From positions 1 through 64,000 of the forward strand of contig JAETQO010000002.1 in NCBI GenBank assembly GCA_021770655.1: 64,000 bases of DNA. Reading direction: 5' to 3'. Source of the DNA: Ruminococcus sp. Its GTDB lineage: Bacteria; Bacillota; Clostridia; Oscillospirales; Ruminococcaceae. Below are positions 1 to 64,000 of this stretch, in pieces. The position numbers were made by a program, and so were the translations under genes. Within the stretch, counting starts at the first letter, position 1; each line of letters starts with the position of its first letter. The notes below the pieces were generated by a model, which was given only the letters and a program-made list of their open reading frames with translations, did no database searches and was not told where the DNA came from.

Positions 1-32
1 GAACAGAGGAAGATTCTTTCTTTCCTCTGTTC
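1..32 (+). terminator. Stem-loop upstream of tRNA-Asn
   Basis: An 11-bp perfect stem (1-11 with 22-32) encloses a 10-nt loop. It sits nine bases before the tRNA and probably ends an upstream transcript that lies outside the window. There is no clear T tract after it, so it could instead be a processing hairpin. Confidence 0.4.
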
Positions 33-40
33 ATTCATAT

Positions 41-116
41 TCCTCCTTAGCTCAGTCGGTAGAGCATGCGGCTGTTAACCGCAGGGTCGTTGGTTCGAGT
101 CCAACAGGGGGAGCCA
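41..116 (+). tRNA. tRNA-Asn (GTT)
   Basis: A complete cloverleaf can be drawn: a 7-bp acceptor stem (TCCTCCT with AGGGGGA), a D arm with AGCTCAGTCGGTAGAGC, an anticodon stem TGCGG/CCGCA around the loop CTGTTAA (anticodon GTT, asparagine), a TTCGAGT T-loop and an encoded CCA end at 114-116. Its last bases form the left copy of a 12-bp repeat whose partner lies at 8937-8948, so this gene is the insertion site of the prophage remnant. The repeat keeps the tRNA sequence intact after insertion. Confidence 0.97.
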
Positions 117-117
117 A
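106..117 (+). repeat. attL core repeat
   Basis: The 12-mer AGGGGGAGCCAA covers the last acceptor-stem bases and CCA end of tRNA-Asn plus one base. It is identical to 8937-8948; identity stops immediately on both sides (C versus A before it, G versus T after it). Confidence 0.75.
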
Positions 118-173
118 GATAAAACCAAGGCGAACCATTTTTATATTTTTGTTAACGGTTGCTTAGGTATAGT

Positions 174-212
174 AATACCCCGTGATTGATTTCACGGGGT
201 ATTTTAGTTATT
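174..212 (+). terminator. Terminator downstream of tRNA-Asn and of the small XRE gene
   Basis: An 11-bp stem (AATACCCCGTG with CACGGGGTATT) is followed by TTTAG on the plus strand. It lies between the tRNA and the convergent small regulator gene, so it can end transcription from both sides. Because the prophage displaced the tRNA's own terminator, this element-borne hairpin now serves the tRNA. Confidence 0.7.
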
Positions 213-387
213 CTCTGCATAGTTCATCAAGTGTAATGCCTAATGCGTCGGCTATTTTTATAGCATTTGATACAAGGCAATCACTGCGCCGCTGAATGTC
301 CTCTAATGTACGTTTGGACAATCCCGTTTTTTCCGAAAGCTGTGACATAGTAAATCCTTTTTTGGTGCGTAGTTCTTTAAGTCTCAC
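208..387 (-). CDS. Small XRE-family HTH protein (59 aa)
   Basis: A GTG-started 59-residue protein consisting of little more than one Cro/CI-type helix-turn-helix: RLKELRTKKGFTMSQLSEKT, then a recognition helix region SKRTLEDIQR and a closing ALGITLDELC motif. The start is chosen because GGAGGG lies six bases upstream. That ribosome binding site overlaps the end of the 34-codon frame upstream, whose TAA directly abuts the GTG, so the two are probably translationally coupled. A likely DNA-binding regulator of the small-peptide locus beside it. It has no partner domain and its targets are unknown. Confidence 0.75.
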   Translation of the reverse strand: MRLKELRTKKGFTMSQLSEKTGLSKRTLEDIQRRSDCLVSNAIKIADALGITLDELCRE

Positions 388-492
388 TTAAATCCCTCCA
401 TTTAAGAGTAAATCGATCAATGCAACTAAAAAAGCTACAAGTCCGATTAACTCTAAAATCTTTAATACAAGTTTTAATGTGTGTGTTTTCAT
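388..492 (-). CDS. 34-aa hydrophobic peptide, coupled to the XRE gene
   Basis: The frame starts MKTHTLKLVLKILELIGL and continues as one hydrophobic helix ending in a short loop. Its TAA stop touches the GTG of the XRE gene and its last codons contain that gene's ribosome binding site, which argues that it is translated. It has no evident ribosome binding site of its own. It could be a membrane peptide of the same locus as the 40-aa peptide at 558-680, or only a translational leader for the regulator. No family is recognised. Confidence 0.4.
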   Translation of the reverse strand: MKTHTLKLVLKILELIGLVAFLVALIDLLLNGGI

Positions 493-493
493 A

Positions 494-522
494 TTGACAA
501 AGTGAACAACTCGTGCTATAAT
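494..522 (+). promoter_or_regulatory. Consensus sigma-A promoter, antisense to the small-peptide gene
   Basis: TTGACA (494-499) and TATAAT (517-522) are separated by exactly 17 bases, a perfect consensus. The -10 box is embedded in a perfect 16-bp palindrome, TGCTATAATTATAGCA (514-529), a possible operator. No plus-strand gene with a ribosome binding site follows. The transcript would run into the 3' end of the 40-aa peptide gene on the other strand, as in antisense-RNA toxin control. Confidence 0.7.
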
Positions 523-557
523 TATAGCATAGGGAGGGCTTACGCCCTACCCTGGTG

Positions 558-680
558 CTACGTTAGTAGCTTGATTAAGATTATAACCCAGCCTATCAGC
601 GAGATTATCTTAATCGTGAGCTTTTCGAGTTGTCCTACCAACTGGGAAAGCTCTTTTATTTTGTTTTCGAGTTTGTTCAA
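558..680 (-). CDS. 40-aa amphipathic/membrane peptide, candidate type I toxin or XhlA-like peptide
   Basis: A TTG-started frame has a strong ribosome binding site (GGAGGTG, 687-693) eight bases upstream. The first 20 residues form a charged heptad-like helix (NKLENKIKELSQLVGQLEKL). The last 20 are a hydrophobic membrane segment with a tryptophan and flanking lysines. A near-consensus promoter (707-735) precedes it and a perfect antisense promoter (494-522) faces its 3' end. That architecture matches type I toxin genes of Firmicutes prophages. Its position beside an endolysin and its coiled-coil-plus-membrane layout also resemble a shortened XhlA-type haemolysin/holin helper. The sequence alone cannot separate these two readings. 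Confidence 0.55.
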   Translation of the reverse strand: MNKLENKIKELSQLVGQLEKLTIKIISLIGWVIILIKLLT

Positions 681-706
681 CCTTTTCACCTCCTCTCTAT
701 ATTTAT

Positions 707-735
707 ATTATACCACGTTTTAACGTGGGTGTCAG
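707..735 (-). promoter_or_regulatory. Promoter with operator-like inverted repeat for the 40-aa peptide gene
   Basis: On the minus strand CTGACA and TATAAT are 17 bases apart, about 15-20 bases before the ribosome binding site. The spacer is almost filled by an inverted repeat with 7-bp arms, CCACGTT and AACGTGG (713-728), where a repressor could block polymerase. The XRE protein at 208-387 is a natural candidate, but this is inference. Confidence 0.65.
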
Positions 736-790
736 CGAATTTTATAGAAAAAACTTCACAAATTCAAACCTAAATATTTGTGCAAAACAT

Positions 791-835
791 AAAAATGATA
801 CCTCCGCAGAATGTTCCGTGGAGGTATCATTTTTA
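791..835 (-). terminator. Bidirectional terminator after the endolysin gene
   Basis: A long stem (AAAAATGATACCTCC with GGAGGTATCATTTTT) has a 14-nt loop and A/T tracts on both sides. It overlaps the endolysin stop codon at 833-835. Confidence 0.8.
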
Positions 836-1648
836 TATTTTTTTTGTAAATCCCGTTAAGCAAATCCAACCCACACCAGATTTAAGCTTGCCCCATATCT
901 GCCCTGCTACAACCTTTTCTGCAACAATAGTATATGTAATACCATATTTTGCTGTAACGCCTTTGACAAGTGCACAATCTACACCCGCACCCGCTCTGAC
1001 GTTCATTCCATCTTTATAGGTTATCTTAACTTTATATGGCGTAAAGGTATTGCTTGCACCCTGGTTATTATTGGTGTTTGTATTTTTTGCACCAGTCAGT
1101 TTATCAAGCTCAGTTTGTACCGCCTTTACAAAACTATTCCAATAGCCTTTATTTCTGATTGTCTCAGGGCAATTTTTGTTCATCCAACTGCGATGCTGGA
1201 ACAAATTTGCTTTTGCCTTATTGCCTCGAGCGTCTGCACCAGTAACCGCAATAACCTTTTTTATGCCGTACTTATGTAAAACAAACGCCGCAACATAAGC
1301 CGCATTAGTGCGGGCTTTGGCAAAATCTCCGTCGCTGTTAACGCAAATTTCAACGGAGATAGTTTTCATATTACCGTCGCCGCTGCCGTCTCCGTTCGTC
1401 CAGGCGATTTCGTCAAGTGGGTGCATAAGATATGCTTCTTTATCGTCTACAAAATAATGATAGCCGATATAGCCGCCGCTATTGCTATTTGCAAGATTAT
1501 GATAATAGTTGCGGTGAGCTTTGGCATTTGCTCCTTTTGCCCTGTTGCCCGTTTCGTGGATTGTTACGCCGCGAAAGCCTGTTCTTTTTGTTCCAGGTCT
1601 GTGTTTGCTACTGATTTTAACATAATCATTTATAATTTTTATACTCAA
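833..1648 (-). CDS. Phage endolysin, N-acetylmuramoyl-L-alanine amidase
   Basis: A 271-residue lytic enzyme that cuts the amide bond between muramic acid and the stem peptide at phage release. Residues about 20-165 are an Amidase_2/PGRP zinc amidase fold: the GVTIHETGN strand supplies the first zinc histidine, YHYFVDD and SVEICVNSDGD follow, and QHRSWMNKNCPETI gives the second histidine plus the conserved Lys-x-Cys-Pro ligand motif. A Thr/Asn-rich linker (about 185-205) leads to a C-terminal SH3-like wall-binding domain with a VRAGAG start. There is no signal peptide, as expected for an enzyme released through a holin. The holin gene upstream is only a fragment, so the lysis cassette is probably non-functional. 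Confidence 0.93.
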   Translation of the reverse strand: MSIKIINDYVKISSKHRPGTKRTGFRGVTIHETGNRAKGANAKAHRNYYHNLANSNSGGYIGYHYFVDDKEAYLMHPLDEIAWTNGDGSGDGNMKTISVEICVNSDGDFAKARTNAAYVAAFVLHKYGIKKVIAVTGADARGNKAKANLFQHRSWMNKNCPETIRNKGYWNSFVKAVQTELDKLTGAKNTNTNNNQGASNTFTPYKVKITYKDGMNVRAGAGVDCALVKGVTAKYGITYTIVAEKVVAGQIWGKLKSGVGWICLTGFTKKI

Positions 1649-1650
1649 AA

Positions 1651-1860
1651 TTACTCCTCCTTGTCAAAATATTCAATGTTTTTAAGCTTTTTGCTTAATT
1701 TTAATACCCATTTGGCACTAGGATTTATTGCAGCGTAATTTTCGAGGACTGACACAAACTCCATAATTGCAATGTATATAAACACAACTATTGCAGTTAT
1801 ACTCCCCGCAAATGCAGTTAATTTTGGCTCAACCGTATTTAGTGCCGTCTGCGTCCTCAC
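1651..1860 (-). pseudogene. C-terminal fragment of a phage holin
   Basis: The frame gives 69 residues with one membrane segment (about 16-35, ITAIVVFIYIAIMEFVSVLE) followed by a basic tail ending KLSKKLKNIEYFDKEE. This pattern matches the last helix and tail of the phage holin family that includes TcdE-like proteins (PF05105). Those proteins are roughly twice as long and have further membrane segments ahead of this one. The missing N-terminus coincides with overlap into the end of the PAPS-reductase-like gene, itself cut short. I read this as a deletion junction, so the product is unlikely to form holes. Confidence 0.65.
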
Positions 1861-2806
1861 AGCACTTGTTCATCCAAAAATCCCATTCTTTTTCATTACG
1901 TCCTCTGAGACGATCGAAACGGTGAGGACGTTGTTCCATATGTATTCCAAATCCACACATTGAACACCCTGTTCTTTGTGCTTTTGTTGTGTAGAGTTTG
2001 CCGTCAAATCCTCTTTTAATTTCGCCGTAAGCTTCGGGTACGGGGACATCAAGTTCAACTGCAAGTTGCAACAGGTCTTGCCGCGTGAATATCGCAAAGG
2101 GGCAAGAACGTACTGTATCTTTCCCGTAATAGTTACAGCCGTTTTTTATCAATGCCCATTCGCGTTGACCTCCCTCGCAAGCCATTAACCCGAGAAATGG
2201 ATAGCTATTATGTTCTTTAGCCCAATTATCGCAAGGCATTTCTTTCATATACTTACAGCACTTTGCTGATACCTTGAACGGTGCAATCTGACATTGCAAG
2301 TCTGGTCTATGTTCCTGGTAGTAACCGCCGAACAGTTTTAACCACTTATCATTAAGCTTGATCCTTTCCGAATGTTGAAACTTACCTTGTGCACCCATGT
2401 CTCCTGTCATAATGGCGTGTATAAATGTTTGCTTTTCCGAATTAGGTTCTTGTAGATTCTCAATTTTGCTTGCTTTCGCTTTGCTTATAACAGGAAATCC
2501 GAATTTTCGTATTACCTCAATTTTTGACATACCCGGAGCAATTCTTATAACTCCGAGCTGTTCGTGCACTTTCTGATTTCCTTTGTCCTCGAGTGCCGAA
2601 ACGGATATTGCAGGAATATCAGATAAACCTATGCTTCTGAGAAAGCAGAGCAATGTAATACTGTCAAGACCTCCAACAGATACATGCACATTGGCGTTAT
2701 ATTTGCTGTAAATTGTGTCGCAAAACTCATATGCTCTCTTTTGTGCATGAAGTTTTTTTGCTTCGTATGGCAGTGATTGCTTTTGCAAAAATTCGTCTAT
2801 CGTCAT
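1829..2806 (-). CDS. Phage PAPS-reductase-like protein, C-terminally truncated
   Basis: A 325-residue member of the adenine-nucleotide alpha-hydrolase/PAPS reductase superfamily often found in phages. The PP-loop near residue 40 reads SVGGLDSITLL instead of the usual SGGxDS, so the first glycine context is altered. A C-terminal cysteine pair (TGCSMCGFGIH) followed by RPHRFDRL is typical of the phage group. Relatives usually continue for about 10-15 residues after KYG, whereas here TGA follows KYG and the next bases are shared with the holin fragment. The start overlaps the upstream gene (ATGA at 2803-2806). The function in phage, possibly thiolation-type DNA modification or sulfur metabolism, is unresolved. 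Confidence 0.75.
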   Translation of the reverse strand: MTIDEFLQKQSLPYEAKKLHAQKRAYEFCDTIYSKYNANVHVSVGGLDSITLLCFLRSIGLSDIPAISVSALEDKGNQKVHEQLGVIRIAPGMSKIEVIRKFGFPVISKAKASKIENLQEPNSEKQTFIHAIMTGDMGAQGKFQHSERIKLNDKWLKLFGGYYQEHRPDLQCQIAPFKVSAKCCKYMKEMPCDNWAKEHNSYPFLGLMACEGGQREWALIKNGCNYYGKDTVRSCPFAIFTRQDLLQLAVELDVPVPEAYGEIKRGFDGKLYTTKAQRTGCSMCGFGIHMEQRPHRFDRLRGRNEKEWDFWMNKCCEDADGTKYG

Positions 2807-3426
2807 TTTGAAATCTCCTTAATTGACATATTTTCCTCTGTCCAACGGCGAAACGCCTCTAAGCCCGCTCGAGCCTGTTGCTGTTCCTGCAACGTGGTTT
2901 TTACTTTGTTCTTGCATTGGAACTTTCGGTAATCAACTTGCCCGACACTAGTTTCCTCTATGAAATCGCTTATGCCGAGTTTGTTCATTTCCTTGATTGG
3001 GTTGGCTATACGCTCCTCAATGAGTGCCGCTTGCAACTGTGCCATGCGTTTTACACCTATACCATATTGTTCTGCGGTTTGTATAAGAGCAAGCTTGACG
3101 TTATCAACAAGCACACGCCTGTTATGCTGATTAAGCACCTTGCACCGTCTCTCGACAAGCTGTGAGATTTTATTGACGTCTATTCCGTAAGCCTTTACGC
3201 CTTGGTCAAGCTTATAATTAAGTACATCATCTTTATCCCATTCGTCAGCTGTTCTGCAAGTATTTTCATAATCGTTTATCCATTCTATGCATTTTTTCGG
3301 ATAAAAGCTTTTTGGAAAAAGTTTATTGAGCGTTATCAGCAAAGTACAGAGTAACTCATAGTTTTTATTGACTACCGCAAATACTACTCTGTTCTTCTGA
3401 TAGTCTTTAAACTTACGGTTAGTCAC
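2803..3426 (-). CDS. Phage protein of unknown function (207 aa)
   Basis: A soluble, charged, helix-rich protein with no signal or membrane segment and no motif I recognise. It is rich in Lys, Asn and Gln and ends with a basic glutamine-rich helix region. It overlaps the start of the PAPS-reductase-like gene by four bases, so both are in one minus-strand early operon driven from the cro promoter side. The central part (about 60-150) contains regular Val/Leu heptads that could mediate oligomerisation. The pairing with a PAPS-reductase gene suggests a shared role, which is only inferred. Confidence 0.6.
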   Translation of the reverse strand: MTNRKFKDYQKNRVVFAVVNKNYELLCTLLITLNKLFPKSFYPKKCIEWINDYENTCRTADEWDKDDVLNYKLDQGVKAYGIDVNKISQLVERRCKVLNQHNRRVLVDNVKLALIQTAEQYGIGVKRMAQLQAALIEERIANPIKEMNKLGISDFIEETSVGQVDYRKFQCKNKVKTTLQEQQQARAGLEAFRRWTEENMSIKEISK

Positions 3427-3471
3427 TCTTCTCGCCCTCTTTCTGTTTATAGCACACTTTTAAACTGTGTT

Positions 3472-3657
3472 CTAAAACTTTGCATTATTAAGCATAAAAT
3501 GCCTACAGCCGAGTGTTAACACCATTTCAATGTAATACTCGAACGTGTAAGGCTTTTCGCCTGCCGCCTTTCTGAGATTATTAAATCTCTCAAAATATGG
3601 CACAAACTCGTCTGTTGTGTCCTTGTACATCTCGATTTTCAATTCAATCTTTTTCAT
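3472..3657 (-). CDS. Small phage early protein (61 aa)
   Basis: Starts MKKIELKIEMYKDTTDEF. I chose the ATG at 3655-3657 because GGAG lies eight bases upstream; an in-frame GTG nine bases further out overlaps that site. The product is acidic-basic mixed and soluble, and its family is unknown. It shares the upstream pattern GGAGTGATTT with the next gene (3742-3990), which suggests common origin of the translation signals. Confidence 0.5.
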   Translation of the reverse strand: MKKIELKIEMYKDTTDEFVPYFERFNNLRKAAGEKPYTFEYYIEMVLTLGCRHFMLNNAKF

Positions 3658-3741
3658 TGAAATCACTCCGTTTCATATAATTTGCACTGTTGTGCTTTGG
3701 AACGGGGCTTGATACGCTCAAACCCCAAAGGGAAGCGGGCT

Positions 3742-3990
3742 TTACACATTCAAGCATTCTTTTTCATATACGGATATAAAGCTGCCTGTCACTTTAAAAT
3801 CGTAGGTGAAATAAATTCCGCCAGGCATAGCCGCGTCGCTGCTGTCATACACCCCGAAATAGTCCCCTAAATCTTTGTCGGTCATATTTAAAAAGTACTC
3901 GCAATCGTCCTCACAATCTAGGGCGTATACTGTCACTTTTTCGGCACTCTTGCCGTAGCCGACGTAATCGCTTTCAAAAATCTTTGTCAT
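3742..3990 (-). CDS. Small acidic phage early protein (82 aa)
   Basis: Starts MTKIFESDYVGYGKSAEKV. The ATG at 3988-3990 is preferred over an upstream in-frame start at 4050 because GGAGTG precedes it. The protein is acidic, with many Asp/Glu and aromatic residues (DCEDDCEYFLNMTDKDLGDY), and predicted soluble. Small acidic phage proteins are often inhibitors of host enzymes, including DNA mimics, but nothing here proves that. Confidence 0.5.
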   Translation of the reverse strand: MTKIFESDYVGYGKSAEKVTVYALDCEDDCEYFLNMTDKDLGDYFGVYDSSDAAMPGGIYFTYDFKVTGSFISVYEKECLNV

Positions 3991-4066
3991 AATAAAATCA
4001 CTCCGTTCTATTATTTTGATTTCGTTTTTTCTTCCACTCTTTTTATCCAAAATGCGGACGGTAGTT

Positions 4067-4189
4067 TTACTGCACCGACAGACGAATAACCCTTGCCGTC
4101 TGTTCGATTTTTGTTTTACCTATGGTTAATACTGTTTTGTTTTTAGACCGCTTTACCTGGGCGGTCTTTTCTTTTTGGATTTTTTTCAT
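4067..4189 (-). CDS. Small very basic phage protein (40 aa)
   Basis: The 40-residue frame begins MKKIQKEKTAQVKRSKNKTV and is highly basic. The start is set by AAAGGAG ten bases upstream. The 21 or so bases around this start are the same as those around the cro-like gene start at 4469, so the leader looks duplicated. It lies just downstream of an operator-like repeat (4227-4247) and may therefore be under the same repressor. Confidence 0.5.
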   Translation of the reverse strand: MKKIQKEKTAQVKRSKNKTVLTIGKTKIEQTARVIRLSVQ

Positions 4190-4226
4190 TTTTAAACTCC
4201 TTTCGTAAAGCCTGCTTATATCGCAC

Positions 4227-4247
4227 AACTTACGCAATACGTAAGTT
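4227..4247. promoter_or_regulatory. Operator-like repeat O1 (AACTTAC-N7-GTAAGTT)
   Basis: Perfect 7-bp inverted arms are separated by seven bases. The same arms and spacing recur at 4494-4514. This copy overlaps the last codons and the stop of the cro-like gene and lies about 40 bases upstream of the 40-aa basic protein. Confidence 0.7.
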
Positions 4248-4469
4248 GTAACTAAAAAAAATATCTCCTGCAATATGTGGCGGAATTTCAAGAGTTGCAA
4301 CAAGTTTGTACATTACATCAGACGACGGTTGTGCCTTGCCTTTAAGTATCTTTCCGAGAGTTGTTCTGTCAATCTTGCTTGCCCTTGCAAGGTCAATTGT
4401 TTTTTCGTAACCCTTATCAATCATAATCTTTTTAAGGGTTGTTACGTCGGTTTTGAAAGTCTCTTTCAT
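4230..4469 (-). CDS. Cro-like XRE-family regulator
   Basis: A 79-residue single-domain DNA-binding protein. The helix-turn-helix spans about residues 22-60 (TIDLARASKIDRTTLGKIL with KGKAQPSSDVMYKLVATLEI). It is transcribed divergently from the CI-type gene at 4635, in the standard lysis/lysogeny arrangement. The ribosome binding site AAAGGAG is ten bases upstream. Its own promoter (4516-4544) carries operator O2 over the start point, which implies repression by itself or by the CI-type protein. Confidence 0.85.
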   Translation of the reverse strand: MKETFKTDVTTLKKIMIDKGYEKTIDLARASKIDRTTLGKILKGKAQPSSDVMYKLVATLEIPPHIAGDIFFSYNLRIA

Positions 4470-4493
4470 TTTTAAACTCCTTTCAATGTTATA

Positions 4494-4514
4494 AACTTAC
4501 CTATTACGTAAGTT
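4494..4514. promoter_or_regulatory. Operator-like repeat O2 at the cro promoter
   Basis: AACTTAC and GTAAGTT are seven bases apart, with the outer symmetry extended to ten bases per arm (ATAAACTTAC/GTAAGTTTAT). It lies directly downstream of the -10 box of the cro promoter, covering the expected transcription start. Confidence 0.75.
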
Positions 4515-4515
4515 T

Positions 4516-4544
4516 ATAACATCACATATTACAGCGGTTGTCAA
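4516..4544 (-). promoter_or_regulatory. Promoter of the cro-like early operon
   Basis: On the minus strand TTGACA (4539-4544) and TGTTAT (4516-4521) are 17 bases apart. The transcript would begin inside operator O2. Confidence 0.7.
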
Positions 4545-4584
4545 CCCCTTTTTGTGATTTTTTTTTATTTTTGCATAAAATGAC

Positions 4585-4613
4585 TTGCATTTTGCGAAAG
4601 TTTATGCTATTAT
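4585..4613 (+). promoter_or_regulatory. Promoter of the CI-type repressor gene
   Basis: TTGCAT (4585-4590) and TATTAT (4608-4613) are 17 bases apart, about 20 bases before the start codon. Inverted copies of GCATAAA/TTTATGC (about 4573-4607) overlap it and may be a separate operator. Confidence 0.65.
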
Positions 4614-4634
4614 ATATTCAAAGGTGGTGAAAAA

Positions 4635-5096
4635 ATGGCAATTTTACAAGATAGAATAAAACAACGAAGGTTAGAATGTGGCTATACTTTAGCAGAACTT
4701 GCAGAATTGCTTAATGTCAAAGAGGCTACTGTACAACGTTATGAAAGCGGAGAAATCAAAAATATTAAGCACGAAACAATTTTTAAACTTTCACAAATAT
4801 TGAAATGTGATCCTGCGTATTTAATGGGCTGGAAAGACGATGTATTAACCTCAAATAAAAAACAATTAGAATTGCACCTGACAACGCATGAATGTGAACT
4901 AGTAGAGGCATACAGACAAATGCCCCAAATGCAGGCGGCTGTTGATCGACTGCTAGGAATTAAGGAAGCTGAACCAGGTATACAAGTATACCGAGCAGCA
5001 CACAGCGACAACAACCATGAGGACGAAATAATAACTATATCGGCGGAACGTCTCCAAAGGCTCAAAGACGCACCAGAGACAGACGAAGATTTATAA
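4635..5096 (+). CDS. CI/ImmR-type XRE repressor
   Basis: A 153-residue regulator with an N-terminal helix-turn-helix (residues about 7-62: IKQRRLECGYTLAELAELLN, EATVQRYESGEIKNIKHETI, LKCDPAYLMGW). The C-terminal half has no S24 peptidase signature, so it is not a LexA-like self-cleaving repressor. The next gene is an ImmA/IrrE-type metallopeptidase. In ICEBs1 and phi105-like elements such a pair works by protease-mediated cleavage of the repressor, and the same wiring is inferred here. AGGTGG precedes the ATG. Confidence 0.88.
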   Translation: MAILQDRIKQRRLECGYTLAELAELLNVKEATVQRYESGEIKNIKHETIFKLSQILKCDPAYLMGWKDDVLTSNKKQLELHLTTHECELVEAYRQMPQMQAAVDRLLGIKEAEPGIQVYRAAHSDNNHEDEIITISAERLQRLKDAPETDEDL

Positions 5097-5110
5097 TTAC
5101 ATAATAAAAT

Positions 5111-5137
5111 CTCGCTAGGTTATAATATCCTAGCGAG
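5111..5137 (+). promoter_or_regulatory. Hairpin over the ImmA ribosome binding site
   Basis: A perfect 9-bp stem (CTCGCTAGG with CCTAGCGAG) has a 9-nt AT loop. The 3' arm includes the GAG of the GAGGTG ribosome binding site for the protease gene at 5147, so translation of the protease could be held low by this structure. Confidence 0.55.
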
Positions 5138-5146
5138 GTGATGTGA

Positions 5147-5716
5147 TTGATATATGGCGTTTATAAAAATGCCCGCAATGCTGCGTGGCAATGTTTGATT
5201 GATTATAACGTGACTGAATTACCGGTAAAACCGTCACGAATCGCTCGGGTGGCGGGGATAAAGGTAATAAAAAATAGTGATGTGCATGAACTAGAGCCGC
5301 ACGAAAGCGGATCAAGCACTTTAGAGGGTAACCAATGGTATATAGTATATGACGACGAAAACACAAAACAGCGTTGCCGTTTTACCATTGCCCACGAACT
5401 AGGACATATATTTTTAGGACATGAACTGAAAAAAGGCTATCACACTCGCAAATTTGATATAACAAAGCCTGCTGTCGAGCAGGCGGCGGATATATTCGCT
5501 TCGAGGCTGTTAGCTCCTGCGTGTGTCTTGTGGACATTGGACGTTCACACGGCGGCAGAAATAGCGGCGTTGTGTGATATATCAAACTCCGCCGCGCAAA
5601 TCAGAGCCGAGCGAATGATAGAACTATACTCGCGAAATAGATTTCTTACAAGCCCGCTTGAAAAGGCCGTTTATAAGAATTTCGAGGGGTATATACAAAA
5701 GAAAAAGGCGGAATAA
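5147..5716 (+). CDS. ImmA/IrrE-family metallopeptidase
   Basis: A 189-residue zinc protease. The motif FTIAHELGHIFLGHEL (about residues 80-95) contains the HExxH zinc-binding helix, followed by a helical region with QAADIFASRLLAP, the family's second conserved block. The TTG start is used because GAGGTG lies nine bases upstream and an in-frame ATG further up is followed at once by a stop. It immediately follows the XRE repressor, its likely substrate. No membrane segment is present, so it acts in the cytoplasm. Confidence 0.88.
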   Translation: MIYGVYKNARNAAWQCLIDYNVTELPVKPSRIARVAGIKVIKNSDVHELEPHESGSSTLEGNQWYIVYDDENTKQRCRFTIAHELGHIFLGHELKKGYHTRKFDITKPAVEQAADIFASRLLAPACVLWTLDVHTAAEIAALCDISNSAAQIRAERMIELYSRNRFLTSPLEKAVYKNFEGYIQKKKAE

Positions 5717-5740
5717 TTCCGCCGTACATAGGGATTTATA

Positions 5741-6913
5741 ATGAATATTGAAATATGTTTAGATAATACAACTCAAAGAGAATTTAAAGGCAAAAGTATG
5801 CTTGAAAAATTATCTGATTATGTTGTAATAGATCTCGAAACTACTGGCAAGTCTATTTATAAGTGCGAAATTATTGAACTTTCTGCCGTTAGAGTTCGTA
5901 ACAACGAAATAACACAAAAATTTTCTTCCCTTGTTCGTCCGTCTGTTAATATTCCGTATGAGATAGTAAAACTTACTGGAATTACCGACGAAATGGTATC
6001 AGACAAACCGACAATAGACGAAGTTTTAGAGGAGTATATTGATTTTCTGGGCAATGATATTCTCTTAGGGCATAATATATCTAGTTATGATGTTAATATT
6101 CTCTATGATACATATGAACGGTTGTTTGAAAAAACACTTAACAATGATTATTTGGACACTTTGCGTTTTGCTCGTTATTGTGATATAAATACGGATAATC
6201 TTAAATTAAACACTATCGCTGCATATTATGATATTGTGAACGAACAAGCTCACCGTTCATTGTCGGACTGCATAACGAATCATTATGTATATCAGAAAAT
6301 GAAAGAAACATTTTCTCCTAGCGCCAAGGCAAGAAAAACAGGTTCAAGAAAATTTATTGTCAAGAGTACCGCTGAAACAAAAGCTATCAGAGAACTTCAA
6401 GAGGCGTTACAATATGTTCTTGATAATAATAATTTAACCCCGGGAAATGTCTATCTTATAGATAATTGGCTTGAAGAACATTCTGAATTTAAGAGTAAAT
6501 ATCCCTTTAATGAGATATATAATTCTATTGAAAATGTTATGGCGGACGGAATTATAGAGGACACTGAGCTTGAATATTTAAAGAGTTTATTTCATGTGGT
6601 TCTTAACCCCGTTTCTGCACAAGAACATATTTCTGATGTAATTAATATAAAGAATTCTAAAATTTGTTTAACGGGAGATTTTGTTCGAGGCTCTCGCGCA
6701 AAAATAATTGAGTTGTTCGAAAGCAAGGGAGCTAAGATTTCTGCTTCCGTTTCGTCTAAAACGAATTATGTTGTTGTTGGCGATTTAGGTAGCGAAAATT
6801 GGCAATGCGGAAATTACGGTAGCAAAATAAAGAAAGCGCTTGAACTTCAACAAAGCGGTAAGAATGTTGAAATTTATAATGAAAAAGAGTTCTTCGAGAA
6901 AATAGGTGATTAA
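5741..6913 (+). CDS. DnaQ-like 3'-5' exonuclease fused to a BRCT domain
   Basis: A 390-residue protein. The N-terminal DEDDh exonuclease (about 25-195) shows all motifs: VIDLETTG (Exo I), LGHNISSYDVNIL (Exo II) and HRSLSDC (Exo III, with the catalytic His and Asp). A helical middle region (about 220-300) leads to a C-terminal BRCT domain from NSKICLTGDFVRGSR onward, with the GAKISASVSSKTNYVVVGD core as in NAD-dependent DNA ligases. This layout suggests a repair or proofreading nuclease that binds DNA ends or nicks. It lies between the immunity genes and the recombinase, in the slot used for accessory genes. The next gene overlaps or abuts it. Confidence 0.85.
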   Translation: MNIEICLDNTTQREFKGKSMLEKLSDYVVIDLETTGKSIYKCEIIELSAVRVRNNEITQKFSSLVRPSVNIPYEIVKLTGITDEMVSDKPTIDEVLEEYIDFLGNDILLGHNISSYDVNILYDTYERLFEKTLNNDYLDTLRFARYCDINTDNLKLNTIAAYYDIVNEQAHRSLSDCITNHYVYQKMKETFSPSAKARKTGSRKFIVKSTAETKAIRELQEALQYVLDNNNLTPGNVYLIDNWLEEHSEFKSKYPFNEIYNSIENVMADGIIEDTELEYLKSLFHVVLNPVSAQEHISDVINIKNSKICLTGDFVRGSRAKIIELFESKGAKISASVSSKTNYVVVGDLGSENWQCGNYGSKIKKALELQQSGKNVEIYNEKEFFEKIGD

Positions 6914-6914
6914 T

Positions 6915-7400
6915 ATGTATATGGATAAGTTAATTTCAATAATAGACCTCGTAGAAAGAGACTATAATATTTCAAATGGAAATGCTTTTAAAATTAAGCT
7001 ACTTTCAGATAAGAAAACTAGAGCGGTTTACCTCGGTTCGCAGTCCATATTGAAAATTAAGGAGTTAAAAACTTGTTGGCGCTTAACTATAAACAGTGAA
7101 CTTGTTGACGATTATTTCAAACTTGATTGCATAAAATACAAGGAAAATGCTGAAACAAATATAGTCGAAATAGATTATTCTGAATTATCAGAAGAGTTTT
7201 ATAGATATGTAGAAGAGGCTCTTAGGTATTCCGTAACATCTTATATGCCTACAAACCTGTTTGCTTGCTGTTCAAAATATGTTGAATGTTCAAACGCTAA
7301 GAAATGTTTACATAATGACTTGCTTTATGCCAAAGGCTGTTGGTATCGTAGCAATCTTGAAAATGATCGAATCTTTTACGGAAAGAATAGCATAAAATAA
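6915..7400 (+). CDS. Cysteine-rich protein of unknown function, partner of the exonuclease
   Basis: About 161 residues, or 164 if an in-frame GTG at 6906 is used. The ATG at 6915 is preferred because AGGTG is six bases upstream. The C-terminal part has a cysteine array (FACCSKYVECSNAKKCLHND, then KGCWYR) that looks like a small metal or iron-sulfur site. The N-terminal part resembles a substrate-binding alpha/beta segment with no known motif. It overlaps or abuts the exonuclease-BRCT gene, so the two are probably co-expressed and may work together on DNA. Confidence 0.6.
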   Translation: MYMDKLISIIDLVERDYNISNGNAFKIKLLSDKKTRAVYLGSQSILKIKELKTCWRLTINSELVDDYFKLDCIKYKENAETNIVEIDYSELSEEFYRYVEEALRYSVTSYMPTNLFACCSKYVECSNAKKCLHNDLLYAKGCWYRSNLENDRIFYGKNSIK

Positions 7401-7448
7401 AAAAATCATGATAAAGACTATTTCTAACTAGAACACGGAGGCGAAATT

Positions 7449-7634
7449 ATGCAACCTAACGCGGTTATTTATGCCCGCTATTCATCATCAAATCAAAAAG
7501 AAATATCTATAGGGGGGGACAGCTTCGCGAGTGTCACGCATACGCCAAACGTTGTGGTTATAATGTTATCGGAGAATACATTGATCGCGCTAAATCTGGA
7601 ACAAAGGACAATCGACCTGAGTTTCAACGAATGA
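7449..7634 (+). pseudogene. N-terminal fragment of the serine recombinase (frameshifted)
   Basis: Starts with a strong ribosome binding site (GGAGG, 7 bases before ATG) and MQPNAVIYARYSSSNQKEIS, the start of a large serine recombinase. The Y-A-R-x-S motif carries the catalytic serine (residue 12). After ISI the frame enters a G7 run (7512-7518) and leaves the family sequence. The next frame reads GQLRECHAYAKRCGYNVIGE, the expected continuation, and joins the ORF at 7631. Five or eight Gs would restore one frame, and five gives the usual family spacing. Confidence 0.8.
7512..7518 (+). repeat. G7 homopolymer at the recombinase frameshift
   Basis: Seven consecutive Gs sit at the exact point where the recombinase reading frame is broken. 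Loss of two or gain of one G would restore it. Confidence 0.8.
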
Positions 7635-9154
7635 TTTCAGACAGTGCCAAAAAGCAATTTGAATTTATTATTGTTTGGAAAGTTGACAGATTTGCGCGTA
7701 ATAGATATGATAGTGCAATTTATAAAAATAATCTGAAAAAAAGTGGAGTTCGTGTTGTAAGTGCGACAGAGGCTATCGGTGAGGGCTCGGAAGCGATCAT
7801 AGTGGAGGCTATCCTGGAGGCAATGGCAGAAGTGTATTCGCGGCAACTGGGTGAAAACACTCGGCGCGGTATGAAAGATACTGCACTTAACGGACAATGC
7901 ACAGGCGGAAATATTCCGCTCGGGTATAGAATTGAAAATAAGTTTCTTGTAAAAGACGAGGAAACAGCATATATTGTTGAATACATATTTGAGCAGTATG
8001 CGGCGGGAATGACAAAAACGCAGATTGTAAAATCGTGTACTGAAAAGGGGTATAGAACAAAATACGGAAAGTTTTTTAATGTAAATTCGATAGGCTTTAT
8101 TTTAAAAAATCGTATGTATATAGGCGACTACAACTATAAAGGTGAGATCGAACGAACTTGCCCCGCATTGATTTCTGAGGAACTTTTTAACGACGTACAA
8201 CAACGGCTTGAAATGTGCAAACGTGCGCGTGGCAAGCTTGCTAGCAAGGTGGTATATCAGTTAAGCGGTAAATTGTTTTGCGGACATTGCGGCGACGCTA
8301 TGACAGGGGAGAGCGCAAGAGGCAGGAACGGCGAACCTCATTATTACTATACTTGTCATAAGCGCAAAAAATATAAGCAATGTGACAAAAAGCGTGAAAA
8401 GAAAGATTTTATTGAATGGTATGTTGTAGAGCAAACGTTAGCGTATGTGTTAGCTCCTGGACGTGTTGACTATATCGCCGAACGAGTTGTCAGCGCATAT
8501 AACGAGGGTTTCTCCGTGGCGGAAATAGAAAAGCTTGAAAAACGTTTATCTACTATTGACATTGAGATTACAAATTGTGCGGACGCATTAATACATACTC
8601 GATCGCAAGCTGTTATGGATAAAATAAATGAAAAGGCGGAATTGCTTGAAACTCAAAAGCAAGAAACGGAAATTGAACTAGCAAAATTAAAAATAGCCGC
8701 CGAGGTTGCCTTGACCGTTCCCGAAGTTAAAGCCTGGTTGCAATCATTTTGTAAAGGTGATTTGTTCGACGACGATTTCAGGCGGCGAATTATAGACACG
8801 TTTATAAATGCTGTATACTTATATGATGATAAAATTGTGATTTATTTCAATATAAAAGGTGGTAAGCAAATTTCGTATACGGAAATGAAAGAAAGCATTG
8901 GTAACAATAGTGAAATGTTTCGAGCTGTTACCGATAAGGGGGAGCCAATCCAATACGAAAAGTCTGTAAATCCAGTATTTACGGACTTTTTGTATAAAAT
9001 AACTCACTTAACCCGGCGGTTAACAGCCGCTATGTTAATATTCTATTCAATAACGCAAATGTCTGAAGATGTCTGCTGGGATAAAAGCACAAGTCTTTGT
9101 GATTTTATCCCAACAAACATAAGCTTGTTGGGTATATATCAGAGTGTACCGTAA
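7631..9154 (+). CDS. Large serine recombinase, main part (prophage integrase)
   Basis: Together with 7449-7634 this encodes a large serine integrase, which joins attP to attB through a 5'-phosphoserine intermediate. This frame has the rest of the catalytic domain (IIVWKVDRFARNRYDSAIYK with the conserved Arg residues; EAMAEVYSRQLGENTRRG), the recombinase domain (about 100-190), the zinc-ribbon (LFCGHCGDAM... TCHKRKKYKQC) and a coiled coil (about 310-365). Alone it lacks the catalytic serine. The family-like sequence ends near 8935. From the attR repeat (8937-8948) onward the frame runs about 65 codons into chromosomal DNA. In an excised circle it would stop two codons after attP. Confidence 0.85.
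   Translation: MISDSAKKQFEFIIVWKVDRFARNRYDSAIYKNNLKKSGVRVVSATEAIGEGSEAIIVEAILEAMAEVYSRQLGENTRRGMKDTALNGQCTGGNIPLGYRIENKFLVKDEETAYIVEYIFEQYAAGMTKTQIVKSCTEKGYRTKYGKFFNVNSIGFILKNRMYIGDYNYKGEIERTCPALISEELFNDVQQRLEMCKRARGKLASKVVYQLSGKLFCGHCGDAMTGESARGRNGEPHYYYTCHKRKKYKQCDKKREKKDFIEWYVVEQTLAYVLAPGRVDYIAERVVSAYNEGFSVAEIEKLEKRLSTIDIEITNCADALIHTRSQAVMDKINEKAELLETQKQETEIELAKLKIAAEVALTVPEVKAWLQSFCKGDLFDDDFRRRIIDTFINAVYLYDDKIVIYFNIKGGKQISYTEMKESIGNNSEMFRAVTDKGEPIQYEKSVNPVFTDFLYKITHLTRRLTAAMLIFYSITQMSEDVCWDKSTSLCDFIPTNISLLGIYQSVP
8937..8948 (+). repeat. attR core repeat
   Basis: AGGGGGAGCCAA, identical to 106-117. It lies in frame within the recombinase gene (codons for Lys-Gly-Glu-Pro), so insertion fuses the gene's 3' end to host sequence. 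Confidence 0.75.
8958..8991 (+). terminator. Terminator after attR, probably the original tRNA-Asn terminator
   Basis: The stem AAAAGTC-T-GTAAAT with ATTTAC-G-GACTTTT has a 5-nt loop and ends in five Ts. It starts ten bases after the attR core, the usual distance for a tRNA gene terminator, so it likely followed the tRNA before integration. Confidence 0.7.
9077..9112. repeat. Strong hairpin in the host flank
   Basis: TGGGATAAAA pairs with TTTTATCCCA, and an inner CACAA/TTGTG extends the stem with one mismatch. It overlaps the readthrough end of the recombinase frame, evidence that this stretch was not originally coding. It may be a terminator or the remains of a small repeat. Confidence 0.55.
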
Positions 9155-9186
9155 TACACTCGAAATATCTTGACATTTGTTTAGCT

Positions 9187-9244
9187 CCACACATACAGAC
9201 CTTGTCTCAGGCAGCTTGATCGTATCAAGCTTGTGTGGTTTTTC
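9187..9244 (+). terminator. Compound terminator-like structure
   Basis: An outer CCACACA/TGTGTGG pairing encloses an 8-bp perfect hairpin (AGCTTGAT, CGT loop, ATCAAGCT), and a T5 tract follows directly. It would end transcription coming from the recombinase side. Confidence 0.6.
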
Positions 9245-9544
9245 AATGCTTAATCACAGTGGTGTCGGTTCATAGACCAACGCTGAAAGCGTTTCCGGCT
9301 CAGCTGCGTTCATATCTTGTATTTTATTAACGCCTAATCGGCAGGATCAGATATTAGCGGCTATGTCATAGCTCAAGGCGACTTAAAGACGACTCAACAT
9401 CTCGTTGTACTTGCTTTAGGCATTGAAAACTCTCCCATTCTCAAACTTCGTCGGAGAGGCATTCGTTATTCGATTGTCAAGCTGCAAACTGTACAGTAAC
9501 AAGCAAAAAAGCTTTTCAGACGCAGCAAACATCGTGAAAAGCTC

Positions 9545-9573
9545 TTGACAATTTATACTCAACGTGCTATAAT
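9545..9573 (+). promoter_or_regulatory. Consensus promoter of a candidate small RNA
   Basis: TTGACA (9545-9550) and TATAAT (9568-9573) with a 17-base spacer. No ribosome binding site with an open frame follows on the plus strand. Confidence 0.7.
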
Positions 9574-9579
9574 AAAGCA

Positions 9580-9695
9580 CGAAAGTAGCATTCTCTAAAA
9601 GTTTCACAGTTGTTCGGACATCTGTGTTACTGGGCTTATAACTTCTTGCAGGAGGTTATAAGCCTAAGAGGGTGCATTTTTTGTACCTTCTTTAT
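9580..9695 (+). ncRNA. Candidate structured small RNA
   Basis: Downstream of the promoter are three stem-loops in a row: CACAG/CTGTG (9605-9626), a 13-bp stem GGCTTATAACTTC with GAGGTTATAAGCC (9633-9664, one G-U pair) and an 11-bp stem AAGAGGGTGCA with TGTACCTTCTT (9666-9692, two G-U pairs, loop of five Ts). The last could be the terminator. I do not recognise the family; it might instead be the untranslated start of a lost gene. Confidence 0.45.
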
Positions 9696-9791
9696 ACAAT
9701 ATAAGTGATATGTTATACTGGAAGAGCAGTCGACAAACGCCCAAAAGTCTGGTAGAATAAAAGCAATAAAAACCAGAAAGGGAAATGAAAA

Positions 9792-9956
9792 ATGAAGTAC
9801 AGTAAAGAATTCAAAGAGGAAGCCTTGAAGCTCTCAGATGAGATTGGACGACTTAATGCTGCTTTCTGTCTTTTCGCCAGTCGGCAAGTGTGTAACCCCA
9901 TAACCACAGGCAAAGGCGTTAGCCGGTGGTTGTGCGGTGTTCGGACGCAGATTTAA
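9792..9956 (+). pseudogene. IS3-type transposase orfA stub
   Basis: The frame opens MKYSKEFKEEALKLSDEIG, the characteristic beginning of the helix-turn-helix OrfA of IS3-family elements. After about 19 residues similarity ends and the frame runs into unrelated sequence that includes a dispersed-repeat fragment, stopping at 9954-9956. No orfB or terminal repeats are seen nearby, so this is a relic. Confidence 0.6.
9885..9941. repeat. Partial copy of the dispersed palindromic repeat
   Basis: The stretch GGCAAGT...CAAAGGCGTTAGCCGGTGGTTGTGCGGTG resembles the right half of the element at 18808-18901, with several substitutions. Confidence 0.45.
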
Positions 9957-9966
9957 AATCCGTGTG

Positions 9967-9995
9967 TTGACATACATAAGTATTTGTGATAAAAT
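9967..9995 (+). promoter_or_regulatory. Promoter of the MFS efflux leader
   Basis: TTGACA (9967-9972) and TAAAAT (9990-9995), 17-base spacer. The predicted leader RNA runs about 180 bases to the MFS start at 10186. Confidence 0.7.
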
Positions 9996-10040
9996 GTATG
10001 TGTAAATCATTTAACCCTAAAAGAAATTGGAGAAAACAAT

Positions 10041-10097
10041 ATGCTTTGCAGACTGATTATCAATTTAAGAGATTTACTCTGTACAAGATCCGATTAA
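10041..10097 (+). CDS. 18-aa leader peptide of the MFS efflux gene
   Basis: MLCRLIINLRDLLCTRSD, preceded by GGAG eight bases upstream of the ATG. Its last codons form the 5' arm of an 11-bp stem (10077-10087 with 10106-10116). Ribosome stalling here would change the fold of the leader, the principle of translation- or transcription-attenuated antibiotic resistance genes. The peptide has no known family. The role is inferred from layout only. Confidence 0.5.
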   Translation: MLCRLIINLRDLLCTRSD

Positions 10098-10133
10098 GGA
10101 AGAGGCTTGTACAGAGATGATCTGATTCTTCCT
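10077..10133 (+). promoter_or_regulatory. Mutually exclusive leader hairpins before the MFS gene
   Basis: Stem A is CTCTGTACAAG (10077-10087) with CTTGTACAGAG (10106-10116). Stem B is AGGAAGA (10097-10103) with TCTTCCT (10127-10133). Their pairing regions interleave, so both cannot form fully at once. The downstream start codon has its own GGAG at about 10173. Confidence 0.5.
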
Positions 10134-10185
10134 GCGTCGGAGCTTGTACTTGTCGTATTAATTTAACGATAAGGAGTATGGTCCG

Positions 10186-11454
10186 ATGAAAAATTATAAA
10201 AACTTTATTTTGTTCTGGCTGAGCCAGAGCGTTTCTCAGCTTGGCAGTGCTATGACAGGTTTTGCACTTATTTTATGGACTTATGAACAGAGCGGTTCGG
10301 CAATGTCTGTTTCATTGATGTCATTCTGTAACTATGTTCCGTATATTCTGGTAAGCTTGTTTGCAGGAACGTTTGTAGACAGACACAGTAAAAAGGCAAT
10401 TATGCTTATTTCCGACAGCATTGCGGCTTTGTGTACGCTTGCGGTGCTTGTATTATCGGTCGGAGATCATCTGGCTGTCTGGAACATCTATGCTGTAAAT
10501 GCAGTAATAGGTTTCATGAACGCATTTCAGCAACCCGCTTCATCTGTTGCAGTTGGGAAAATGGTTCCAAAAGAAAAGCTTTCAAACGTTAGCGGAATGA
10601 ATTCTTTTTCAAGTAATCTTGTAACTGTTTTAAATCCCGTGATTGCGGCTTTTGTCTATTCGTTCGGCGGACTTAAGCTTGTACTGTTGATAGACATATG
10701 CAGTTTCTTATTCGCCTTTTTTGTACTGCTGTTTGCGATTCATATTTCCGAAGAATATGGGGCAGATAAAAAAGATTCTGTTTTGAGCGGAACAAAGGCA
10801 GGCTTTAAATTTCTGAAAAAAGAAAAAGGACTTCTTTTCATAATGCTTACGCTTGCGATGATAAATTTCTTTTCAAGAGTGACATATGAAAATATTTTGT
10901 CACCGATGCTGTTGTCACGCAGCGGCAGCAGTGTGACGCTTGGAATCGTAAATGCGGTAATGGGCATAGGCGGAATTGTCGGAGGCATTATTGTTTCCGC
11001 AGGAAAAGGTTCAAAAAACAATATCAAGATGATTTATTTTTCGGCGGCGATTTCATTTTTTTTCGGAGACCTGCTTATGGCGGTCGGCAGGAATCCGATA
11101 ATGTGGTCATTGGCGGCGATTGCCGCAAGCCTGCCGATATCGTTTATAATGGCAGGACAGAATGTTATTATGTATGACAAAGTGCCTGAAGAAATGCAGG
11201 GCAGGGTCTTTTCCGCAAGGAATGCTATTCAATTCAGCACTATCCCGATCGGAATACTGCTTGGCGGATTTTTGGCAGACTATGTGTTTGAACCCTTTAT
11301 GAGATCGGATAATCCGGTATCAAATGTATTGAGCATTATAGTAGGCAGCGGCAGGGGAAGCGGTATGGCTGTAATGTTTTTGTGCACAGGAGTGTGCGGA
11401 ACTGTTGTGAGCGTTTTGTCGTATAAAAATAAAGAGATACAAAAACTGAAATAA
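10186..11454 (+). CDS. MFS efflux transporter (DHA3/Mef-like)
   Basis: A 422-residue integral membrane protein with about 12 membrane segments. The first cytoplasmic loop has the MFS signature GTFVDRHSKKAIMLISD, and the start (FILFWLSQSVSQLGSAMTGFALILWTYEQSGSA) is typical of the drug:H+ antiporter group that includes macrolide exporters of the Mef type. The substrate cannot be told from sequence, but a leader peptide with switchable hairpins upstream fits an antibiotic-inducible exporter. GGAG lies nine bases before the ATG. It is a single gene ended by the hairpin at 11464. Confidence 0.85.
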   Translation: MKNYKNFILFWLSQSVSQLGSAMTGFALILWTYEQSGSAMSVSLMSFCNYVPYILVSLFAGTFVDRHSKKAIMLISDSIAALCTLAVLVLSVGDHLAVWNIYAVNAVIGFMNAFQQPASSVAVGKMVPKEKLSNVSGMNSFSSNLVTVLNPVIAAFVYSFGGLKLVLLIDICSFLFAFFVLLFAIHISEEYGADKKDSVLSGTKAGFKFLKKEKGLLFIMLTLAMINFFSRVTYENILSPMLLSRSGSSVTLGIVNAVMGIGGIVGGIIVSAGKGSKNNIKMIYFSAAISFFFGDLLMAVGRNPIMWSLAAIAASLPISFIMAGQNVIMYDKVPEEMQGRVFSARNAIQFSTIPIGILLGGFLADYVFEPFMRSDNPVSNVLSIIVGSGRGSGMAVMFLCTGVCGTVVSVLSYKNKEIQKLK

Positions 11455-11463
11455 TTGTTATTG

Positions 11464-11496
11464 ATACAGTCGGGCGAACTGTCCGGCTGTATTTTT
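11464..11496 (+). terminator. Terminator of the MFS gene
   Basis: ATACAG/CTGTAT with an inner CGG/CCG pairing and a following T5 tract, ten bases after the stop codon. Confidence 0.75.
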
Positions 11497-11643
11497 ATGC
11501 TGAGAAACAGCTGATAAAAAATTTGCAGAACCCCTTGACACAGAAGAATATTTTATTGGCTGATTACAGTTATAACCTGTGGACAATCGAGTGAGTTTTT
11601 TTGACCTGATATCGGATTTAAGGATTATTTAATAATTTCCGTG

Positions 11644-11654
11644 TTACAATGTAA
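11644..11654. promoter_or_regulatory. Short palindrome ahead of the ABC/two-component operon
   Basis: TTACAATGTAA is a perfect 11-base palindrome 27 bases before the permease start and could be part of a response-regulator or repressor site. A TTGACC box lies near 11610, but no well-spaced -10 is certain. Confidence 0.3.
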
Positions 11655-11680
11655 TCACAACGATGAAAGGAGCGGATACC

Positions 11681-14029
11681 ATGTACTTACGAATACTGAA
11701 AAAAGACCTGAAACGCAAGAAAACCATGAACGTTATCCTGCTGATCTTTGTGATTCTGGCGGCAACGTTTATAGCAAGCAGTGCAAACAATCTTATCACA
11801 GTAAGCAATGCGCTTGACAATTTCTTTACGAAAGCGGGTGTGCCGGATTACTGGTTCGCCACGATGAACGAATCGGACGAGGAGCTCTTTGAGAACTTTG
11901 CCGAAGAGAACGGCTACGATTATTACAACTCTCGGCTTATACAGATTGATCCGAAAAACGTCACCGTGGCGAGTGAAAAGTGTGAATACACCGGTACGCT
12001 GGTGTTGTCGTCACTGGGCGGGATAAAAATATTTGACAGCAACGATAACGAGCTAACGAAAATAAACGACGGCGAAGTATACGTCGCAGGCTATATGTAT
12101 CAATCGGCGGAAAACGATTATCATGAGGGCAGTAAGATCGTTGTAAAGCAAAACGGCGTTGAAAAAGAATTCACTGTAAAAGGATACGTCAAGGACGCTC
12201 TTTTCGGCTCGACAATGGTGGGAATGTCACGATTTTTAATAAGCGACAATGACTTTAACCTGTTCGATACCGAGGGTACGGCGGTCTGCAATTCGGTAGA
12301 AGTTCACACGAACGATCCCGATTATCTTGACAAATTCAATGGACTGGGTATAAATACAGTTATGTCCATATCACGCTCGTCATTCAATATGATATATATT
12401 ATGGACGTACTTATCGCAGGTATTCTTTTGGTAGTAAGCGTCGTGCTGATACTTATCTCAATGGTCATTCTGCGGTTTATCATCAATTTTACGATAACCG
12501 AGGAATTCCGTGAGATCGGCGTTATGAAAGCTATAGGACTAAAAAACGTTTCCATACGGGGTTTGTATATAGTAAAATATCTTGCTATAGCCGTTGTGGG
12601 TACGACGATAGGTCTGGGACTGAGCTTCCCTCTGAGCGATCTTCTTCTCAGCGGAGTTTCACAGAAGATAGTGATGTCCGGCAATGATAATTATCTTATT
12701 AATATTGGGGCGGCGATAGCCGCAGGCGCTCTGGTTGTAATGTTCAGTTATTTTTGCACACGGAAGATAAAGAAGTTTTCGCCGATAGATGCGATACACA
12801 GCGGCGAAACGGGCGAACGCTACAAGAAAAAGGGTATTTTCCGTCTTGAAAAGTCGCATTTGCCGACTGTTCCGTTTATGGCGCTCAACGACATTTTCAG
12901 CGGTATAAAAAGCTATGTTTCGATGATGATAATATTTATTCTCGGAACACTGCTGATAATAATTCCCGTAAACACGATAACCACGCTGCGCTCCGACAGT
13001 CTTATAACAACATTCAATATGACAGAAAGCGACCACGTTATTTCAATGGAACTGCTGTTCAATCCCAACAATGACAACAAGGCGATGGTTGAGCAAAAGT
13101 TCTCTGAAATACGGGATATGTTTAAAGAACACGGCGTTGACGTAAGCGTTTTCCAAGAAATAATGTTCCGCAGTAATCTCAGCAAGGGCGATAAGCTTAC
13201 AAACTCACTAACATTTATAGGAATGGGCGATGTCACGACGGATATGTACGAATATCTTGACGGCACGGCTCCGCAGAACGTAAACGAAGTCGCATTGACA
13301 TACATTACTGCGGAGCAGATAGACGCCCATATCGGCGACGGTGTTAAGATAAAGGTGGGCGAAACGGAAAAGACATATACCGTTACCGCAATTTATCAGA
13401 GTATGAACAATATGGGTGAGGGCGTGCGGTTCTATCAGGACGCCGACCTGGATTTCAGATATGCGGGAGGCAGCTTCGGTATACAGGTAAGCTACAAGGA
13501 CAACCCCGACGGTGAAACGCTTGCTCAACGTAAAGCGTGGCTGGAGGAGCTTTATCCCGAATCGAAGGTAGTCACTACGGGCGAGTATATCGGTATTATG
13601 ATAGGAGACGTTGCCGAACAGCTTGACAGTATGAAGATAATGATTCTCTGCATTATTCTGGCAATAAACGCGCTTGTGGCGGTGCTTATGGTAAAGAGCT
13701 TCATCACAAAGGAAAAGAGCGAGATAGCTTTGCTCAAAGCGATAGGCTTTACAAACGGTCCGCTGACGCTTATTCAGACGATGCGTATCGGTATAGTGCT
13801 GTTGATCTCGGTTATAATCGGAACGCTTGTGTCGATACCGCTCACGCCGCTCATAATCACGCCGATATTCCATATGATGGGCGCATACAGTATTCAGTAC
13901 GACATCAAGGCGTTTGAGGTTTATGTGATATTCCCGCTGATTTTACTTGCTTTTACGGCGCTAGCGGCGTTTATCTCGGCTCAGGGTCTGAGGAAAATCT
14001 CCTCGTCGCAGATCTCAAATAACGAATAA
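11681..14029 (+). CDS. ABC transporter permease, FtsX family (two-domain)
   Basis: About 782 residues. An N-terminal membrane helix (MNVILLIFVILAATFIASSA) is followed by an extracellular domain (about 35-235) and a first FtsX-like membrane block (about 235-375, with EEFREIGVMKAIGLKN, the typical coupling loop). A short membrane pair near 410-430 precedes a second extracellular domain, and a final FtsX block (about 655-780) has KSEIALLKAIGFTNG. The start at 11681 is chosen because AAAGGAG lies ten bases upstream; an earlier in-frame ATG at 11663 overlaps that site. With the ATPase, regulator and kinase that follow it fits a peptide-antibiotic or lipid export/detection system. Confidence 0.85.
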   Translation: MYLRILKKDLKRKKTMNVILLIFVILAATFIASSANNLITVSNALDNFFTKAGVPDYWFATMNESDEELFENFAEENGYDYYNSRLIQIDPKNVTVASEKCEYTGTLVLSSLGGIKIFDSNDNELTKINDGEVYVAGYMYQSAENDYHEGSKIVVKQNGVEKEFTVKGYVKDALFGSTMVGMSRFLISDNDFNLFDTEGTAVCNSVEVHTNDPDYLDKFNGLGINTVMSISRSSFNMIYIMDVLIAGILLVVSVVLILISMVILRFIINFTITEEFREIGVMKAIGLKNVSIRGLYIVKYLAIAVVGTTIGLGLSFPLSDLLLSGVSQKIVMSGNDNYLINIGAAIAAGALVVMFSYFCTRKIKKFSPIDAIHSGETGERYKKKGIFRLEKSHLPTVPFMALNDIFSGIKSYVSMMIIFILGTLLIIIPVNTITTLRSDSLITTFNMTESDHVISMELLFNPNNDNKAMVEQKFSEIRDMFKEHGVDVSVFQEIMFRSNLSKGDKLTNSLTFIGMGDVTTDMYEYLDGTAPQNVNEVALTYITAEQIDAHIGDGVKIKVGETEKTYTVTAIYQSMNNMGEGVRFYQDADLDFRYAGGSFGIQVSYKDNPDGETLAQRKAWLEELYPESKVVTTGEYIGIMIGDVAEQLDSMKIMILCIILAINALVAVLMVKSFITKEKSEIALLKAIGFTNGPLTLIQTMRIGIVLLISVIIGTLVSIPLTPLIITPIFHMMGAYSIQYDIKAFEVYVIFPLILLAFTALAAFISAQGLRKISSSQISNNE

Positions 14030-14051
14030 TTTTTGAAAGGGGTAACAAGCT

Positions 14052-14822
14052 ATGACTAACAATATATTAGAGGTCAAAGACCTCTGCAAAACGTATATCA
14101 TAAACAAACGCCAGAACAATGTTCTGAGAAATGTAAGCTTTTCCGTTTCGGAGGGGGAAATGGTAGCCGTAATGGGACCTTCCGGTTCGGGTAAGTCAAC
14201 TCTGCTGTATGCGGTTTCAGGCATGGACAATATAACTGCCGGCAAGGTGGAGTTCTGCGGTAAGAACATTGCAGAATTGAACCAGAAGGAGCTTGCCAAT
14301 CTGCGGCTTGACGAAATGGGATTTATCTTTCAGCAGATGTATATGCTCAAAAATCTAACGGTGCTTGACAACATAATACTTCCTGCGGCACAGTCGAAGA
14401 AGAACACCGAAAGCCGAAAGGAAACCGTACAGCGCGGGCAGGATCTGATGAGAAAGCTAGGGATAATCGAAATTGCCGACAACGACATCAACGAGGTTTC
14501 GGGCGGACAGCTACAGCGTGCGTGTATCTGCCGCAGTATGATAAACAAGCCGAAAATGATTTTTGCCGACGAGCCTACGGGTGCGCTGAACCGAACCTCC
14601 TCCGACGAAGTAATGGAGGAGCTGGCAAAGCTTAATTCCGAGGGTACTACCATAATGCTTGTCACTCACGACGTAAAGGTTGCCGCAAAATGCACAAGAG
14701 TGCTTTATATAGTTGACGGAAACATAAAAGGGGAGTATAATTTAGATAGGTATCAAAATGCTTCTCAGATGAGAGAGCGTGAACGAAATCTGAATAATTG
14801 GCTGCTTGAATTAGGGTGGTAA
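14052..14822 (+). CDS. ABC transporter ATP-binding protein (MacB/BceA type)
   Basis: A 256-residue nucleotide-binding subunit with Walker A GPSGSGKS (residues 42-49), Q-loop FIFQQMYMLKNLTVLDNI, signature VSGGQLQRACICRSM, Walker B MIFADEPTGALN and H-loop VTHDVKVAAKC. It energises the FtsX-type permease 22 bases upstream. The extension after about residue 225 is typical of BceA-like ATPases. The next gene begins two bases after its stop, so permease, ATPase, regulator and kinase form one operon. GAAAGGGG precedes the ATG. Confidence 0.92.
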   Translation: MTNNILEVKDLCKTYIINKRQNNVLRNVSFSVSEGEMVAVMGPSGSGKSTLLYAVSGMDNITAGKVEFCGKNIAELNQKELANLRLDEMGFIFQQMYMLKNLTVLDNIILPAAQSKKNTESRKETVQRGQDLMRKLGIIEIADNDINEVSGGQLQRACICRSMINKPKMIFADEPTGALNRTSSDEVMEELAKLNSEGTTIMLVTHDVKVAAKCTRVLYIVDGNIKGEYNLDRYQNASQMRERERNLNNWLLELGW

Positions 14823-14823
14823 T

Positions 14824-15486
14824 ATGATCGACATTTTGATCGTTGAGGATAACAAAGAACTGGCAAGCCTGCTGTGCGATTTTCTGAGGGCTGAAAATTA
14901 CACGGTGTCGGTTGCCGAAACAGGAGAAAAAGCCTTGTCGCTGTACGAAAAGTACGGCGCAAGGCTTGTCCTGCTTGATATTATGCTTCCCGGCATAGAC
15001 GGATTTTACGTCTGCGAAAGGATAAGAAAAATAAGCGACGCTCCCATAATTATTCTCAGCGCACGGGTAGATAAAAATGATAAGCTGAACGGTCTGATAC
15101 TCGGCGCGGACGATTACATTGAAAAGCCCTATGATATTGACCTGTTGCTGGCAAAGATCTCGGGAATATTTAAGCGAAGATATTCTCTTGATGAAATAAC
15201 TGTGGGAGATATAACGTTGAATAAATCTGAAAAGACCGCGGTTAAGAACGGAAAAGAACTGGAAATGACCTTGAAGGAATTTGAACTTCTCCTGCTTCTT
15301 GCGGAGAACAAAGGCAAGACTTTGACAAAAGAATATATTTTTAACAGCATATGGGGTTCGGACAGCGATTCCGAAGCGCAGACGCTTACCGTTCATATAA
15401 AACGTCTGCGTGAGAAGATAGAGTCTGATCCTAAAAATCCCGAAAGAATAAAAACTGTGTGGGGTACGGGGTATAAATTTGTATGA
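14824..15486 (+). CDS. OmpR/PhoB-family response regulator
   Basis: A 220-residue regulator. The receiver domain (1-115) has the acidic pair VEDN, the phosphorylation site LLDIMLPGIDG (Asp52) and the conserved Lys in YIEKPYD. The winged-helix DNA-binding domain (about 125-220) ends in the usual TVWGTGYKF. It overlaps the kinase start by four bases (ATGA), so both are made together. It probably controls the transporter genes in the same operon and possibly others. Confidence 0.93.
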   Translation: MIDILIVEDNKELASLLCDFLRAENYTVSVAETGEKALSLYEKYGARLVLLDIMLPGIDGFYVCERIRKISDAPIIILSARVDKNDKLNGLILGADDYIEKPYDIDLLLAKISGIFKRRYSLDEITVGDITLNKSEKTAVKNGKELEMTLKEFELLLLLAENKGKTLTKEYIFNSIWGSDSDSEAQTLTVHIKRLREKIESDPKNPERIKTVWGTGYKFV

Positions 15487-16712
15487 AAAGCTTTGACAGG
15501 ATATTTGCGGCAGTTGCCGCCTTGCTGATACTGATTTTTTTAGGCGCCAATACAGCGCTGTCTGCCGCAGAAAAGAGCGGTCAAGAGAAAAAATATATGG
15601 TAGAGGTAAACAGACTTTGCATAGAGCTTGAAAACGGAAATACTCCCGATATTTCCGGGTGTGAATTTGTCAAGGGCTATGAGGCTGACAATGACAGTGA
15701 GGATTTCTTTTTTAGTGATTATCAATATGTTATCAGAAACATAAACGGAAAGCTGTACCGTTTTGATTACGTTCAAAAAGCCGACGATACAACTGCAATA
15801 CGGATAGTTTTAAATTCAGTCATAGCGTTTTTGTCGCTGGTTGTGTTATCCGTTATGTTTTTTGTTCGAAATCAGATAATAAAGCCTTTTACAAAGCTTG
15901 AGAATGTTACGGGAGAGCTTTCAAAGGGCAATTTGACTATACCGCTGGAAGAAAGTCACAGCCGGTTTTTCGGACGTTTCGTGTGGGGTATCAATATGCT
16001 TCGCGAAACGCTTGAAAAGCAAAAACAGCGGGAATTGGAGCTTCAAAAGGAAAAACAGACCATGCTGCTTTCTGTTTCTCATGACATAAAAACGCCGCTT
16101 TCGGCAATAAAGCTGTATGCCCAAGCGCTGTCCAAAAGACTTTATAAGGACGAACAAAAGCAGAAATCCATAGCAGACAGTATCAACGATAAGACAGATG
16201 AAATAGAAAGCTTTGTGTCTGCACTTTCAAAAACGGCAAAGGAAGACTTTTTACAACTTGAAGTGAATAACGACGACTTTTATCTTTCTCAAGTAATAGA
16301 TAACATCTCCGACTATTATTCCGACAAGCTTTCACTAAACAGAACGGAATTACATATTGACAGCTTTGATAACTGCCTGATCTGCGGCGATCCCGACAGA
16401 AGCGTTGAAGTTTTGCAGAATATTATGGAGAACGCAATTAAATACGGCGACGGAAAATATATAGGCATAAGCTTTTCAGACGAAGAGGACTGCCGTCTTG
16501 TCACCGTAGCAAACAGCGGCTGTACGTTGAAAGGCTCCGAGCTGGTGCATATTTTTGACAGCTTTCACCGCGGTTCAAACAGTCATAATAAATCGGGAAG
16601 CGGGCTTGGACTGTATATATGCCGTATCCTTATGATGAAAATGAACGGCGATATTTATGCTGAGATAAAGGACGGCGAAATGCGCGTTACCGCAGTGTTT
16701 AAGAAAACCTGA
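15483..16712 (+). CDS. Sensor histidine kinase
   Basis: 409 residues: membrane helix 1 (about 7-27), a short extracellular loop (about 28-105), membrane helix 2 (about 108-128), a HAMP-like linker, the phosphoacceptor domain with SVSHDIKTPLSAI (His200) and a C-terminal ATPase with MENAIKYGDG (N box), GSGLGLYI (G2 box) and an intermediate G1-like VTVANSG. The extracellular loop is larger than in the intramembrane-sensing BceS kinases, so it may bind a ligand itself as well as sense through the ABC permease. Confidence 0.9.
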   Translation: MKSFDRIFAAVAALLILIFLGANTALSAAEKSGQEKKYMVEVNRLCIELENGNTPDISGCEFVKGYEADNDSEDFFFSDYQYVIRNINGKLYRFDYVQKADDTTAIRIVLNSVIAFLSLVVLSVMFFVRNQIIKPFTKLENVTGELSKGNLTIPLEESHSRFFGRFVWGINMLRETLEKQKQRELELQKEKQTMLLSVSHDIKTPLSAIKLYAQALSKRLYKDEQKQKSIADSINDKTDEIESFVSALSKTAKEDFLQLEVNNDDFYLSQVIDNISDYYSDKLSLNRTELHIDSFDNCLICGDPDRSVEVLQNIMENAIKYGDGKYIGISFSDEEDCRLVTVANSGCTLKGSELVHIFDSFHRGSNSHNKSGSGLGLYICRILMMKMNGDIYAEIKDGEMRVTAVFKKT

Positions 16713-16718
16713 AATATA

Positions 16719-16761
16719 AGGCGTCACCTCACGGTTTTGTGCGGTGACGCCTGTATTTTTT
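16719..16761 (+). terminator. Terminator of the permease-ATPase-regulator-kinase operon
   Basis: A 10-bp stem AGGCGTCACC/GGTGACGCCT followed by a seven-T run, just after the kinase stop. Confidence 0.88.
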
Positions 16762-16840
16762 TATGCAGCCAAATTACTTTTATTTCCAATTTGTAATATA
16801 ATTGATATAATAACGATCAAAGTTCTACGGAGGTATTGCT

Positions 16841-16909
16841 GTGCAAAAAAATATATGCTTTTTTGCATTGATCACAGTAATTTTCCGTGCGTTGTTAATA
16901 AAAATGTAA
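16841..16909 (+). CDS. Possible 22-aa peptide
   Basis: A GTG codon six bases after GGAGGT opens a short frame for a hydrophobic, basic peptide that ends before the promoter of the secreted-protein gene. The ribosome binding site is strong and a TATAAT-like box lies upstream, but the frame is so short that this may be a decayed gene start. Confidence 0.25.
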   Translation: MQKNICFFALITVIFRALLIKM

Positions 16910-16915
16910 AAAGTC

Positions 16916-16944
16916 TTGAAAAATGTCGAAATATGTTGTATAAT
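16916..16944 (+). promoter_or_regulatory. Promoter of the secreted-protein gene
   Basis: TTGAAA (16916-16921) and TATAAT (16939-16944), 17-base spacer, about 40 bases before the ATG. Confidence 0.65.
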
Positions 16945-16983
16945 AATATCATAAATTTACAATACAGGGGAGTGTCGGAATTA

Positions 16984-18054
16984 ATGAAAATAAAAAATCT
17001 TTTGAGCATATTTACAGCCGCCGCGCTGTCTTTAACAATATACTGTGTTTCTGCTGAAGATGTAACGCCCGATTATATTTATGTATATAACTCAGATATG
17101 CTTGTCACATCGGAACTACGAACAGGAGCAGATGAAGTAACGGGGATCAGTTATGATTCATCTGCAAATATTTTAACTCTTAAAGATTGTGAAATTTCAG
17201 AGCCTATAAGTGGTTTTGAAGCGATGTGCGCTATCGGAGTTATGGGAAGCGAAAACAGTTCGCTTACTGTTAACCTTGTCGGCGATAATAAAATAACGGA
17301 TAACGGCGCAATGGATTACGCTGTATTTACCGACAACTGTAATATCACTTTTACCGGCGAGGGCTCGCTTGATGTTTCTGCCGCAACAGCTGTTTTCGGT
17401 ACGTCAGGGTCGGGCAGTTTTAAGGTTGCTCCAACTTCCGAAAATATAGAAATAACCTTTGACGGTGCAGTAAAGACTGCGTCTGCGGATAGCCCATATA
17501 CGTTTACGGCAGATGAGCTGGATTCTGTCAAATCCATTAAGATAACCAAAAGTTCATCTTCAGTTAATGACGATATAACAGACGCAGCGCTCCCGTCCGA
17601 TGCCGGAAAGGACGTTACTGCCACCTATCAGTCCGGAACAAAGTCAGGCACGGTCTACAGTGTGGATATAACATGGGGTTCGTTGGAATATACTTATACC
17701 GATAAAGGCGAGGGTTCTTGGGATACGAGCAAGCATCAATATACAGGTACTACCGAGGCAAGCTGGTCCTGCGAAAGCGGCGCAGATAAAGTCACTTTGA
17801 AAAATCATTCAAACGCCGATCTCAATGTTTCTGTTGATTTCACGCCCTCGCTTGAATACAGTAATATCAGCGGTTCTTTTACGGACGGTTCGGGAAATCG
17901 GATAAACGGTAAGCTTAGCCTTGCAAATGCCGAAAATACTGCTTATGACGATCCGCCTACCGCCAGCGCACAGCTTGCGCTTTCCGGCACTCTTGAAAAG
18001 AATGCCAAAAATCAGAAGATAGGAAAAGTTACTTTGAAATTTTCAAAAGCATAA
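16984..18054 (+). CDS. Secreted beta-rich protein of unknown function
   Basis: 356 residues with a clear signal peptide (MKIKNLLSIFTAAALSLTIY then CVSA, cleavage before EDVT). Residues about 45-180 show repeated short beta strands (NSSLTVNLVGDNKI, DNCNITFTGEGSLDV) like a right-handed beta-helix carbohydrate-binding module. The C-terminal part (about 225-356) has the pattern YSVDITWGSLEYTY, W-T-x-E and NHSNADLNVSVDF, seen in many surface proteins of gut Clostridia. There is no membrane anchor or sortase motif, so it is probably released. The start is preferred over an upstream in-frame ATG because GGAG lies before it and the signal peptide begins there. Its link to the transporter operon upstream is only positional. 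Confidence 0.65.
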   Translation: MKIKNLLSIFTAAALSLTIYCVSAEDVTPDYIYVYNSDMLVTSELRTGADEVTGISYDSSANILTLKDCEISEPISGFEAMCAIGVMGSENSSLTVNLVGDNKITDNGAMDYAVFTDNCNITFTGEGSLDVSAATAVFGTSGSGSFKVAPTSENIEITFDGAVKTASADSPYTFTADELDSVKSIKITKSSSSVNDDITDAALPSDAGKDVTATYQSGTKSGTVYSVDITWGSLEYTYTDKGEGSWDTSKHQYTGTTEASWSCESGADKVTLKNHSNADLNVSVDFTPSLEYSNISGSFTDGSGNRINGKLSLANAENTAYDDPPTASAQLALSGTLEKNAKNQKIGKVTLKFSKA

Positions 18055-18068
18055 TAAAAAGTAATTGA

Positions 18069-18104
18069 CCCTCAGCTTGCACGAAATCGCAGGCTGAGGG
18101 TTTT
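18069..18104. terminator. Bidirectional terminator between convergent genes
   Basis: CCCTCAGC/GCTGAGGG stem with extra inner pairs and TTTT after it. It separates the secreted-protein gene from the convergent gene at 18123. Confidence 0.75.
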
Positions 18105-18122
18105 ACCGTACAAAAGCCTGAA

Positions 18123-18674
18123 TCATCTGCCGCAGAGAAATTGCCGGATTATCCCGTTTGCCATATAATCAGCCATTTCTAAAGCCTCGTTTTCTATCGA
18201 GCCGAATATTTCAATGTCCTTGGGGTATTCCTTTTTCAGCCGTAGCCCCGCCTCTTTTTCCGTCATGCTCAGATGACTGTACATCATATTCCGCCATTTC
18301 AGTTCGTTCCAGTTTGGATTTATCTCCGCTAAAAACTCTGCAATGTCGTCGGCATTTGCATACCATTCTTTGCGAAGTTCATCAGCTTTAGCGGTGTTCA
18401 TATCCTTATCCGCATTAACAAGGCCGCCGCCGATTTTCAAATGATCGGTAAGAAGCTGTTTGAATTTCTCTGCCTTTCTTGCCCCATAAAAAGCTTTCAA
18501 TGCCTTGCCGAAATCTCCCGGATTTTCCAGCAGTCTGTCGGTTACATATTTCAGGTCTTTCAGTTCTTCTACAGTGCTGATAATAAAAAATCTCGTCCAA
18601 TAAACGTGCTGAGACCACAGCTTACGCATTTTGTTAACAATCTCCTGCCTGTTTTCAGCGCATAGTTTTCTCAT
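18123..18674 (-). CDS. Conserved protein of unknown function (183 aa)
   Basis: The start at 18674 is set by AAGGAG six bases upstream; the longer in-frame reading has no such site. The protein is soluble and mostly helical. It contains KLWSQHVYWTRFFIISTVEELKDL near the N-terminus and later NPGDFGKALKAFYG and INPNWNELKWRNMMYSHLSMT. Similar proteins occur in many Firmicutes and have sometimes been mislabelled as acetylglutamate kinase, but no kinase motif is visible. Function unknown. Confidence 0.65.
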   Translation of the reverse strand: MRKLCAENRQEIVNKMRKLWSQHVYWTRFFIISTVEELKDLKYVTDRLLENPGDFGKALKAFYGARKAEKFKQLLTDHLKIGGGLVNADKDMNTAKADELRKEWYANADDIAEFLAEINPNWNELKWRNMMYSHLSMTEKEAGLRLKKEYPKDIEIFGSIENEALEMADYMANGIIRQFLCGR

Positions 18675-18756
18675 AGCAAACTCCTTAAAAATATGATATA
18701 CTTTATCATATGAATCAGACAGCATTTTGTTGAAAGAGCGTATCCGTGGCAAAATT

Positions 18757-18796
18757 AAACGGCGCATAGCATAATAGAAAAGCTATGCGCCGTTTT
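18757..18796. terminator. Hairpin terminator upstream of the repeat
   Basis: A 14-bp stem AAACGGCGCATAGC/GCTATGCGCCGTTT with an 11-base loop. It could stop transcripts of the gatB operon that read through the adjacent repeat. Confidence 0.65.
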
Positions 18797-18807
18797 ATAT
18801 TTAATTC

Positions 18808-18901
18808 AGGCAACACCGCACAACTATTGTGTGCGGATAACGGAAAATTGGCAAGTTAGACGTACACAAAGCCGTCAGGCGGTAGTTGTGCGGTGCTGCC
18901 T
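18808..18901. repeat. MITE-like palindromic repeat, copy A
   Basis: A 94-bp non-coding element with 19-bp terminal inverted repeats (18808-18826 and 18883-18901) that match at 18 of 19 positions, plus an internal hairpin CCGCACA/TGTGTGCGG. A near-identical core recurs at 52632-52716. It lies eight bases past the gatB stop. Confidence 0.75.
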
Positions 18902-18908
18902 TAAAGGT

Positions 18909-20345
18909 TTATCCCAGCTTTTTAAGAATGATCTCTTTCATCTTACCCGGATTAGCTTTGCCTTTTGATGCTTTCATACATTGTCCGACAAGGTAGCCTA
19001 AAGCGTTGGTTTTTCCGCCCTTATAGTCGTTTACAGACTTTTCGTTTGCGGCAAGCACTTCGTCTGCAATTTTCTCAAGGGCGCTGTCGTCGGAGACCTG
19101 AGCCAGTCCCTGTTCCTCGATAATGTCGGAAACCTTTTTATCAGCCTCAAGAATGACTGCAAATACCTTTTTGCCGCCCGCATTGGAAATGGTCTTGTTT
19201 TCTATCGCCTCAACCAACTCTGTAAGGTTTTCAGGATTAAGCTTTGTGTCCTCGAGAGTTTTGCCTGTAGCGTTCATGTATTTAACAAGATCTCCCAGTA
19301 TCCATGTGGTGTAGCACTTCGCGTGGAATTTGTCCTTTGTCATACAATCATCGAAAAGCTTTGCAAGAGAAACCGACTCCGCAATAAAAGTAGCGTCCTT
19401 TATGTTAAGACAGAACTGTTTTACATATCTGAGTATCTTGATGTTAGGAAGCTCGGGAATACTCTTTTTAAGCTCGTCCACACGCTCCTGCTCCACTACG
19501 ATAGTGAGCAGATCAGGTTCGGGGAAGTAGCGGTAATCCTGAGCGTCCTCTTTTGAACGCATCGGAACGCTCACGCCCTTGTCGTCGTCCCAGCGGCGTG
19601 TCTCCTGCTCAACTGTTCCGCCTGATTCAAGTACGGATATCTGTCTTTCAACTTCATAGTCGATGCCTCTTACCGCGGCGGAAAAGCTGTTTACGTTCTT
19701 CATTTCCGAACGTGTGCCGAAAGGCTCGCCGGGCTTGTGAACGGAAACGTTGACGTCGCATCTGATAGAGCCTTCCTGCATCTTACAGTCACATATTCCA
19801 AGATACTGCAAGATTGATTTCAGCGTTTCAAGATATACCTTAGCCTCCTGTGAAGAACGCATATCAGGTTCGGAAACTATCTCGATAAGCGGAACGCCGC
19901 ATCGGTTAAGGTCAACCAGCGATACGCCGTGGAACTTGTCCGAGTGCAGAAGCTTTCCGGCGTCCTCCTCGATGTGTATTCTTGTAATGCCTATTCTTTT
20001 TTCTTCGCCGTCAACTAAAATGTCAACATAGCCGTTCTCACAAAGAGGAACTTCCGCCTGAGAAATCTGATACGCTTTCGGCAGGTCGGGATAAAAATAA
20101 TTCTTTCTGTCCTGCTTGCATATCCTGTTTATGTTACAGTTGAGAGCGTGACCCATTTTTATAGCATAGTCCACAACTTTTTCGTTCAGCGTCGGGAGCG
20201 TTCCGGGCATGCCCATACAGATAGGACATACCTGCGAGTTGACCTCCAGACCGAACTGGTTTTTACAGTCACAGTATATTTTAGATTCGGTATTAAGCTC
20301 TGCATGAGTTTCAAGACCGATCACAACTTCATAGCCTTTAACCAT
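18909..20345 (-). CDS. gatB: Aspartyl/glutamyl-tRNA amidotransferase subunit B
   Basis: 478 residues, full length. With GatA and GatC it converts misacylated Glu-tRNA(Gln), and Asp-tRNA(Asn) where needed, to the amidated form; GatB binds the tRNA and phosphorylates the acyl group. The start MVKGYEVVIGLETHAELNTE is the family hallmark, CDCKNQFGLEVNSQVCPIC supplies zinc cysteines, and RIHIEEDAGKL and DLNRCGVPLIEIVSEPD are conserved catalytic blocks. The C-terminal YqeY-like tail (about 400-478) is complete. Last gene of the ligA-pyrophosphatase-gatCAB transcript. Confidence 0.97.
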   Translation of the reverse strand: MVKGYEVVIGLETHAELNTESKIYCDCKNQFGLEVNSQVCPICMGMPGTLPTLNEKVVDYAIKMGHALNCNINRICKQDRKNYFYPDLPKAYQISQAEVPLCENGYVDILVDGEEKRIGITRIHIEEDAGKLLHSDKFHGVSLVDLNRCGVPLIEIVSEPDMRSSQEAKVYLETLKSILQYLGICDCKMQEGSIRCDVNVSVHKPGEPFGTRSEMKNVNSFSAAVRGIDYEVERQISVLESGGTVEQETRRWDDDKGVSVPMRSKEDAQDYRYFPEPDLLTIVVEQERVDELKKSIPELPNIKILRYVKQFCLNIKDATFIAESVSLAKLFDDCMTKDKFHAKCYTTWILGDLVKYMNATGKTLEDTKLNPENLTELVEAIENKTISNAGGKKVFAVILEADKKVSDIIEEQGLAQVSDDSALEKIADEVLAANEKSVNDYKGGKTNALGYLVGQCMKASKGKANPGKMKEIILKKLG

Positions 20346-20363
20346 TATTATCGACCCCTTTCC

Positions 20364-21821
20364 TTAAAGCTGCGGCTTTTTGAATCCGCCGACGAGCTGT
20401 TCAAAAGCATAAGCGGAGTTAAGCAGTCTCTGTTCAGTGAATTTGCCGCCGATGAGCTGAATGCCGACAGGCAGTCCCTTGTCGTCGTAAGCGCAGGGGA
20501 TACTGATAGCGGGAAGTCCTGCAATGTTCACTGTAACGGTACAAATGTCGGTAGCGTACATTTTAAGCGGGTCATCAGTGTTCTGTCCGATTTTGAATGC
20601 CGTAGTCGGAACTGTCGGGGTAGCGATAATGTCAACATCGGCAAACTGATCGCTGAATTCCTGCTGAATCCTCCTCTGTAAAAGCTTGGCTTTTTTGTAG
20701 TAAGCGTCGTAGAAACCGGAACTCAGAACGAAAGTGCCGAGCATGATTCTTCTCTTTACCTCGTCGCCGAAGCCCTCGGAACGCGATCTTTCATACATAT
20801 CCACAAGTCCGTCATAATCCTCTGCACGGAATCCGTATCTTACGCCGTCAAATCTTGCTAGGTTAGATGACGCCTCTGCGGAAGAAATGATATAGTAGGA
20901 AGAAAGCGCATAATCGGTTGAAGGCAGGGATATCTCCTTTACCGTTGCGCCCAGTCTTTCAAGCTCCTTTACAGCGTTCATTACCGACTGTTTTACAAAC
21001 GGGTCAATACCGTCTCCGAAATATTCCTTGGGAACGCCGATCTTCAGCCCTTTAACATCAGCATTAAGAGCGGCGGAGAAATCAGGGTATTCTCTGTATG
21101 CAGACGTAGCGTCATATCTGTCGTGTCCGGCAATTGCAGACTGTACCATAGCAACGTCCTTAACGCATCTGCCCAAAGGTCCGATCTGATCCAGCGACGA
21201 AGCAAAAGCCACAAGTCCGTATCTTGAAACGCTGCCGTATGTAGGCTTTAAGCCTACCACTCCGCAGTAAGAAGCCGGCTGTCTGATAGATCCGCCTGTA
21301 TCAGAACCGAGTGATACGATAGCCTCGCAGGCAGCGACCGCCGCAGCCGAACCACCCGAAGAACCGCCCGGTATCCTGTCGGTGTCAAAGGGATTTCTTG
21401 TAGGCTTGAAATGAGAATTCTCGGTTGATGAGCCCATTGCAAATTCGTCCATATTAAGCTTTCCGGTAACCACAACGTCATTGCTTTCAAGCTTGTTCAT
21501 TACCGTCGCATTAAAGGGCGGAACATAGTTGTAAAGCATTTTAGATGCGCAGGTGGTTTTAAGTCCCTTGGTGGAAATGTTGTCCTTGATTCCCATAGGA
21601 ATACCGGCCAAAGGAGAAAGCTCCTCTCCGGCGGCGATCTTTGCGTCAACCTCCTCCGCCTTTTTCAAAGCGTTTTCCTTGTCAAGGGTCAAATATGCGT
21701 CTACCTTTCCCTCAACAGCCTTTATCCTGCCGAATACCGACTCGGTAAGCTCTTTGGAGCTTATTTTTCTGCTTTTTATCATTTCAGACAAATCACAGGC
21801 ATTTCTTTCAAAAAGTTCCAA
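20364..21821 (-). CDS. gatA: Glutamyl-tRNA(Gln) amidotransferase subunit A
   Basis: About 485 residues of the amidase-signature family; it releases ammonia from glutamine for the GatB reaction. The Ser-cisSer-Lys catalytic triad is in place: Lys in [10 protein letters not shown], and [13 protein letters not shown] with [19 protein letters not shown] place the start at a TTG (21819-21821) because AAGGAG lies eight bases upstream; an in-frame GTG nine bases further out overlaps that site. It lies between gatC and gatB with short gaps, as usual. Confidence 0.97.
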
Positions 21822-21833
21822 TTTCAACACTCC

Positions 21834-22103
21834 TTACTCTACTGTTTTAGGCACGACCAGACAGCCTGCCTTAACCTGAGGAGCGTTTTGCATAAGCTCC
21901 TGTCTTGTAAATTTATCCTGAACAGCCTTGTCCTCGCGCAGACGCATAGGATTGCTTGGATCGAGGGTCATCTCGTCCTCAATGTCCGGCATTTTTTCGA
22001 CCATGTCGACAATATTCTGCATTTCGGATTCAAACTTTTCAAGCTGGTCGTCTTCGATATGCAGTCTTGCAAGCTTGGCAATGTGTTTAATGTCAATGTT
22101 CAT
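21834..22103 (-). CDS. gatC: Glutamyl-tRNA(Gln) amidotransferase subunit C
   Basis: 89 residues, the family's normal size. It wraps around GatA and GatB and stabilises the complex. MNIDIKHIAKLARLHIEDDQ and the conserved MREDKAVQ-like segment (PMRLREDKAV) identify it. Only 12 bases separate its stop from the gatA start. AAGGAGG precedes the ATG. Confidence 0.95.
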   Translation of the reverse strand: MNIDIKHIAKLARLHIEDDQLEKFESEMQNIVDMVEKMPDIEDEMTLDPSNPMRLREDKAVQDKFTRQELMQNAPQVKAGCLVVPKTVE

Positions 22104-22136
22104 TTTACATTCCTCCTTATATATTGTTCCTGTTGC

Positions 22137-22469
22137 CTAAAGTTTATGGGCAGGATAATTGTCTATCAAATGAACGTGAGTTTTAAAATACTGTTCAAAA
22201 AATCTGATTTTATCATATATCTCATCAGCAGTCCATTTTTCGTTGCTGACTATCCACTTGGTTTCTGCATCGTCATCGCGTACTGCAACAGCAATGACCT
22301 CTCCGACGTAAGTGTCAATAGGACAGTCAATGGAACGGTCAAGGATATATGCGTCCTGTTCATGTCCGTCACCGCTGATCACACCCTGAACGTATTCGTA
22401 ATTGACTTCGTAAGCATGACCGTGATGAACATAACCGATAGGTCTGTCAACTGTTACCCGTACCAGCAT
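22137..22469 (-). CDS. Inorganic pyrophosphatase-like protein
   Basis: A short 110-residue relative of family I inorganic pyrophosphatases. It retains VTVDRPIGYVHHGHAYEVNY, GDGHEQDAYIL (the DxxxQDAY metal-binding block) and a VIAVAVRDDDAETKW segment. The full enzyme is about 170 residues, so this is a compact form whose activity is uncertain. It starts two bases after ligA ends and lies ahead of gatC. Pyrophosphate removal would favour the aminoacylation and ligation steps of its neighbours. Confidence 0.75.
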   Translation of the reverse strand: MLVRVTVDRPIGYVHHGHAYEVNYEYVQGVISGDGHEQDAYILDRSIDCPIDTYVGEVIAVAVRDDDAETKWIVSNEKWTADEIYDKIRFFEQYFKTHVHLIDNYPAHKL

Positions 22470-22471
22470 AG

Positions 22472-24551
<2,080 letters not shown>

Positions 24552-24579
24552 GTATTTTTCCATTAAGAAGTAAAAGAAA

Positions 24580-24608
24580 TTTGCCGTCCCTAACATCAGA
24601 ACGGCAAA
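24580..24608 (-). terminator. Terminator of yunB
   Basis: TTTGCCGT/ACGGCAAA stem with a following T-rich tract on the minus strand, just past the yunB stop. Confidence 0.75.
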
Positions 24609-24614
24609 TGCTCT

Positions 24615-25244
24615 TTATTCTGCTTTGGTAAGATACATATTCGGGATTTTTCCGACAATGATCGTTTCACTCACCATATAATCGTAAGTCACCGAAATAT
24701 TCGTTGAATGTGTTGGAAGAATAGCGGTTAGTTCAACGGTGACCGTAAGGTACAGCCTGTATCTCGTCTGATTTATTCCGGCGTCTTCAAATTCACTTTT
24801 CAGTTCAGTTTTTGCCGCACCTATCTGATGAAGTCTTAACGGAATATCCGCACCGCGACCTGTGAGAAAGGTTATCCCCGAAAGCGTTCCTATGGGTACT
24901 TTTATATCCTTGCTTTCAAGCTTTCCAAGGCTTTCGTTCACTGCCGTTGAGACCTTGTTGTTAAGTTCGTTTACCGCGGCAGTATTACTGTCAACAGAGC
25001 TTATGTTGCCGGATTCATCTCTGCAAATAGTAATGTATTCCTGCCCTGATTGAAGCTCCAGCTGTTCGCTAACCGCTCGGTTTATCACGTCCAGCGCAGT
25101 TTCTCTGCCCTTGAATTCGCTGATCTCGTTTATGTGTCTTGAAAGCTGTGCAAAAAACACTGCCGTCAATATACCTATAACTGCTACCAGCCCTAAAATA
25201 CCGTAAGACAGTCTGTTTTTAACAGACCTTTTATGTACGCTCAA
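24615..25244 (-). CDS. yunB: Sporulation protein YunB
   Basis: About 209 residues: an N-terminal membrane helix (about 10-32, YGILGLVAVIGILTAVFFAQ) followed by an external domain. The segments KGRETALDVINRAVSEQL and the pattern of N-x-x-V-x-x-A with PIGTLSGITFLTGRGADIPLR match the YunB family, which is expressed in the mother cell during sporulation. The TTG start is preferred because AAAGGCGGTGA lies just upstream; a GTG nine bases earlier overlaps that site. Single gene between terminators. Confidence 0.8.
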   Translation of the reverse strand: MSVHKRSVKNRLSYGILGLVAVIGILTAVFFAQLSRHINEISEFKGRETALDVINRAVSEQLELQSGQEYITICRDESGNISSVDSNTAAVNELNNKVSTAVNESLGKLESKDIKVPIGTLSGITFLTGRGADIPLRLHQIGAAKTELKSEFEDAGINQTRYRLYLTVTVELTAILPTHSTNISVTYDYMVSETIIVGKIPNMYLTKAE

Positions 25245-25280
25245 AAAAATCACCGCCTTTGGCTTATTATATACCCAAAA

Positions 25281-25313
25281 GCGGTGATTGGTGAAAAACG
25301 GGAAATCACCCGC
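25281..25313 (-). terminator. Hairpin between mutS2 and yunB
   Basis: GCGGGTGATT pairs with AATCACCGC, followed on the minus strand by TTTTGGG. Probable terminator for mutS2, with the yunB promoter directly after it. Confidence 0.5.
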
Positions 25314-25317
25314 CTTA

Positions 25318-27705
25318 TTATTTCAGTTCAACGATAGTCACTCCGTCCTCGCCCTCGCCGTAAACGCCCTTGCGGAATGATTTTACCGACGGGTGACTTC
25401 TTAATGCGCGTCTTATCGCGTCCCTCAGCACTCCTGTGCCGCGTCCGTGAATAATGGTAAGCATTGAAACTCCCGACATAATAGCATCTGAAATGAACTG
25501 CTCCATTTCGTGAACGCCCTCGTCGGCGGCGTATCCTCTTATGTCAAGTTCTGTCGAGACCTTTCTTGTCATGCGGCTCTCCACACCCTTGGTAGATACC
25601 CCGCCTTTCTTCTTTGGTTGTTTTACAGGCTGTTGTTTTTCAACAAGCCTTAGCTTTTTCACATCGATCTTTGTTTTCATTATGCCGGCCTGAATAAAAC
25701 ACGTTCCGTTGCTGTCCGGCGGTGTGACAACAATACCCTTGCGGTTGGTGTCGGCTATCAGCACGCTGTCGCCCTTTCTGAGCGGTCTCGGAAGTACATA
25801 TCCTTCGTTTCTGCTTTCAGATACAGGATTAGCCTCATTGTAAAGCTTGTTCATAGTCGCTTTCTGTTTGTGCCTTGCATCTATTGCCTTCTGAGTGAAA
25901 TCGGGATTTTCCTTTTCCTTTCTCAGTTTGTCAAGCTCGTCCACCAAAGCCTGCGACTCCCGCTGAACATTTCGGACGATCTGCTGAGCCTCTCGCCTTG
26001 CCTTTTCCAGTTCAGCTTCCTTTTCATCGTAAAGCTTTTCTCTCTGTTCATCAAGCTCTTTTTTCATTTGTTCAGACTCCGTACGGTATTTTTCCGCCAG
26101 ACGATTGTTTTCCTCAAGCTGTATCCTCGTGCGTTCAAGATTGTCTATTATTTTTTCAAACTTCCTGTTATCCTCGGAAATAAGCGACTTTGCATATTTG
26201 ATTATGTCATCGTCTATGCCCAGACTTTTTGAAATAGCGAAAGCGTTTGATTTGCCGGGAGAACCGATAATAAGTCTGTATGTCGGGTGCAGTGTTTCAA
26301 CGTCAAATTCACATGACGCATTCTCCACGTCCTCTGTGTCAAGAGCATACATTTTCAGTTCCTGATAATGAGTGGTAGTGACCAGCGTCGCTCCGAACAT
26401 TCTTATTCTTTCGATTATCGCCACAGCTAAAGCCGCACCCTCAACCGGGTCGGTGCCCGATCCGAGCTCGTCCAGCAGCACAAGGCTCTCGCTGTCCGCC
26501 TCGTCAAGGATCTCCTTCACTCTGTTGATGTGGGAGGAGAATGTCGAAAGATTATTTTCGATAGACTGCTGATCTCCGATGTCAACAAGAATGTTCTTGT
26601 ATACCGATATCCTGCTTCCGTCCGACGCCGGAATAAGCAGTCCGCACATTGTCATCAGCGTAAGCAGCCCCACTGTTTTCAGAACTACCGTCTTACCGCC
26701 GGTATTAGGTCCGGTAATTATCAGAGAATGGTAGTCGGTTCCTATGGAAAAATTGATAGGTACTACCTTTTCGGGATCGATAAGCGGGTGTCTTGCCTTA
26801 TTCAGAACAATAATACCGTCGTCTGAAATCTCCGGCAGCATAGCTCTCATCTTAGCCGCAAGATTAGCCTTTGCAAAATAAAGATTAAGCTCTGCCGCAG
26901 CATTGTAGCTTGAGATAAGCTGTTCCTTCATCTCGGCACATTCCATGGAAAACTCTGCGATGATACGGTGTATCTCGTCCTGCTCCTGCCCCTGAAGTAT
27001 TCTTATATCGTTGTTCGCCTCAACTACCGACATAGGCTCAATAAACAAAGTAGAGCCTGTTGCGGAGGTGTCGTGAACAAGTCCGCTGATATTTCCCTTG
27101 AACTCCGTTTTAACTGGAAGTACAAACCGTCCGTCCCGCATGGTGACGATAGATTCCTGTAAATACTTCTGAGTGGACGGGGACTTTATCATTTTGTCCA
27201 GCGTTTCTCTGATCTTAAGACCCGAACGGGTTATTTTCTGTCTTATTGCTCTGAGTTCGGGACTTGCGTCGTCTGAAAGCTTTGTGTCGTCGATTATCGC
27301 CGTTTCAAACTTCTGCTGTAAATATTTGTTTGGAAACAGGCTCTCAAAAAGATAGGACAGCGAGGTGTCCTTTTCTTCGCTTTGTTCATACCAATGATAA
27401 AGTTCATAGGTCTGCGCCAGCAAACGTCTTATCTGAATAAGCTCTGCCAAAGACAGAACCCCGCCTGCATCAGCCCTTTTCAGATAACCCGAAACGTCCT
27501 TGATGTTGTAAAAATTAGGAGTACCGTATCTTACGCTGAGTTCCAGCGCCTTAGCAGTCTTTTCGGTTTCCTTCTTGACCGTAAAAATGTCGCCGCTCGG
27601 CTTTATTTCCAAAGCCATTTTCCTTGTCTTTTCGTTGGAGCATTCGTTTGAAAGCATTTCAAGAATTTTATGTAGCTCCAGCGTTTCATAATATATTTCG
27701 TTCAT
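25318..27705 (-). CDS. mutS2: Endonuclease MutS2
   Basis: 795 residues, full length. A MutS-type ATPase that rescues collided ribosomes and suppresses recombination. Walker A is GPNTGGKT within SLIITGPNTGGKTVVLKTVG, followed by DIGDQQSIENNLSTFSSH, the Walker B LLDELGSGTDP and THYQELK. A charged coiled coil (about 520-620) links to the C-terminal Smr nuclease domain (LDIRGYAADEGVHEMEQFI and IIHGRGTGVLRDAIRRAL). AGGTGA precedes the ATG. It lies next to recO. Confidence 0.96.
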   Translation of the reverse strand: MNEIYYETLELHKILEMLSNECSNEKTRKMALEIKPSGDIFTVKKETEKTAKALELSVRYGTPNFYNIKDVSGYLKRADAGGVLSLAELIQIRRLLAQTYELYHWYEQSEEKDTSLSYLFESLFPNKYLQQKFETAIIDDTKLSDDASPELRAIRQKITRSGLKIRETLDKMIKSPSTQKYLQESIVTMRDGRFVLPVKTEFKGNISGLVHDTSATGSTLFIEPMSVVEANNDIRILQGQEQDEIHRIIAEFSMECAEMKEQLISSYNAAAELNLYFAKANLAAKMRAMLPEISDDGIIVLNKARHPLIDPEKVVPINFSIGTDYHSLIITGPNTGGKTVVLKTVGLLTLMTMCGLLIPASDGSRISVYKNILVDIGDQQSIENNLSTFSSHINRVKEILDEADSESLVLLDELGSGTDPVEGAALAVAIIERIRMFGATLVTTTHYQELKMYALDTEDVENASCEFDVETLHPTYRLIIGSPGKSNAFAISKSLGIDDDIIKYAKSLISEDNRKFEKIIDNLERTRIQLEENNRLAEKYRTESEQMKKELDEQREKLYDEKEAELEKARREAQQIVRNVQRESQALVDELDKLRKEKENPDFTQKAIDARHKQKATMNKLYNEANPVSESRNEGYVLPRPLRKGDSVLIADTNRKGIVVTPPDSNGTCFIQAGIMKTKIDVKKLRLVEKQQPVKQPKKKGGVSTKGVESRMTRKVSTELDIRGYAADEGVHEMEQFISDAIMSGVSMLTIIHGRGTGVLRDAIRRALRSHPSVKSFRKGVYGEGEDGVTIVELK

Positions 27706-27715
27706 TTATTATCAC

Positions 27716-28468
27716 CTATAATAATCTGTAAAAATCCAGTGTGGGAAATTTACCCTTTAAGTTGTATTTAACAAATCTTTCCGTAAAAGCAGTTAGCTTT
27801 TTCTGATATTTTTCGCTTATTTTAAAAGCAAACAGCCTTTTGTATTCCGTGAGCGCAATAAATCTGATGATATAAAGCATAGTTTTGTCAAGCTCTATAT
27901 CGTAAATGCTGTCGGGATTGTAACAGCACTTGTCACACTCCAGCATTCCCGTGGAAAGATTAAAATGCATTATATCCGCCTCATATGTCATGCACACCGA
28001 GCACCCCAGAAGTGCAGGGCGAAAGCCTGCCTCGCAAAGCAAACGAAATTCAAATATGGATTTCAGAAGTTCCATATCCTTTTCGCCTTCGTTAAGAAAA
28101 TAAAGCGTATTAAGCGCAAGCCGGAGTATTTCACCACAGCTTGCGTCCTCGGTTCTTATATACATCAAAAGCTCAGAAAAATAGGACGCCAAGGCCATTC
28201 GCTTAGCGTCAAGCCTCAGATTATAGAACAGCTTGTCCGATTCACAGCTGTTCAGATAATAAACTGACTGATTTTTTGAGTTCTTCTTTTCGTCAAGACA
28301 AAGCTTGGAATAAGCAAAAAGCTGAGTCGGAGAAGAATTTTTTGTGCTTTTCTTTCCGCCCCTTACAAAAACGTCGATAAAGCCCTTCTCAGCCGTGAGT
28401 ACAGTTACCGACTTGCTCGTTTCGCCTCTATCGTTTTCTCTCAGTATCAGTCCCATTAAGGTAAACAT
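27716..28468 (-). CDS. recO: DNA repair protein RecO
   Basis: About 250 residues. It loads RecA with RecR during gap repair. The N-terminal OB fold begins MGLILRENDRGETSKSVTVLT with FVRGGKK. The C-terminal helical domain has a zinc-binding set (LGCSVCMTYEAD and MLECDKCCYNPDS). The ATG at 28466-28468 has GAGGA nine bases upstream. The longer in-frame reading to 28498 would swallow the small yqzL-like gene and is rejected. The start overlaps that gene by 41 bases. Confidence 0.9.
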   Translation of the reverse strand: MFTLMGLILRENDRGETSKSVTVLTAEKGFIDVFVRGGKKSTKNSSPTQLFAYSKLCLDEKKNSKNQSVYYLNSCESDKLFYNLRLDAKRMALASYFSELLMYIRTEDASCGEILRLALNTLYFLNEGEKDMELLKSIFEFRLLCEAGFRPALLGCSVCMTYEADIMHFNLSTGMLECDKCCYNPDSIYDIELDKTMLYIIRFIALTEYKRLFAFKISEKYQKKLTAFTERFVKYNLKGKFPTLDFYRLL

Positions 28469-28553
28469 TTTCCGAATCCTCTTTTTCTGCCGCCGCATAT
28501 TTCAGATAATCTGAAATTTTTCCGCTCATATAAAATCTGTCCCAGTAACTCAT
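28428..28553 (-). CDS. YqzL-like small protein (41 aa)
   Basis: The frame begins MSYWDRFYMSGKISDYLKY, matching the YqzL pattern of an aromatic start, then F-x-x-(T/S)-G-x-(I/V)-x-x-Y-L. YqzL sits between era and recO in Bacillus, exactly as here. AAAGGCGG precedes the ATG. It overlaps the recO start in another frame, which suggests coupled translation. Function unknown. Confidence 0.7.
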   Translation of the reverse strand: MSYWDRFYMSGKISDYLKYAAAEKEDSENVYLNGTDTERKR

Positions 28554-28673
28554 AACGATAACCGCCTTTCAGCCCAACTGCGGCAATACCCACGATCTAA
28601 ACAGGTATTGCTCCGGCGTTATTATTATCCGCTTTTTCGGGTCGGTTTATTAGCGGAAAAATTGTACAGCGTT

Positions 28674-29588
28674 TTATGACAGCCCGAAATTCTTTATCAT
28701 TCCTTCACGGTTTCTCCAGCCTTCCTTCACCTTTACCCAGCATTGAAGATTGACCTTTATCCGGAAAAATTCCTCCAGCTCCGCTCTTGCCTCCTGTCCG
28801 ATCTTTCTCAGCATGGAACCGCTCTTCCCTATGAGTATTCCCTTGTGAGATTCTCTTTCACAGTAAATGGTTGCGGTAATGTCAAGTATCGGTTCGCCGT
28901 TTCTGCTTTCACGCTCTCTCAGCTGTTCGATAGCGACGGCTATTCCGTGAGGTACTTCATCGTTAAGATTGTTGAGAGCCTTTTCTCTTATGATCTCAGC
29001 CATAATAACTTTTTCCGGCTGGTCGGTAAACTTATCGTCCGGAAAATAGTGCGGTCCCTGAACAGCGTTGACTTCCAGATCATGCATAACAATATCCAGC
29101 CCGTCGTTTTCAAGAACGCTTACGGGAACAATATCGGTAAAATCATAAAGCTTGGAATACTCGGCGATTATTCCGATAAGATCTTGTTTATTCTCAAGAA
29201 GATCTATCTTGTTCAGCACAAGAATGACCTTGGTTTTTCCCGGCTTAAAGCTCTTAATAAGATCAATTTCGTTTTCCGAGATTTTCTTTGTGCAGTCGGC
29301 CATAAGTATAATAAGGTCCACTCCTGCGACCGATTCGGATACAGCATTCAGCATATGCTCGGAAAGCTTGTTCTTTGCTTTGTGCATACCCGGCGTATCC
29401 ATAAATACATACTGTGTTTCGCCCTTTGTCAATACGCCGGTTATCTTGGTTCTGGTCGTCTGGGGCTTGTCGCTTACGGCGGCGATCTTTTCGCCCACAA
29501 GCGCGTTGAGCAGGGAAGACTTTCCTGCGTTCGCTCTGCCTACTATTGTAACAAAAGCGTTTTTGGAACCAGTGTTTTTATTGTTCAT
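28674..29588 (-). CDS. era: GTPase Era
   Basis: 304 residues. An essential GTPase that binds 16S rRNA and assists small-subunit assembly. G1 is GRANAGKSSLLNAL, G2 is in KPQTTRTKITGV, G3 is DTPGMHKAKNKL and G4 is LVLNKIDLL. The C-terminal KH domain has the motif HKGILIGKSGSMLRKIGQ. Complete from the N-terminal VTIVG to the end. It overlaps the dgkA-like gene by four bases. Confidence 0.97.
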   Translation of the reverse strand: MNNKNTGSKNAFVTIVGRANAGKSSLLNALVGEKIAAVSDKPQTTRTKITGVLTKGETQYVFMDTPGMHKAKNKLSEHMLNAVSESVAGVDLIILMADCTKKISENEIDLIKSFKPGKTKVILVLNKIDLLENKQDLIGIIAEYSKLYDFTDIVPVSVLENDGLDIVMHDLEVNAVQGPHYFPDDKFTDQPEKVIMAEIIREKALNNLNDEVPHGIAVAIEQLRERESRNGEPILDITATIYCERESHKGILIGKSGSMLRKIGQEARAELEEFFRIKVNLQCWVKVKEGWRNREGMIKNFGLS

Positions 29589-30097
29589 ATATTTTTGTCC
29601 TTATCTTTAGTTTTGTTTTTCACAGGTGCGGAAAACACCCACGCAAGCCATAGTATAATGCCTGCAATCAGAAATACCGCCAACCATGGTCTTTCGGAAA
29701 AATAAGAAAATATCTCGGCGAATTTTTCGGTATCCCAGAAAAGCTTTACCGCTACCCCGACCGATGCCGCGGCGGCGGCAAGCACCGCTCCTGCGGCACA
29801 GTCCTTTGCTGTCTTTGCGTATGGATTTTTTTCTCTGCATATCATGTCTACGGTATTTTCAATAGCAGTATTCAAAAGTTCCAGCGAAATTACCGCGCCG
29901 ATACAGATAAACACGGCAGACGTTTCTCCGCCGCTCAGTTCATAAAACTGCATAAGCACTATAGTAAGCGCGGCGGCGCCGATATGAAATCTCATATTCC
30001 GTTCGCTTTTTATGCAGTCCAGAATGCCTTTAAAAGCATATCCGAAGCCCTTGAAAAAACCGAGAATATTTTTTGAATCAGATTTATTTATGTTCAT
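29585..30097 (-). CDS. dgkA: Undecaprenol/diacylglycerol kinase (DgkA family)
   Basis: 170 residues. It phosphorylates undecaprenol (or diacylglycerol) at the membrane. The family core is present: ERNMRFHIGAAALTIVL, then SLELLNTAIENTVDMI with the catalytic Glu and the nucleotide-binding KDCAAGAVLAAAAASV. Three membrane helices form the kinase; a fourth (about 140-160, PWLAVFLIAGIILWLAWVF) with a Lys-rich tail is an extra C-terminal extension. It overlaps the ybeY end by 14 bases. Confidence 0.9.
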   Translation of the reverse strand: MNINKSDSKNILGFFKGFGYAFKGILDCIKSERNMRFHIGAAALTIVLMQFYELSGGETSAVFICIGAVISLELLNTAIENTVDMICREKNPYAKTAKDCAAGAVLAAAAASVGVAVKLFWDTEKFAEIFSYFSERPWLAVFLIAGIILWLAWVFSAPVKNKTKDKDKNI

Positions 30098-30593
30098 GCT
30101 CTCCTATAAAAGTTGCGTCGCGGGAAATTCCCAGATTCCCGAGAATCGCCTCTTCCTTTTCTCTCATGATCCTTTCCTGAAGATTGCTTTCTTCGTGGTC
30201 GTAGCCGAGCAGATGAAGCATAGAATGTACGGTAAGAAAGCCGACCTCACGCTCAAGCGAATGACCGTATACCTCAGCCTGTCGGCAGGCGGTCTCAAGA
30301 CTGATAACTATATCGCCCAGCAAAAGAGCGCCTGTTTCATGATTTACGTCGTAATTTCCGCTCTCTCCCAGCGGGAATGACAGCACGTCCGTAGACCTGT
30401 CGATATTTCTGTGTATTTTGTTAAGCTCATGTATCTCCTCGTCGTTGACAAATGAAACGGAAACCTCGAAATCATCGTCATACCCCTCGTATTCCAGTAC
30501 GGCGTGACAGCAACGTCTCACAAGCAGTCTTATTCCGACCGGAATTTTTACTTCAGTCTGATTATTTGAGATCATTACTTTTATCTTGCCCAT
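30084..30593 (-). CDS. ybeY: Endoribonuclease YbeY (rRNA maturation factor)
   Basis: About 169 residues. A metal-dependent RNase needed for 16S rRNA 3' end maturation. The zinc motif HSMLHLLGYDHEE is intact, with RSTDVLSFPLGE upstream as in the family. I use the ATG at 30591-30593; a GTG at 30602 overlaps the phoH stop and is also possible. The order phoH-ybeY-dgkA-era is conserved in Firmicutes. Confidence 0.94.
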   Translation of the reverse strand: MGKIKVMISNNQTEVKIPVGIRLLVRRCCHAVLEYEGYDDDFEVSVSFVNDEEIHELNKIHRNIDRSTDVLSFPLGESGNYDVNHETGALLLGDIVISLETACRQAEVYGHSLEREVGFLTVHSMLHLLGYDHEESNLQERIMREKEEAILGNLGISRDATFIGEHEHK

Positions 30594-30598
30594 AATTT

Positions 30599-31558
30599 TC
30601 ACGTTCCTTTTTTGTTATATTTTTCATAAGCAAGAATGATGTCCTGAACAAGCTTGTGACGGACAACGTCCTTGTCGGTAAATCTGTTTATTGAAATATC
30701 GTCGATACTCTTTAGCACATTCATAGCCTGTACAAGACCGGATTTTCTCTGATCCGGCAGGTCGATCTGTGTTATGTCTCCGGTAATAACGATCTTAGAG
30801 TTGAATCCAAGACGGGTAAGAAACATTTTCATCTGTTCGTGCGTGGTGTTCTGCGCCTCGTCCAGAATAATAAACGAGTCGTCAAGTGTTCTTCCTCTCA
30901 TATATGCAAGGGGAGCTACCTCGATACAGCCCCTCTCCTGCTGTCTTGCGAAGGTGTCCGGTCCGAGCATTTCAAACAATGCGTCGTATAACGGTCTCAG
31001 ATAAGGGTCTACCTTGCATTGCAGATCTCCCGGCAGAAAGCCCAGCTTTTCGCCTGCTTCAACGGCAGGTCTTGTAAGGATGATCTTTTCGACCTCATGA
31101 GCCTTGAACGCTTTTACAGCCATAGCTACGGCAAGATAGGTCTTTCCCGTACCGGCAGGTCCTATTCCCATAACGATGGTATTTTTCTTTATTGCCTCAA
31201 CGTATCTTTTCTGTCCGAGAGTTTTGGGCTTTACGACCTTTCCGCTTATCGTAACACAAACGCCGCCGTCGGAAATGTGGCTTATCTCATATTGCTTGCC
31301 CTCTTTTACAAGAGAAAAAACATATCTTATAGTCTGTTCGGTGATATGCTCGCCTTTATTTATCAGAGCTATTAGGCTGTTGATAGCCTCTGCGGCGTTG
31401 AACACGTTTTCTTCTCCGCCGGTTATTTTAATATCATCGCCGCGTCCGAGAATTACAACATTATATTCTCTTTGTATAAGATTAAGGTTTTCGTCGTAAT
31501 TTCCGAAAAGATTAAGGACAGTTTCCATTCTGTCCACGCTGATTAGTTTTTCCGCCAT
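30599..31558 (-). CDS. phoH: PhoH-like ATPase (YbeZ family)
   Basis: 319 residues. An RNA-associated P-loop ATPase thought to work with YbeY. Walker A is GPAGTGKTYLAVAMA and Walker B is SFIILDEAQNTTHEQMKMFLTR, followed by GDITQIDLP. The N-terminal part contains a KH-like fold (NVVILGRGDDIKITGGEE). A promoter at 31657-31685 lies upstream, so phoH to recO may form a transcription unit separate from yqfCD. Confidence 0.93.
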   Translation of the reverse strand: MAEKLISVDRMETVLNLFGNYDENLNLIQREYNVVILGRGDDIKITGGEENVFNAAEAINSLIALINKGEHITEQTIRYVFSLVKEGKQYEISHISDGGVCVTISGKVVKPKTLGQKRYVEAIKKNTIVMGIGPAGTGKTYLAVAMAVKAFKAHEVEKIILTRPAVEAGEKLGFLPGDLQCKVDPYLRPLYDALFEMLGPDTFARQQERGCIEVAPLAYMRGRTLDDSFIILDEAQNTTHEQMKMFLTRLGFNSKIVITGDITQIDLPDQRKSGLVQAMNVLKSIDDISINRFTDKDVVRHKLVQDIILAYEKYNKKGT

Positions 31559-31579
31559 TAATACAACATCCTGTTCTCC

Positions 31580-31628
31580 AAGGCAATACCGTACAAAGCG
31601 TTCTGCCGCCTTTGCGTAATTCGCCTTA
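31580..31628. repeat. Degenerate copy of the palindromic repeat family
   Basis: AAGGCAATACCGTACAAAGC ... CTTTGCG ... CGCCTTAG resembles the short form at 55297-55346 with several changes. It lies in the leader of phoH. Confidence 0.4.
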
Positions 31629-31656
31629 GTGCAATAAAATATTTATACTTAAATTT

Positions 31657-31685
31657 ATTATATCACATACTTCGCTAAAATGCAA
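31657..31685 (-). promoter_or_regulatory. Promoter of phoH and downstream genes
   Basis: On the minus strand TTGCAT (31680-31685) and TATAAT (31657-31662) are 17 bases apart, about 100 bases before the phoH start. Confidence 0.65.
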
Positions 31686-31736
31686 TAAAAAAGGTGAGAT
31701 TTAACATATTTTTATGTTGGCTTTAATATCTTTTTA

Positions 31737-32933
31737 TTATTTCTTTATAAAAAACTCTACCTCGCGGCACATTTCGCCGTACAAGGTATAGGTAACTGTG
31801 GTCTTAACTCCCTCGTCTGTGATCTCGTCCTTGGCTTGCCTGTCTTTTATTTCATAACCCGACAAGAAATTTTTTTCATATATGTAGGCTTTGTCGTGTG
31901 CAATATCAAGCGCTTCCTGCTGCGAATAAGTCGAAGTTTTGAAGTCGTATTCCGTAAGCTCGCAGTTTGTTATTCCAAAAGGCATTTCTATGCCGAAAAG
32001 CGAAATAGGCGTGTAGCTCTGAGTGCTTTTCCAGCTTCCTTCCGGTTTTGTAAGGAACAGGGGTATATCCGCACTGTAAAAGCTGAAAAAGCGTTTATCC
32101 TCTTTTTCGCCTGTGTCAAATTCCGTACGTTCGGAAAGGGGCTGGTCAAAAACCATAGTTCTTTCAAATGTTCCGTAAATTTTTCCTTTTGCGCGGGCAT
32201 AGCTTGTCTTGGTTTCAACATTTTCTTTGCCGTCTATCCATTGTGATTTTTCGGTTATGATCTCTCCGCTTACAACAATATCGCCTTTGGTCACGCCACA
32301 GCCCACGCCCAGTTTCAGCTGTCCGTCCTGCACCTCGACTTTTTCGATAATGCCGTCTTCGCAGGCTACCAGATTGCTCGGATAACGGTTTTGTTCTCTT
32401 TCGGCGTCACCTTCGGTTTCTATGACGTCCACTATGAGAGAGTTGCCTTTTCTGGTTATGCCTGCCCATGAGATCCCTTCTACCTGTTGTTTTAGTGCAC
32501 GTTCTGTCACGACGAGATTTATATTCGGAATATATGTGCCGGTTTCAATGCCTTCCGCTTTAAGCACGTTCATGACATTTTCGTATATCTCCTTATTGTC
32601 GCAGAGTATATCAAATCGGACGACAATATTGGAAAAATATATGCAGGCGGCAAGGGCGATTACGCCTCCTGCTATAAAACCGGGTCGGCGCCTGAAGAAA
32701 CCGAAAATCTTGAACGGTCCGCCCGTTTTCTTTATTTCGTATTCCAGACCCAATCTGCCGCAAAGCTCCTTAAGCTGACCGCAGTATTCCGCCGATAATC
32801 GAAGAGTTATTATATTATCCTTTTCACGCATATTTCTCACGGGAAGCTTTTCGGCCGTTACCGCACGGTAAAACTTTGTAAAACTGCCTGAACTTCCGCT
32901 TGAAATTATATAATCCTTGTAGCCGAAAATCAT
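31737..32933 (-). CDS. yqfD: Sporulation protein YqfD
   Basis: 398 residues. Paired with YqfC in spore formers. An N-terminal cytoplasmic domain (about 1-88) is followed by one membrane helix (about 91-110, RRPGFIAGGVIALAACIYFS) and a long external domain with IETGTYIPNINLVVTERALKQ and ISWAGITRKGNSLIVDVIE, the family's characteristic stretches. It starts one base after yqfC ends. Expression is probably sporulation-specific, but no sigma-E or sigma-K site could be assigned with confidence. Confidence 0.85.
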   Translation of the reverse strand: MIFGYKDYIISSGSSGSFTKFYRAVTAEKLPVRNMREKDNIITLRLSAEYCGQLKELCGRLGLEYEIKKTGGPFKIFGFFRRRPGFIAGGVIALAACIYFSNIVVRFDILCDNKEIYENVMNVLKAEGIETGTYIPNINLVVTERALKQQVEGISWAGITRKGNSLIVDVIETEGDAEREQNRYPSNLVACEDGIIEKVEVQDGQLKLGVGCGVTKGDIVVSGEIITEKSQWIDGKENVETKTSYARAKGKIYGTFERTMVFDQPLSERTEFDTGEKEDKRFFSFYSADIPLFLTKPEGSWKSTQSYTPISLFGIEMPFGITNCELTEYDFKTSTYSQQEALDIAHDKAYIYEKNFLSGYEIKDRQAKDEITDEGVKTTVTYTLYGEMCREVEFFIKK

Positions 32934-33218
32934 TTATTCTCTCTCCCTGACCTTTCTTGACACCAGTTTTACGGACTCTATTTTTCCTCTGATCTCAACG
33001 CTTTCCGTACAGTAATTTGAAAGCGCAAGTCCGCTCCCCCAGATCTCGACTTCAAACGAACCCGTAAGTACCTTAGCCATTACTTCGTTGCACTCGATTA
33101 TCTGTTTGCAGTTTTCGATAACAGCCGCATTGTTGTCTATTATGTTTATGTAGGAGCTTAAATAGGACAGTTCTCGTACTTTCCCGAAAAAGCTTAAATC
33201 AGGTCTTGTCTTTTTCAT
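32934..33218 (-). CDS. yqfC: Sporulation protein YqfC
   Basis: 94 residues. LSYLSSYINIIDNNAAVIENCKQIIEC and GSFEVEIWGSGLALSNYCTE match the YabP/YqfC family of small sporulation proteins. It is directly upstream of yqfD, its usual partner. AGGAGG lies about ten bases before the ATG. Confidence 0.85.
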   Translation of the reverse strand: MKKTRPDLSFFGKVRELSYLSSYINIIDNNAAVIENCKQIIECNEVMAKVLTGSFEVEIWGSGLALSNYCTESVEIRGKIESVKLVSRKVRERE

Positions 33219-33314
33219 TTTTATTACCTCCTGATATATGTTGTCTGCTATAAGCTAATTATATTATCTGAGTTCGTCACATATACTTGAATATCCGAAA
33301 AGGAGGCTTAAAAA

Positions 33315-34400
33315 ATGTATAAAAAATTATTCAGAGAGCTTGGTATTTATATTTTGACCGGTTTGCTTATATGGTACTGCATTATTCTTATATCCGGAGG
33401 AGTAAGCGTTCAGTCGGGGATAGTAAACGCGGTAGACCGGTGTCTTAACGTAATAATACCCTCTCTGTTTGCTTTTATGGCAGCGTCGCAGATACTGATC
33501 TCCGGAGGTTTTTATTATTACGTTTCACTGCCGTTTTATCCGCTGTCAAGGTTTTTGCTTCGTATTCCGACAGGCTTTTTCTTTGTATTCCTTCTGGGAA
33601 ATCTTGCCGGATATCCCATAGGAATAAAGCTTTTGTCCGATATGGTCGAAGGTGGAAAAATCTCAAAAAGAACTGCCGAGAAAATGTCCTGCTACTGTTA
33701 CTGCGGCGGACCGGCTTTTTATGCCGGTGCCGTAGGCTTAGCTGTTTTCAGATGCACGGGAGCGGGAATTGCGGTGTTTTTATCTATTGTTGCGGCAAAT
33801 CTGATAATCGGCATAGCAATGGGATTTTTCGGTCGGGGCAAAGAGGTCTGTGGAAAGCCTAAGGTGTGCTTTAAAGCTGAAATACTCACCGATTCGGTTA
33901 TTTCCGCAGGAAAGTCGCTGTTTGTTATATGCGTATTTATAGTTTTCTTTTCTACCGTTATGTCTGCGTTCGATTATTATGATATATTTGACAAAATCAA
34001 AACTGTTTTCGGAATTTCGGATAACGCAGTAACTCTTATAAAATCCTGCCTTGAGATCTCATGTGTGACGGAACTTGAGGGGAGTCCGTTCAAATTGCTT
34101 CCACATATTGCCGGAATTTGTTCATTCGGGGGACTGTGCGTTATAATTCAGGTCATCGCGATCAGCGGCGGACGTATCTCTCTTACTCCGTTTTTGTTAT
34201 CAAGGATCCCTGCCGCCTTTCTTACTGCGGTCATATGCCGCTTGATTTATCCGTCTTTTATTCCCGACTCTCTGGAGGCGTCTGCTTCAGAAGCAGTAAC
34301 TTTCGGCATAATGAACAATTTTATACCCTCGATTTGCTTGATTATGATGATTTTATTACTAATTTTGAAGAAAAGACTAGCATTTTCTAAAACAGTATGA
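33315..34400 (+). CDS. YlbJ-like sporulation integral membrane protein
   Basis: 361 residues with about eight membrane helices. CLNVIIPSLFAFMAASQILI at residues 43-62, LLGNLAGYPIGIKLLSDMVEGGKISKRTAEKM, and the GGPAFYAGAVGLAVF segment match the nucleoside-recognition/YlbJ fold. YlbJ is needed for spore cortex in Bacillus and belongs to a transporter-like family. It is divergent from yqfCD, in a sporulation-rich neighbourhood. GGAGG precedes the ATG. An exact YlbJ orthologue is not proven. Confidence 0.65.
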   Translation: MYKKLFRELGIYILTGLLIWYCIILISGGVSVQSGIVNAVDRCLNVIIPSLFAFMAASQILISGGFYYYVSLPFYPLSRFLLRIPTGFFFVFLLGNLAGYPIGIKLLSDMVEGGKISKRTAEKMSCYCYCGGPAFYAGAVGLAVFRCTGAGIAVFLSIVAANLIIGIAMGFFGRGKEVCGKPKVCFKAEILTDSVISAGKSLFVICVFIVFFSTVMSAFDYYDIFDKIKTVFGISDNAVTLIKSCLEISCVTELEGSPFKLLPHIAGICSFGGLCVIIQVIAISGGRISLTPFLLSRIPAAFLTAVICRLIYPSFIPDSLEASASEAVTFGIMNNFIPSICLIMMILLLILKKRLAFSKTV

Positions 34401-34456
34401 TATAATTAATAACGATAAAATCAAACACTTATTCACTTAAAGGAGTTGTATATATC

Positions 34457-34669
34457 ATGGCAAAAAAGAGTTTTTTTGGTAATAAAATATCGCCGTCATG
34501 TTCATATTGCCTGTTTGGCAATCGTTCAAAGGAAGGCAACAAAGTCCTCTGCGAGAAACAGGGTCTTGTAGACGCAGATTACAACTGCAAGAAATGGGTA
34601 TACGATCCTATCAAGCGTGTTCCTAAGAAACAGCTTAACATTCCTAATCAGGAAGACGATGTAATTTAA
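34457..34669 (+). CDS. Small cysteine-containing protein (70 aa)
   Basis: It has the set Cys15-x2-Cys18 ... Cys32 ... Cys44 (SPSCSYCLFG, VLCEKQG, YNCKKW), which looks like a small zinc-binding fold, with a Lys/Pro-rich tail. Proteins of this sort are common in Clostridia, but no function is known. AAAGGAG lies upstream of the ATG, and a strong terminator follows. Confidence 0.65.
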   Translation: MAKKSFFGNKISPSCSYCLFGNRSKEGNKVLCEKQGLVDADYNCKKWVYDPIKRVPKKQLNIPNQEDDVI

Positions 34670-34686
34670 TAATTCGATCATAATTA

Positions 34687-34722
34687 AAAAGGAACGCCGT
34701 GAAGATTCGGCGTTCCTTTTTT
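34687..34722. terminator. Bidirectional terminator
   Basis: AAAAGGAACGCCG/CGGCGTTCCTTTT stem with an 8-base loop and T/A tracts on either side, between the small cysteine protein gene and pcrA. Confidence 0.9.
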
Positions 34723-34751
34723 GTTTTGATCAAATCTTGACAGACAGTGTG

Positions 34752-37115
34752 TCAAATCTTCTTTATTTTTGTGTAGTTTGCCATGATTTTCTTCGTTCCT
34801 CTGGAATCAAAAGCGATCTCAACCAAAGTGTCGTTAGCCATGGGCTTTGAACTTAAAACCGTACCCTTGCCGAAAACCTTGTGGAGTACCCGATCGCCCG
34901 GCTCAAAGGTCTCGGTGTTGACAGTGCGGCTGTATTTTTCCGACTGCCGAAGAGCCATCTGCTGTTGAAGACTTACGCTTCCGGCCGGCTTGTATCCGTC
35001 TGAAAAAGCCGATGAAAGGCTATCCTCCTCGGATTTTTCAATGCTGTCGGGAGGGAGCTCTTTGATAAAGCGCGATATTCTGTTTCGGTCGGTACGTCCG
35101 TAAAGCATACGCTCTGCGGCGCGGGTGAGATAAAGCTTTTCCTTTGCTCTTGTTACCGCAACATAGGCAAGCCTGCGTTCTTCTTCGGTGTCGGCTTCGG
35201 ATTCAAGACTTCGTGCGGAGGGGAAAATGTTCTCTTCCATTCCGGTTACAAACACTATGGGAAATTCAAGCCCTTTTGCCGAGTGCATTGTCATCATTAC
35301 CACATAATCTGCGTCCGGATCAAGATTGTCTATGTCGGTATAAAGTGATATTTCCTCCAGAAAGCCCGATAGGGACGGCTCATCGGCGTTTTCTTCGTAA
35401 TTCGCCATAGTCGATTTAAGCTCGTTGATGTTTTCAAGGCGGAGCAGACCCTCGTCACCCTGCTCCTGTAAATATCTGCCGTAGCCTGTTTTTGAAAGCA
35501 GAGCGTCAAGAAGTTCTTCAAGCGGCAGAGTTTCCGAAAGCTCTGTAAGCTCTTCAAACATTTCGCCGACGGCGTTAAGCGCCTTTGCTTTTTTTGTGAG
35601 CGGCGCAAGCGTTTCGGCTTCCTTCATTATTTCTATAGGTGATTCGCCCAGATCGGAGGTTATCTGTTCAAGGACGGTGACGGTCGCTTCTCCTATGCCT
35701 CTTTTAGGTTCGTTGATTATTCTTCTCAGTCTGAGCATATCAGCAGGATTGTTTATAACTGCAAGGTAGGCAAGAATGTCCTTTATTTCCTTTCGGTCGT
35801 AGAATTTAAGACCTCCGATTATTTTATACGGTATCCCGCTTTGTATAAATGTCTGCTCTAACGTGTTTGATTGGGCGTTCATTCGGTAAAGAACGGCGTG
35901 GTCGTTGTATTTTTTACCGCCGCCGACATTTTCAAGGATCGTGTCGGCAATGAACCTGGCTTCGCCCTTTTCGCTTGCCGCTTTGTAAACCGTGACCTTT
36001 TCGCCGTCTCCTGATGATGTCCAGAGACTTTTGCCTTTTCTGCCCTGATTGTGGCTTATAAGCTCGTTGGCGCAGGTAAGTATATTCTGTGTGGAACGGT
36101 AATTCTGCTCCAGCTTTATAACATCAGTGCCGCTGTCGCAGTCAAATTGTTCTTCAAAGCTGAGGATATTTTCTATGGTCGCGCCGCGGAATTTATAAAT
36201 GCTCTGGTCGTCGTCGCCTACAACGCAGAGATTATGATATTTCCGGGACAGGAGCGAAACAAGTCTGAACTGCGCTTTATTTGTGTCCTGATACTCGTCT
36301 ACCATTATGTATTTATACAAATTCTGATAATGGTCAAGGACATCTGGAAATTGCTCGAAAAGCCTTACGGTGTGGCAGATGATGTCGTCAAAGTCCATAG
36401 CGTTTGCGGCTTTGAGCTTTTGCTGATAGCGTTTGTAGACTTTGCCTATTACTATACTGCGATAGTCGTTTCCGGCAGTGGCAAGGTAATCATCAGGCTC
36501 TGTAAGGCTGTCCTTAGAGTGGGAAATTTCGCTCATTATCATTTTAGGCGGGAACATTTTGTCGGAAATATCCATATCTTTGAGGATCGCTTTTATGGTC
36601 CTCTGTGAATCGTCGGTGTCGTAAATGGTGAAACTGCTTGAAAATCCCAATCGGTCACACTCACGTCGGAGGATTCTGGCACAGGCGGAATGAAAGGTAG
36701 CCGCTGTGATCCCCTGTCCCGCTTCGCCCAGCATACCGGCAAGCCTTTCCTTGAGTTCTCCGGCGGCCTTGTTTGTAAAGGTAATAGCTAAGATACTCCA
36801 CGGCTTTACGCAGTCATAGGCAACAATATCCGCAAGGGCGGAAGGGTCGCTTACCTTGCCGTCGATGAAATCCCGAAGATACTGAATATCCTGTTCTGAG
36901 GGAATCCCATAGGTCTCCTCGGAATTGTATGCGTTGCCGAAGAATATCATATTGGCTATACGGTTGACAAGAACCGTGGTTTTTCCACTGCCTGCTCCGG
37001 CGAGAATAAGCAGAGGGCCTTTTATTTTAAAGACGGCTTTACGCTGTTGTTCGTTCATTCGTGAGAAATATTTTTCGAGAGCTTTTTTCTTCAGCTCTGT
37101 AAACTGTATTGTCAT
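34752..37115 (-). CDS. pcrA: ATP-dependent DNA helicase PcrA/UvrD
   Basis: 787 residues. A 3'-5' helicase of superfamily 1 for repair and removal of RNA polymerase and RecA from DNA. Motif I is LAGAGSGKTTVL, Ia AITFTNKAAGELKERL, II IMVDEYQDTN, III VGDDDQSIYKFRGA, IV KLEQNYRST, V TMHSAKGLEFPIVFVTGMEE and VI RRLAYVAVTRAKEKL. The C-terminal Tudor-like segment (DRVLHKVFGKGTVLS) binds RNA polymerase in relatives. Single gene; its start is preceded by AGGAGG. Confidence 0.96.
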   Translation of the reverse strand: MTIQFTELKKKALEKYFSRMNEQQRKAVFKIKGPLLILAGAGSGKTTVLVNRIANMIFFGNAYNSEETYGIPSEQDIQYLRDFIDGKVSDPSALADIVAYDCVKPWSILAITFTNKAAGELKERLAGMLGEAGQGITAATFHSACARILRRECDRLGFSSSFTIYDTDDSQRTIKAILKDMDISDKMFPPKMIMSEISHSKDSLTEPDDYLATAGNDYRSIVIGKVYKRYQQKLKAANAMDFDDIICHTVRLFEQFPDVLDHYQNLYKYIMVDEYQDTNKAQFRLVSLLSRKYHNLCVVGDDDQSIYKFRGATIENILSFEEQFDCDSGTDVIKLEQNYRSTQNILTCANELISHNQGRKGKSLWTSSGDGEKVTVYKAASEKGEARFIADTILENVGGGKKYNDHAVLYRMNAQSNTLEQTFIQSGIPYKIIGGLKFYDRKEIKDILAYLAVINNPADMLRLRRIINEPKRGIGEATVTVLEQITSDLGESPIEIMKEAETLAPLTKKAKALNAVGEMFEELTELSETLPLEELLDALLSKTGYGRYLQEQGDEGLLRLENINELKSTMANYEENADEPSLSGFLEEISLYTDIDNLDPDADYVVMMTMHSAKGLEFPIVFVTGMEENIFPSARSLESEADTEEERRLAYVAVTRAKEKLYLTRAAERMLYGRTDRNRISRFIKELPPDSIEKSEEDSLSSAFSDGYKPAGSVSLQQQMALRQSEKYSRTVNTETFEPGDRVLHKVFGKGTVLSSKPMANDTLVEIAFDSRGTKKIMANYTKIKKI

Positions 37116-37330
37116 TTATTGGGATACCTCCTGAATATTTATATGCAAGTTAAGGTTATGCAGATCGTCCGTTATCGACGGGTCGATATAAGTATAACAT
37201 AAATCCCGACGTTTGAAAAGGGGAGGAGAGATAATTTTTGTTTGCTCCGTTCAAACTGCGTTTTGTATATATCTTTGCAGAATTTCCAATACTGCCTGTA
37301 TATTATAAAACGTGAACGGAGGAAATTTTT

Positions 37331-39619
37331 ATGAAAGCTATTGTTTTATGCGGCGGCAGGGGAGAAAGGCTTATGCCAATGACAGAGGACAAGCCTGCGG
37401 TTTTACTGAGACTTTGCGGAAAAGAACTGATCTACTATATTCTTGACACGCTGAAAGAGGCGGGTTTTGAAAAGGTCACGCTTGCGTTGGGCTACGGTTC
37501 GAAGCAGATAGCCGCTCTTTTTGACAGGGATATGTACTGCGGAATGAAAATCGAGCTTTCTCATTCGGACGGTGCAGGCACGGCGGACGCTGTTTACAAA
37601 GCTTTAGGAAATGACGAGCAGGCATTGGTGATAGAGGGGAACTGTTTGTTTAACTGCGATCTGAAAAAGTTTATGGAATTTCATTCCGAACAAAACGCAG
37701 TTTGTTCCGTGATGACCAAAAAGTGCGAGAACAATGAAAACTGTATTTGCGTGTCGGTGGAAGATAAAATCGCGTCTGCGGTTATGAGAGAGCCGTCGGC
37801 GGACAAGACAGGTTTTGAAAACTGTATGACGGGCATATATATTATAAATAAAGGTATTTTTGATGACTACAATTGTTTTGACGGGCAGGATCTTGCCGAG
37901 GTCGTAATTACTGCGGCTGTGTCCGATCTCAGGGACGTATGCGTATACAGCGATGAATTTTATTGGGAGAGGATACTTACTCCAAAAGGTTTTCTGAAAT
38001 GTCAAAGGGATATACTGTTTTCTGATAAGCTGAGGATAAGAAAACTAACAGAGGGAAATTTCAGCGGTGCAACTCTTATCGCGCCTTTATATATAGGTAA
38101 AAATGTGACAATTATGCCAGGCGCAGTGGTTGAGAAAGGTGCGGTCATAGACGATAACGCTGTGATAAAGCGGGGGTGCAGGGTAACTGGATCATATGTG
38201 GGTATAAATTGTGTTGTGTCCGAAAACAGCGAACTTGAGGAAGCTGTCATATGCGGCGGAGCTAAGCTTGGGCGAGGCGTTAAATGCCGAAGCTGTTCAG
38301 TGGTCGGAACAAATTCATCTGTGGGAGCAGAGGCTGTAATAGAAAAGGAAGTCCGCATCTGGTCGGGCAGAAGGATAGACGGAGGAAGCAGGCTGTATAA
38401 GAACGTACAGACGGGTCGGGCAAGGAAAACAATTGTTGACGAAGAGGGCGAGTGCAGTCTCGGCGGAGGCCAGGCAGGAGCGGAAGAGCTTGTAAGATTC
38501 GGAATTGCGGCGGGAACTGCTGTGAACATCGGCGAGCATATAGCGGTGGCATACGGCGGAGAAGAACATAACAGAATACTTCAGCAGGCTTTGGTATCGG
38601 GAATATGTTCAGCAGGTGCAAACGTATTCGATCTCGGAAATGTGACATTGCCTCAGCTTATGTACGCCGTAAAGACTCTGGACTGCAAATTCGGCATATA
38701 TGTCGGGATAAATGCGTCGGGTCATATCCGTGTAACAGCGCCCTGCGGTCTGCCTGTAGACAGAGATACCGAGCTTGCAATAGAAAAGTCATACAACGAA
38801 CGAAGTTTCAGAATGAGCGATTTTAGACAGTACGGCAGGGTCACGGAGCATTCTGCCGGCGAGGAGCTTTATATCAGATTTGTCGATTCGGTTTTGCCTT
38901 CGGGTTTCAGCGGAGTTAACGCAGAGATCAGGACTTCGGATACAAGGGCGGCAGTCATTGCCGACAGGCTGTTTCACGGAAGAAACGATATTGACGGAGA
39001 AAAAATTATTTTTCATCTTTCGGCACAGTCGGATAAATGTACGGCTTATACGGAGCTTACGGGGTATGTCGGCTGGGAACGGCTTGTAAATCTTTGCGCC
39101 AAGATAAGATATGAAAAGGGAAGATCGGTCTCGGTGCCTTACTGTTTTTCCTCTGCGGCGGACATTCTGGCAGAGAGTGAGGGCGGCAGACTTTACAGAT
39201 ATTACAGCAGTTCCTGCGGAGAAGACGCAGAGGCAAGGTCTGCAGCCGCGGAAATCGGAAATATGTTTGTAAACGACGGGCTTTATCTTGCGGCCTGCAT
39301 ATGCGGTTATCTGTCCGAAAAAGAAATGAGCTTATATTCCTCATTGAAAAATATACCTGATGTTTATTCCACACAGAGGTATGTTACTTTCGGAGGTAAG
39401 AGCGGAAGGCTTATGGAAAAGCTTGCCGCAGAAAGCGCCGTTTCGGGAGAGGGCATGATTTACGGGAAAGACAATTCCAGAGCGGTGATAAGACCTCTTA
39501 GAAACGGAAACGGAGTTATGATCTTTGCGGAAGGGGCGTCTTCAGAATTTGCTGCCGCACTTTGCGATGAACTTCAGCATAAAATTAAAAGTTTGGAAAA
39601 CGAACAAGGTCTGTCATAA
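37331..39619 (+). CDS. Sugar nucleotidyltransferase fused to a phosphomannomutase-like domain
   Basis: 762 residues in three parts. First, a nucleotidyltransferase domain (1-230; KAIVLCGGRGERLMPMTEDK is the nucleotide-binding loop). Second, a left-handed beta-helix (about 245-345) with repeated hexapeptides (IGKNVTIMPGAVVEKGAVI). Third, a phosphohexomutase-like domain (about 365-755). The mutase active-site loop, normally S/T-A-S-H-N-P, reads NASGHIRVTAPC, so the phosphoserine is missing. The protein probably activates a sugar phosphate for a surface polymer, with the last domain regulatory. GGAGG precedes the ATG. Confidence 0.75.
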   Translation: MKAIVLCGGRGERLMPMTEDKPAVLLRLCGKELIYYILDTLKEAGFEKVTLALGYGSKQIAALFDRDMYCGMKIELSHSDGAGTADAVYKALGNDEQALVIEGNCLFNCDLKKFMEFHSEQNAVCSVMTKKCENNENCICVSVEDKIASAVMREPSADKTGFENCMTGIYIINKGIFDDYNCFDGQDLAEVVITAAVSDLRDVCVYSDEFYWERILTPKGFLKCQRDILFSDKLRIRKLTEGNFSGATLIAPLYIGKNVTIMPGAVVEKGAVIDDNAVIKRGCRVTGSYVGINCVVSENSELEEAVICGGAKLGRGVKCRSCSVVGTNSSVGAEAVIEKEVRIWSGRRIDGGSRLYKNVQTGRARKTIVDEEGECSLGGGQAGAEELVRFGIAAGTAVNIGEHIAVAYGGEEHNRILQQALVSGICSAGANVFDLGNVTLPQLMYAVKTLDCKFGIYVGINASGHIRVTAPCGLPVDRDTELAIEKSYNERSFRMSDFRQYGRVTEHSAGEELYIRFVDSVLPSGFSGVNAEIRTSDTRAAVIADRLFHGRNDIDGEKIIFHLSAQSDKCTAYTELTGYVGWERLVNLCAKIRYEKGRSVSVPYCFSSAADILAESEGGRLYRYYSSSCGEDAEARSAAAEIGNMFVNDGLYLAACICGYLSEKEMSLYSSLKNIPDVYSTQRYVTFGGKSGRLMEKLAAESAVSGEGMIYGKDNSRAVIRPLRNGNGVMIFAEGASSEFAAALCDELQHKIKSLENEQGLS

Positions 39620-39671
39620 TATTGCGGCGTTGTATGGTTGACGATTGTAAATATATTGTAATTTATTTTAC

Positions 39672-39700
39672 TTGACAATCAAGTGAAAAAGGAGTACAAT
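39672..39700 (+). promoter_or_regulatory. Promoter of the RNase J leader
   Basis: TTGACA (39672-39677) and TACAAT (39695-39700) with a 17-base spacer. It gives a leader of about 180 bases. Confidence 0.65.
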
Positions 39701-39886
39701 ATAATCAGATGTTTTTGTTCGGATGTCGGCATGGAATATGCTGTAATTTTTAAGCTGCGTTCGTTGTACCAAACTATCTTTCTGTGAAGTCGTACGCTGT
39801 TATTGCTTCAGACGCAGTTTTTTATTTATTCTAACGGAAAAATCGAATATAATTTAGCATCAGAAATGCTTCAGGAAGGAGTTTTT
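39701..39886 (+). promoter_or_regulatory. Long 5' leader of RNase J with a terminator-like hairpin
   Basis: The leader contains CTGCGT (about 39754) that can pair with ACGCAG (about 39814) directly ahead of a T6 tract, a possible premature terminator. A second TATAAT box near 39849 could give a shorter transcript. No known riboswitch pattern was recognised. Confidence 0.35.
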
Positions 39887-41848
39887 ATGCTTCTGCCGCT
39901 TGTTTGTGTTGCCTTGTTTTCAGACAGCGGAGAAGCAGAACATTATTTTATGAATAGTCAGAATAACAACGGTAAAAACACAACACAAAAACGTTTTTTC
40001 AGGAAAAAATCAGAAAACGGCGAAATCTTGCTTTCACAGGCGGCTAAGGAGCTTGACAGAGTTAAAAACCAGAGAAATATGAGCGCACAGAAAAAAAGCG
40101 TTCAGCAGAAACCTGCGGCAAAAAGACCTGCCGCGTCTGCGGTAAGAAGACCGAGAAACGCTGAAAGTAAGACAAAAGAGCCTGTTCGTCGCACTCCCGT
40201 TAAGATAATCCCTCTTGGCGGACTTAATGAGATAGGCAAAAATTTTACAGTTATCGAATGCTCGAACGATATGTTCGTTATCGACTGCGGTCTGGCTTTT
40301 CCGGACAGCGAAATGCCGGGAGTTGATATTGTTATACCCGATTTTTCCTATATTGAGAAGAATCAGGAAAAGCTCAGGGGAGTCGTTCTTACTCACGGTC
40401 ACGAGGATCATATCGGCGGATTGCCGTATTTTCTCAAAAAGTTCAACGTGCCTGTTTACGGCACAAGGCTTACTCTGGGGCTTGTCGAGGGAAAGCTCAA
40501 GGAGCACGGCTTGCTTGGCAGCGTCAAGCTCAATGTGGTCATGCCCAGACAGACTGTCAAACTTGGTTGTATGGCGGTTGAATTTATCAGAGTCAACCAT
40601 TCTATTCCGGACGCCGTGGGAATGGCTGTGCACACTCCGGCAGGCGTTTTGATCCACACCGGAGATTTCAAGGTGGATTATACCCCTATAGAGGGCGGTA
40701 TAATCGATCTGCCGAGATTTGCGGAGCTTGGAAACAAAGGCGTTCTGGCGCTTATGGCTGATTCTACCAATGCTGAAAGACCGGGTTATACCATGAGCGA
40801 GCGCAAGGTCGGTGAAAGCTTTGAAAAGCTGTTCAACCGTGCGGAGGGCAAGAGGATAATTATTGCTACCTTTGCGTCTAACGTTCACAGGGTACAGCAG
40901 ATAATCAACAATGCTGTTATTCACGGAAGAAAGGTCGCCGTTTCAGGAAGAAGCATGGTAAATGTGATAAGCAAGGGTATTGAGCTTGGTTATCTGAAAG
41001 TTCCGGACGGCGTTATGATAGATATTGATTCTATTTCAAGATATGCGCCCGAAAAGACGGTTATCGTTACTACAGGAAGTCAAGGAGAGCCTATGTCGGC
41101 GTTGACAAGAATGTCGGCTAATGAGCACCGCAAGGTAACTATCACACCAATGGATTTTATAATCATTTCCGCTAACCCTATACCGGGAAATGAAAAATAT
41201 GTAACAAAGGTCATAAACGATCTTATGCGGCTGGGTGCGGAGGTCGTTTACGAGGCGATGTACGATGTCCATGTTTCGGGGCACGCTTGCCAGGAAGAAC
41301 AGAAGCTTATGCTTGCGATCACAAAGCCTAAGTATTTTATTCCTGTACACGGCGAGTACAAGCACCTTATGAAGCATAAGGCGACTGCGCTGTCCGTAGG
41401 GATACCTGAAAGCAATATCATTATTGCGGATATAGGAAACGTTATTGAAACGGACGGCGTTGATATGAAGATCACCGAACAGGTTCAAGCAGGCAAGGTT
41501 CTGGTAGACGGACTCGGCGTCGGAGATGTCGGCGCTATAGTACTTCGCGACAGAAAGCATCTGGCTCAGGACGGTCTGATAATAGCGGTCGCTACTATCG
41601 ACAGGACTTCGGGCGAGATACTTGCGGGTCCTGATGTGGTTTCAAGAGGTTTTGTATATGTAAGGGAGAGCGAAGAGCTTATGACCGAGGCACAGAAGCT
41701 TCTGGGCGATACCTTGCAGAACTGTCTTGACCATAATATGAAGGATTGGAATTCTATCAAGGGAAAGATGAAAGACAATCTTTCCGATTTCATTTTCACA
41801 AAAACTAAGAGAAGTCCTATGATCCTGCCGATCATAATGGAAATATAA
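39887..41848 (+). CDS. Ribonuclease J
   Basis: About 653 residues. A metallo-beta-lactamase-fold exo/endoribonuclease central to RNA decay in Firmicutes. The catalytic core starts near residue 105 (VKIIPLGGLNEIGKNFTVIE) with zinc motif LTHGHEDHIGG (His170, His172, Asp174, His175), later RVNHSIPDAVG, HTGDFKVDYTP and the beta-CASP blocks TFASNVHRVQQI and VTTGSQGEPMSAL. About 100 residues before the core are Lys/Arg/Ala/Asn-rich and likely disordered, and the first 20 are unusually hydrophobic. The start is chosen for its strong AGGAAGGAG site. Whether it is J1 or J2 cannot be decided. Confidence 0.93.
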   Translation: MLLPLVCVALFSDSGEAEHYFMNSQNNNGKNTTQKRFFRKKSENGEILLSQAAKELDRVKNQRNMSAQKKSVQQKPAAKRPAASAVRRPRNAESKTKEPVRRTPVKIIPLGGLNEIGKNFTVIECSNDMFVIDCGLAFPDSEMPGVDIVIPDFSYIEKNQEKLRGVVLTHGHEDHIGGLPYFLKKFNVPVYGTRLTLGLVEGKLKEHGLLGSVKLNVVMPRQTVKLGCMAVEFIRVNHSIPDAVGMAVHTPAGVLIHTGDFKVDYTPIEGGIIDLPRFAELGNKGVLALMADSTNAERPGYTMSERKVGESFEKLFNRAEGKRIIIATFASNVHRVQQIINNAVIHGRKVAVSGRSMVNVISKGIELGYLKVPDGVMIDIDSISRYAPEKTVIVTTGSQGEPMSALTRMSANEHRKVTITPMDFIIISANPIPGNEKYVTKVINDLMRLGAEVVYEAMYDVHVSGHACQEEQKLMLAITKPKYFIPVHGEYKHLMKHKATALSVGIPESNIIIADIGNVIETDGVDMKITEQVQAGKVLVDGLGVGDVGAIVLRDRKHLAQDGLIIAVATIDRTSGEILAGPDVVSRGFVYVRESEELMTEAQKLLGDTLQNCLDHNMKDWNSIKGKMKDNLSDFIFTKTKRSPMILPIIMEI

Positions 41849-41900
41849 AAATAAAGATGAACAAAAGAAACTTATCTGATGATGCGTCAAGGGGCGGCTT

Positions 41901-43883
41901 ATGAAAAGTAACAATGGTTTTCAGATTATAATTCGGATAACGGTTTTCGTTACTGCGCTTGCGGCGTTGATAGGAGCTTTTATGCTCCATTCGACACCAT
42001 CGCGCAGGGAATCGGGAAGCGTGCTTATTATTGTATCGGTAATTGCGGCTATACTGCTTTTGCTGGAAGCGTTTGTATTCAGAAATCAGACTAAGAAATA
42101 TGTTGCAAAGCTGTCGACTATGATTTCCAGGACGGAGCGGGATTCGCTGTTGAATTTTCCTGCGCCTGCGATAATTATAGATGCGGAAAATGTCATTGTC
42201 TGGTATAATCGTCTGTTCGGAAGGCAGGTTTACAACGATGAAGAAGCGTACGGCATTGACCTTACGGAGCTTATAAATATCGATATGGATAAGATATACG
42301 GTTCCGAAGGGGATCTGGTCTGCATAAATTCTCATTTTTACAGTGCCAGAGCTGTACATACCGATTCTGAGGGCGAGCTTTCAATGGTTTATTTCAATGA
42401 TGTTACGGACTATGTTGAACTGGAATATGAAACCAGAATGTCGCACAAAGCTGTAATTATTGTGATGATAGACAATTTCGACGAGCTTATGTCCAATATA
42501 AGAGAAAGCGAAAAGGCTCACGTTGTAGTTGAGATAGAAAAGATCATCGAGGAATTTGTGGAGAATACCACGGCTGTTTCCAAAAAGATCTCCAACGATA
42601 AATTCTATGTTTTTATGGAGGAGAGACACCTTGCGCCGATAATCGAAACGCGGTTCAAGATACTTGAACAGGCGAGAAAGATATCTGTAGGCGAACGTTC
42701 CAATTTGACGCTTTCTATCGGAGTAGGCAGGGACGGAGCCAATCTTGCCGAAAGCGAGAAATTCGCAAAGCAGGCGCTTGAGATGTGTCTGGGACGAGGC
42801 GGCGATCAGGCGGCGGTAAAGGAGGACGGCGAGTTCAAATTCTTCGGTGGAATTTCCTCTGCGCCGGACAAGAGTAACAAGACACGTATAAGAATGGTAG
42901 CCAAGGCATTGATCGAGCTTATATGCAACCACGACAAAGTCATTATTATGGGGCATCGTTTCGGCGATCTGGACAGCGTAGGTTCGGCGACAGGCTTTTG
43001 CTGTGCAATAAAAAATATGGTTAGAGAGACCTATGTGGTCGTTGATCCGGAGCAGAATCTGTCCAAAACTCTTATCGATTATATAAATGAAAAAGAATCA
43101 GAACGGTATTATATAACACCGCAGGAAGGGCTTGAACTTCTCGACGACAACACTTTGCTTGTGGTAACGGATACGCACAATCCTGCTCTCGTGGAATCCA
43201 AGGAAATACTTGAGAGGGCAAAGAATGTAGTTGTAATCGACCACCACAGACGAATGGTAAACGGTATTGAACCGACGATAATGTCGTTCCTCGAACCGAA
43301 CGCTTCGTCGGCTTGCGAGCTGGTAACGGCGCTTATTGAATATTTCGGAGAGGATTCAAACATTTCCGTTCATGTTGCCGAGGCTCTGCTTGCGGGAATC
43401 ATGCTTGATACGAAAAATTTTGTAATGAAGACAGGTGTTTCGACTTTTGAAGCGGCGGCGTTTCTGAAGAAAAAGGGTGCGGACACTGTAGCTGTCAAAA
43501 AGCTTTTTGCCAATTCGATCGAAACCTATCAGCAGAAATCGGCTCTTATCAACAGCGCGCACATTTATAAAAAATGCGCTATCGCATTTACCGAGGAGCA
43601 GTTTTCAAATATCAGGATAGCGGCTTCTCAGGCCGCAGACGAGCTAATGGGTATAACGGGAGTAAACGCATCGTTTGTTTTGTATGAAACTAACGGAACC
43701 GTTAATATTTCTGCCAGAAGCCTTGGCGCGTTCAATGTTCAGATAGTTATGGAGGCGCTTGGCGGCGGCGGTCATCTTACTATGGCGGCTACTCAGCTAA
43801 ATACCGATATGGACAGCGCTCAGCGCAGGCTCAAAGAGGCTATAGACGAATATATTGAGAATAACAGATCTCAAAATAAATAG
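41901..43883 (+). CDS. gdpP: GdpP-type cyclic-di-AMP phosphodiesterase
   Basis: 660 residues. Two N-terminal membrane helices (about 7-29 and 35-56) are followed by a PAS-like domain (about 75-165), a degenerate GGDEF domain (about 170-305; no GGDEF motif) and a DHH-DHHA1 phosphodiesterase (about 330-650). Catalytic motifs are MGHRFGDLDSVGSA, VVTDTHNPA, VVIDHHRRM (Asp447-His448-His449) and GGGGHLTMAATQL. It degrades the second messenger c-di-AMP, which controls osmolyte uptake and wall homeostasis. It precedes rplI and dnaB as in many Firmicutes. Confidence 0.94.
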   Translation: MKSNNGFQIIIRITVFVTALAALIGAFMLHSTPSRRESGSVLIIVSVIAAILLLLEAFVFRNQTKKYVAKLSTMISRTERDSLLNFPAPAIIIDAENVIVWYNRLFGRQVYNDEEAYGIDLTELINIDMDKIYGSEGDLVCINSHFYSARAVHTDSEGELSMVYFNDVTDYVELEYETRMSHKAVIIVMIDNFDELMSNIRESEKAHVVVEIEKIIEEFVENTTAVSKKISNDKFYVFMEERHLAPIIETRFKILEQARKISVGERSNLTLSIGVGRDGANLAESEKFAKQALEMCLGRGGDQAAVKEDGEFKFFGGISSAPDKSNKTRIRMVAKALIELICNHDKVIIMGHRFGDLDSVGSATGFCCAIKNMVRETYVVVDPEQNLSKTLIDYINEKESERYYITPQEGLELLDDNTLLVVTDTHNPALVESKEILERAKNVVVIDHHRRMVNGIEPTIMSFLEPNASSACELVTALIEYFGEDSNISVHVAEALLAGIMLDTKNFVMKTGVSTFEAAAFLKKKGADTVAVKKLFANSIETYQQKSALINSAHIYKKCAIAFTEEQFSNIRIAASQAADELMGITGVNASFVLYETNGTVNISARSLGAFNVQIVMEALGGGGHLTMAATQLNTDMDSAQRRLKEAIDEYIENNRSQNK

Positions 43884-43900
43884 GAAAGGCAGTGTTTTAA

Positions 43901-44347
43901 ATGAAAGTTATTTTGTTAAAGGATGTTAAAGGCTCCGGCAAAGAGGGAGATATTATAAAGGTCGCAGACGGTTATGCAAGAAATTTCCTTATCGGAAAGG
44001 GTCTTGCCCTTGAAGCAACTGCAAAAAACCTTAACGATCTTGCCGGAAGAAAGGCTTCGGCTCAGCACAAGATCGATGTTGAAACGGCGGATAACAAGGC
44101 TGTTGCCGCAAAGCTTGAGGGTAAGGAAATCGTTGTGAAGGCTAAGGCGGGGCAGGGCGGAAAGCTTTTCGGCGCCGTTACCGCTTCTGCTGTCTCGGAC
44201 TGCATCAAGGAGCAGTATGATGTAAGCGTTGACAAGAAAAAGATCAATCTTGCATCGGAGATAAAGGCTTACGGAGATTTCAGCGCAGTTATCAAGCTTA
44301 CCCACGGTGTTTCGTGCAGTGTAAAAATTAAGGTAGTTGAGGGATAA
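43901..44347 (+). CDS. rplI: 50S ribosomal protein L9
   Basis: 148 residues, normal length. [21 protein letters not shown] and the conserved [11 protein letters not shown] are the L9 signature, and the C-terminal rRNA-binding lobe ([16 protein letters not shown]) is complete. It lies 17 bases after gdpP and two bases before dnaB, so the three genes form one operon. GGAAAGG precedes the ATG. Confidence 0.97.
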
Positions 44348-44349
44348 TC

Positions 44350-45711
44350 ATGGCGGATAATTACCCAGGTCTGTCAACCGGAAGTCTGCTGGGCAAAGAA
44401 CTGCCTTTTTCTCAGGAGGCTGAGGAGGCTGTTCTTGGAGGCGTGCTTCTTGATCCTTCGGCGTTGCCTAAGGTAATAGAACTGCTTCGCCCCGAAAGCT
44501 TTTTCAGACCGCAGCATCAGCAGCTTTTTACAATAATAATGAGAATGTTCACCAATGGCAGTAAGGAGGACGTTATAACGGTTATCGATGAAGCCGTTAC
44601 AATGGGTATCTTTGAGACTTCAGCTATGGCGAAATCCTATCTTACGGGACTCATGGAAAACGTTCCGTCCACGGCGAACATTGAAAGCTACTGCAAGATC
44701 ATAGATGAAAAGGCGAAGATCAGGTCGCTTATCAATGCGGCTAATCAGATACTTGAAAAGGCTTACGACGGAGGAGAGGATTCCTCTGTTCAGTTGGATT
44801 CGGCAGAGCAGGCTATTTTTGACATCAGGCAGGGAAGAGATGTTCAGGGGCTTACAAGGATGAGCGACGTTATTGTTGACATCTTTGAGCATTTGCAGGA
44901 GATTTCCGGTCCGGACGCAGGCGAGCATCTCGGAGCGAAAACAGGATTCGGACAGCTTGACGCTATAACAACCGGTCTTAACCGTACGGACCTTATTATC
45001 ATTGCCGCACGTCCCGCAATGGGTAAATCGGCGTTTGCGATGAACATTGCGGTGAATACCTGCAAGGCAACGAAGAGGGAAGTTGTTATTTTCTCTTTGG
45101 AAATGGGCAAGGAACAGCTTGTTTCCCGTATGATCGCATCAGAGGCGCTGGTCAATAACACGTTGCTGAGGTCGGGCGGGCTGGAGCCTTCAGATTGGGA
45201 AAAGATCGCCGGTGCGGCGGATACGCTTTCTCAGCTTCCGATATACTTTGATGACGGTGCAGGCTGTACGGTGCCTCAGATGAAGGCTAAGCTCAGAAGA
45301 ATGAGGAATCTCGGTCTTGTCGTTATCGACTATATTCAGCTTATGCAGTCTACAAATAAGAATGCGAGCCGTGTTGAAGTTGTATCGGAGATCACACGCC
45401 AGCTAAAGCTTATGGCAAAGGAGCTTAATGTTCCTGTTATTGCGCTTTCACAGCTTTCGCGTAGTTCCGAGAAGAGAGAGGACAAACGTCCGATGCTGTC
45501 CGATCTGCGTGAATCAGGTTCTATCGAGCAGGACGCGGATATAATTATGTTCCTTTACCGTGACGCATATTATAACGACAGCGAGGATAAGTCTGTTGCC
45601 GAGTGTATAGTTGCGAAAAACCGACATGGACAGACCGATACGGTAAAGCTTGGCTGGATAGGCGAATACACGCTGTTCAGAGGACTTGATTTCAGGAGAG
45701 ACGATGGATAG
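44350..45711 (+). CDS. dnaB: Replicative DNA helicase DnaB
   Basis: 453 residues. The hexameric fork helicase. The N-terminal domain (about 15-120, PFSQEAEEAVLGGVLLDP) binds primase. The RecA-like motor has Walker A ARPAMGKSAFAMN, the switch FSLEMGKEQLVSRM, Walker B VVIDYIQLM and ALSQLSRSSEKREDKRPMLSDLRESGSIEQDAD around the arginine finger region. Complete, with no intein. Its end overlaps the tilS start (ATGGATAG). Confidence 0.97.
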   Translation: MADNYPGLSTGSLLGKELPFSQEAEEAVLGGVLLDPSALPKVIELLRPESFFRPQHQQLFTIIMRMFTNGSKEDVITVIDEAVTMGIFETSAMAKSYLTGLMENVPSTANIESYCKIIDEKAKIRSLINAANQILEKAYDGGEDSSVQLDSAEQAIFDIRQGRDVQGLTRMSDVIVDIFEHLQEISGPDAGEHLGAKTGFGQLDAITTGLNRTDLIIIAARPAMGKSAFAMNIAVNTCKATKREVVIFSLEMGKEQLVSRMIASEALVNNTLLRSGGLEPSDWEKIAGAADTLSQLPIYFDDGAGCTVPQMKAKLRRMRNLGLVVIDYIQLMQSTNKNASRVEVVSEITRQLKLMAKELNVPVIALSQLSRSSEKREDKRPMLSDLRESGSIEQDADIIMFLYRDAYYNDSEDKSVAECIVAKNRHGQTDTVKLGWIGEYTLFRGLDFRRDDG

Positions 45712-47029
45712 ATTTCTGGAAAAGGTTTCAAATACTATTGATAAATTCAATATGACAGATAAGAGCGAGCGCTTGCTCGCCTGCCTTTCGGGCGGTGCGG
45801 ACAGCGTTGCGCTCCTTTTGTGTTTACACGGGCTTGGGTATGACGTTGTCGCCTGTCATGTAAATCATCATCTGCGCGGCGAGGAAAGCGACAGGGACGA
45901 ACGGTTTTGCAGGGAACTTTGTGAAAAGCTGGGAATAGAGTTATCCATTTTTCACGCTGATGTGAAAAAATATTGCAGTGAAAATTCGCTCTCAACAGAG
46001 GAAGGGGCGAGGGTACTGCGTTATCGGTTCTTTGACAGTATGAATGTTGATAAGATATGTACGGCGCACAGCTTGTCGGACTGTCTTGAAACTACGTTAT
46101 TCAATCTTTCAAGGGGTACGGGTCTAAAGGGACTTTCAGGTATTCCCCCTGTAAGGGATAATATTATAAGACCGCTTATAGAATGCAGTAGGGAAGAGAT
46201 CGAGGATTTTCTGGAGAAAAGAGGACAGAGCTATGTGACCGACTCGACAAACCTGTCGGACGAATATTCAAGAAACAAGATAAGACATCTTGTAGTTCCG
46301 CAGTTAAAAGTGCTTAACGGCGCACTTATGCAGTCATATTCAAAGACTGCGGAGAGGATAAGAACCGACTGCGATTTTCTTGAGGGTGAGGCGGACAGGG
46401 CTTTTGAAAAGTGCAGGCTTGAAAAGGGTTACGACGCGGAGAGCTTGAAAAAGCTTCATGAAAGCATACGCAGAAGAACTGTAATGCACATACTTGGCAG
46501 AGAAGGAGTCAAGGTCGCTCAGGACATGATCGAAGAAGTTGACCGAATAATCTGCGGAGGCGGAAGAGTAAATGTCAAGGGAGGACTTCACGCAGTCTGT
46601 TCAAAAGGGATACTCACATTTGCGCAGGGTGAACAGTTAGTGCGCAAGGCTTTTGAGTCGGTCATTATCAACGGAGACGGCGAATATATTTACAGAGGCA
46701 GAAGAATAACTGTTAAACTTCAGCCTCTTAATGAGAACTTTGCAAATGTTCATAAAAAGTTTGCAAATTGTTGTCTTGATTATGATAAAATAAAAGGTGA
46801 AATTGCTGTCGGAGGTCGTTTGGAGGGCGATAAGATCAGGCTTGTCAATCGGGATTTTGACAGCGATGTGAGAAAGCTGATAAATAAAGGCTTCAGGCTT
46901 CAGGACAGAAACAGCGCCGTGCTTCTCAGAGATGAAGACGGTGTCGTGTTTGTCGAGGGTGTCGGTGCGGCAGACAGAGTAAAAATAACTGCACAGACCC
47001 ATAGGCTCTTTACCTTTGAAATATCATGA
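45704..47029 (+). CDS. tilS: tRNA(Ile)-lysidine synthase
   Basis: About 441 residues. It modifies the wobble cytidine of the AUA-reading tRNA(Ile). The PP-loop is LSGGADSVALLL, followed by CHVNHHLRGEESDRDE and TAHSLSDCLETTLFNLSRGTG; the C-terminal TilS domain is present (about 370-441). The ATG at 45704 is chosen because GGAG is six bases upstream; it lies inside the last codons of dnaB. The hpt gene follows, with ftsH after it, the classic order. Confidence 0.94.
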   Translation: MDRFLEKVSNTIDKFNMTDKSERLLACLSGGADSVALLLCLHGLGYDVVACHVNHHLRGEESDRDERFCRELCEKLGIELSIFHADVKKYCSENSLSTEEGARVLRYRFFDSMNVDKICTAHSLSDCLETTLFNLSRGTGLKGLSGIPPVRDNIIRPLIECSREEIEDFLEKRGQSYVTDSTNLSDEYSRNKIRHLVVPQLKVLNGALMQSYSKTAERIRTDCDFLEGEADRAFEKCRLEKGYDAESLKKLHESIRRRTVMHILGREGVKVAQDMIEEVDRIICGGGRVNVKGGLHAVCSKGILTFAQGEQLVRKAFESVIINGDGEYIYRGRRITVKLQPLNENFANVHKKFANCCLDYDKIKGEIAVGGRLEGDKIRLVNRDFDSDVRKLINKGFRLQDRNSAVLLRDEDGVVFVEGVGAADRVKITAQTHRLFTFEIS

Positions 47030-47072
47030 AACTATCACATTGACACTGTATAATCAGAAAGGTTGTAATTCA

Positions 47073-47597
47073 ATGAGTAGTATATCCGTACTGTATTCTG
47101 AGGAAGATATTGCTCTGGCAGTCAAAGAGCTTGGCGAGGCGATAACCGGGGATTATATGGGTAAAAAGCTTCTGGCAGTTTGTGTGTTAAAGGGAGCTTT
47201 CATTTTCGCTTCCGATCTGGTAAGAAGGATCGACGGAGATGTACGGGTGTCGTTTATTACTGCAAAAAGCTATGAGGGCGAATACTCTACGGGAAAGGTA
47301 TCTGTTTCAGAGGGCGTTGGTTTTTCGGATATAGATCTGAGCGAATGGAATGTGCTGATCATCGAGGATATTATCGATACGGGAAGAACTCTTTTGGAAT
47401 TGAAAAACAAATTTTCCGAAATGGGAGCCAAGAGCGTTAAGCTGGCGGTGCTTCTCGACAAGCCGTCAAGGCGTGTTGCAGAGATTGCTCCTGATTACAG
47501 ATGCTTTGAAATTGAAGACAGGTTTGTAGTCGGATATGGTTTGGATTATAATGAAAACTACAGAAATCTGCCGTATATCGGTATAGTTTCGCAATAG
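47073..47597 (+). CDS. hpt: Hypoxanthine phosphoribosyltransferase
   Basis: About 174 residues. Purine salvage: transfers ribose phosphate from PRPP to hypoxanthine or guanine. The PRPP loop is VLIIEDIIDTGRTLLEL, the substrate loop KSYEGEYSTGKV and the purine-contact region RFVVGYGLDYNENYRNLPYIG. The ATG at 47073 matches the family start (SSISVLYSEEDI) and has AAAGG upstream; an earlier in-frame start overlapping tilS adds 19 atypical residues. Confidence 0.95.
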   Translation: MSSISVLYSEEDIALAVKELGEAITGDYMGKKLLAVCVLKGAFIFASDLVRRIDGDVRVSFITAKSYEGEYSTGKVSVSEGVGFSDIDLSEWNVLIIEDIIDTGRTLLELKNKFSEMGAKSVKLAVLLDKPSRRVAEIAPDYRCFEIEDRFVVGYGLDYNENYRNLPYIGIVSQ

Positions 47598-47635
47598 ACG
47601 TCAAAAATAAATACAGAACAAAAGGTTGTGATTAA

Positions 47636-49657
47636 TTGAAGAATAACAGTAGTAACGGAAAGACTTTGCTGATTTATCTGCTCGTATCTGTTGCAATAAT
47701 TTTCGGACTCGTTTATATGCTTACAAATATGAGTTCAAAATCTTCGGACAAAAAGTATTCCGAGATAATGAGACAATTTGATACGCTGCAGGTTTCTCAG
47801 TTTGAATTGGATCTTGGTTCAGGACAGATGAAATACAAGCTCAAGGGAGAAGATAAGGTTTACAATTATACGGTTCCGAATGTTTCGCTTTTTGCTAACG
47901 AGGTTCTCGGCGGTGAAGATGCGGAGAATTATCGTAAGAAATACGATGAGGCAAATCCGGACGAACCGTTGGAATATAATCTTATCCCTATATCCGACAA
48001 CAGCTTCTGGCTCAATCTTATACCGACGCTGCTTATGCTTGGAATCATGATATTCTTCTTCGTGTTTATGATGAAGAGCGCAGGCGGCGGAAAGATGTCA
48101 TCTTTCGGAAAGACTAACGCAAAAATGGCTCCCAGCAGTAAAAAAGCCACTTTTGCCGATGTAGCGGGAGCAGACGAGGAAAAGGAAGAGCTTAAAGAGA
48201 TAGTTGACTTTCTGAGAGATAATAAAAAATATGTTGAGATAGGCGCAAGAATACCCAAGGGCGTTCTTCTGCTGGGACCTCCGGGCACAGGTAAAACGCT
48301 TCTGGCAAGAGCCGTTGCCGGCGAAGCGAACGTTCCGTTTTTCTCTATTTCCGGTTCGGACTTTGTTGAGATGTTCGTGGGCGTCGGTGCGTCAAGAGTA
48401 AGAGATCTTTTTGAACAGGCAAAGAAGAATGCGCCGGCTATTATTTTTATCGACGAGATCGACGCAGTCGGACGACAGAGAGGCGCAGGCCTTGGCGGAG
48501 GTCACGACGAGAGAGAGCAGACGCTTAACCAGCTTCTTGTTGAAATGGACGGATTTGAAGATAACGACTCAGTTATCGTTATGGCGGCAACTAACAGACG
48601 AGATATACTCGATCCTGCACTTCTGCGTCCGGGAAGATTTGACAGGCAGATCCTTGTAAGCTATCCTGATGTAAAGGGCAGAGAAGAAATTCTGAAGGTT
48701 CATACGAGAAACAAGCCGCTTGCGCCGGATGTTGACCTGGCTACGATTGCAAAATCCACGGTCGGTTTCACGGGTGCCGATCTTGAAAACCTTGTAAACG
48801 AGGCTTCGCTGCTGGCCGCCAGAAAGAACAAAAAGGCTATCACAAAGTCGGAGCTTGAAGAGGCTTCTATAAAAGTTATCGCCGGACCTGAGAAGAAATC
48901 AAAGGTCGTTACAGATGCTGAGAAAAGGCTTACAGCCTATCATGAGGGCGGTCATGCGATCTGCACCTATTACTGCAAGTCGCAGGATAAAGTTCATCAG
49001 GTATCTATCATACCGAGAGGTCAGGCAGGCGGATTTACTATGAGCCTTCCTGAAAAGGATAAATCCTATGTAAGCAAAAACGAGATGTATGAGAATATCG
49101 TTGTTCTCCTGGGCGGACGTGTAGCGGAAAAGCTTATTCTGGACGATATTTCCACAGGTGCGTCCAATGACCTGGAGAGAGCCACCTCAACGGCAAGAAA
49201 TATGGTCACACGCTATGGTTTCAGCGATAATCTCGGCCCTGTTGTATACGGTCAAGGTGAGCACGAAGTGTTCCTCGGAAGAGATTATACCAACACGCCG
49301 AGCTATTCGGACAATGTTGCGGCTGAGATCGACAACGAGATCAGGACGCTTGTTGAAAATGCATTCAACGACGCTGAAAAACTGCTCAAGGAGCATATGG
49401 ATAAACTGCATCTTATCGCAAAATATCTTATGAAACATGAAAAGATAGACGGAGTTAATTTTTACAAGCTTATGGACGGCGAACTTACCGAGGCGGAGTT
49501 TATGAGCGACGGTAATGAAACAGTGGTTTCGGACTCCGGCGACGCTGTGGAAGAGGAGCTTGCACAGCAGGAAATCGACGTTAGGGATACGCCTGTGGTT
49601 GAGGATAACATCTCTGTTGAAGCGGAAGATGAAAACTCTGATACAGACGATAAGTAA
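47636..49657 (+). CDS. ftsH: ATP-dependent zinc metalloprotease FtsH
   Basis: 673 residues. Membrane-bound AAA protease for quality control. Two membrane helices (about 11-29 and 122-146) flank a small outer domain. The AAA motor has Walker A GPPGTGKT (214-221), Walker [12 protein letters not shown] and the [23 protein letters not shown]. The zinc site is HEGGH (436-440) instead of the usual HEAGH, with the third ligand in [16 protein letters not shown] start is preceded by AAAGGTTGTGA. The acidic C-terminal tail (about 625-673) is longer than average. Confidence 0.96.
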
Positions 49658-49683
49658 GGTATCAAATCAAACACTGAGTTATT

Positions 49684-49714
49684 AAAAGCGGTTTGTATAT
49701 TACAGACCGCTTTT
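49684..49714 (+). terminator. Terminator of the gdpP-ftsH gene cluster
   Basis: AAAAGCGGTTTGT pairs with ACAGACCGCTTTT (one G-U pair) around a 5-base loop; T-rich sequence follows. Confidence 0.85.
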
Positions 49715-49837
49715 AATCTTGATTTTTTGGGGAAAATAGTGTATAATAATTCAATAGTGCTTTGTTAAGTCGCTTTTCAGCGCAGAGGTATTAGGTTATC
49801 AGATGTGCGGAAGAATAATAAAAGAAAAGAGAATATT

Positions 49838-50605
49838 ATGAATTTATTGTTTATCGGTGATGTTGTGGGAAGGGACGGCTGTGATTTTCTTGCAAGCCGA
49901 ATGTATCAGTTAAAAAAAGAATATGATATTGATGTAACGGTAGTCAACGGTGAAAATTCCGCTCAGGGAAACGGTATTACACCCGATTCCTATCAGAAGC
50001 TTATCAGTCTGGGAGCCGATGCTGTTACTACCGGAAATCATTCTTTTAAGCGGAAAGAGGCAACTCAGCTGTATGATCTGAACGACTCTTTGCTCAGACC
50101 AGCCAATTATCCCGACGGAGTTATCGGTCATGGAGTGACTTATATTGATATGTGTCCGTATAAGATTGCAGTGATAAATCTTTTGGGAACTATGTATCTT
50201 GATGCTTTGGAAAATCCTTTTAATTATGTGGACAGACTGCTTGAGGAGATAGATACTCCCAATATTTTTGTGGATTTTCACGCTGAGGCGACTTCTGAAA
50301 AGAAAGCAATGGGATTTTATTTGCAGGGAAGATGTACGGCAGTTCTGGGAACTCATACGCACGTCCAGACTTCCGATGAGGTAATTCTCGGAGGGCATAC
50401 GGCTTACATTACCGATGTAGGAATGACCGGTCCTGAGCTTTCGGTGTTGGGCGTTGAAAGCAGTATCGCGATAAATAAGTTCAAATATCATACTCCTGTA
50501 AGGTTTGAGGAGAGCAAAGAGCCTTGTTTTATTAACGGCGCAGTAGTTTCTTTTGATGAAAAATCGGGAAAAGCAACAAATATACAGCGTGTTATTAAGC
50601 GATAA
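49838..50605 (+). CDS. ymdB: YmdB-family metallophosphoesterase
   Basis: About 255 residues. A calcineurin-like phosphodiesterase acting on 2',3'-cyclic nucleotides in Bacillus, where it affects biofilm and sporulation choices. Metal-binding motifs: FIGDVVGRDG, VVNGENSAQG, TTGNHSFKRKE, FVDFHAEATSEK and GTHTHVQTSD. I prefer the ATG at 49838 (MNLLFIGDVVG) over an in-frame GTG at 49805, because the family begins there. It is followed by spoVS as in Bacillus. Confidence 0.92.
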   Translation: MNLLFIGDVVGRDGCDFLASRMYQLKKEYDIDVTVVNGENSAQGNGITPDSYQKLISLGADAVTTGNHSFKRKEATQLYDLNDSLLRPANYPDGVIGHGVTYIDMCPYKIAVINLLGTMYLDALENPFNYVDRLLEEIDTPNIFVDFHAEATSEKKAMGFYLQGRCTAVLGTHTHVQTSDEVILGGHTAYITDVGMTGPELSVLGVESSIAINKFKYHTPVRFEESKEPCFINGAVVSFDEKSGKATNIQRVIKR

Positions 50606-50627
50606 TGAACAAAAAAATAAATTGTAC

Positions 50628-50656
50628 TTGAAATGTGAATCATAGTGTAGTATAAT
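50628..50656 (+). promoter_or_regulatory. Promoter of spoVS
   Basis: TTGAAA (50628-50633) and TATAAT (50651-50656), 17-base spacer, about 55 bases before the start codon. Confidence 0.6.
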
Positions 50657-50711
50657 ATTAATTGTAAAATAAGTGGGTAGATTCTATGAATTTACTGATG
50701 GAGGTAGTAAT

Positions 50712-50972
50712 GTGGAAATACTAAAGGTTTCTTCGAGGTCTGTGCCTAATTCGGTTGCCGGTGCTATCTCGGGTGTGATTAGAGATAACGGAGCTGTCGA
50801 GGTTCAGGCTGTTGGCGCAGGTGCGACCAATCAGGCTATCAAAGCAATCGCTATTGCGAGAGGTTATCTTGCGCCTTTGGGAATAGATATGATCTGTATT
50901 CCCGCCTTTGCCAACGTTGTCATTGACGGCGAGGAGAGGACGGCAATAAAGTTGATTTGTGAAGAGAGATAG
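50712..50972 (+). CDS. spoVS: Stage V sporulation protein S
   Basis: 86 residues, the exact family length. VEILKVSSRSVPNSVAGAIS, GAGATNQAIKAIAIARGYLAP and IDGEERTAIKLICEE are near-invariant. The GTG start is set by GGAGGT seven bases upstream; a longer in-frame reading from 50673 has no such site. SpoVS is an Alba-like protein affecting spore coat and cortex formation. Confidence 0.95.
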   Translation: MEILKVSSRSVPNSVAGAISGVIRDNGAVEVQAVGAGATNQAIKAIAIARGYLAPLGIDMICIPAFANVVIDGEERTAIKLICEER

Positions 50973-50982
50973 TTTATTGCTT

Positions 50983-51013
50983 GCATCAAGGCTTACACGC
51001 CTTGATGCTTTTT
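50983..51013 (+). terminator. Terminator of spoVS
   Basis: GCATCAAGGC/GCCTTGATGC stem, 6-base loop, then five Ts. Confidence 0.9.
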
Positions 51014-51117
51014 ACTAAGGCAGCGCTGATTAGATCAAATCCGCCCCGTTCAAATGAGGGAACTCATGCGGCTGAATTTGATACGCTTCGTTATAATCAG
51101 CATATCCTAAGGAAGTG
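51014..51117. repeat. Imperfect palindromic element before the ABC transporter genes
   Basis: The ends CTAAGGCAGCGCTGATTA and TAATCAGCATATCCTAAG are partly inverted copies, and ATCAAAT/ATTTGAT pairs further in. It is non-coding and resembles a second small repeat family; it could also be a regulatory leader. Confidence 0.45.
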
Positions 51118-51131
51118 CAGGAGGAGATAGA

Positions 51132-51830
51132 TTGGAGCCGATAATAAGAGCATACGGGCTTACAAAACAATATAGCGGTTTTACTGCGCTCGGAAATTTC
51201 AACGTAGAGATGGAGAGGGGAAAGATAATCGGACTTCTCGGACCGAACGGCAGCGGAAAGACGACCTTTATCAAGCTTTGCTGTGGTCTTCTTAAACCTA
51301 CGGCAGGGGACGTTCTGATAGGCGGGCTTCCCATTGGAGTTGAAACTAAGAAAATGGTATCATATCTGCCGGACAGAAATTTTATACCCGACGATATGCA
51401 GGTAAAGGAAATGCTGAATTTTTTTCAGGATTTTTATGAGAATTTCAATATAGCCAAAGCGCTTGATATGATGAACCGACTGGGCATAAATCTGAATTCC
51501 CGTTTTAAGACAATGTCCAAGGGAACTAAGGAAAAGGTTCAGCTTGCGCTGGTAATGAGCCGTGAGGCAGATGTATATCTGCTTGACGAGCCTATTGCAG
51601 GAGTCGATCCTGCGGCGAGAGAATACATACTCAATACGATAATATCAAATTATAATGAGAATGCGGCTGTGGTTATTTCGACGCACCTTATTACCGATAT
51701 AGAGCCGGTTCTTGACGATGTTGTAATGATACAGAACGGTACGCTCAGACTGCACAAGTCCGTTGAGGCTATTCGCGCCGAAACGGGAATGACGGTTGAT
51801 CAATTATTCAGGGAGGTGTACCGATGCTAG
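51132..51830 (+). CDS. ABC transporter ATP-binding protein
   Basis: 232 residues. Walker A is GPNGSGKTTFIKL, Q-loop LPDRNFIPD, signature MSKGTKEKVQLALVM (a degenerate LSGGQ, as in YtrB/GntR-linked exporters), Walker B VYLLDEPIAGVDP and H-loop ISTHLI. The TTG start has AGGAGGAG upstream. It overlaps the permease gene by seven bases and forms a two-gene ABC-2-type exporter of unknown substrate. Confidence 0.88.
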   Translation: MEPIIRAYGLTKQYSGFTALGNFNVEMERGKIIGLLGPNGSGKTTFIKLCCGLLKPTAGDVLIGGLPIGVETKKMVSYLPDRNFIPDDMQVKEMLNFFQDFYENFNIAKALDMMNRLGINLNSRFKTMSKGTKEKVQLALVMSREADVYLLDEPIAGVDPAAREYILNTIISNYNENAAVVISTHLITDIEPVLDDVVMIQNGTLRLHKSVEAIRAETGMTVDQLFREVYRC

Positions 51831-52591
51831 GAAAGCTTTTGAAATATGAGATGAAACGCTCGGCAAGGCGTTTTTGCCCGCTCGTTGCCGGATATATGAT
51901 AATAAGCGTTCTGCTTGCCGTTTTCTCCAGAATGGACTTTAGAAATTCTGATGTTCAGCTTGCTGTCATTTTTGCTATCATTGCCGCATCTTACGGAATA
52001 CTTACTTCGGTTTTGTTTGTGTTCGGATTTTCCCTTTCTTTGTCGAACTTCAACAAAACGCTTTTTACCGACGAGGGTTATCTAATGCTCACCATTCCGG
52101 TCAAGCCTTACTATCACATTTTTGTTAAGCTTATTTCTTCGGTAGTCTGGTCTGCGGCAAGTATTGCCGTATTTCTGCTCTCTCTTTTTATAATAGATAT
52201 GGACGGATTTGCAAGCGATTTTAAGGAGCTGGCCGACATCATATCCCAAGTTATCACCCATGAACCGCTGACTGCTTTGCTTGTTTTCCTGTTAATGCTC
52301 GCTTGCTTTGCGAATCTTCAGATATTTTTCTATTTTGTGATTTCGCTGTCAAACTGTTTCAGTCACAAGGTGCTTGCAGGCTTTGCGATCGTTTTTGCGA
52401 ACAGTATAATCATGTCGTTTATCGGCAGGTTTAATTTTAGTTCAAGTATGTTCGGATTTTACATAGATAATCCGAATGAAATAATCTCTAACGTAGATAT
52501 ATGCTTTATGATCTTGTATCAGCTTTTCTATATTGTCGTATATTTCCTGTTGGCAAATTTCATTATAACCAGAAAGCACAATTTGCAGTAA
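51824..52591 (+). CDS. ABC-2 type transporter permease
   Basis: 255 residues with about six membrane helices (for example VAGYMIISVLLAVFSRMDF, LAVIFAIIAASYGILTSVLF and LTALLVFLLMLACFANLQIFF). The loop LFTDEGYLMLTIPVKPYYHIFVKLI is typical of permeases paired with YtrB-like ATPases. It is translated together with the ATPase through the overlap. No substrate can be inferred; neighbours give no hint. Confidence 0.75.
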   Translation: MLGKLLKYEMKRSARRFCPLVAGYMIISVLLAVFSRMDFRNSDVQLAVIFAIIAASYGILTSVLFVFGFSLSLSNFNKTLFTDEGYLMLTIPVKPYYHIFVKLISSVVWSAASIAVFLLSLFIIDMDGFASDFKELADIISQVITHEPLTALLVFLLMLACFANLQIFFYFVISLSNCFSHKVLAGFAIVFANSIIMSFIGRFNFSSSMFGFYIDNPNEIISNVDICFMILYQLFYIVVYFLLANFIITRKHNLQ

Positions 52592-52596
52592 AAATA

Positions 52597-52626
52597 AATG
52601 CACCCGATTTTTTCGGGTGCATTTTT
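52597..52626 (+). terminator. Terminator of the ABC transporter operon
   Basis: AATGCACCCGA/TCGGGTGCATT stem with a T5 loop and a following T run. Confidence 0.9.
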
Positions 52627-52631
52627 AGCTT

Positions 52632-52716
52632 AAGGTAACACCGCACAACTATTGTGTGCGGATAACGCAGAAAATTGGCAAGTTAGACGTACACAAAGCC
52701 GTTAGGTGTTGCCTTA
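52632..52716. repeat. MITE-like palindromic repeat, copy B
   Basis: Shares nearly all of a 65-70-base core with copy A (ACACCGCACAACTATTGTG ... AAAGCCGT) but lacks the last inner part of the right arm. Ends AAGGTAACACC/GGTGTTGCCTT are inverted with one mismatch. Its terminal GCCTTA provides the stop codon of the gene at 52714. Confidence 0.75.
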
Positions 52717-53862
52717 ATTAAGTATCCATATCTGAGTCGGATTTTCAGGTTCAAAATCCGCAAAGGAAAGCTTTCCTCCCTTTGAGTTGACAAGAACCTT
52801 ATCAAAACCTGAAGCCCCGCTGTATATTCTGAAACGTCTTTTTCCAAGGGCGGCCGCTCTGAACTGAGCGGGTTGACCGTCTATTTTCAGATAGTCATAA
52901 TCCTTGCATGAAGCGTTTACATATCCTCCGTCGGCAATTTTAAGTCCGAAAGTGCCGTTTTCCGTAAGACATACGGTAAGCTTCTGTTCAAGGGATCTAT
53001 CGGGTTTATCGAGTTGAAGTCCTTTGGGCGTTACGGTGAGGACCAGTCCTGAAATCTCATTTTTAAATGTATACGCTTTCCCGTCGGTTATGTAGTTGCC
53101 ACAGTCGGATGTACAGTCTTCAAAGAATCTTAGGAAAAGCGCCGTAACGTTCTGTTGAGTGACAGGAAGCGTATTTTTGGCTACATCGTCAAAGGCTCTG
53201 GGGTCGAGGTGAGATATGGTATCAACAAACTTTCCCGCATATTTTACCAGCTTGGTGGCCGCTTCGCCAAAGCCGTCTTTGCCGTAATGCTTGATAAGTC
53301 GTTTATCAAAGCTGTCGGCTGTGTACTTTGTACAGGACGTATTGACGTGCTTTTCAAAAGCGAAATGCACGTTGTTGGGTTTATCAATATATTTCATATT
53401 AGCAACGTGGACGGTACAGCCCATATCTGAAACGAAGTGGACGGCTCTTCCGAGAAATCTCATAGCATTATGTATATCGCCGCTCTTGTAAAGAGAAACT
53501 GCGGAAGTGTAATTTGCTTCAAGCAAAGTCCTTGCGCTTCCGGAAAGCTTTCCCAATCGGTTTCTGTAATATCCGTTCGTTTCGGGAAGCTCCTTGCCCT
53601 TTGGATTTACGCATGAGTAATAGTGCATACCCGGACCTTTATCCATATCGTCTTTTTTGTCCGGCTCGGTACAGCCTTTAAGTATATCTTCCGTATAGTC
53701 CTTATAGAAAGTTATCTGCTTTTGCTTCTTTTCTTTTTCCAGAAGAGCAAGAGCCTTCTTGGTAATATCCTCGTGGGTCGCACTGCTCCACGCATATGTT
53801 TTTTTCGCTCCTAAACAACCGTATAATCCAATGACAGAAACGAGTGCCAATAATTTTTTCAT
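52714..53862 (-). CDS. Secreted zinc-dependent phospholipase C-like protein
   Basis: 382 residues. A signal peptide (1-24, KKLLALVSVIGLYGCLGA then KKTYA) ends just before Trp25, which would be the mature N-terminal residue that binds zinc in this family. His30 (ATHEDIT), GPGMHYYSCVN, FLGRAVHFVSDMGCTVHVAN and VHFAFEKHVN give the other metal ligands of the alpha-toxin/PLC fold. Instead of the C-terminal PLAT domain of alpha-toxin, residues about 260-382 look like a beta-trefoil (ISGLVLTVTPKGLQL, FGLKIADGGYV, KRRFRIYSGASGFD, NPTQIWILN). The start with AAGGA upstream is preferred to a longer frame that overlaps the flavin reductase gene. Confidence 0.8.
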   Translation of the reverse strand: MKKLLALVSVIGLYGCLGAKKTYAWSSATHEDITKKALALLEKEKKQKQITFYKDYTEDILKGCTEPDKKDDMDKGPGMHYYSCVNPKGKELPETNGYYRNRLGKLSGSARTLLEANYTSAVSLYKSGDIHNAMRFLGRAVHFVSDMGCTVHVANMKYIDKPNNVHFAFEKHVNTSCTKYTADSFDKRLIKHYGKDGFGEAATKLVKYAGKFVDTISHLDPRAFDDVAKNTLPVTQQNVTALFLRFFEDCTSDCGNYITDGKAYTFKNEISGLVLTVTPKGLQLDKPDRSLEQKLTVCLTENGTFGLKIADGGYVNASCKDYDYLKIDGQPAQFRAAALGKRRFRIYSGASGFDKVLVNSKGGKLSFADFEPENPTQIWILN

Positions 53863-53866
53863 AGAT

Positions 53867-54472
53867 CTATTTTCCTTTTCCTTTATTATTTTTCTTTTTC
53901 CTTTTTCGCACGGAATATCCGAAACTTCCGAGCTTTTTTCCAAGTCCGAAATATTCGCCGTGGGCATAGGCGAGAAGCTTTGCTTTGTCAAGACAGAGCC
54001 TGCCGCTTTCGTCAAGCAGTTCTTTAGCAACGTCGAGTCCCACGATGTCGGCGATGAACATATCGTGAGTACCGAGATTGACGGTCTCTCTCACCTTACA
54101 TTCGATATTAACCGGGGATTCTGCAAGAAACGGAGCAGAAATCCTTGAGGACTTCTCAGCAGTGAGTCCCATTTCCTTGAATTTATCGTTTTTTCTGCCT
54201 GTTTTTACTCCGCAGTAATCAACGGCTTTGACAAGCTGTTCGGTAGTAAGATTGATAACAAATTCTCCGCTTTCGGAGATCAGCTCATGAGAATATCTTT
54301 CCGGTCTGACTGAGATATACGTTACAGGAGGCTGAGTGTTCAGTATTCCTGTCCAGGCAACTGTAAAGATGTTAGGCTTTTCAAGAGTGCCGCAGGTCAC
54401 AAGCGTAGGCGGAACGGGAGACGTGATAACACTGCCTTTCCATTGCTCCTTGGTATATCTGATATATTCCAT
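53867..54472 (-). CDS. Flavin reductase-like FMN-binding protein
   Basis: 201 residues of the split-barrel flavin reductase family. GSVITSPVPPTLVTCGTLEKPNIFTVAWTG begins the barrel, YISVRPERYSHELI follows, and GTHDMFIADIVGLDV is in the C-terminal part. It probably binds FMN, with an unknown physiological electron acceptor. It ends in a basic Lys-rich tail and lies four bases upstream of the phospholipase-like gene; it overlaps the 121-aa gene by one base. Confidence 0.85.
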   Translation of the reverse strand: MEYIRYTKEQWKGSVITSPVPPTLVTCGTLEKPNIFTVAWTGILNTQPPVTYISVRPERYSHELISESGEFVINLTTEQLVKAVDYCGVKTGRKNDKFKEMGLTAEKSSRISAPFLAESPVNIECKVRETVNLGTHDMFIADIVGLDVAKELLDESGRLCLDKAKLLAYAHGEYFGLGKKLGSFGYSVRKRKKKNNKGKGK

Positions 54473-54837
54473 TATGCTCCGCCTTTCTCAGTTTCAAGAC
54501 CCATATTATGCACCTTGGCGTATATCTTATCATAGTCTTTGTATAGAAGCTGGGTTTGATTTTCTAGAAAATAATAATGCTTTATGTACGGAACAAGCAG
54601 TACAAGCAATGCAACTGCAAGTGGAATGAGTATCAATATCTGCCACACGGCAACGGCGATAAAGGTCATTACAGTGCAGAGAGCAAACAGGACTGTAACT
54701 ATAAGATGAATAAGGCGTTCGTGCTGAAAAAATTCAATATGAGCGCTGTGATAGTCGAGCAGTTTAGCATAGTCGCAGTTTTCATCTTCCAGACATTTCT
54801 GAACGAAACGGCGATAGCTTTTAAAGTATTCGGTCAT
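54472..54837 (-). CDS. Membrane protein of unknown function (121 aa)
   Basis: It has a soluble N-terminal helix region, two membrane helices (about 43-63, LIVTVLFALCTVMTFIAVAVW, and 66-84) and a C-terminal helix. The motif YHSAHIEFFQHERLIHLIVTVLFAL is seen in other Clostridia, but no function is assigned. It lies next to the flavin reductase gene on the same strand. Confidence 0.6.
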   Translation of the reverse strand: MTEYFKSYRRFVQKCLEDENCDYAKLLDYHSAHIEFFQHERLIHLIVTVLFALCTVMTFIAVAVWQILILIPLAVALLVLLVPYIKHYYFLENQTQLLYKDYDKIYAKVHNMGLETEKGGA

Positions 54838-54848
54838 ATTTATTGCAC

Positions 54849-55145
54849 CTACAGTTCGATGTATTCTGCGTCCTGTATCTCAAGATCGCGCAGTTTGGTT
54901 TTATAGGAATTTTTCTCTTTTTGCTTTGCGCGCATTTCCTCATTCTTTTTCACATCTCTGGCAACTGTCATAAGCATAAGATCGTTGATAGTCTTATAAT
55001 GCTTTGAAACGCGCTTGGTAAAGCTTTTGCGCTTTTCGGGCTTTTTTCGTTTGCCGTCAAAAATTATTGCAAGAACCACAGACGCAGTCATTGCGATTAT
55101 AGTTTTTTCCGCATTTGTATTGACCTTGCAGACAAGCTTTTTCAT
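54849..55145 (-). CDS. Small basic membrane-associated protein (98 aa)
   Basis: One hydrophobic stretch (about 16-29, IIAMTASVVLAIIF) follows a short basic start; the rest is a highly basic, charged helix (KRKKPEKRKSFTKRVSKHYK) ending with an acidic tail. No known family. It is in line with the 121-aa membrane protein and may be co-transcribed. Confidence 0.5.
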   Translation of the reverse strand: MKKLVCKVNTNAEKTIIAMTASVVLAIIFDGKRKKPEKRKSFTKRVSKHYKTINDLMLMTVARDVKKNEEMRAKQKEKNSYKTKLRDLEIQDAEYIEL

Positions 55146-55252
55146 AAGATCACCGTTCTTCCCAATCCCTGTTTTCAGATCACTTTGCTGAACATGAATT
55201 TATTATACTATATTTTCAGAGCAATTTCAAGTATTAAACCATAAAAAGGAGA

Positions 55253-55289
55253 AAAATCAGGAATTTCCTGAATGAAAGTTCCTGATTTT
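55253..55289 (-). terminator. Terminator-like hairpin between the ComEA-like gene and the 98-aa gene
   Basis: AAAATCAGGAA/TTCCTGATTTT stem with A/T tracts on both sides, directly beside the short repeat at 55297. Confidence 0.75.
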
Positions 55290-55296
55290 ATGTTTA

Positions 55297-55346
55297 AGTC
55301 AATACCGCAAAGCTACCGCCTGACGGCTTTGTGCGGTATTGCCTTA
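55297..55346. repeat. Short copy of the palindromic repeat, at a stop codon
   Basis: A 50-bp palindrome with AATACCGC/GCGGTATT outer arms and AGC/GCT inner pairs. Its conserved GCCTTA end overlaps the stop codon of the ComEA-like gene at 55344-55346. Confidence 0.65.
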
Positions 55347-56264
55347 AGTTTCGATATAATCCCACAGTTCGCTTACCAGTTGGTCGGTAAATCCCTCGCA
55401 CAGCAGAAGTTCGTTCGGACTGGAATAATAAGAGATCTTTTCTCGGATATTCACTATCTCCTGAGCCTGATCTTCATTCAAAAGAAGTTTTTCCGCAAGC
55501 TCCTCTGCACTTGCGGTATTGATATTGACCTTCCGGCGCTGTTTCGGCGGCGCTGTGACCGCAGTAGTTTTGACGGTTGTGTGCTTTGTGGCAGTTGTTC
55601 CTGCCGTGGTTGTTTTCACAGTAGTCTGTGCAGGTTCTTCATAGTCGTTCTCTTCGTCGTTTTCTTCGGTTTCATTGTCATCAGGCATATCCCTGTAGTC
55701 GTATTCGTCAACATAAAAATATTCTTTAAGCAGATCGAGTGTAGCTTCACCTATGCCGTTTACCTCCAACAGCATATCCATATTGCAGATAACGCCGACA
55801 GAATCACGGTATTCGATAATTCTGTCGGCGGTGACTTCGCCTATCCCGCTGATTGACATAAGAATGTCGCGGTCGGCAAGGTTTATATCCGCCGGATAGC
55901 TGTAGACGATCTCAAGGATTTCTCCGCTTGCTTCGGTTTTCTGAGTGCGGGAGACTTCAGATTCTGTCGGTTTGACTTTCGTCGTGGCTTTAGAAATCGG
56001 TACTGCAGTAGTCTCCGATGAAAAAACGACCGAATCCGTCGGATCGTCGGACATATCATATGCAGAATTATCGTTTGCAGGAGTAAGCATTATAACATCG
56101 TCTTTTGAATCACGGTTTACCAGCACGGCTGTCGCCGCCGCAAATATAGCAGAGGCGGCAAGCAGAGTGCAGAGTATATATTTAGTTTTATTTTCGTTAC
56201 CGCTGTCCCGATCCTTTTCGGAAACGGTATTTTCATTATGCAGATCTTTTTCTTTGATGTCCAT
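55344..56264 (-). CDS. ComEA-like membrane protein with two helix-hairpin-helix regions
   Basis: 306 residues. A cytoplasmic N-terminus (about 1-27) and one membrane helix (about 28-49, YILCTLLAASAIFAAATAVLV) anchor it. A Thr/Ser-rich linker follows, then a helix-hairpin-helix unit (about 125-185, INLADRDILMSISGIGEVTADRIIEYR), an acidic linker and Thr-rich spacer (about 190-245), and a second unit (about 248-304, VNINTASAEELAEKLLL). ComEA binds incoming DNA outside the membrane; here there are two such units. No comEC or comEB is beside it. Confidence 0.75.
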   Translation of the reverse strand: MDIKEKDLHNENTVSEKDRDSGNENKTKYILCTLLAASAIFAAATAVLVNRDSKDDVIMLTPANDNSAYDMSDDPTDSVVFSSETTAVPISKATTKVKPTESEVSRTQKTEASGEILEIVYSYPADINLADRDILMSISGIGEVTADRIIEYRDSVGVICNMDMLLEVNGIGEATLDLLKEYFYVDEYDYRDMPDDNETEENDEENDYEEPAQTTVKTTTAGTTATKHTTVKTTAVTAPPKQRRKVNINTASAEELAEKLLLNEDQAQEIVNIREKISYYSSPNELLLCEGFTDQLVSELWDYIET

Positions 56265-56275
56265 GGTTTCAGATC

Positions 56276-58546
56276 TTATTTTTCCGCCAGAAGATTATTT
56301 AGATTTTCAAGCATTTCAGACATTTTGGCTCTTGTTATCTCCGGCTGAGGAGTAAAGCTTACCAGCGTTCTGAGCGGCATATCTCTTATCATGCTTTCCT
56401 GCATCTCCGCAGCGGCAGATCCGAGATCGTCGTTTGCCGAGTCGCTGAATCCCGGGTCGATATGCTCAAAAATTTCTGCAAACATTTTTTTGCCCTCGGG
56501 AACGGAATTTATCTCTCCGCAGGTAGTGTTAAGATCAAAGCGGATAGGCAGTTTGGCTTCCGAGGATACGTATACGGACGTTGAAAGTCTTATGTCTCTT
56601 GACGACGCGCCGACCTCTACTGCAAATTCTCCGTATTCTACGAACCAATCCTGAATTGCCGGTTCGTAATATGCGAAAGAGCGTTTATCCAGATGGAAAA
56701 CAGCTTTCTTTGTTTCGCCCGGTTTAAGTGAGATCTTTTCAAAGCCTTTCAGTTCTCTTACCGGTCGGCGTACGGAGGAAACTTTGTCGGACACATAAAG
56801 CTGAACTATCTCCTTGCCTTCTCTGTTGCCGGTATTGGTTATGTCTACCATAACGGTAAGCGTCTTGTCGTCGCTTATTTCATTTTCGGATACGGACAGA
56901 TTGCTGTACTCAAATGTGGTATAAGAAAGTCCGTGGCCGAACGGGAAGAGCGGCGTGATGTCTTTTTCGTCATAATATCTGTAGCCCACAAAAATGCCTT
57001 CGGCGTAATCGACCTTGTCGCCCTCGCCGGGGAAGTTGAGGTAGGACGGATTGTGAGAAAGCTTTTCGGGGAAAGTTTCCGCAAGCTTTCCGCAGGGATT
57101 TGCGTCGCCGAACAAAAGCTTGTACTCGGCTGTTCCTACGTTCTGCCCGCCAAGATACATTTCAAGTATCGCCTTGGCTTTTCCGATAAACGGCATCTCG
57201 ACGGGAGCGCCGTTATGAAGGACGACAACGATATTTTTATTGACTTTATACACTTCGTCTATAAGTTTCAGCTGGCAATCAGGCATTCTCATATGCGTTC
57301 TGTCAAAGCCCTCGGACTCAAAGCTTTCGGGAAGTCCGGCAAAGATAACAGCAGTGTCGCAGTTTCTTGCAAGCTCCACAGCTTCGGACAGCAAAGTCTC
57401 ATCAGTTTCGTCCTTATCGGTGACAAAGCCGCGTGCAAAGCTGATGTTCGCATTGTCCTTTGCCACGTCACACGCGGAGGTGATCTTAAACGAATTGATA
57501 TGTGAACTGCCGCCGCCCTGATACCTTGGCTTATCTGCAAATTCGCCGATGAAAGCAACCTTTGCGGACTTGCTCAGCGGCAGGATATTATCTTCATTTT
57601 TCAGCAGGACAGCGCATTCGGAAGAGATCTTTCCTGCAAGTTCATGCTGTTTTTCTTTATCCCATTTGGTGGAGGGCGCATAACCGTCCTCTGCTTTGCG
57701 GATAAGTGTAAGCACGTTTTTCACGGCTTTATCCAATGCCTCCGTTGAAAGGGTTCCGTTGTTGACTGCCTCTATTATAAGCGCGTCGTTCTTTCCGTTG
57801 CTGGTCGGCATTTCAAGATCAAGACCTGCTTCTATTCCAAGGGTTCTGTCGTCAACAGCGCCCCAGTCGCTTACTACAAGACCCTCATAGCCCCATTCGT
57901 TTCTGAGAATATCTGAGAGCAGTCTGCCGTTCTGCGATGAATGAACGCCGTTGATGCGGTTGTATGAGCACATGACCGTCCAAGGCTTGGCTTCCTTGAC
58001 AGCTGTTTCAAAGGCGGCAAGATAGATCTCTCTGAACGTTCTTTCGTCAACATTGGCGGAATAGCTCATTCTTCTGGTTTCCTGATTGTTCATTGCGAAA
58101 TGTTTCAGAGAAGAGCCGACGCCTTTACTCTGAACGCCTTTGATATGAGCGCAGGCAAGCTGAGAGGCAAGGTAAGGATCTTCGGAGAAATATTCAAAGT
58201 TACGTCCGCAGAGGGGTGAACGCTTTATGTTACAGCCCGGGCCGAGAATGACGGATACGTCCTCCGCCTGGCATTCTTCGCCCAAGGCTTTTCCGAGGGT
58301 CTCAAGCAATTTCCTGTCAAAAGAACAGGCAAGCGCACAGGCGGACGGAAAGCATACCGCTTTGATAGCGTCGTTAGGATTTTCACCGTCGTCTTTCATT
58401 TTTCTGAGCCCGTGAGGGCCGTCGGATACCATAATTGCAGGAATATCCAGCCTTTCGACAGGCTTTGTATGCCAGAAGTCCGAGCCGGAGCACAGAGCTG
58501 CTTTTTCTTCAAGGGTAAGCTCTTTGATTATTTTGTCTATATTCAT
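56276..58546 (-). CDS. Glycoside hydrolase family 3 (beta-glucosidase-like)
   Basis: 756 residues. TIM-barrel domain: LTLEEKAALCSGSDFWHTKP, VSDGPHGLRK, GPGCNIKRSPLCGRNFEYFSEDP (substrate loop), KHFAMNNQE and LVVSDWGAVDDR with the nucleophile Asp. The alpha/beta sandwich (about 310-530) and C-terminal fibronectin-III-like domain (VMVDITNTGNREGKEIVQLYV) are complete. No signal peptide, so it works in the cytoplasm on imported oligosaccharides. GAGGT precedes the ATG. Specificity (glucose, xylose or other) cannot be told. Confidence 0.92.
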   Translation of the reverse strand: MNIDKIIKELTLEEKAALCSGSDFWHTKPVERLDIPAIMVSDGPHGLRKMKDDGENPNDAIKAVCFPSACALACSFDRKLLETLGKALGEECQAEDVSVILGPGCNIKRSPLCGRNFEYFSEDPYLASQLACAHIKGVQSKGVGSSLKHFAMNNQETRRMSYSANVDERTFREIYLAAFETAVKEAKPWTVMCSYNRINGVHSSQNGRLLSDILRNEWGYEGLVVSDWGAVDDRTLGIEAGLDLEMPTSNGKNDALIIEAVNNGTLSTEALDKAVKNVLTLIRKAEDGYAPSTKWDKEKQHELAGKISSECAVLLKNEDNILPLSKSAKVAFIGEFADKPRYQGGGSSHINSFKITSACDVAKDNANISFARGFVTDKDETDETLLSEAVELARNCDTAVIFAGLPESFESEGFDRTHMRMPDCQLKLIDEVYKVNKNIVVVLHNGAPVEMPFIGKAKAILEMYLGGQNVGTAEYKLLFGDANPCGKLAETFPEKLSHNPSYLNFPGEGDKVDYAEGIFVGYRYYDEKDITPLFPFGHGLSYTTFEYSNLSVSENEISDDKTLTVMVDITNTGNREGKEIVQLYVSDKVSSVRRPVRELKGFEKISLKPGETKKAVFHLDKRSFAYYEPAIQDWFVEYGEFAVEVGASSRDIRLSTSVYVSSEAKLPIRFDLNTTCGEINSVPEGKKMFAEIFEHIDPGFSDSANDDLGSAAAEMQESMIRDMPLRTLVSFTPQPEITRAKMSEMLENLNNLLAEK

Positions 58547-58626
58547 TATGACTACCTCTTTTCTATGATTTTATAGTGTAATTGTAACACAATATAATAT
58601 AAATTTCTATAGCTTTTTGTGTGTTT

Positions 58627-59073
58627 TTACATATTGTTAATATTATTTCGGATGAGCGCAGTCAACGCATTTATGAAATCGTCGTCCTGCTGTTTTGTTC
58701 TCTTTGGCGGTCCTTTAAGTCTGCCTCCCGAACGCCGTATCTTTTTCGCCGTATGCCTTGATAACAAGAGAGAGTCAATATTATTGTTATCATAAATAAG
58801 TCCGTTCTGGTTGACGGCGAACACATTTCTTGAAAGACACATTGCCGCAAGCCCGTAATCCTGAGTTATAGCAATATCGCCTTTTCCCGCAAGGTTCACA
58901 AGCTTGAAATCCGTGCTGTCCGCCCCTTTGTCAACGGTAACGACTTTTGCGTGATCGGAGTGAAAAATGTGAGAGGAATCGCAGACGATAATACATTCAA
59001 GCTTATACTCTGCCGCTATGTTTTCGGCGATCTTTACGACAGGACAGCCGTCGGCGTCAATGAGTATTCTCAC
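58627..59073 (-). CDS. YaiI/YqxD family protein (DUF188)
   Basis: 148 residues with the conserved start MRILIDADGCPVVKIAE, CDSSHIF, TVDKGADSTDFKLVNLAGKGDIAITQDYGLA and the basic RSGGRLKGPPKRTKQQD end. A PIN-like nuclease fold is suspected, but activity is unknown. The start is a GTG overlapping the stop of the HD-domain gene (GTGA), so both are co-translated. Confidence 0.88.
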   Translation of the reverse strand: MRILIDADGCPVVKIAENIAAEYKLECIIVCDSSHIFHSDHAKVVTVDKGADSTDFKLVNLAGKGDIAITQDYGLAAMCLSRNVFAVNQNGLIYDNNNIDSLLLSRHTAKKIRRSGGRLKGPPKRTKQQDDDFINALTALIRNNINNM

Positions 59074-59669
59074 TTTTTGCCGCCCTCCATAAGAAATGTG
59101 GATTCCATATCCGCAATATGTACCGCCAGCGCAAGCGGATACATTTCAAGGGCTTTGCCGATAGTATTTGTGTTTTCTTCTCCCGAAAAACCCATGTGCC
59201 AGCGTATTGCCATAGCTTCCTCGCGGGTGAGGCGCATATAACTGCTAACTATATATACTGATTTTTCACCGTGTCCGTAGGGTAGAGTGTCGTGGTATTC
59301 AAAGTAGGGAACTTTTTCCCATACTCCGTCTTCGTTTTTTGCGTTGCGGTAGCTTGTTCTGTAAAGGTTTACCTTGCACATATCGTGAAGCAGTGAAACT
59401 ATAGCTATGCTTTCATCGGAGTAATCCATTGCGTATTCGTTTTTTACTCTTTCTCTTTCAAGATAATCTTTCAGACATTCATAAACGTGTATGCTGTGCT
59501 CGCATAAGCCGCCCTCGTAAGCGCCGTGATAACGTGTGGAAGCGGGTGCAACAAAGAAGTCGCTGTTTTCGGAAAGCAGATAGTTCAGAAGCTTATCGGA
59601 GCCCGGACGTTTGATATTTTCCGTATAAATTTCTACAAATTTATCTTTAAGATCGCTAATATTTGACAT
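59070..59669 (-). CDS. HD-domain hydrolase
   Basis: 199 residues. A metal-dependent phosphohydrolase fold with YEGGLCEHSIHVYECLK (first His) and VSLLHDMCKVNLYR (HD motif), then HGEKSVYIV and IRWHMGFSG. Such proteins cleave nucleotides or small phosphorylated signals. It resembles phage- and chromosome-borne HD hydrolases linked to the DUF188 gene. AAGGAG lies upstream of the ATG. Confidence 0.8.
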   Translation of the reverse strand: MSNISDLKDKFVEIYTENIKRPGSDKLLNYLLSENSDFFVAPASTRYHGAYEGGLCEHSIHVYECLKDYLERERVKNEYAMDYSDESIAIVSLLHDMCKVNLYRTSYRNAKNEDGVWEKVPYFEYHDTLPYGHGEKSVYIVSSYMRLTREEAMAIRWHMGFSGEENTNTIGKALEMYPLALAVHIADMESTFLMEGGKK

Positions 59670-59973
59670 AAAAATTCTCCTTGTCGATTAAGAATAAGCC
59701 GTGAATTGCGGTCGTGCCGCGGTCTTACGGCGATCATGCAGTCCGCAGCTGAAAGGTGCGTATTTTTCAGTTGGTTATTGTGACTAATTTTATAATTAAG
59801 TATAGCATATTTTTTTACCGAAGGAAAGTATTTTTTCTTAATTTTTATGTTATGACTTGATTTTAAAACATTAATGTGTTATCATTACAGTATATTTATT
59901 TAGAAATGCTAATAGATATTTATAGATATTGTTTTCATATGTGGGTATACAGACTGAAAGGATGTTGTTTGTT
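59670..59973. other. Intergenic region before glmS, no ribozyme seen
   Basis: About 300 bases with AT-rich sequence, a GC-rich patch near 59700-59760 able to form short hairpins, and promoter-like AT stretches on both sides. The conserved core of the glmS ribozyme, including its AGCGCC segment, is not found. Confidence 0.55.
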
Positions 59974-61794
59974 ATGTGCGGAATAGTTGGTTACGTGGGC
60001 AGGAAGGACTGCACAAAGGTTTTGCTTGATTCGCTTTCAAAGCTTGAATACAGAGGCTACGATTCGGCAGGTATCGCTGTTTTTGAGGAGGGAAATATCC
60101 ATACCAAGAAAACAAAGGGCAGACTTGCCGACCTTGAAGAAAAACTGAAAAGAGAGGGTTGGCTGAAAGGTAACTGCGGGATTGGTCATACCCGCTGGGC
60201 TACTCACGGAGAGCCGTCCGATATAAACTCTCACCCTCACGGAAATGCAGATATTTCTATTGTTCATAACGGAATTATCGAGAATTACAGGAAAATAAAA
60301 GCGTTCCTTGAAAAGCAAGGATACACCTTTGAATCGCAGACTGATACGGAAACGGTAGCAAAGCTTTTGGATTATTACTACAACGGCGATCCTATGACGG
60401 CTATACAGAAGGTTCTCGGCGATATTGAGGGTTCTTATGCGCTGGGTATTCTTTTTAAGGATTTTCCCGATAGGATATATGCTGTAAGAAAGGATTCTCC
60501 GCTTATTGTCGCAGTAGGAGAGAACGAAGCGTTTATCGCTTCGGACGTTCCCGCTATATTAAAGTATACAAAGAATTATTATCTTCTTGATGAGGACGAA
60601 ATCGCTGTGCTTGATAGCGGAAGCGTTTCATTCTTTGATGTATACGGTTCTGCGGTGGAGAAAAAACTAATGGTGGCCGATTTTGATATGGAGGCGGCAG
60701 AAAAGGGTGGATTTGCGCATTTTATGCTTAAGGAGATCCATGAACAGCCCACGGCTATCAGGACGACCATTACGCCGAGAATTGTGGACGGTATGCCTAA
60801 CCTTGAGGAATGCGGTCTTACTTACGATAAGCTGAAAAGCTATAAGAATATTTTTGTCGTTGCCTGCGGAACGGCAATGCACGCCGGACTTGTGGGTAAA
60901 TATGTTCTTGAAAAGATCGGAAGGATACCGGTCACTGTTGACGTAGCTTCGGAATTCAGATACAGAGATCCGATCATATCAAAAGACGATCTGGTCATTC
61001 TTGTATCTCAGTCCGGAGAAACTGCGGATACTCTTGCGGCTCTCAGAATGTCTAAGGATAGGGGCGCAGACACGCTGTCTATTGTAAACGTTAAGGGTTC
61101 TTCCATCGCGAGGGAATCTGATATGGTGCTGTATACTCACGCCGGCCCTGAGATATCGGTTGCTTCCACTAAGGCGTATATTGTACAGCTTTCTGTATTT
61201 TATCTGCTGTCGTTTGCACTCGCATACGCTCATGGGGCGATTTCAAAGGAAGAATGTATGCGTCTCACTTCCGAACTTCAAAACGTGCCTAATTTAATAG
61301 ACGCAATATTAAAAACGCCTGATAACTGTCAATATGTTGCTTCTCAGCTAGTAAATGACGAAAACCTGCTGTATATCGGAAGAGGACTTGATTATGCGCT
61401 TTCAATGGAGGGTTCGCTGAAACTGAAAGAAATATCCTACATTCACTCGGAGTCTTATGCCGCAGGAGAGCTGAAACACGGTACTATTTCTCTTGTTACC
61501 GAGGGTATGCCGGTCATTGCTGTTGCTACTCAGAGAGAGCTTTTTGACAAGACTGTAAGCAATGTCAAGGAGGTCAAGGCAAGAGGTGCGTATGTTGTTC
61601 TTGTAACTCACGGATACATCAATGTTGATGACGATGTTGCCGATTACAAGATCGGACTTCCCACAATGGACGATCTGCTTATGCCTATGCTGGCGGTTGT
61701 TCCTCTTCAGCTTATTGCTTATTATACTTCTGTTCTCAGAGGAAACGATGTTGATAAGCCGAGAAATCTGGCTAAATCTGTTACAGTCGAATAG
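59974..61794 (+). CDS. glmS: Glutamine-fructose-6-phosphate aminotransferase
   Basis: 606 residues. First step of UDP-GlcNAc synthesis: fructose 6-phosphate plus glutamine to glucosamine 6-phosphate. The N-terminal glutaminase begins MCGIVGYVG, and Cys2 becomes the catalytic N-terminal residue, which fixes the start at 59974. RWATHGEPSDINSHPH and GNADISIVHNGIIEN belong to this domain. Two SIS domains follow (FVVACGTAMHAGL, SQSGETADTLAAL, SVASTKAY) and the usual end KPRNLAKSVTVE. Confidence 0.97.
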   Translation: MCGIVGYVGRKDCTKVLLDSLSKLEYRGYDSAGIAVFEEGNIHTKKTKGRLADLEEKLKREGWLKGNCGIGHTRWATHGEPSDINSHPHGNADISIVHNGIIENYRKIKAFLEKQGYTFESQTDTETVAKLLDYYYNGDPMTAIQKVLGDIEGSYALGILFKDFPDRIYAVRKDSPLIVAVGENEAFIASDVPAILKYTKNYYLLDEDEIAVLDSGSVSFFDVYGSAVEKKLMVADFDMEAAEKGGFAHFMLKEIHEQPTAIRTTITPRIVDGMPNLEECGLTYDKLKSYKNIFVVACGTAMHAGLVGKYVLEKIGRIPVTVDVASEFRYRDPIISKDDLVILVSQSGETADTLAALRMSKDRGADTLSIVNVKGSSIARESDMVLYTHAGPEISVASTKAYIVQLSVFYLLSFALAYAHGAISKEECMRLTSELQNVPNLIDAILKTPDNCQYVASQLVNDENLLYIGRGLDYALSMEGSLKLKEISYIHSESYAAGELKHGTISLVTEGMPVIAVATQRELFDKTVSNVKEVKARGAYVVLVTHGYINVDDDVADYKIGLPTMDDLLMPMLAVVPLQLIAYYTSVLRGNDVDKPRNLAKSVTVE

Positions 61795-61804
61795 ATGAAC
61801 CATT

Positions 61805-61836
61805 ACGGGCAATCCGACAGGGTTGCCCTTGTTTTT
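61805..61836 (+). terminator. Terminator of glmS
   Basis: GGGCAA/TTGCCC stem with a short inner extension, followed by TTGTTTTT. The next gene starts 13 bases later, so read-through probably contributes to its expression. Confidence 0.65.
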
Positions 61837-61848
61837 ACGGAGGTTAAA

Positions 61849-62496
61849 ATGAGTAAATACAGATATTTTGTTTTTGATTTTGATCTTACTCTGGCGGATT
61901 CGTCTGAGGGTATACTTATATGCTTTAAGCACGTTCTTGAGAAATTCGGCTATCCGCAAAAGGATGACAGGACTATCTATAATACTATCGGGCTTACTCT
62001 TGTAGACGCATTCGATATACTTACCGATATACCGAATAACCCTCAGAGAGAAGAAATGCGGAAAGCTTATGTCAAAAAGGCTGATGAAGTTATGGTAAGA
62101 TATACTCATTTTTATGACGATACCGTTGCAATACTTCAGACCTTGCAGAACGCCGGGGTCAAGGTAGGTATAGTTTCAACAAAATACAGGTACAGAATAG
62201 TAGATACGTTTAAAGCGCAGGCGGGTTCTTTTCCGGTGGATATTGTTATCGGCGGAGAGGACGTTAAAGCGGCTAAGCCCGACCCTCAGGGACTTGAGCT
62301 TATCATCGGGCGTTTCGGAGCAGATAAAAAAGATGTGCTTTACATCGGCGACAGCTATATCGATGCTGAAACGGCGCGCAATGCTGGAGTTGATTTTGCG
62401 GGAGTCACAACCGGGTCTACAGCTAAAGAGGACTTTGCAAAATATCCTAACATATATGTTGGAGATTCGCTGTTGGACATTTTTCTGAACATATAA
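61849..62496 (+). CDS. HAD-superfamily phosphatase (phosphoglycolate phosphatase-like)
   Basis: 215 residues. Motif I is FVFDFDLTLADSSEG (DxDxT/S variant with the nucleophile Asp), motif II GIVSTKYR, motif III lysine in KPDPQGLELI and motif IV YIGDSYIDAETARNAG. The helical cap (about 20-85) is of the type found in Gph/PpaX. The ATG at 61849 has GGAGG eight bases upstream. Substrate unknown; pyrophosphate or phosphoglycolate are family options. Confidence 0.88.
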   Translation: MSKYRYFVFDFDLTLADSSEGILICFKHVLEKFGYPQKDDRTIYNTIGLTLVDAFDILTDIPNNPQREEMRKAYVKKADEVMVRYTHFYDDTVAILQTLQNAGVKVGIVSTKYRYRIVDTFKAQAGSFPVDIVIGGEDVKAAKPDPQGLELIIGRFGADKKDVLYIGDSYIDAETARNAGVDFAGVTTGSTAKEDFAKYPNIYVGDSLLDIFLNI

Positions 62497-62625
62497 AATA
62501 AATGTAAATATAATTTTAAATAAGCATGAAAAACTATTGCTATTTTTACAGCTTGATGTTATAATATAATTTGAGTATTTATGTAAATTCAAGAAATTTT
62601 ATTAGAATGAAAGGACGGGTATGCT

Positions 62626-63504
62626 ATGATTAAGAGCATGACCGGATTCGGCAGAGAACACGTCGTTGCCAACGGCAGGGAGATCATTGTTGAGATCCGC
62701 TCGGTGAATCACAGATATTATGAATTTACTGCAAGAACGCCAAGAGCTTACGGGTATCTTGATGAAAAGCTGAAAGGCTTTCTGAAAAGCGGCATATCCA
62801 GAGGAAAGGTAGAGGTTTCGGTATCTATTTACAATCAGGAAGGTACGGACGCCGAGATCGAGCTTAATACCGCTGTTGCCAAGGGCTACCTGAACGCTCT
62901 CAGAGGCTCGGCTGATGAGCTGGACCTTGACGACGATCTTACGCTTTCGCATATTATGAGGCTTCCCGATGTTTTCACCGTGGTAAAGAAAACCGATGAT
63001 GAAGAGGTTATCTGGAATGAGGTAAAGACGGTTGCTCAGGCCGCTCTGGACAGATTTGTTCAGATGAGAGAGACTGAGGGCGTCAAGATGCACGACGATG
63101 TCGGCGGAAGGCTTGACTATATCGAGGAAACGGTAGAAAAGATCGAACAGCAGTCTCCAAGCGTGATCCAGAGCTATAGAGACAGATTGTATGCTAAGAT
63201 CAAGGAAACTCTTGCCGATACCAATATCGACGAGCAGAGGATTTTGACGGAAGTTGCTATTTTTGCCGACAAGGTCGCTATCGATGAAGAAACGGTAAGA
63301 CTGAGAAGTCATATATCGCAGTTCAGAGAACTCATCGAGTCTGATGAGCCGGTGGGCAGAAAGCTTGATTTCCTTGTTCAGGAGCTTAACCGTGAAGTAA
63401 ATACTATCGGCTCAAAAGCGAACGATCTGGCTATCACGAAAATGGTGGTGGATATGAAGGCTGAGATCGAAAAGATCAGAGAGCAGATACAGAATATTGA
63501 ATAG
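62626..63504 (+). CDS. YicC/YloC family endoribonuclease
   Basis: 292 residues. The N-terminal MTGFGREHV, EIRSVNHRYYEFTARTPR and C-terminal LDFLVQELNREVNTIGSKAN are family signatures. YicC-like enzymes cut RNA; the fold includes a long helical clamp (about 120-260). It is followed by remA and gmk, as yloC-remA-gmk in Bacillus. GAAAGGA precedes the ATG, and a TATAAT box lies about 60 bases upstream. Confidence 0.93.
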   Translation: MIKSMTGFGREHVVANGREIIVEIRSVNHRYYEFTARTPRAYGYLDEKLKGFLKSGISRGKVEVSVSIYNQEGTDAEIELNTAVAKGYLNALRGSADELDLDDDLTLSHIMRLPDVFTVVKKTDDEEVIWNEVKTVAQAALDRFVQMRETEGVKMHDDVGGRLDYIEETVEKIEQQSPSVIQSYRDRLYAKIKETLADTNIDEQRILTEVAIFADKVAIDEETVRLRSHISQFRELIESDEPVGRKLDFLVQELNREVNTIGSKANDLAITKMVVDMKAEIEKIREQIQNIE

Positions 63505-63522
63505 ACGGCGGAGTGATATGTT

Positions 63523-63780
63523 ATGCAGTTAATTAATATCGGCTTTGGCAATATGGTTTCATCTTCCAGAGTGATCGCTATCGTTTCTCCGGAATCCGCA
63601 CCGATAAAGCGCATAATTCAGGAGGCGAAGGATAAGGGTACTCTTATTGACGCCACTTACGGCAGACGTACCAGAGCGGTAATAATTATGGACAGCGATC
63701 ATGTGGTGCTTTCGGCGGTAGCTCCCGAAACTGTAGGAGGACGCGCGGCGGCAGATGAGGAGGATGACGAAATTGAGTAA
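63523..63780 (+). CDS. remA: Extracellular matrix regulator RemA-like (DUF370)
   Basis: 85 residues. [20 protein letters not shown] and [43 protein letters not shown] are diagnostic for the RemA/YlzA family of DNA-binding regulators of biofilm and osmoregulation genes in Bacillus. It lies 18 bases after the yicC gene and overlaps the gmk start. The acidic tail DEEDDEIE is slightly longer than usual. Confidence 0.94.
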
Positions 63781-64000
63781 GAACAATGCAAGGCTTTTTG
63801 TGATCTCCGCACCGTCCGGATGCGGAAAGGGCACTATTCTTTCAGAGGTGTTCAAGGACAGGGACGTGTTTTACTCCGTTTCCTGCACTACAAGAGCTCC
63901 CAGAGAGGGGGAGGTCGACGGCGTTCAGTATCATTTTATCGGCGACGACGGTTTTAAGAAAATGATAGACGAAAACGAGTTTCTTGAATATGCCGGATAT
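63773..64000 (+). CDS. gmk: Guanylate kinase (5' part)
   Basis: The frame starts with a TTG that overlaps the remA stop and has GAGGAG about ten bases upstream. The first 76 residues contain the P-loop [15 protein letters not shown] and [22 protein letters not shown], the GMP-binding region, then FLEYAGY. It converts GMP to GDP. The window ends before the lid and C-terminus. Confidence 0.92.

What the first reader, a model, noticed from the sequence alone, without database searches (positions are those of the whole stretch)
388..735. Candidate type I toxin-antitoxin or lysis-control locus in the prophage end
A 40-aa coiled-coil plus membrane peptide with a strong ribosome binding site is driven by a promoter whose spacer holds an inverted repeat. 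A perfect sigma-A promoter on the opposite strand, overlapping a 16-bp palindrome, fires toward the 3' end of this gene. Downstream in line lie a second 34-aa hydrophobic peptide and a 59-aa XRE regulator translationally coupled to it. The combination of antisense RNA, tiny membrane peptides and a tiny repressor is compact and not one I can name.
Basis: partly seen in the sequence, partly recalled or inferred. Interest (0 to 1): 0.7.

Follow-up and report, generated by a model that had tools for sequence, protein, structure and literature searches.

The report
Phage toxin-like peptide under two locks
A tiny membrane-peptide gene near the end of a gut-bacterium prophage looks controlled both by a matching antisense RNA and by its own small repressor protein, and the same layout recurs with differing peptides in many phages of related bacteria, which suggests an undescribed relative of the RNA-controlled toxin systems.

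Summary
On the - strand lie a promoter with an operator-like dyad (735-707), a strong Shine-Dalgarno, a 40-aa amphipathic/membrane peptide (ORF1, 680-558), a hairpin, a 34-aa hydrophobic ORF2 (492-388) and a 59-aa XRE protein (387-208). XRE relatives from viral contigs and genomes mostly keep this layout while ORF1 falls into several sequence clusters. The operator sits in one register; its outer base is palindromic in 49 of 59 loci. An operator-only DNA search of viral contigs led to this kind of locus in 33 of 35 distinct hits. ORF1 codons favour antisense RNA structure beyond what the peptide requires in 39 of 51 loci. Best reading: a type I toxin-antitoxin-like module of Clostridia phages with its own autorepressor and a second membrane ORF. 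Transcription, XRE binding and toxicity are untested. Lysis control is not supported. Closest known: yonT/SR6/yoyJ (layout) and tisB/IstR-1/LexA (double lock). Eight searches of an open-access library listed no description of it.

The parts
707..735 (-). Sense promoter P1 (CTGACA-17-TATAAT)
   Evidence: 11 of 12
713..728 (.). Predicted XRE operator, dyad CCACG-N6-CGTGG abutting the -10 box
   Evidence: Same register in relatives: 60 of 66 unique loci have exact CAC-N8-GTG there (64 of 66 pass a lenient score); outer position symmetric in 49 of 59 non-redundant loci, permutation maximum 35 in 10,000
687..697 (-). Shine-Dalgarno AGAGGAGGTGA of ORF1
   Evidence: Sequence
558..680 (-). ORF1: 40-aa peptide (TTG start), amphipathic N half and hydrophobic C half; toxin candidate; matches phrog_7712 (unknown function)
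   Evidence: (E 4e-7)
531..553 (-). Hairpin after the ORF1 stop, GNRA loop (GTAA) on the sense strand; no U-tract
   Evidence: GNRA or UUCG loop on the sense strand in 30 of 50 hairpins, on the antisense strand in 0 of 50
494..522 (+). Antisense promoter P2 (TTGACA-17-TATAAT, extended -10)
   Evidence: 12 of 12; conserved in many relatives
529..661 (+). Predicted antisense RNA (about 130 nt; both ends inferred)
   Evidence: z -5.9 for 528-665; terminator
618..660 (+). Predicted intrinsic terminator of the antisense RNA, inside the ORF1 coding region
   Evidence: Sequence and fold. In one search the best-scoring candidate contains this stem but takes a U-tract further on (0 of 40 shuffles as strong). 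Not listed
388..492 (-). ORF2: 34-aa hydrophobic peptide, no Shine-Dalgarno; its ATG lies one base from the antisense -35 box
208..387 (-). 59-aa XRE/Cro-C1 HTH protein, predicted autorepressor of P1; start directly after the ORF2 stop
   Evidence: HTH_3, 5.6e-10
174..203 (.). Terminator-like hairpin after the XRE gene, between the locus and the tRNA
   Evidence: listed for the + strand only
41..113 (+). tRNA gene next to the locus, likely integration site
   Evidence: Rfam tRNA; tRNA-Asn called by ARAGORN in the close relative L022

Best explanation
A type I toxin-antitoxin-like module carried by Clostridia phages, with a second lock. Steps: (1) P1 makes an mRNA that starts with ORF1, a small membrane-active peptide. 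(2) P2, just downstream and pointing back, makes a structured ~130-nt antisense RNA that covers most of ORF1 and ends at a terminator built into the ORF1 codons; it would pair with the mRNA and block translation or trigger RNase III cleavage. (3) Transcripts that pass the GNRA hairpin also carry ORF2 and the XRE gene; XRE binds the dyad in P1 and represses it. (4) If the element is lost or repression fails, the toxin mRNA outlives the brakes. Shown here by sequence and comparison: the DNA elements, their recurrence, and a codon bias of ORF1 towards structure. Inferred: transcription, RNA pairing, XRE binding, toxicity, ORF2 translation, and the benefit to the phage (stabilisation or exclusion of rivals).
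For: Layout recurs with ORF1 in clusters of 16, 13, 9, 5, 5 and 2 plus 6 singletons among 56 loci (single linkage). Operator in one register, palindromic with permutation support; exact CAC-N8-GTG in 55 of 59 non-redundant loci. Antisense promoter between ORF1 and XRE: mean score 11.2 against 8.6 on the forward strand and 8.3 in shuffles; 37 of 56 loci have at most 5 of 100 shuffles as good. Antisense terminator in ORF1: mean -25.7 against -5.5 kcal/mol on the sense strand and -12.6 in shuffles; 46 of 56 have at most 2 of 40 shuffles as strong. ORF1 codons: antisense structure z <= -2 against synonymous randomisation in 39 of 51, against 10 of 59 for the XRE control. Operator-only search of viral contigs: 42 stretches, 35 distinct, 33 followed by an ORF1-type peptide and 29 of the 31 long enough also by XRE (judged partly by eye); 13 of the 35 lie on contigs already found through XRE, and 20 of the 22 new ones are this kind of locus. 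The only hit in 394 genomes of the order is also this locus. ORF1 has a 17-aa stretch of KD >= 1.6 in 43 of 56, ORF2 in 48 of 51. Against the copy in the same genus, ORF1 is 97.5% and the P2 region 97.2% identical, XRE 91.7%, ORF2 83.8%, amidase 80.6%.
Against: No transcript or toxicity data. The nearest relative (L022/L024) has a premature in-frame stop in the membrane segment of ORF1 while the rest looks intact. 13 of 56 ORF1 calls fall below KD 1.6 and 6 below 1.2: L044 and L138 keep the layout with hydrophilic ORF1 and ORF2, L036 and L039 carry other genes, L042 and L124 look misparsed. L122 and L148 have the operator directly before XRE; L104 has a short peptide and no room for the antisense gene. 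19 of 56 loci, among them all five of the 'VKVLQ' cluster, have antisense promoters that 6 or more of 100 shuffles equal. 10 of 56 have terminators that more than 2 of 40 shuffles equal. Antisense folds better than sense in 44 of 51 ORF1s, but so it does in 39 of 51 after synonymous randomisation, so part of that is composition. For the window alone, whole-ORF antisense structure is not significant (18 of 150 as low). ORF2 has an SD in only 2 of 51 loci. No match to a curated type I toxin model and no Rfam match at its gathering score except tRNA.
Confidence: 0.66

Rival explanations
1. The same double-locked unit is a phage moron for superinfection exclusion or abortive infection: ORF1 and ORF2 are membrane effectors that act on incoming phage or on the infected cell, rather than an addiction toxin.
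For: Found in viral contigs and beside phage genes; own promoter; opposite strand to the neighbouring ORF in 39 of 54 and 47 of 54 cases; peptides differ between loci as in inter-phage competition.
Against: No PADLOC match for the window ORF2 or 6 ORF1 peptides at E <= 0.1. Nothing in the sequence separates a defence effector from an addiction toxin.
Confidence: 0.2
2. Lysis control: ORF1 and ORF2 form a small holin/antiholin pair kept silent by the antisense RNA and XRE.
For: Amidase next to the locus in the window and endolysin beside several relatives; weak holin match of one ORF1 cluster (phrog_920, E 0.0017).
Against: Also beside terminase and regulator genes; often opposite to the neighbouring gene; own promoter with operator; the window's ORF1 and ORF2 match no holin family.
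Confidence: 0.05
3. Regulatory switch: ORF1 is a minor product; the point is the pair of opposed transcripts and the XRE feedback, used to set XRE level or sense phage entry.
For: XRE and operator also occur without ORF1 (L122, L148) or with other cargo (L036); truncated ORF1 in the nearest relative.
Against: A small SD-led ORF1 could be called in 58 of 59 loci (permissive rule) and in 33 of 35 operator-only hits, with hydrophobic stretches in most.
Confidence: 0.08

Closest known systems
yonT/SR6/yoyJ of prophage SPbeta, Bacillus subtilis (PMC5848175; abstract and passages seen)
   Same: Prophage; small toxin ORF first, second small toxin ORF downstream on a polycistronic mRNA, convergent ~100-nt antisense RNA between them from an extended -10 promoter; poorly translated second ORF
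   Different: SR6 overlaps only the 3' end of yonT and the 5' end of yoyJ; 'xre' occurs 0 times in that paper; here the antisense terminator lies inside ORF1 and the RNA covers most of it. Sequence relation was not tested directly
tisB/IstR-1 of Escherichia coli (PMC4147584; passages seen)
   Same: Hydrophobic toxin peptide under both a transcriptional repressor (LexA) and an antisense RNA
   Different: The repressor is a host SOS regulator, not encoded in the locus; IstR-1 is divergent and pairs with the 5' UTR
C. difficile prophage type I TA pairs such as CD0977.1-RCd11 (PMC7699646, passages seen; review PMC6563280, passages seen)
   Same: Clostridia prophages, 34-47 aa hydrophobic toxins with lysine-rich C termini, as in some ORF1 clusters here; antisense RNA antitoxin
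   Different: 'XRE' and 'repressor' occur 0 times in either paper; the window's ORF1 has no lysine-rich tail

Membership tests
Type I toxin-antitoxin | Small (under about 60 aa) hydrophobic peptide | tested here: met
   Window ORF1 40 aa with a hydrophobic half; 43 of 56 loci with a 17-aa stretch of KD >= 1.6
Type I toxin-antitoxin | cis-encoded antisense RNA gene with own promoter and terminator overlapping the toxin mRNA | tested here: met
   By sequence only
Type I toxin-antitoxin | RNA is transcribed and represses toxin synthesis | not testable with these tools
   Needs RNA-seq and expression tests
Type I toxin-antitoxin | Peptide is toxic when expressed without the RNA | not testable with these tools
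   Needs expression tests
Known type I toxin families | Match to a curated model of a type I toxin in Pfam or NCBIfam | tested here: not met
   No such model among matches at E <= 1 for 8 ORF1 peptides; power is low for 30-45 aa
Known antitoxin RNAs in Rfam | Match above gathering score | tested here: not met
   In window 1-3000 only tRNA passes its gathering score
Type II toxin-antitoxin with HTH antitoxin | HTH protein binds and neutralises the toxin protein | not testable with these tools
   XRE is HTH_3; the window's ORF1 and ORF2 match no Pfam family at E <= 1
Phage holin/antiholin | Match to a holin family | tested here: not met
   Window ORF1 and ORF2: no holin match in Pfam, PHROGs or NCBIfam at E <= 1

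The most novel reading that the evidence does not exclude
A separate class of phage module in which exchangeable membrane-peptide cassettes are held by a built-in pair of brakes: a locus-encoded repressor that recognises a nearly diagnostic operator, and an antisense RNA whose terminator is written into the codons of each differing peptide; the cassette swapping would be driven by competition between prophages.
Probability: 0.35. Interest if true: 0.82.

Novelty: new variant of a known kind. Interest (0 to 1): 0.7.

Why it matters
It would add a recurrent, easily searchable family of RNA-controlled peptide loci in phages of gut and rumen Clostridia. The DNA signature TTGAC-N2-CCACG-N6-CGTGG-TATAAT (and its GCACG...CGTGC form) finds it without any protein search. 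It shows frames that both encode a peptide and carry the terminator of their own antisense RNA, in several peptide clusters. It also supplies many natural peptide/RNA/repressor sets for testing why prophages carry such loci.

Tried and rejected
The 16-bp palindrome at the antisense -10 as the XRE operator: rejected, because the dyad shared by relatives is in P1; that the palindrome is absent from relatives was judged by eye, not counted.

A third operator form (CCACT-N7-GTGG) as a search key: poor. Of 12 stretches only L256 was recognised as this family, and L256 has XRE without ORF1.

Co-evolution of operator and recognition helix: a glutamine after RT[IVL] goes with GCAC...GTGC in 15 of 18 loci, a glutamate in 0 of 41 (Fisher 2e-11). 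A tree of the XRE proteins without those residues is too poorly resolved (5 of 56 inner branches starred, 1 independent pair on starred branches), so shared ancestry is not excluded. A first count used a wrong motif position and is superseded.

A separate forward promoter for ORF2/XRE: forward scores (8.6) are hardly better than shuffles of the other strand (8.3), so read-through from P1 is assumed.

Rows dropped: 73 locus entries gave 66 unique. 64 of 66 pass a lenient dyad-promoter score; L025 (extra gene between) and L035 (contig end) fail. Of the 64, 60 have exact CAC-N8-GTG; L027, L039, L124 and L193 passed without it. 59 are non-redundant; L122 (no ORF1), L104 and L193 (no room) were left out, leaving 56. 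L027, L036, L039, L042 and L124 were left out as other cargo or misparsed frames, leaving 51. ORF2 was called by a permissive rule without a shuffle control, and L191 in a wrong frame. Of ten loci taken into, five gave no hit to my motif and were not parsed.

Not in print: (full text of the held open-access library; titles and abstract starts seen) listed no paper that describes this locus; one search returned none at all. Subscription papers and preprints are not covered.

Full report
What is there. The locus occupies 208-735 on the - strand, between a terminator-like hairpin beside the tRNA (174-203) and a phage amidase (833-1648, Amidase_2). In transcription order it has a promoter (735-707), a dyad CCACG-N6-CGTGG at 713-728 that abuts the -10 box, an SD (AGAGGAGGTGA), ORF1 (40 aa, TTG start, 680-558), a hairpin with a GTAA loop (553-531), ORF2 (34 aa, 492-388) and an XRE protein (59 aa, 387-208) whose start follows the ORF2 stop directly. 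On the + strand a 12-of-12 promoter (494-522) points back over ORF1. The RNA it would make, 528-665, folds at -52.3 kcal/mol, z -5.9, 0 of 200 shuffles as low, and ends in a stem (618-653, one interior mismatch) followed by TTTTATT. With it the antisense RNA is a complete gene of about 130 nt.

Relatives. The XRE protein found 14 loci in viral contigs. In one search the close group (E <= 8e-15, L024-L045) is from Clostridia: Ruminococcus, Clostridium, Oscillospiraceae, Lachnospiraceae, Enterocloster bolteae and Hominifimenecus microfluidus records, most of them metagenome-assembled. Weaker rows look like ordinary XRE proteins and were not studied. In 297 genomes of the host family, 11, the window's own included, have a match at E <= 2e-20. 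A consensus-like XRE query matched one unannotated phage record and no plasmid at E <= 1e-5.

The operator. Of 66 unique loci, 64 pass a lenient score for a dyad promoter and 60 have exact CAC-N8-GTG directly before the -10 box. 59 are non-redundant, 55 of them exact. The outer base is C/G, G/C, T/A or A/T but complementary in 49 of 59 (45 of the 55 exact ones); shuffling partners gives a mean of 22.5 and a maximum of 35 in 10,000. The innermost base of the half-site is symmetric in 40 of 59 (maximum 34). This is what a dimeric repressor site looks like. Going the other way, a DNA-only search of all viral contigs with the two main forms gave 42 stretches, 35 distinct. 33 of the 35 are followed by an ORF1-type peptide. 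Four of these end too soon to show more; of the 31 others 29 have an XRE gene downstream, 17 found by motif and 12 read by eye. L222 and L227 are unrelated. By contig name, 13 of the 35 had already been found through XRE; of the 22 new ones, 20 are this kind of locus. In 394 whole genomes of the order the one match (L268) is also this locus, read by eye, and the reversed control pattern shows none in the table. The window itself is missed by this exact pattern because its -35 is CTGACA.

The antisense gene. Between ORF1 and XRE the best promoter on the opposite strand scores 11.2 on average, against 8.6 on the forward strand and 8.3 in shuffles; 37 of 56 loci have at most 5 of 100 shuffles as good, 19 do not. 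Within ORF1 the best terminator on the antisense strand averages -25.7 kcal/mol, against -5.5 on the sense strand and -12.6 in shuffles; 46 of 56 have at most 2 of 40 shuffles as strong, 10 do not. The search allows hairpins up to about 98 nt, so in several clusters it is nearly the whole ORF that folds. Synonymous randomisation asks whether the peptide alone explains this: 39 of 51 ORF1s have z <= -2, median -3.0, while the first 40 codons of the XRE genes give 10 of 59, median -0.1. The antisense strand folds better than the sense strand in 44 of 51; randomised copies do so in 39 of 51, so composition explains part, but the observed gap is larger (-5.8 against -2.6 kcal/mol, Wilcoxon p 1e-4). 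In the window, the whole-ORF value alone is not significant (18 of 150), while its best terminator is (0 of 40).

The sense hairpin. After the ORF1 stop, 50 of 51 loci have a hairpin, 47 with at least 4 G-C pairs. The loop is GNRA in 27 and UUCG in 3 of the 50 when read on the sense strand, and neither in any when read on the antisense strand. So this hairpin seems shaped for the mRNA. It lacks a U-tract in the window, so I take it as a stabiliser or partial stop; that is inferred.

The proteins. By single linkage at a local score of 52, ORF1 falls into clusters of 16 (the window's), 13, 9, 5, 5 and 2 plus 6 singletons; distant kinship between clusters is not excluded. The two XRE classes occur together in four of the five larger ORF1 clusters, so cassettes seem to have been exchanged. 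ORF1 has a stretch of KD >= 1.6 in 43 of 56. ORF2 was called in 51 of 51 by a permissive rule and is hydrophobic in 48, with an SD in only 2; its ATG lies within one base of the antisense -35 box in 22 of 51. The window ORF1 matches phrog_7712 and another sub-cluster matches phrog_38429, both of unknown function. L044 and L138 have hydrophilic ORF1 and ORF2 under the same kind of regulation.

Context. Taking the longest ORF within 700 bases on each side, 39 of 54 upstream and 47 of 54 downstream neighbours lie on the opposite strand. Among the 25 families shown per side, upstream matches include terminase small subunit (up to 6 of 54 per family), HNH endonuclease (4) and endolysin (4); downstream ones include a transcriptional regulator (phrog_36, 6 of 54) and endolysin (4) (families overlap, so they do not add up). 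In the window the unit instead runs with the amidase.

Nearest copy. Of 28 other genomes of the genus, G014 alone has a match and carries the locus beside the same tRNA. ORF1 is 97.5% and the P2 region 97.2% identical, XRE 91.7%, P1 89.7%, ORF2 83.8%, amidase 80.6%. Yet its ORF1 has a premature stop in the membrane segment. Either the peptide was lost recently, or a shorter peptide or the RNA is kept for itself.

How it most likely works. XRE and the antisense RNA each hold down ORF1, at transcription and after it. XRE is made from the same operon, so P1 is self-limiting. The antisense promoter would fire steadily. Loss of the element, or entry into a naive cell without XRE, would let ORF1 be made. 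Each regulatory step is inferred from DNA alone.

Compared with the known. yonT/SR6/yoyJ has the same order, toxin - antisense RNA - second poorly translated toxin, in a B. subtilis prophage. tisB/IstR-1 has the same double lock but with host LexA. C. difficile prophage type I pairs have peptides of a similar kind to some clusters. None of the passages seen mentions a locus-encoded XRE. I therefore call it a new variant: it works like a type I TA, and membership waits on toxicity and RNA tests.

Noticed in passing
window 4635-9154: XRE regulator, ImmA/IrrE-like peptidase, exonuclease with BRCT domain and a serine recombinase; the recombinase appears broken, with a short N-terminal-like piece at 7449-7634 in another frame. 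The element may be a prophage remnant of about 9 kb.
   Followed up: partly
G000:C18:6639-30137: A second tRNA-Asn with identical flank (L002) and a 57-bp copy of its 3' part 23 kb away: possibly another element integrated at a tRNA-Asn.
   Followed up: no
L025, L036: The same XRE family follows small genes that resemble DUF4160/DUF2442 (names recalled, not tested); in L036 these sit directly behind an operator-like promoter, so the regulator may also serve other cargo.
   Followed up: no
L217 (about 740 bases after the operator): A second ORF1-like peptide follows the first locus, suggesting tandem units.
   Followed up: no
L023 (G014:C14:356-414): A 59-bp copy of the hairpin that follows the XRE gene, with the last XRE codons, lies near a tmRNA gene; perhaps a remnant of a similar element.
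   Followed up: partly
window 784-841: 58-bp imperfect palindrome (86% match to its own opposite strand) between amidase and the locus, perhaps a two-way terminator.
   Followed up: no
window 1829-2806: 325-aa protein with no Pfam match at E <= 0.001; it holds a GG-D-S-like motif that recalls PP-loop enzymes (recalled, not tested).
   Followed up: no
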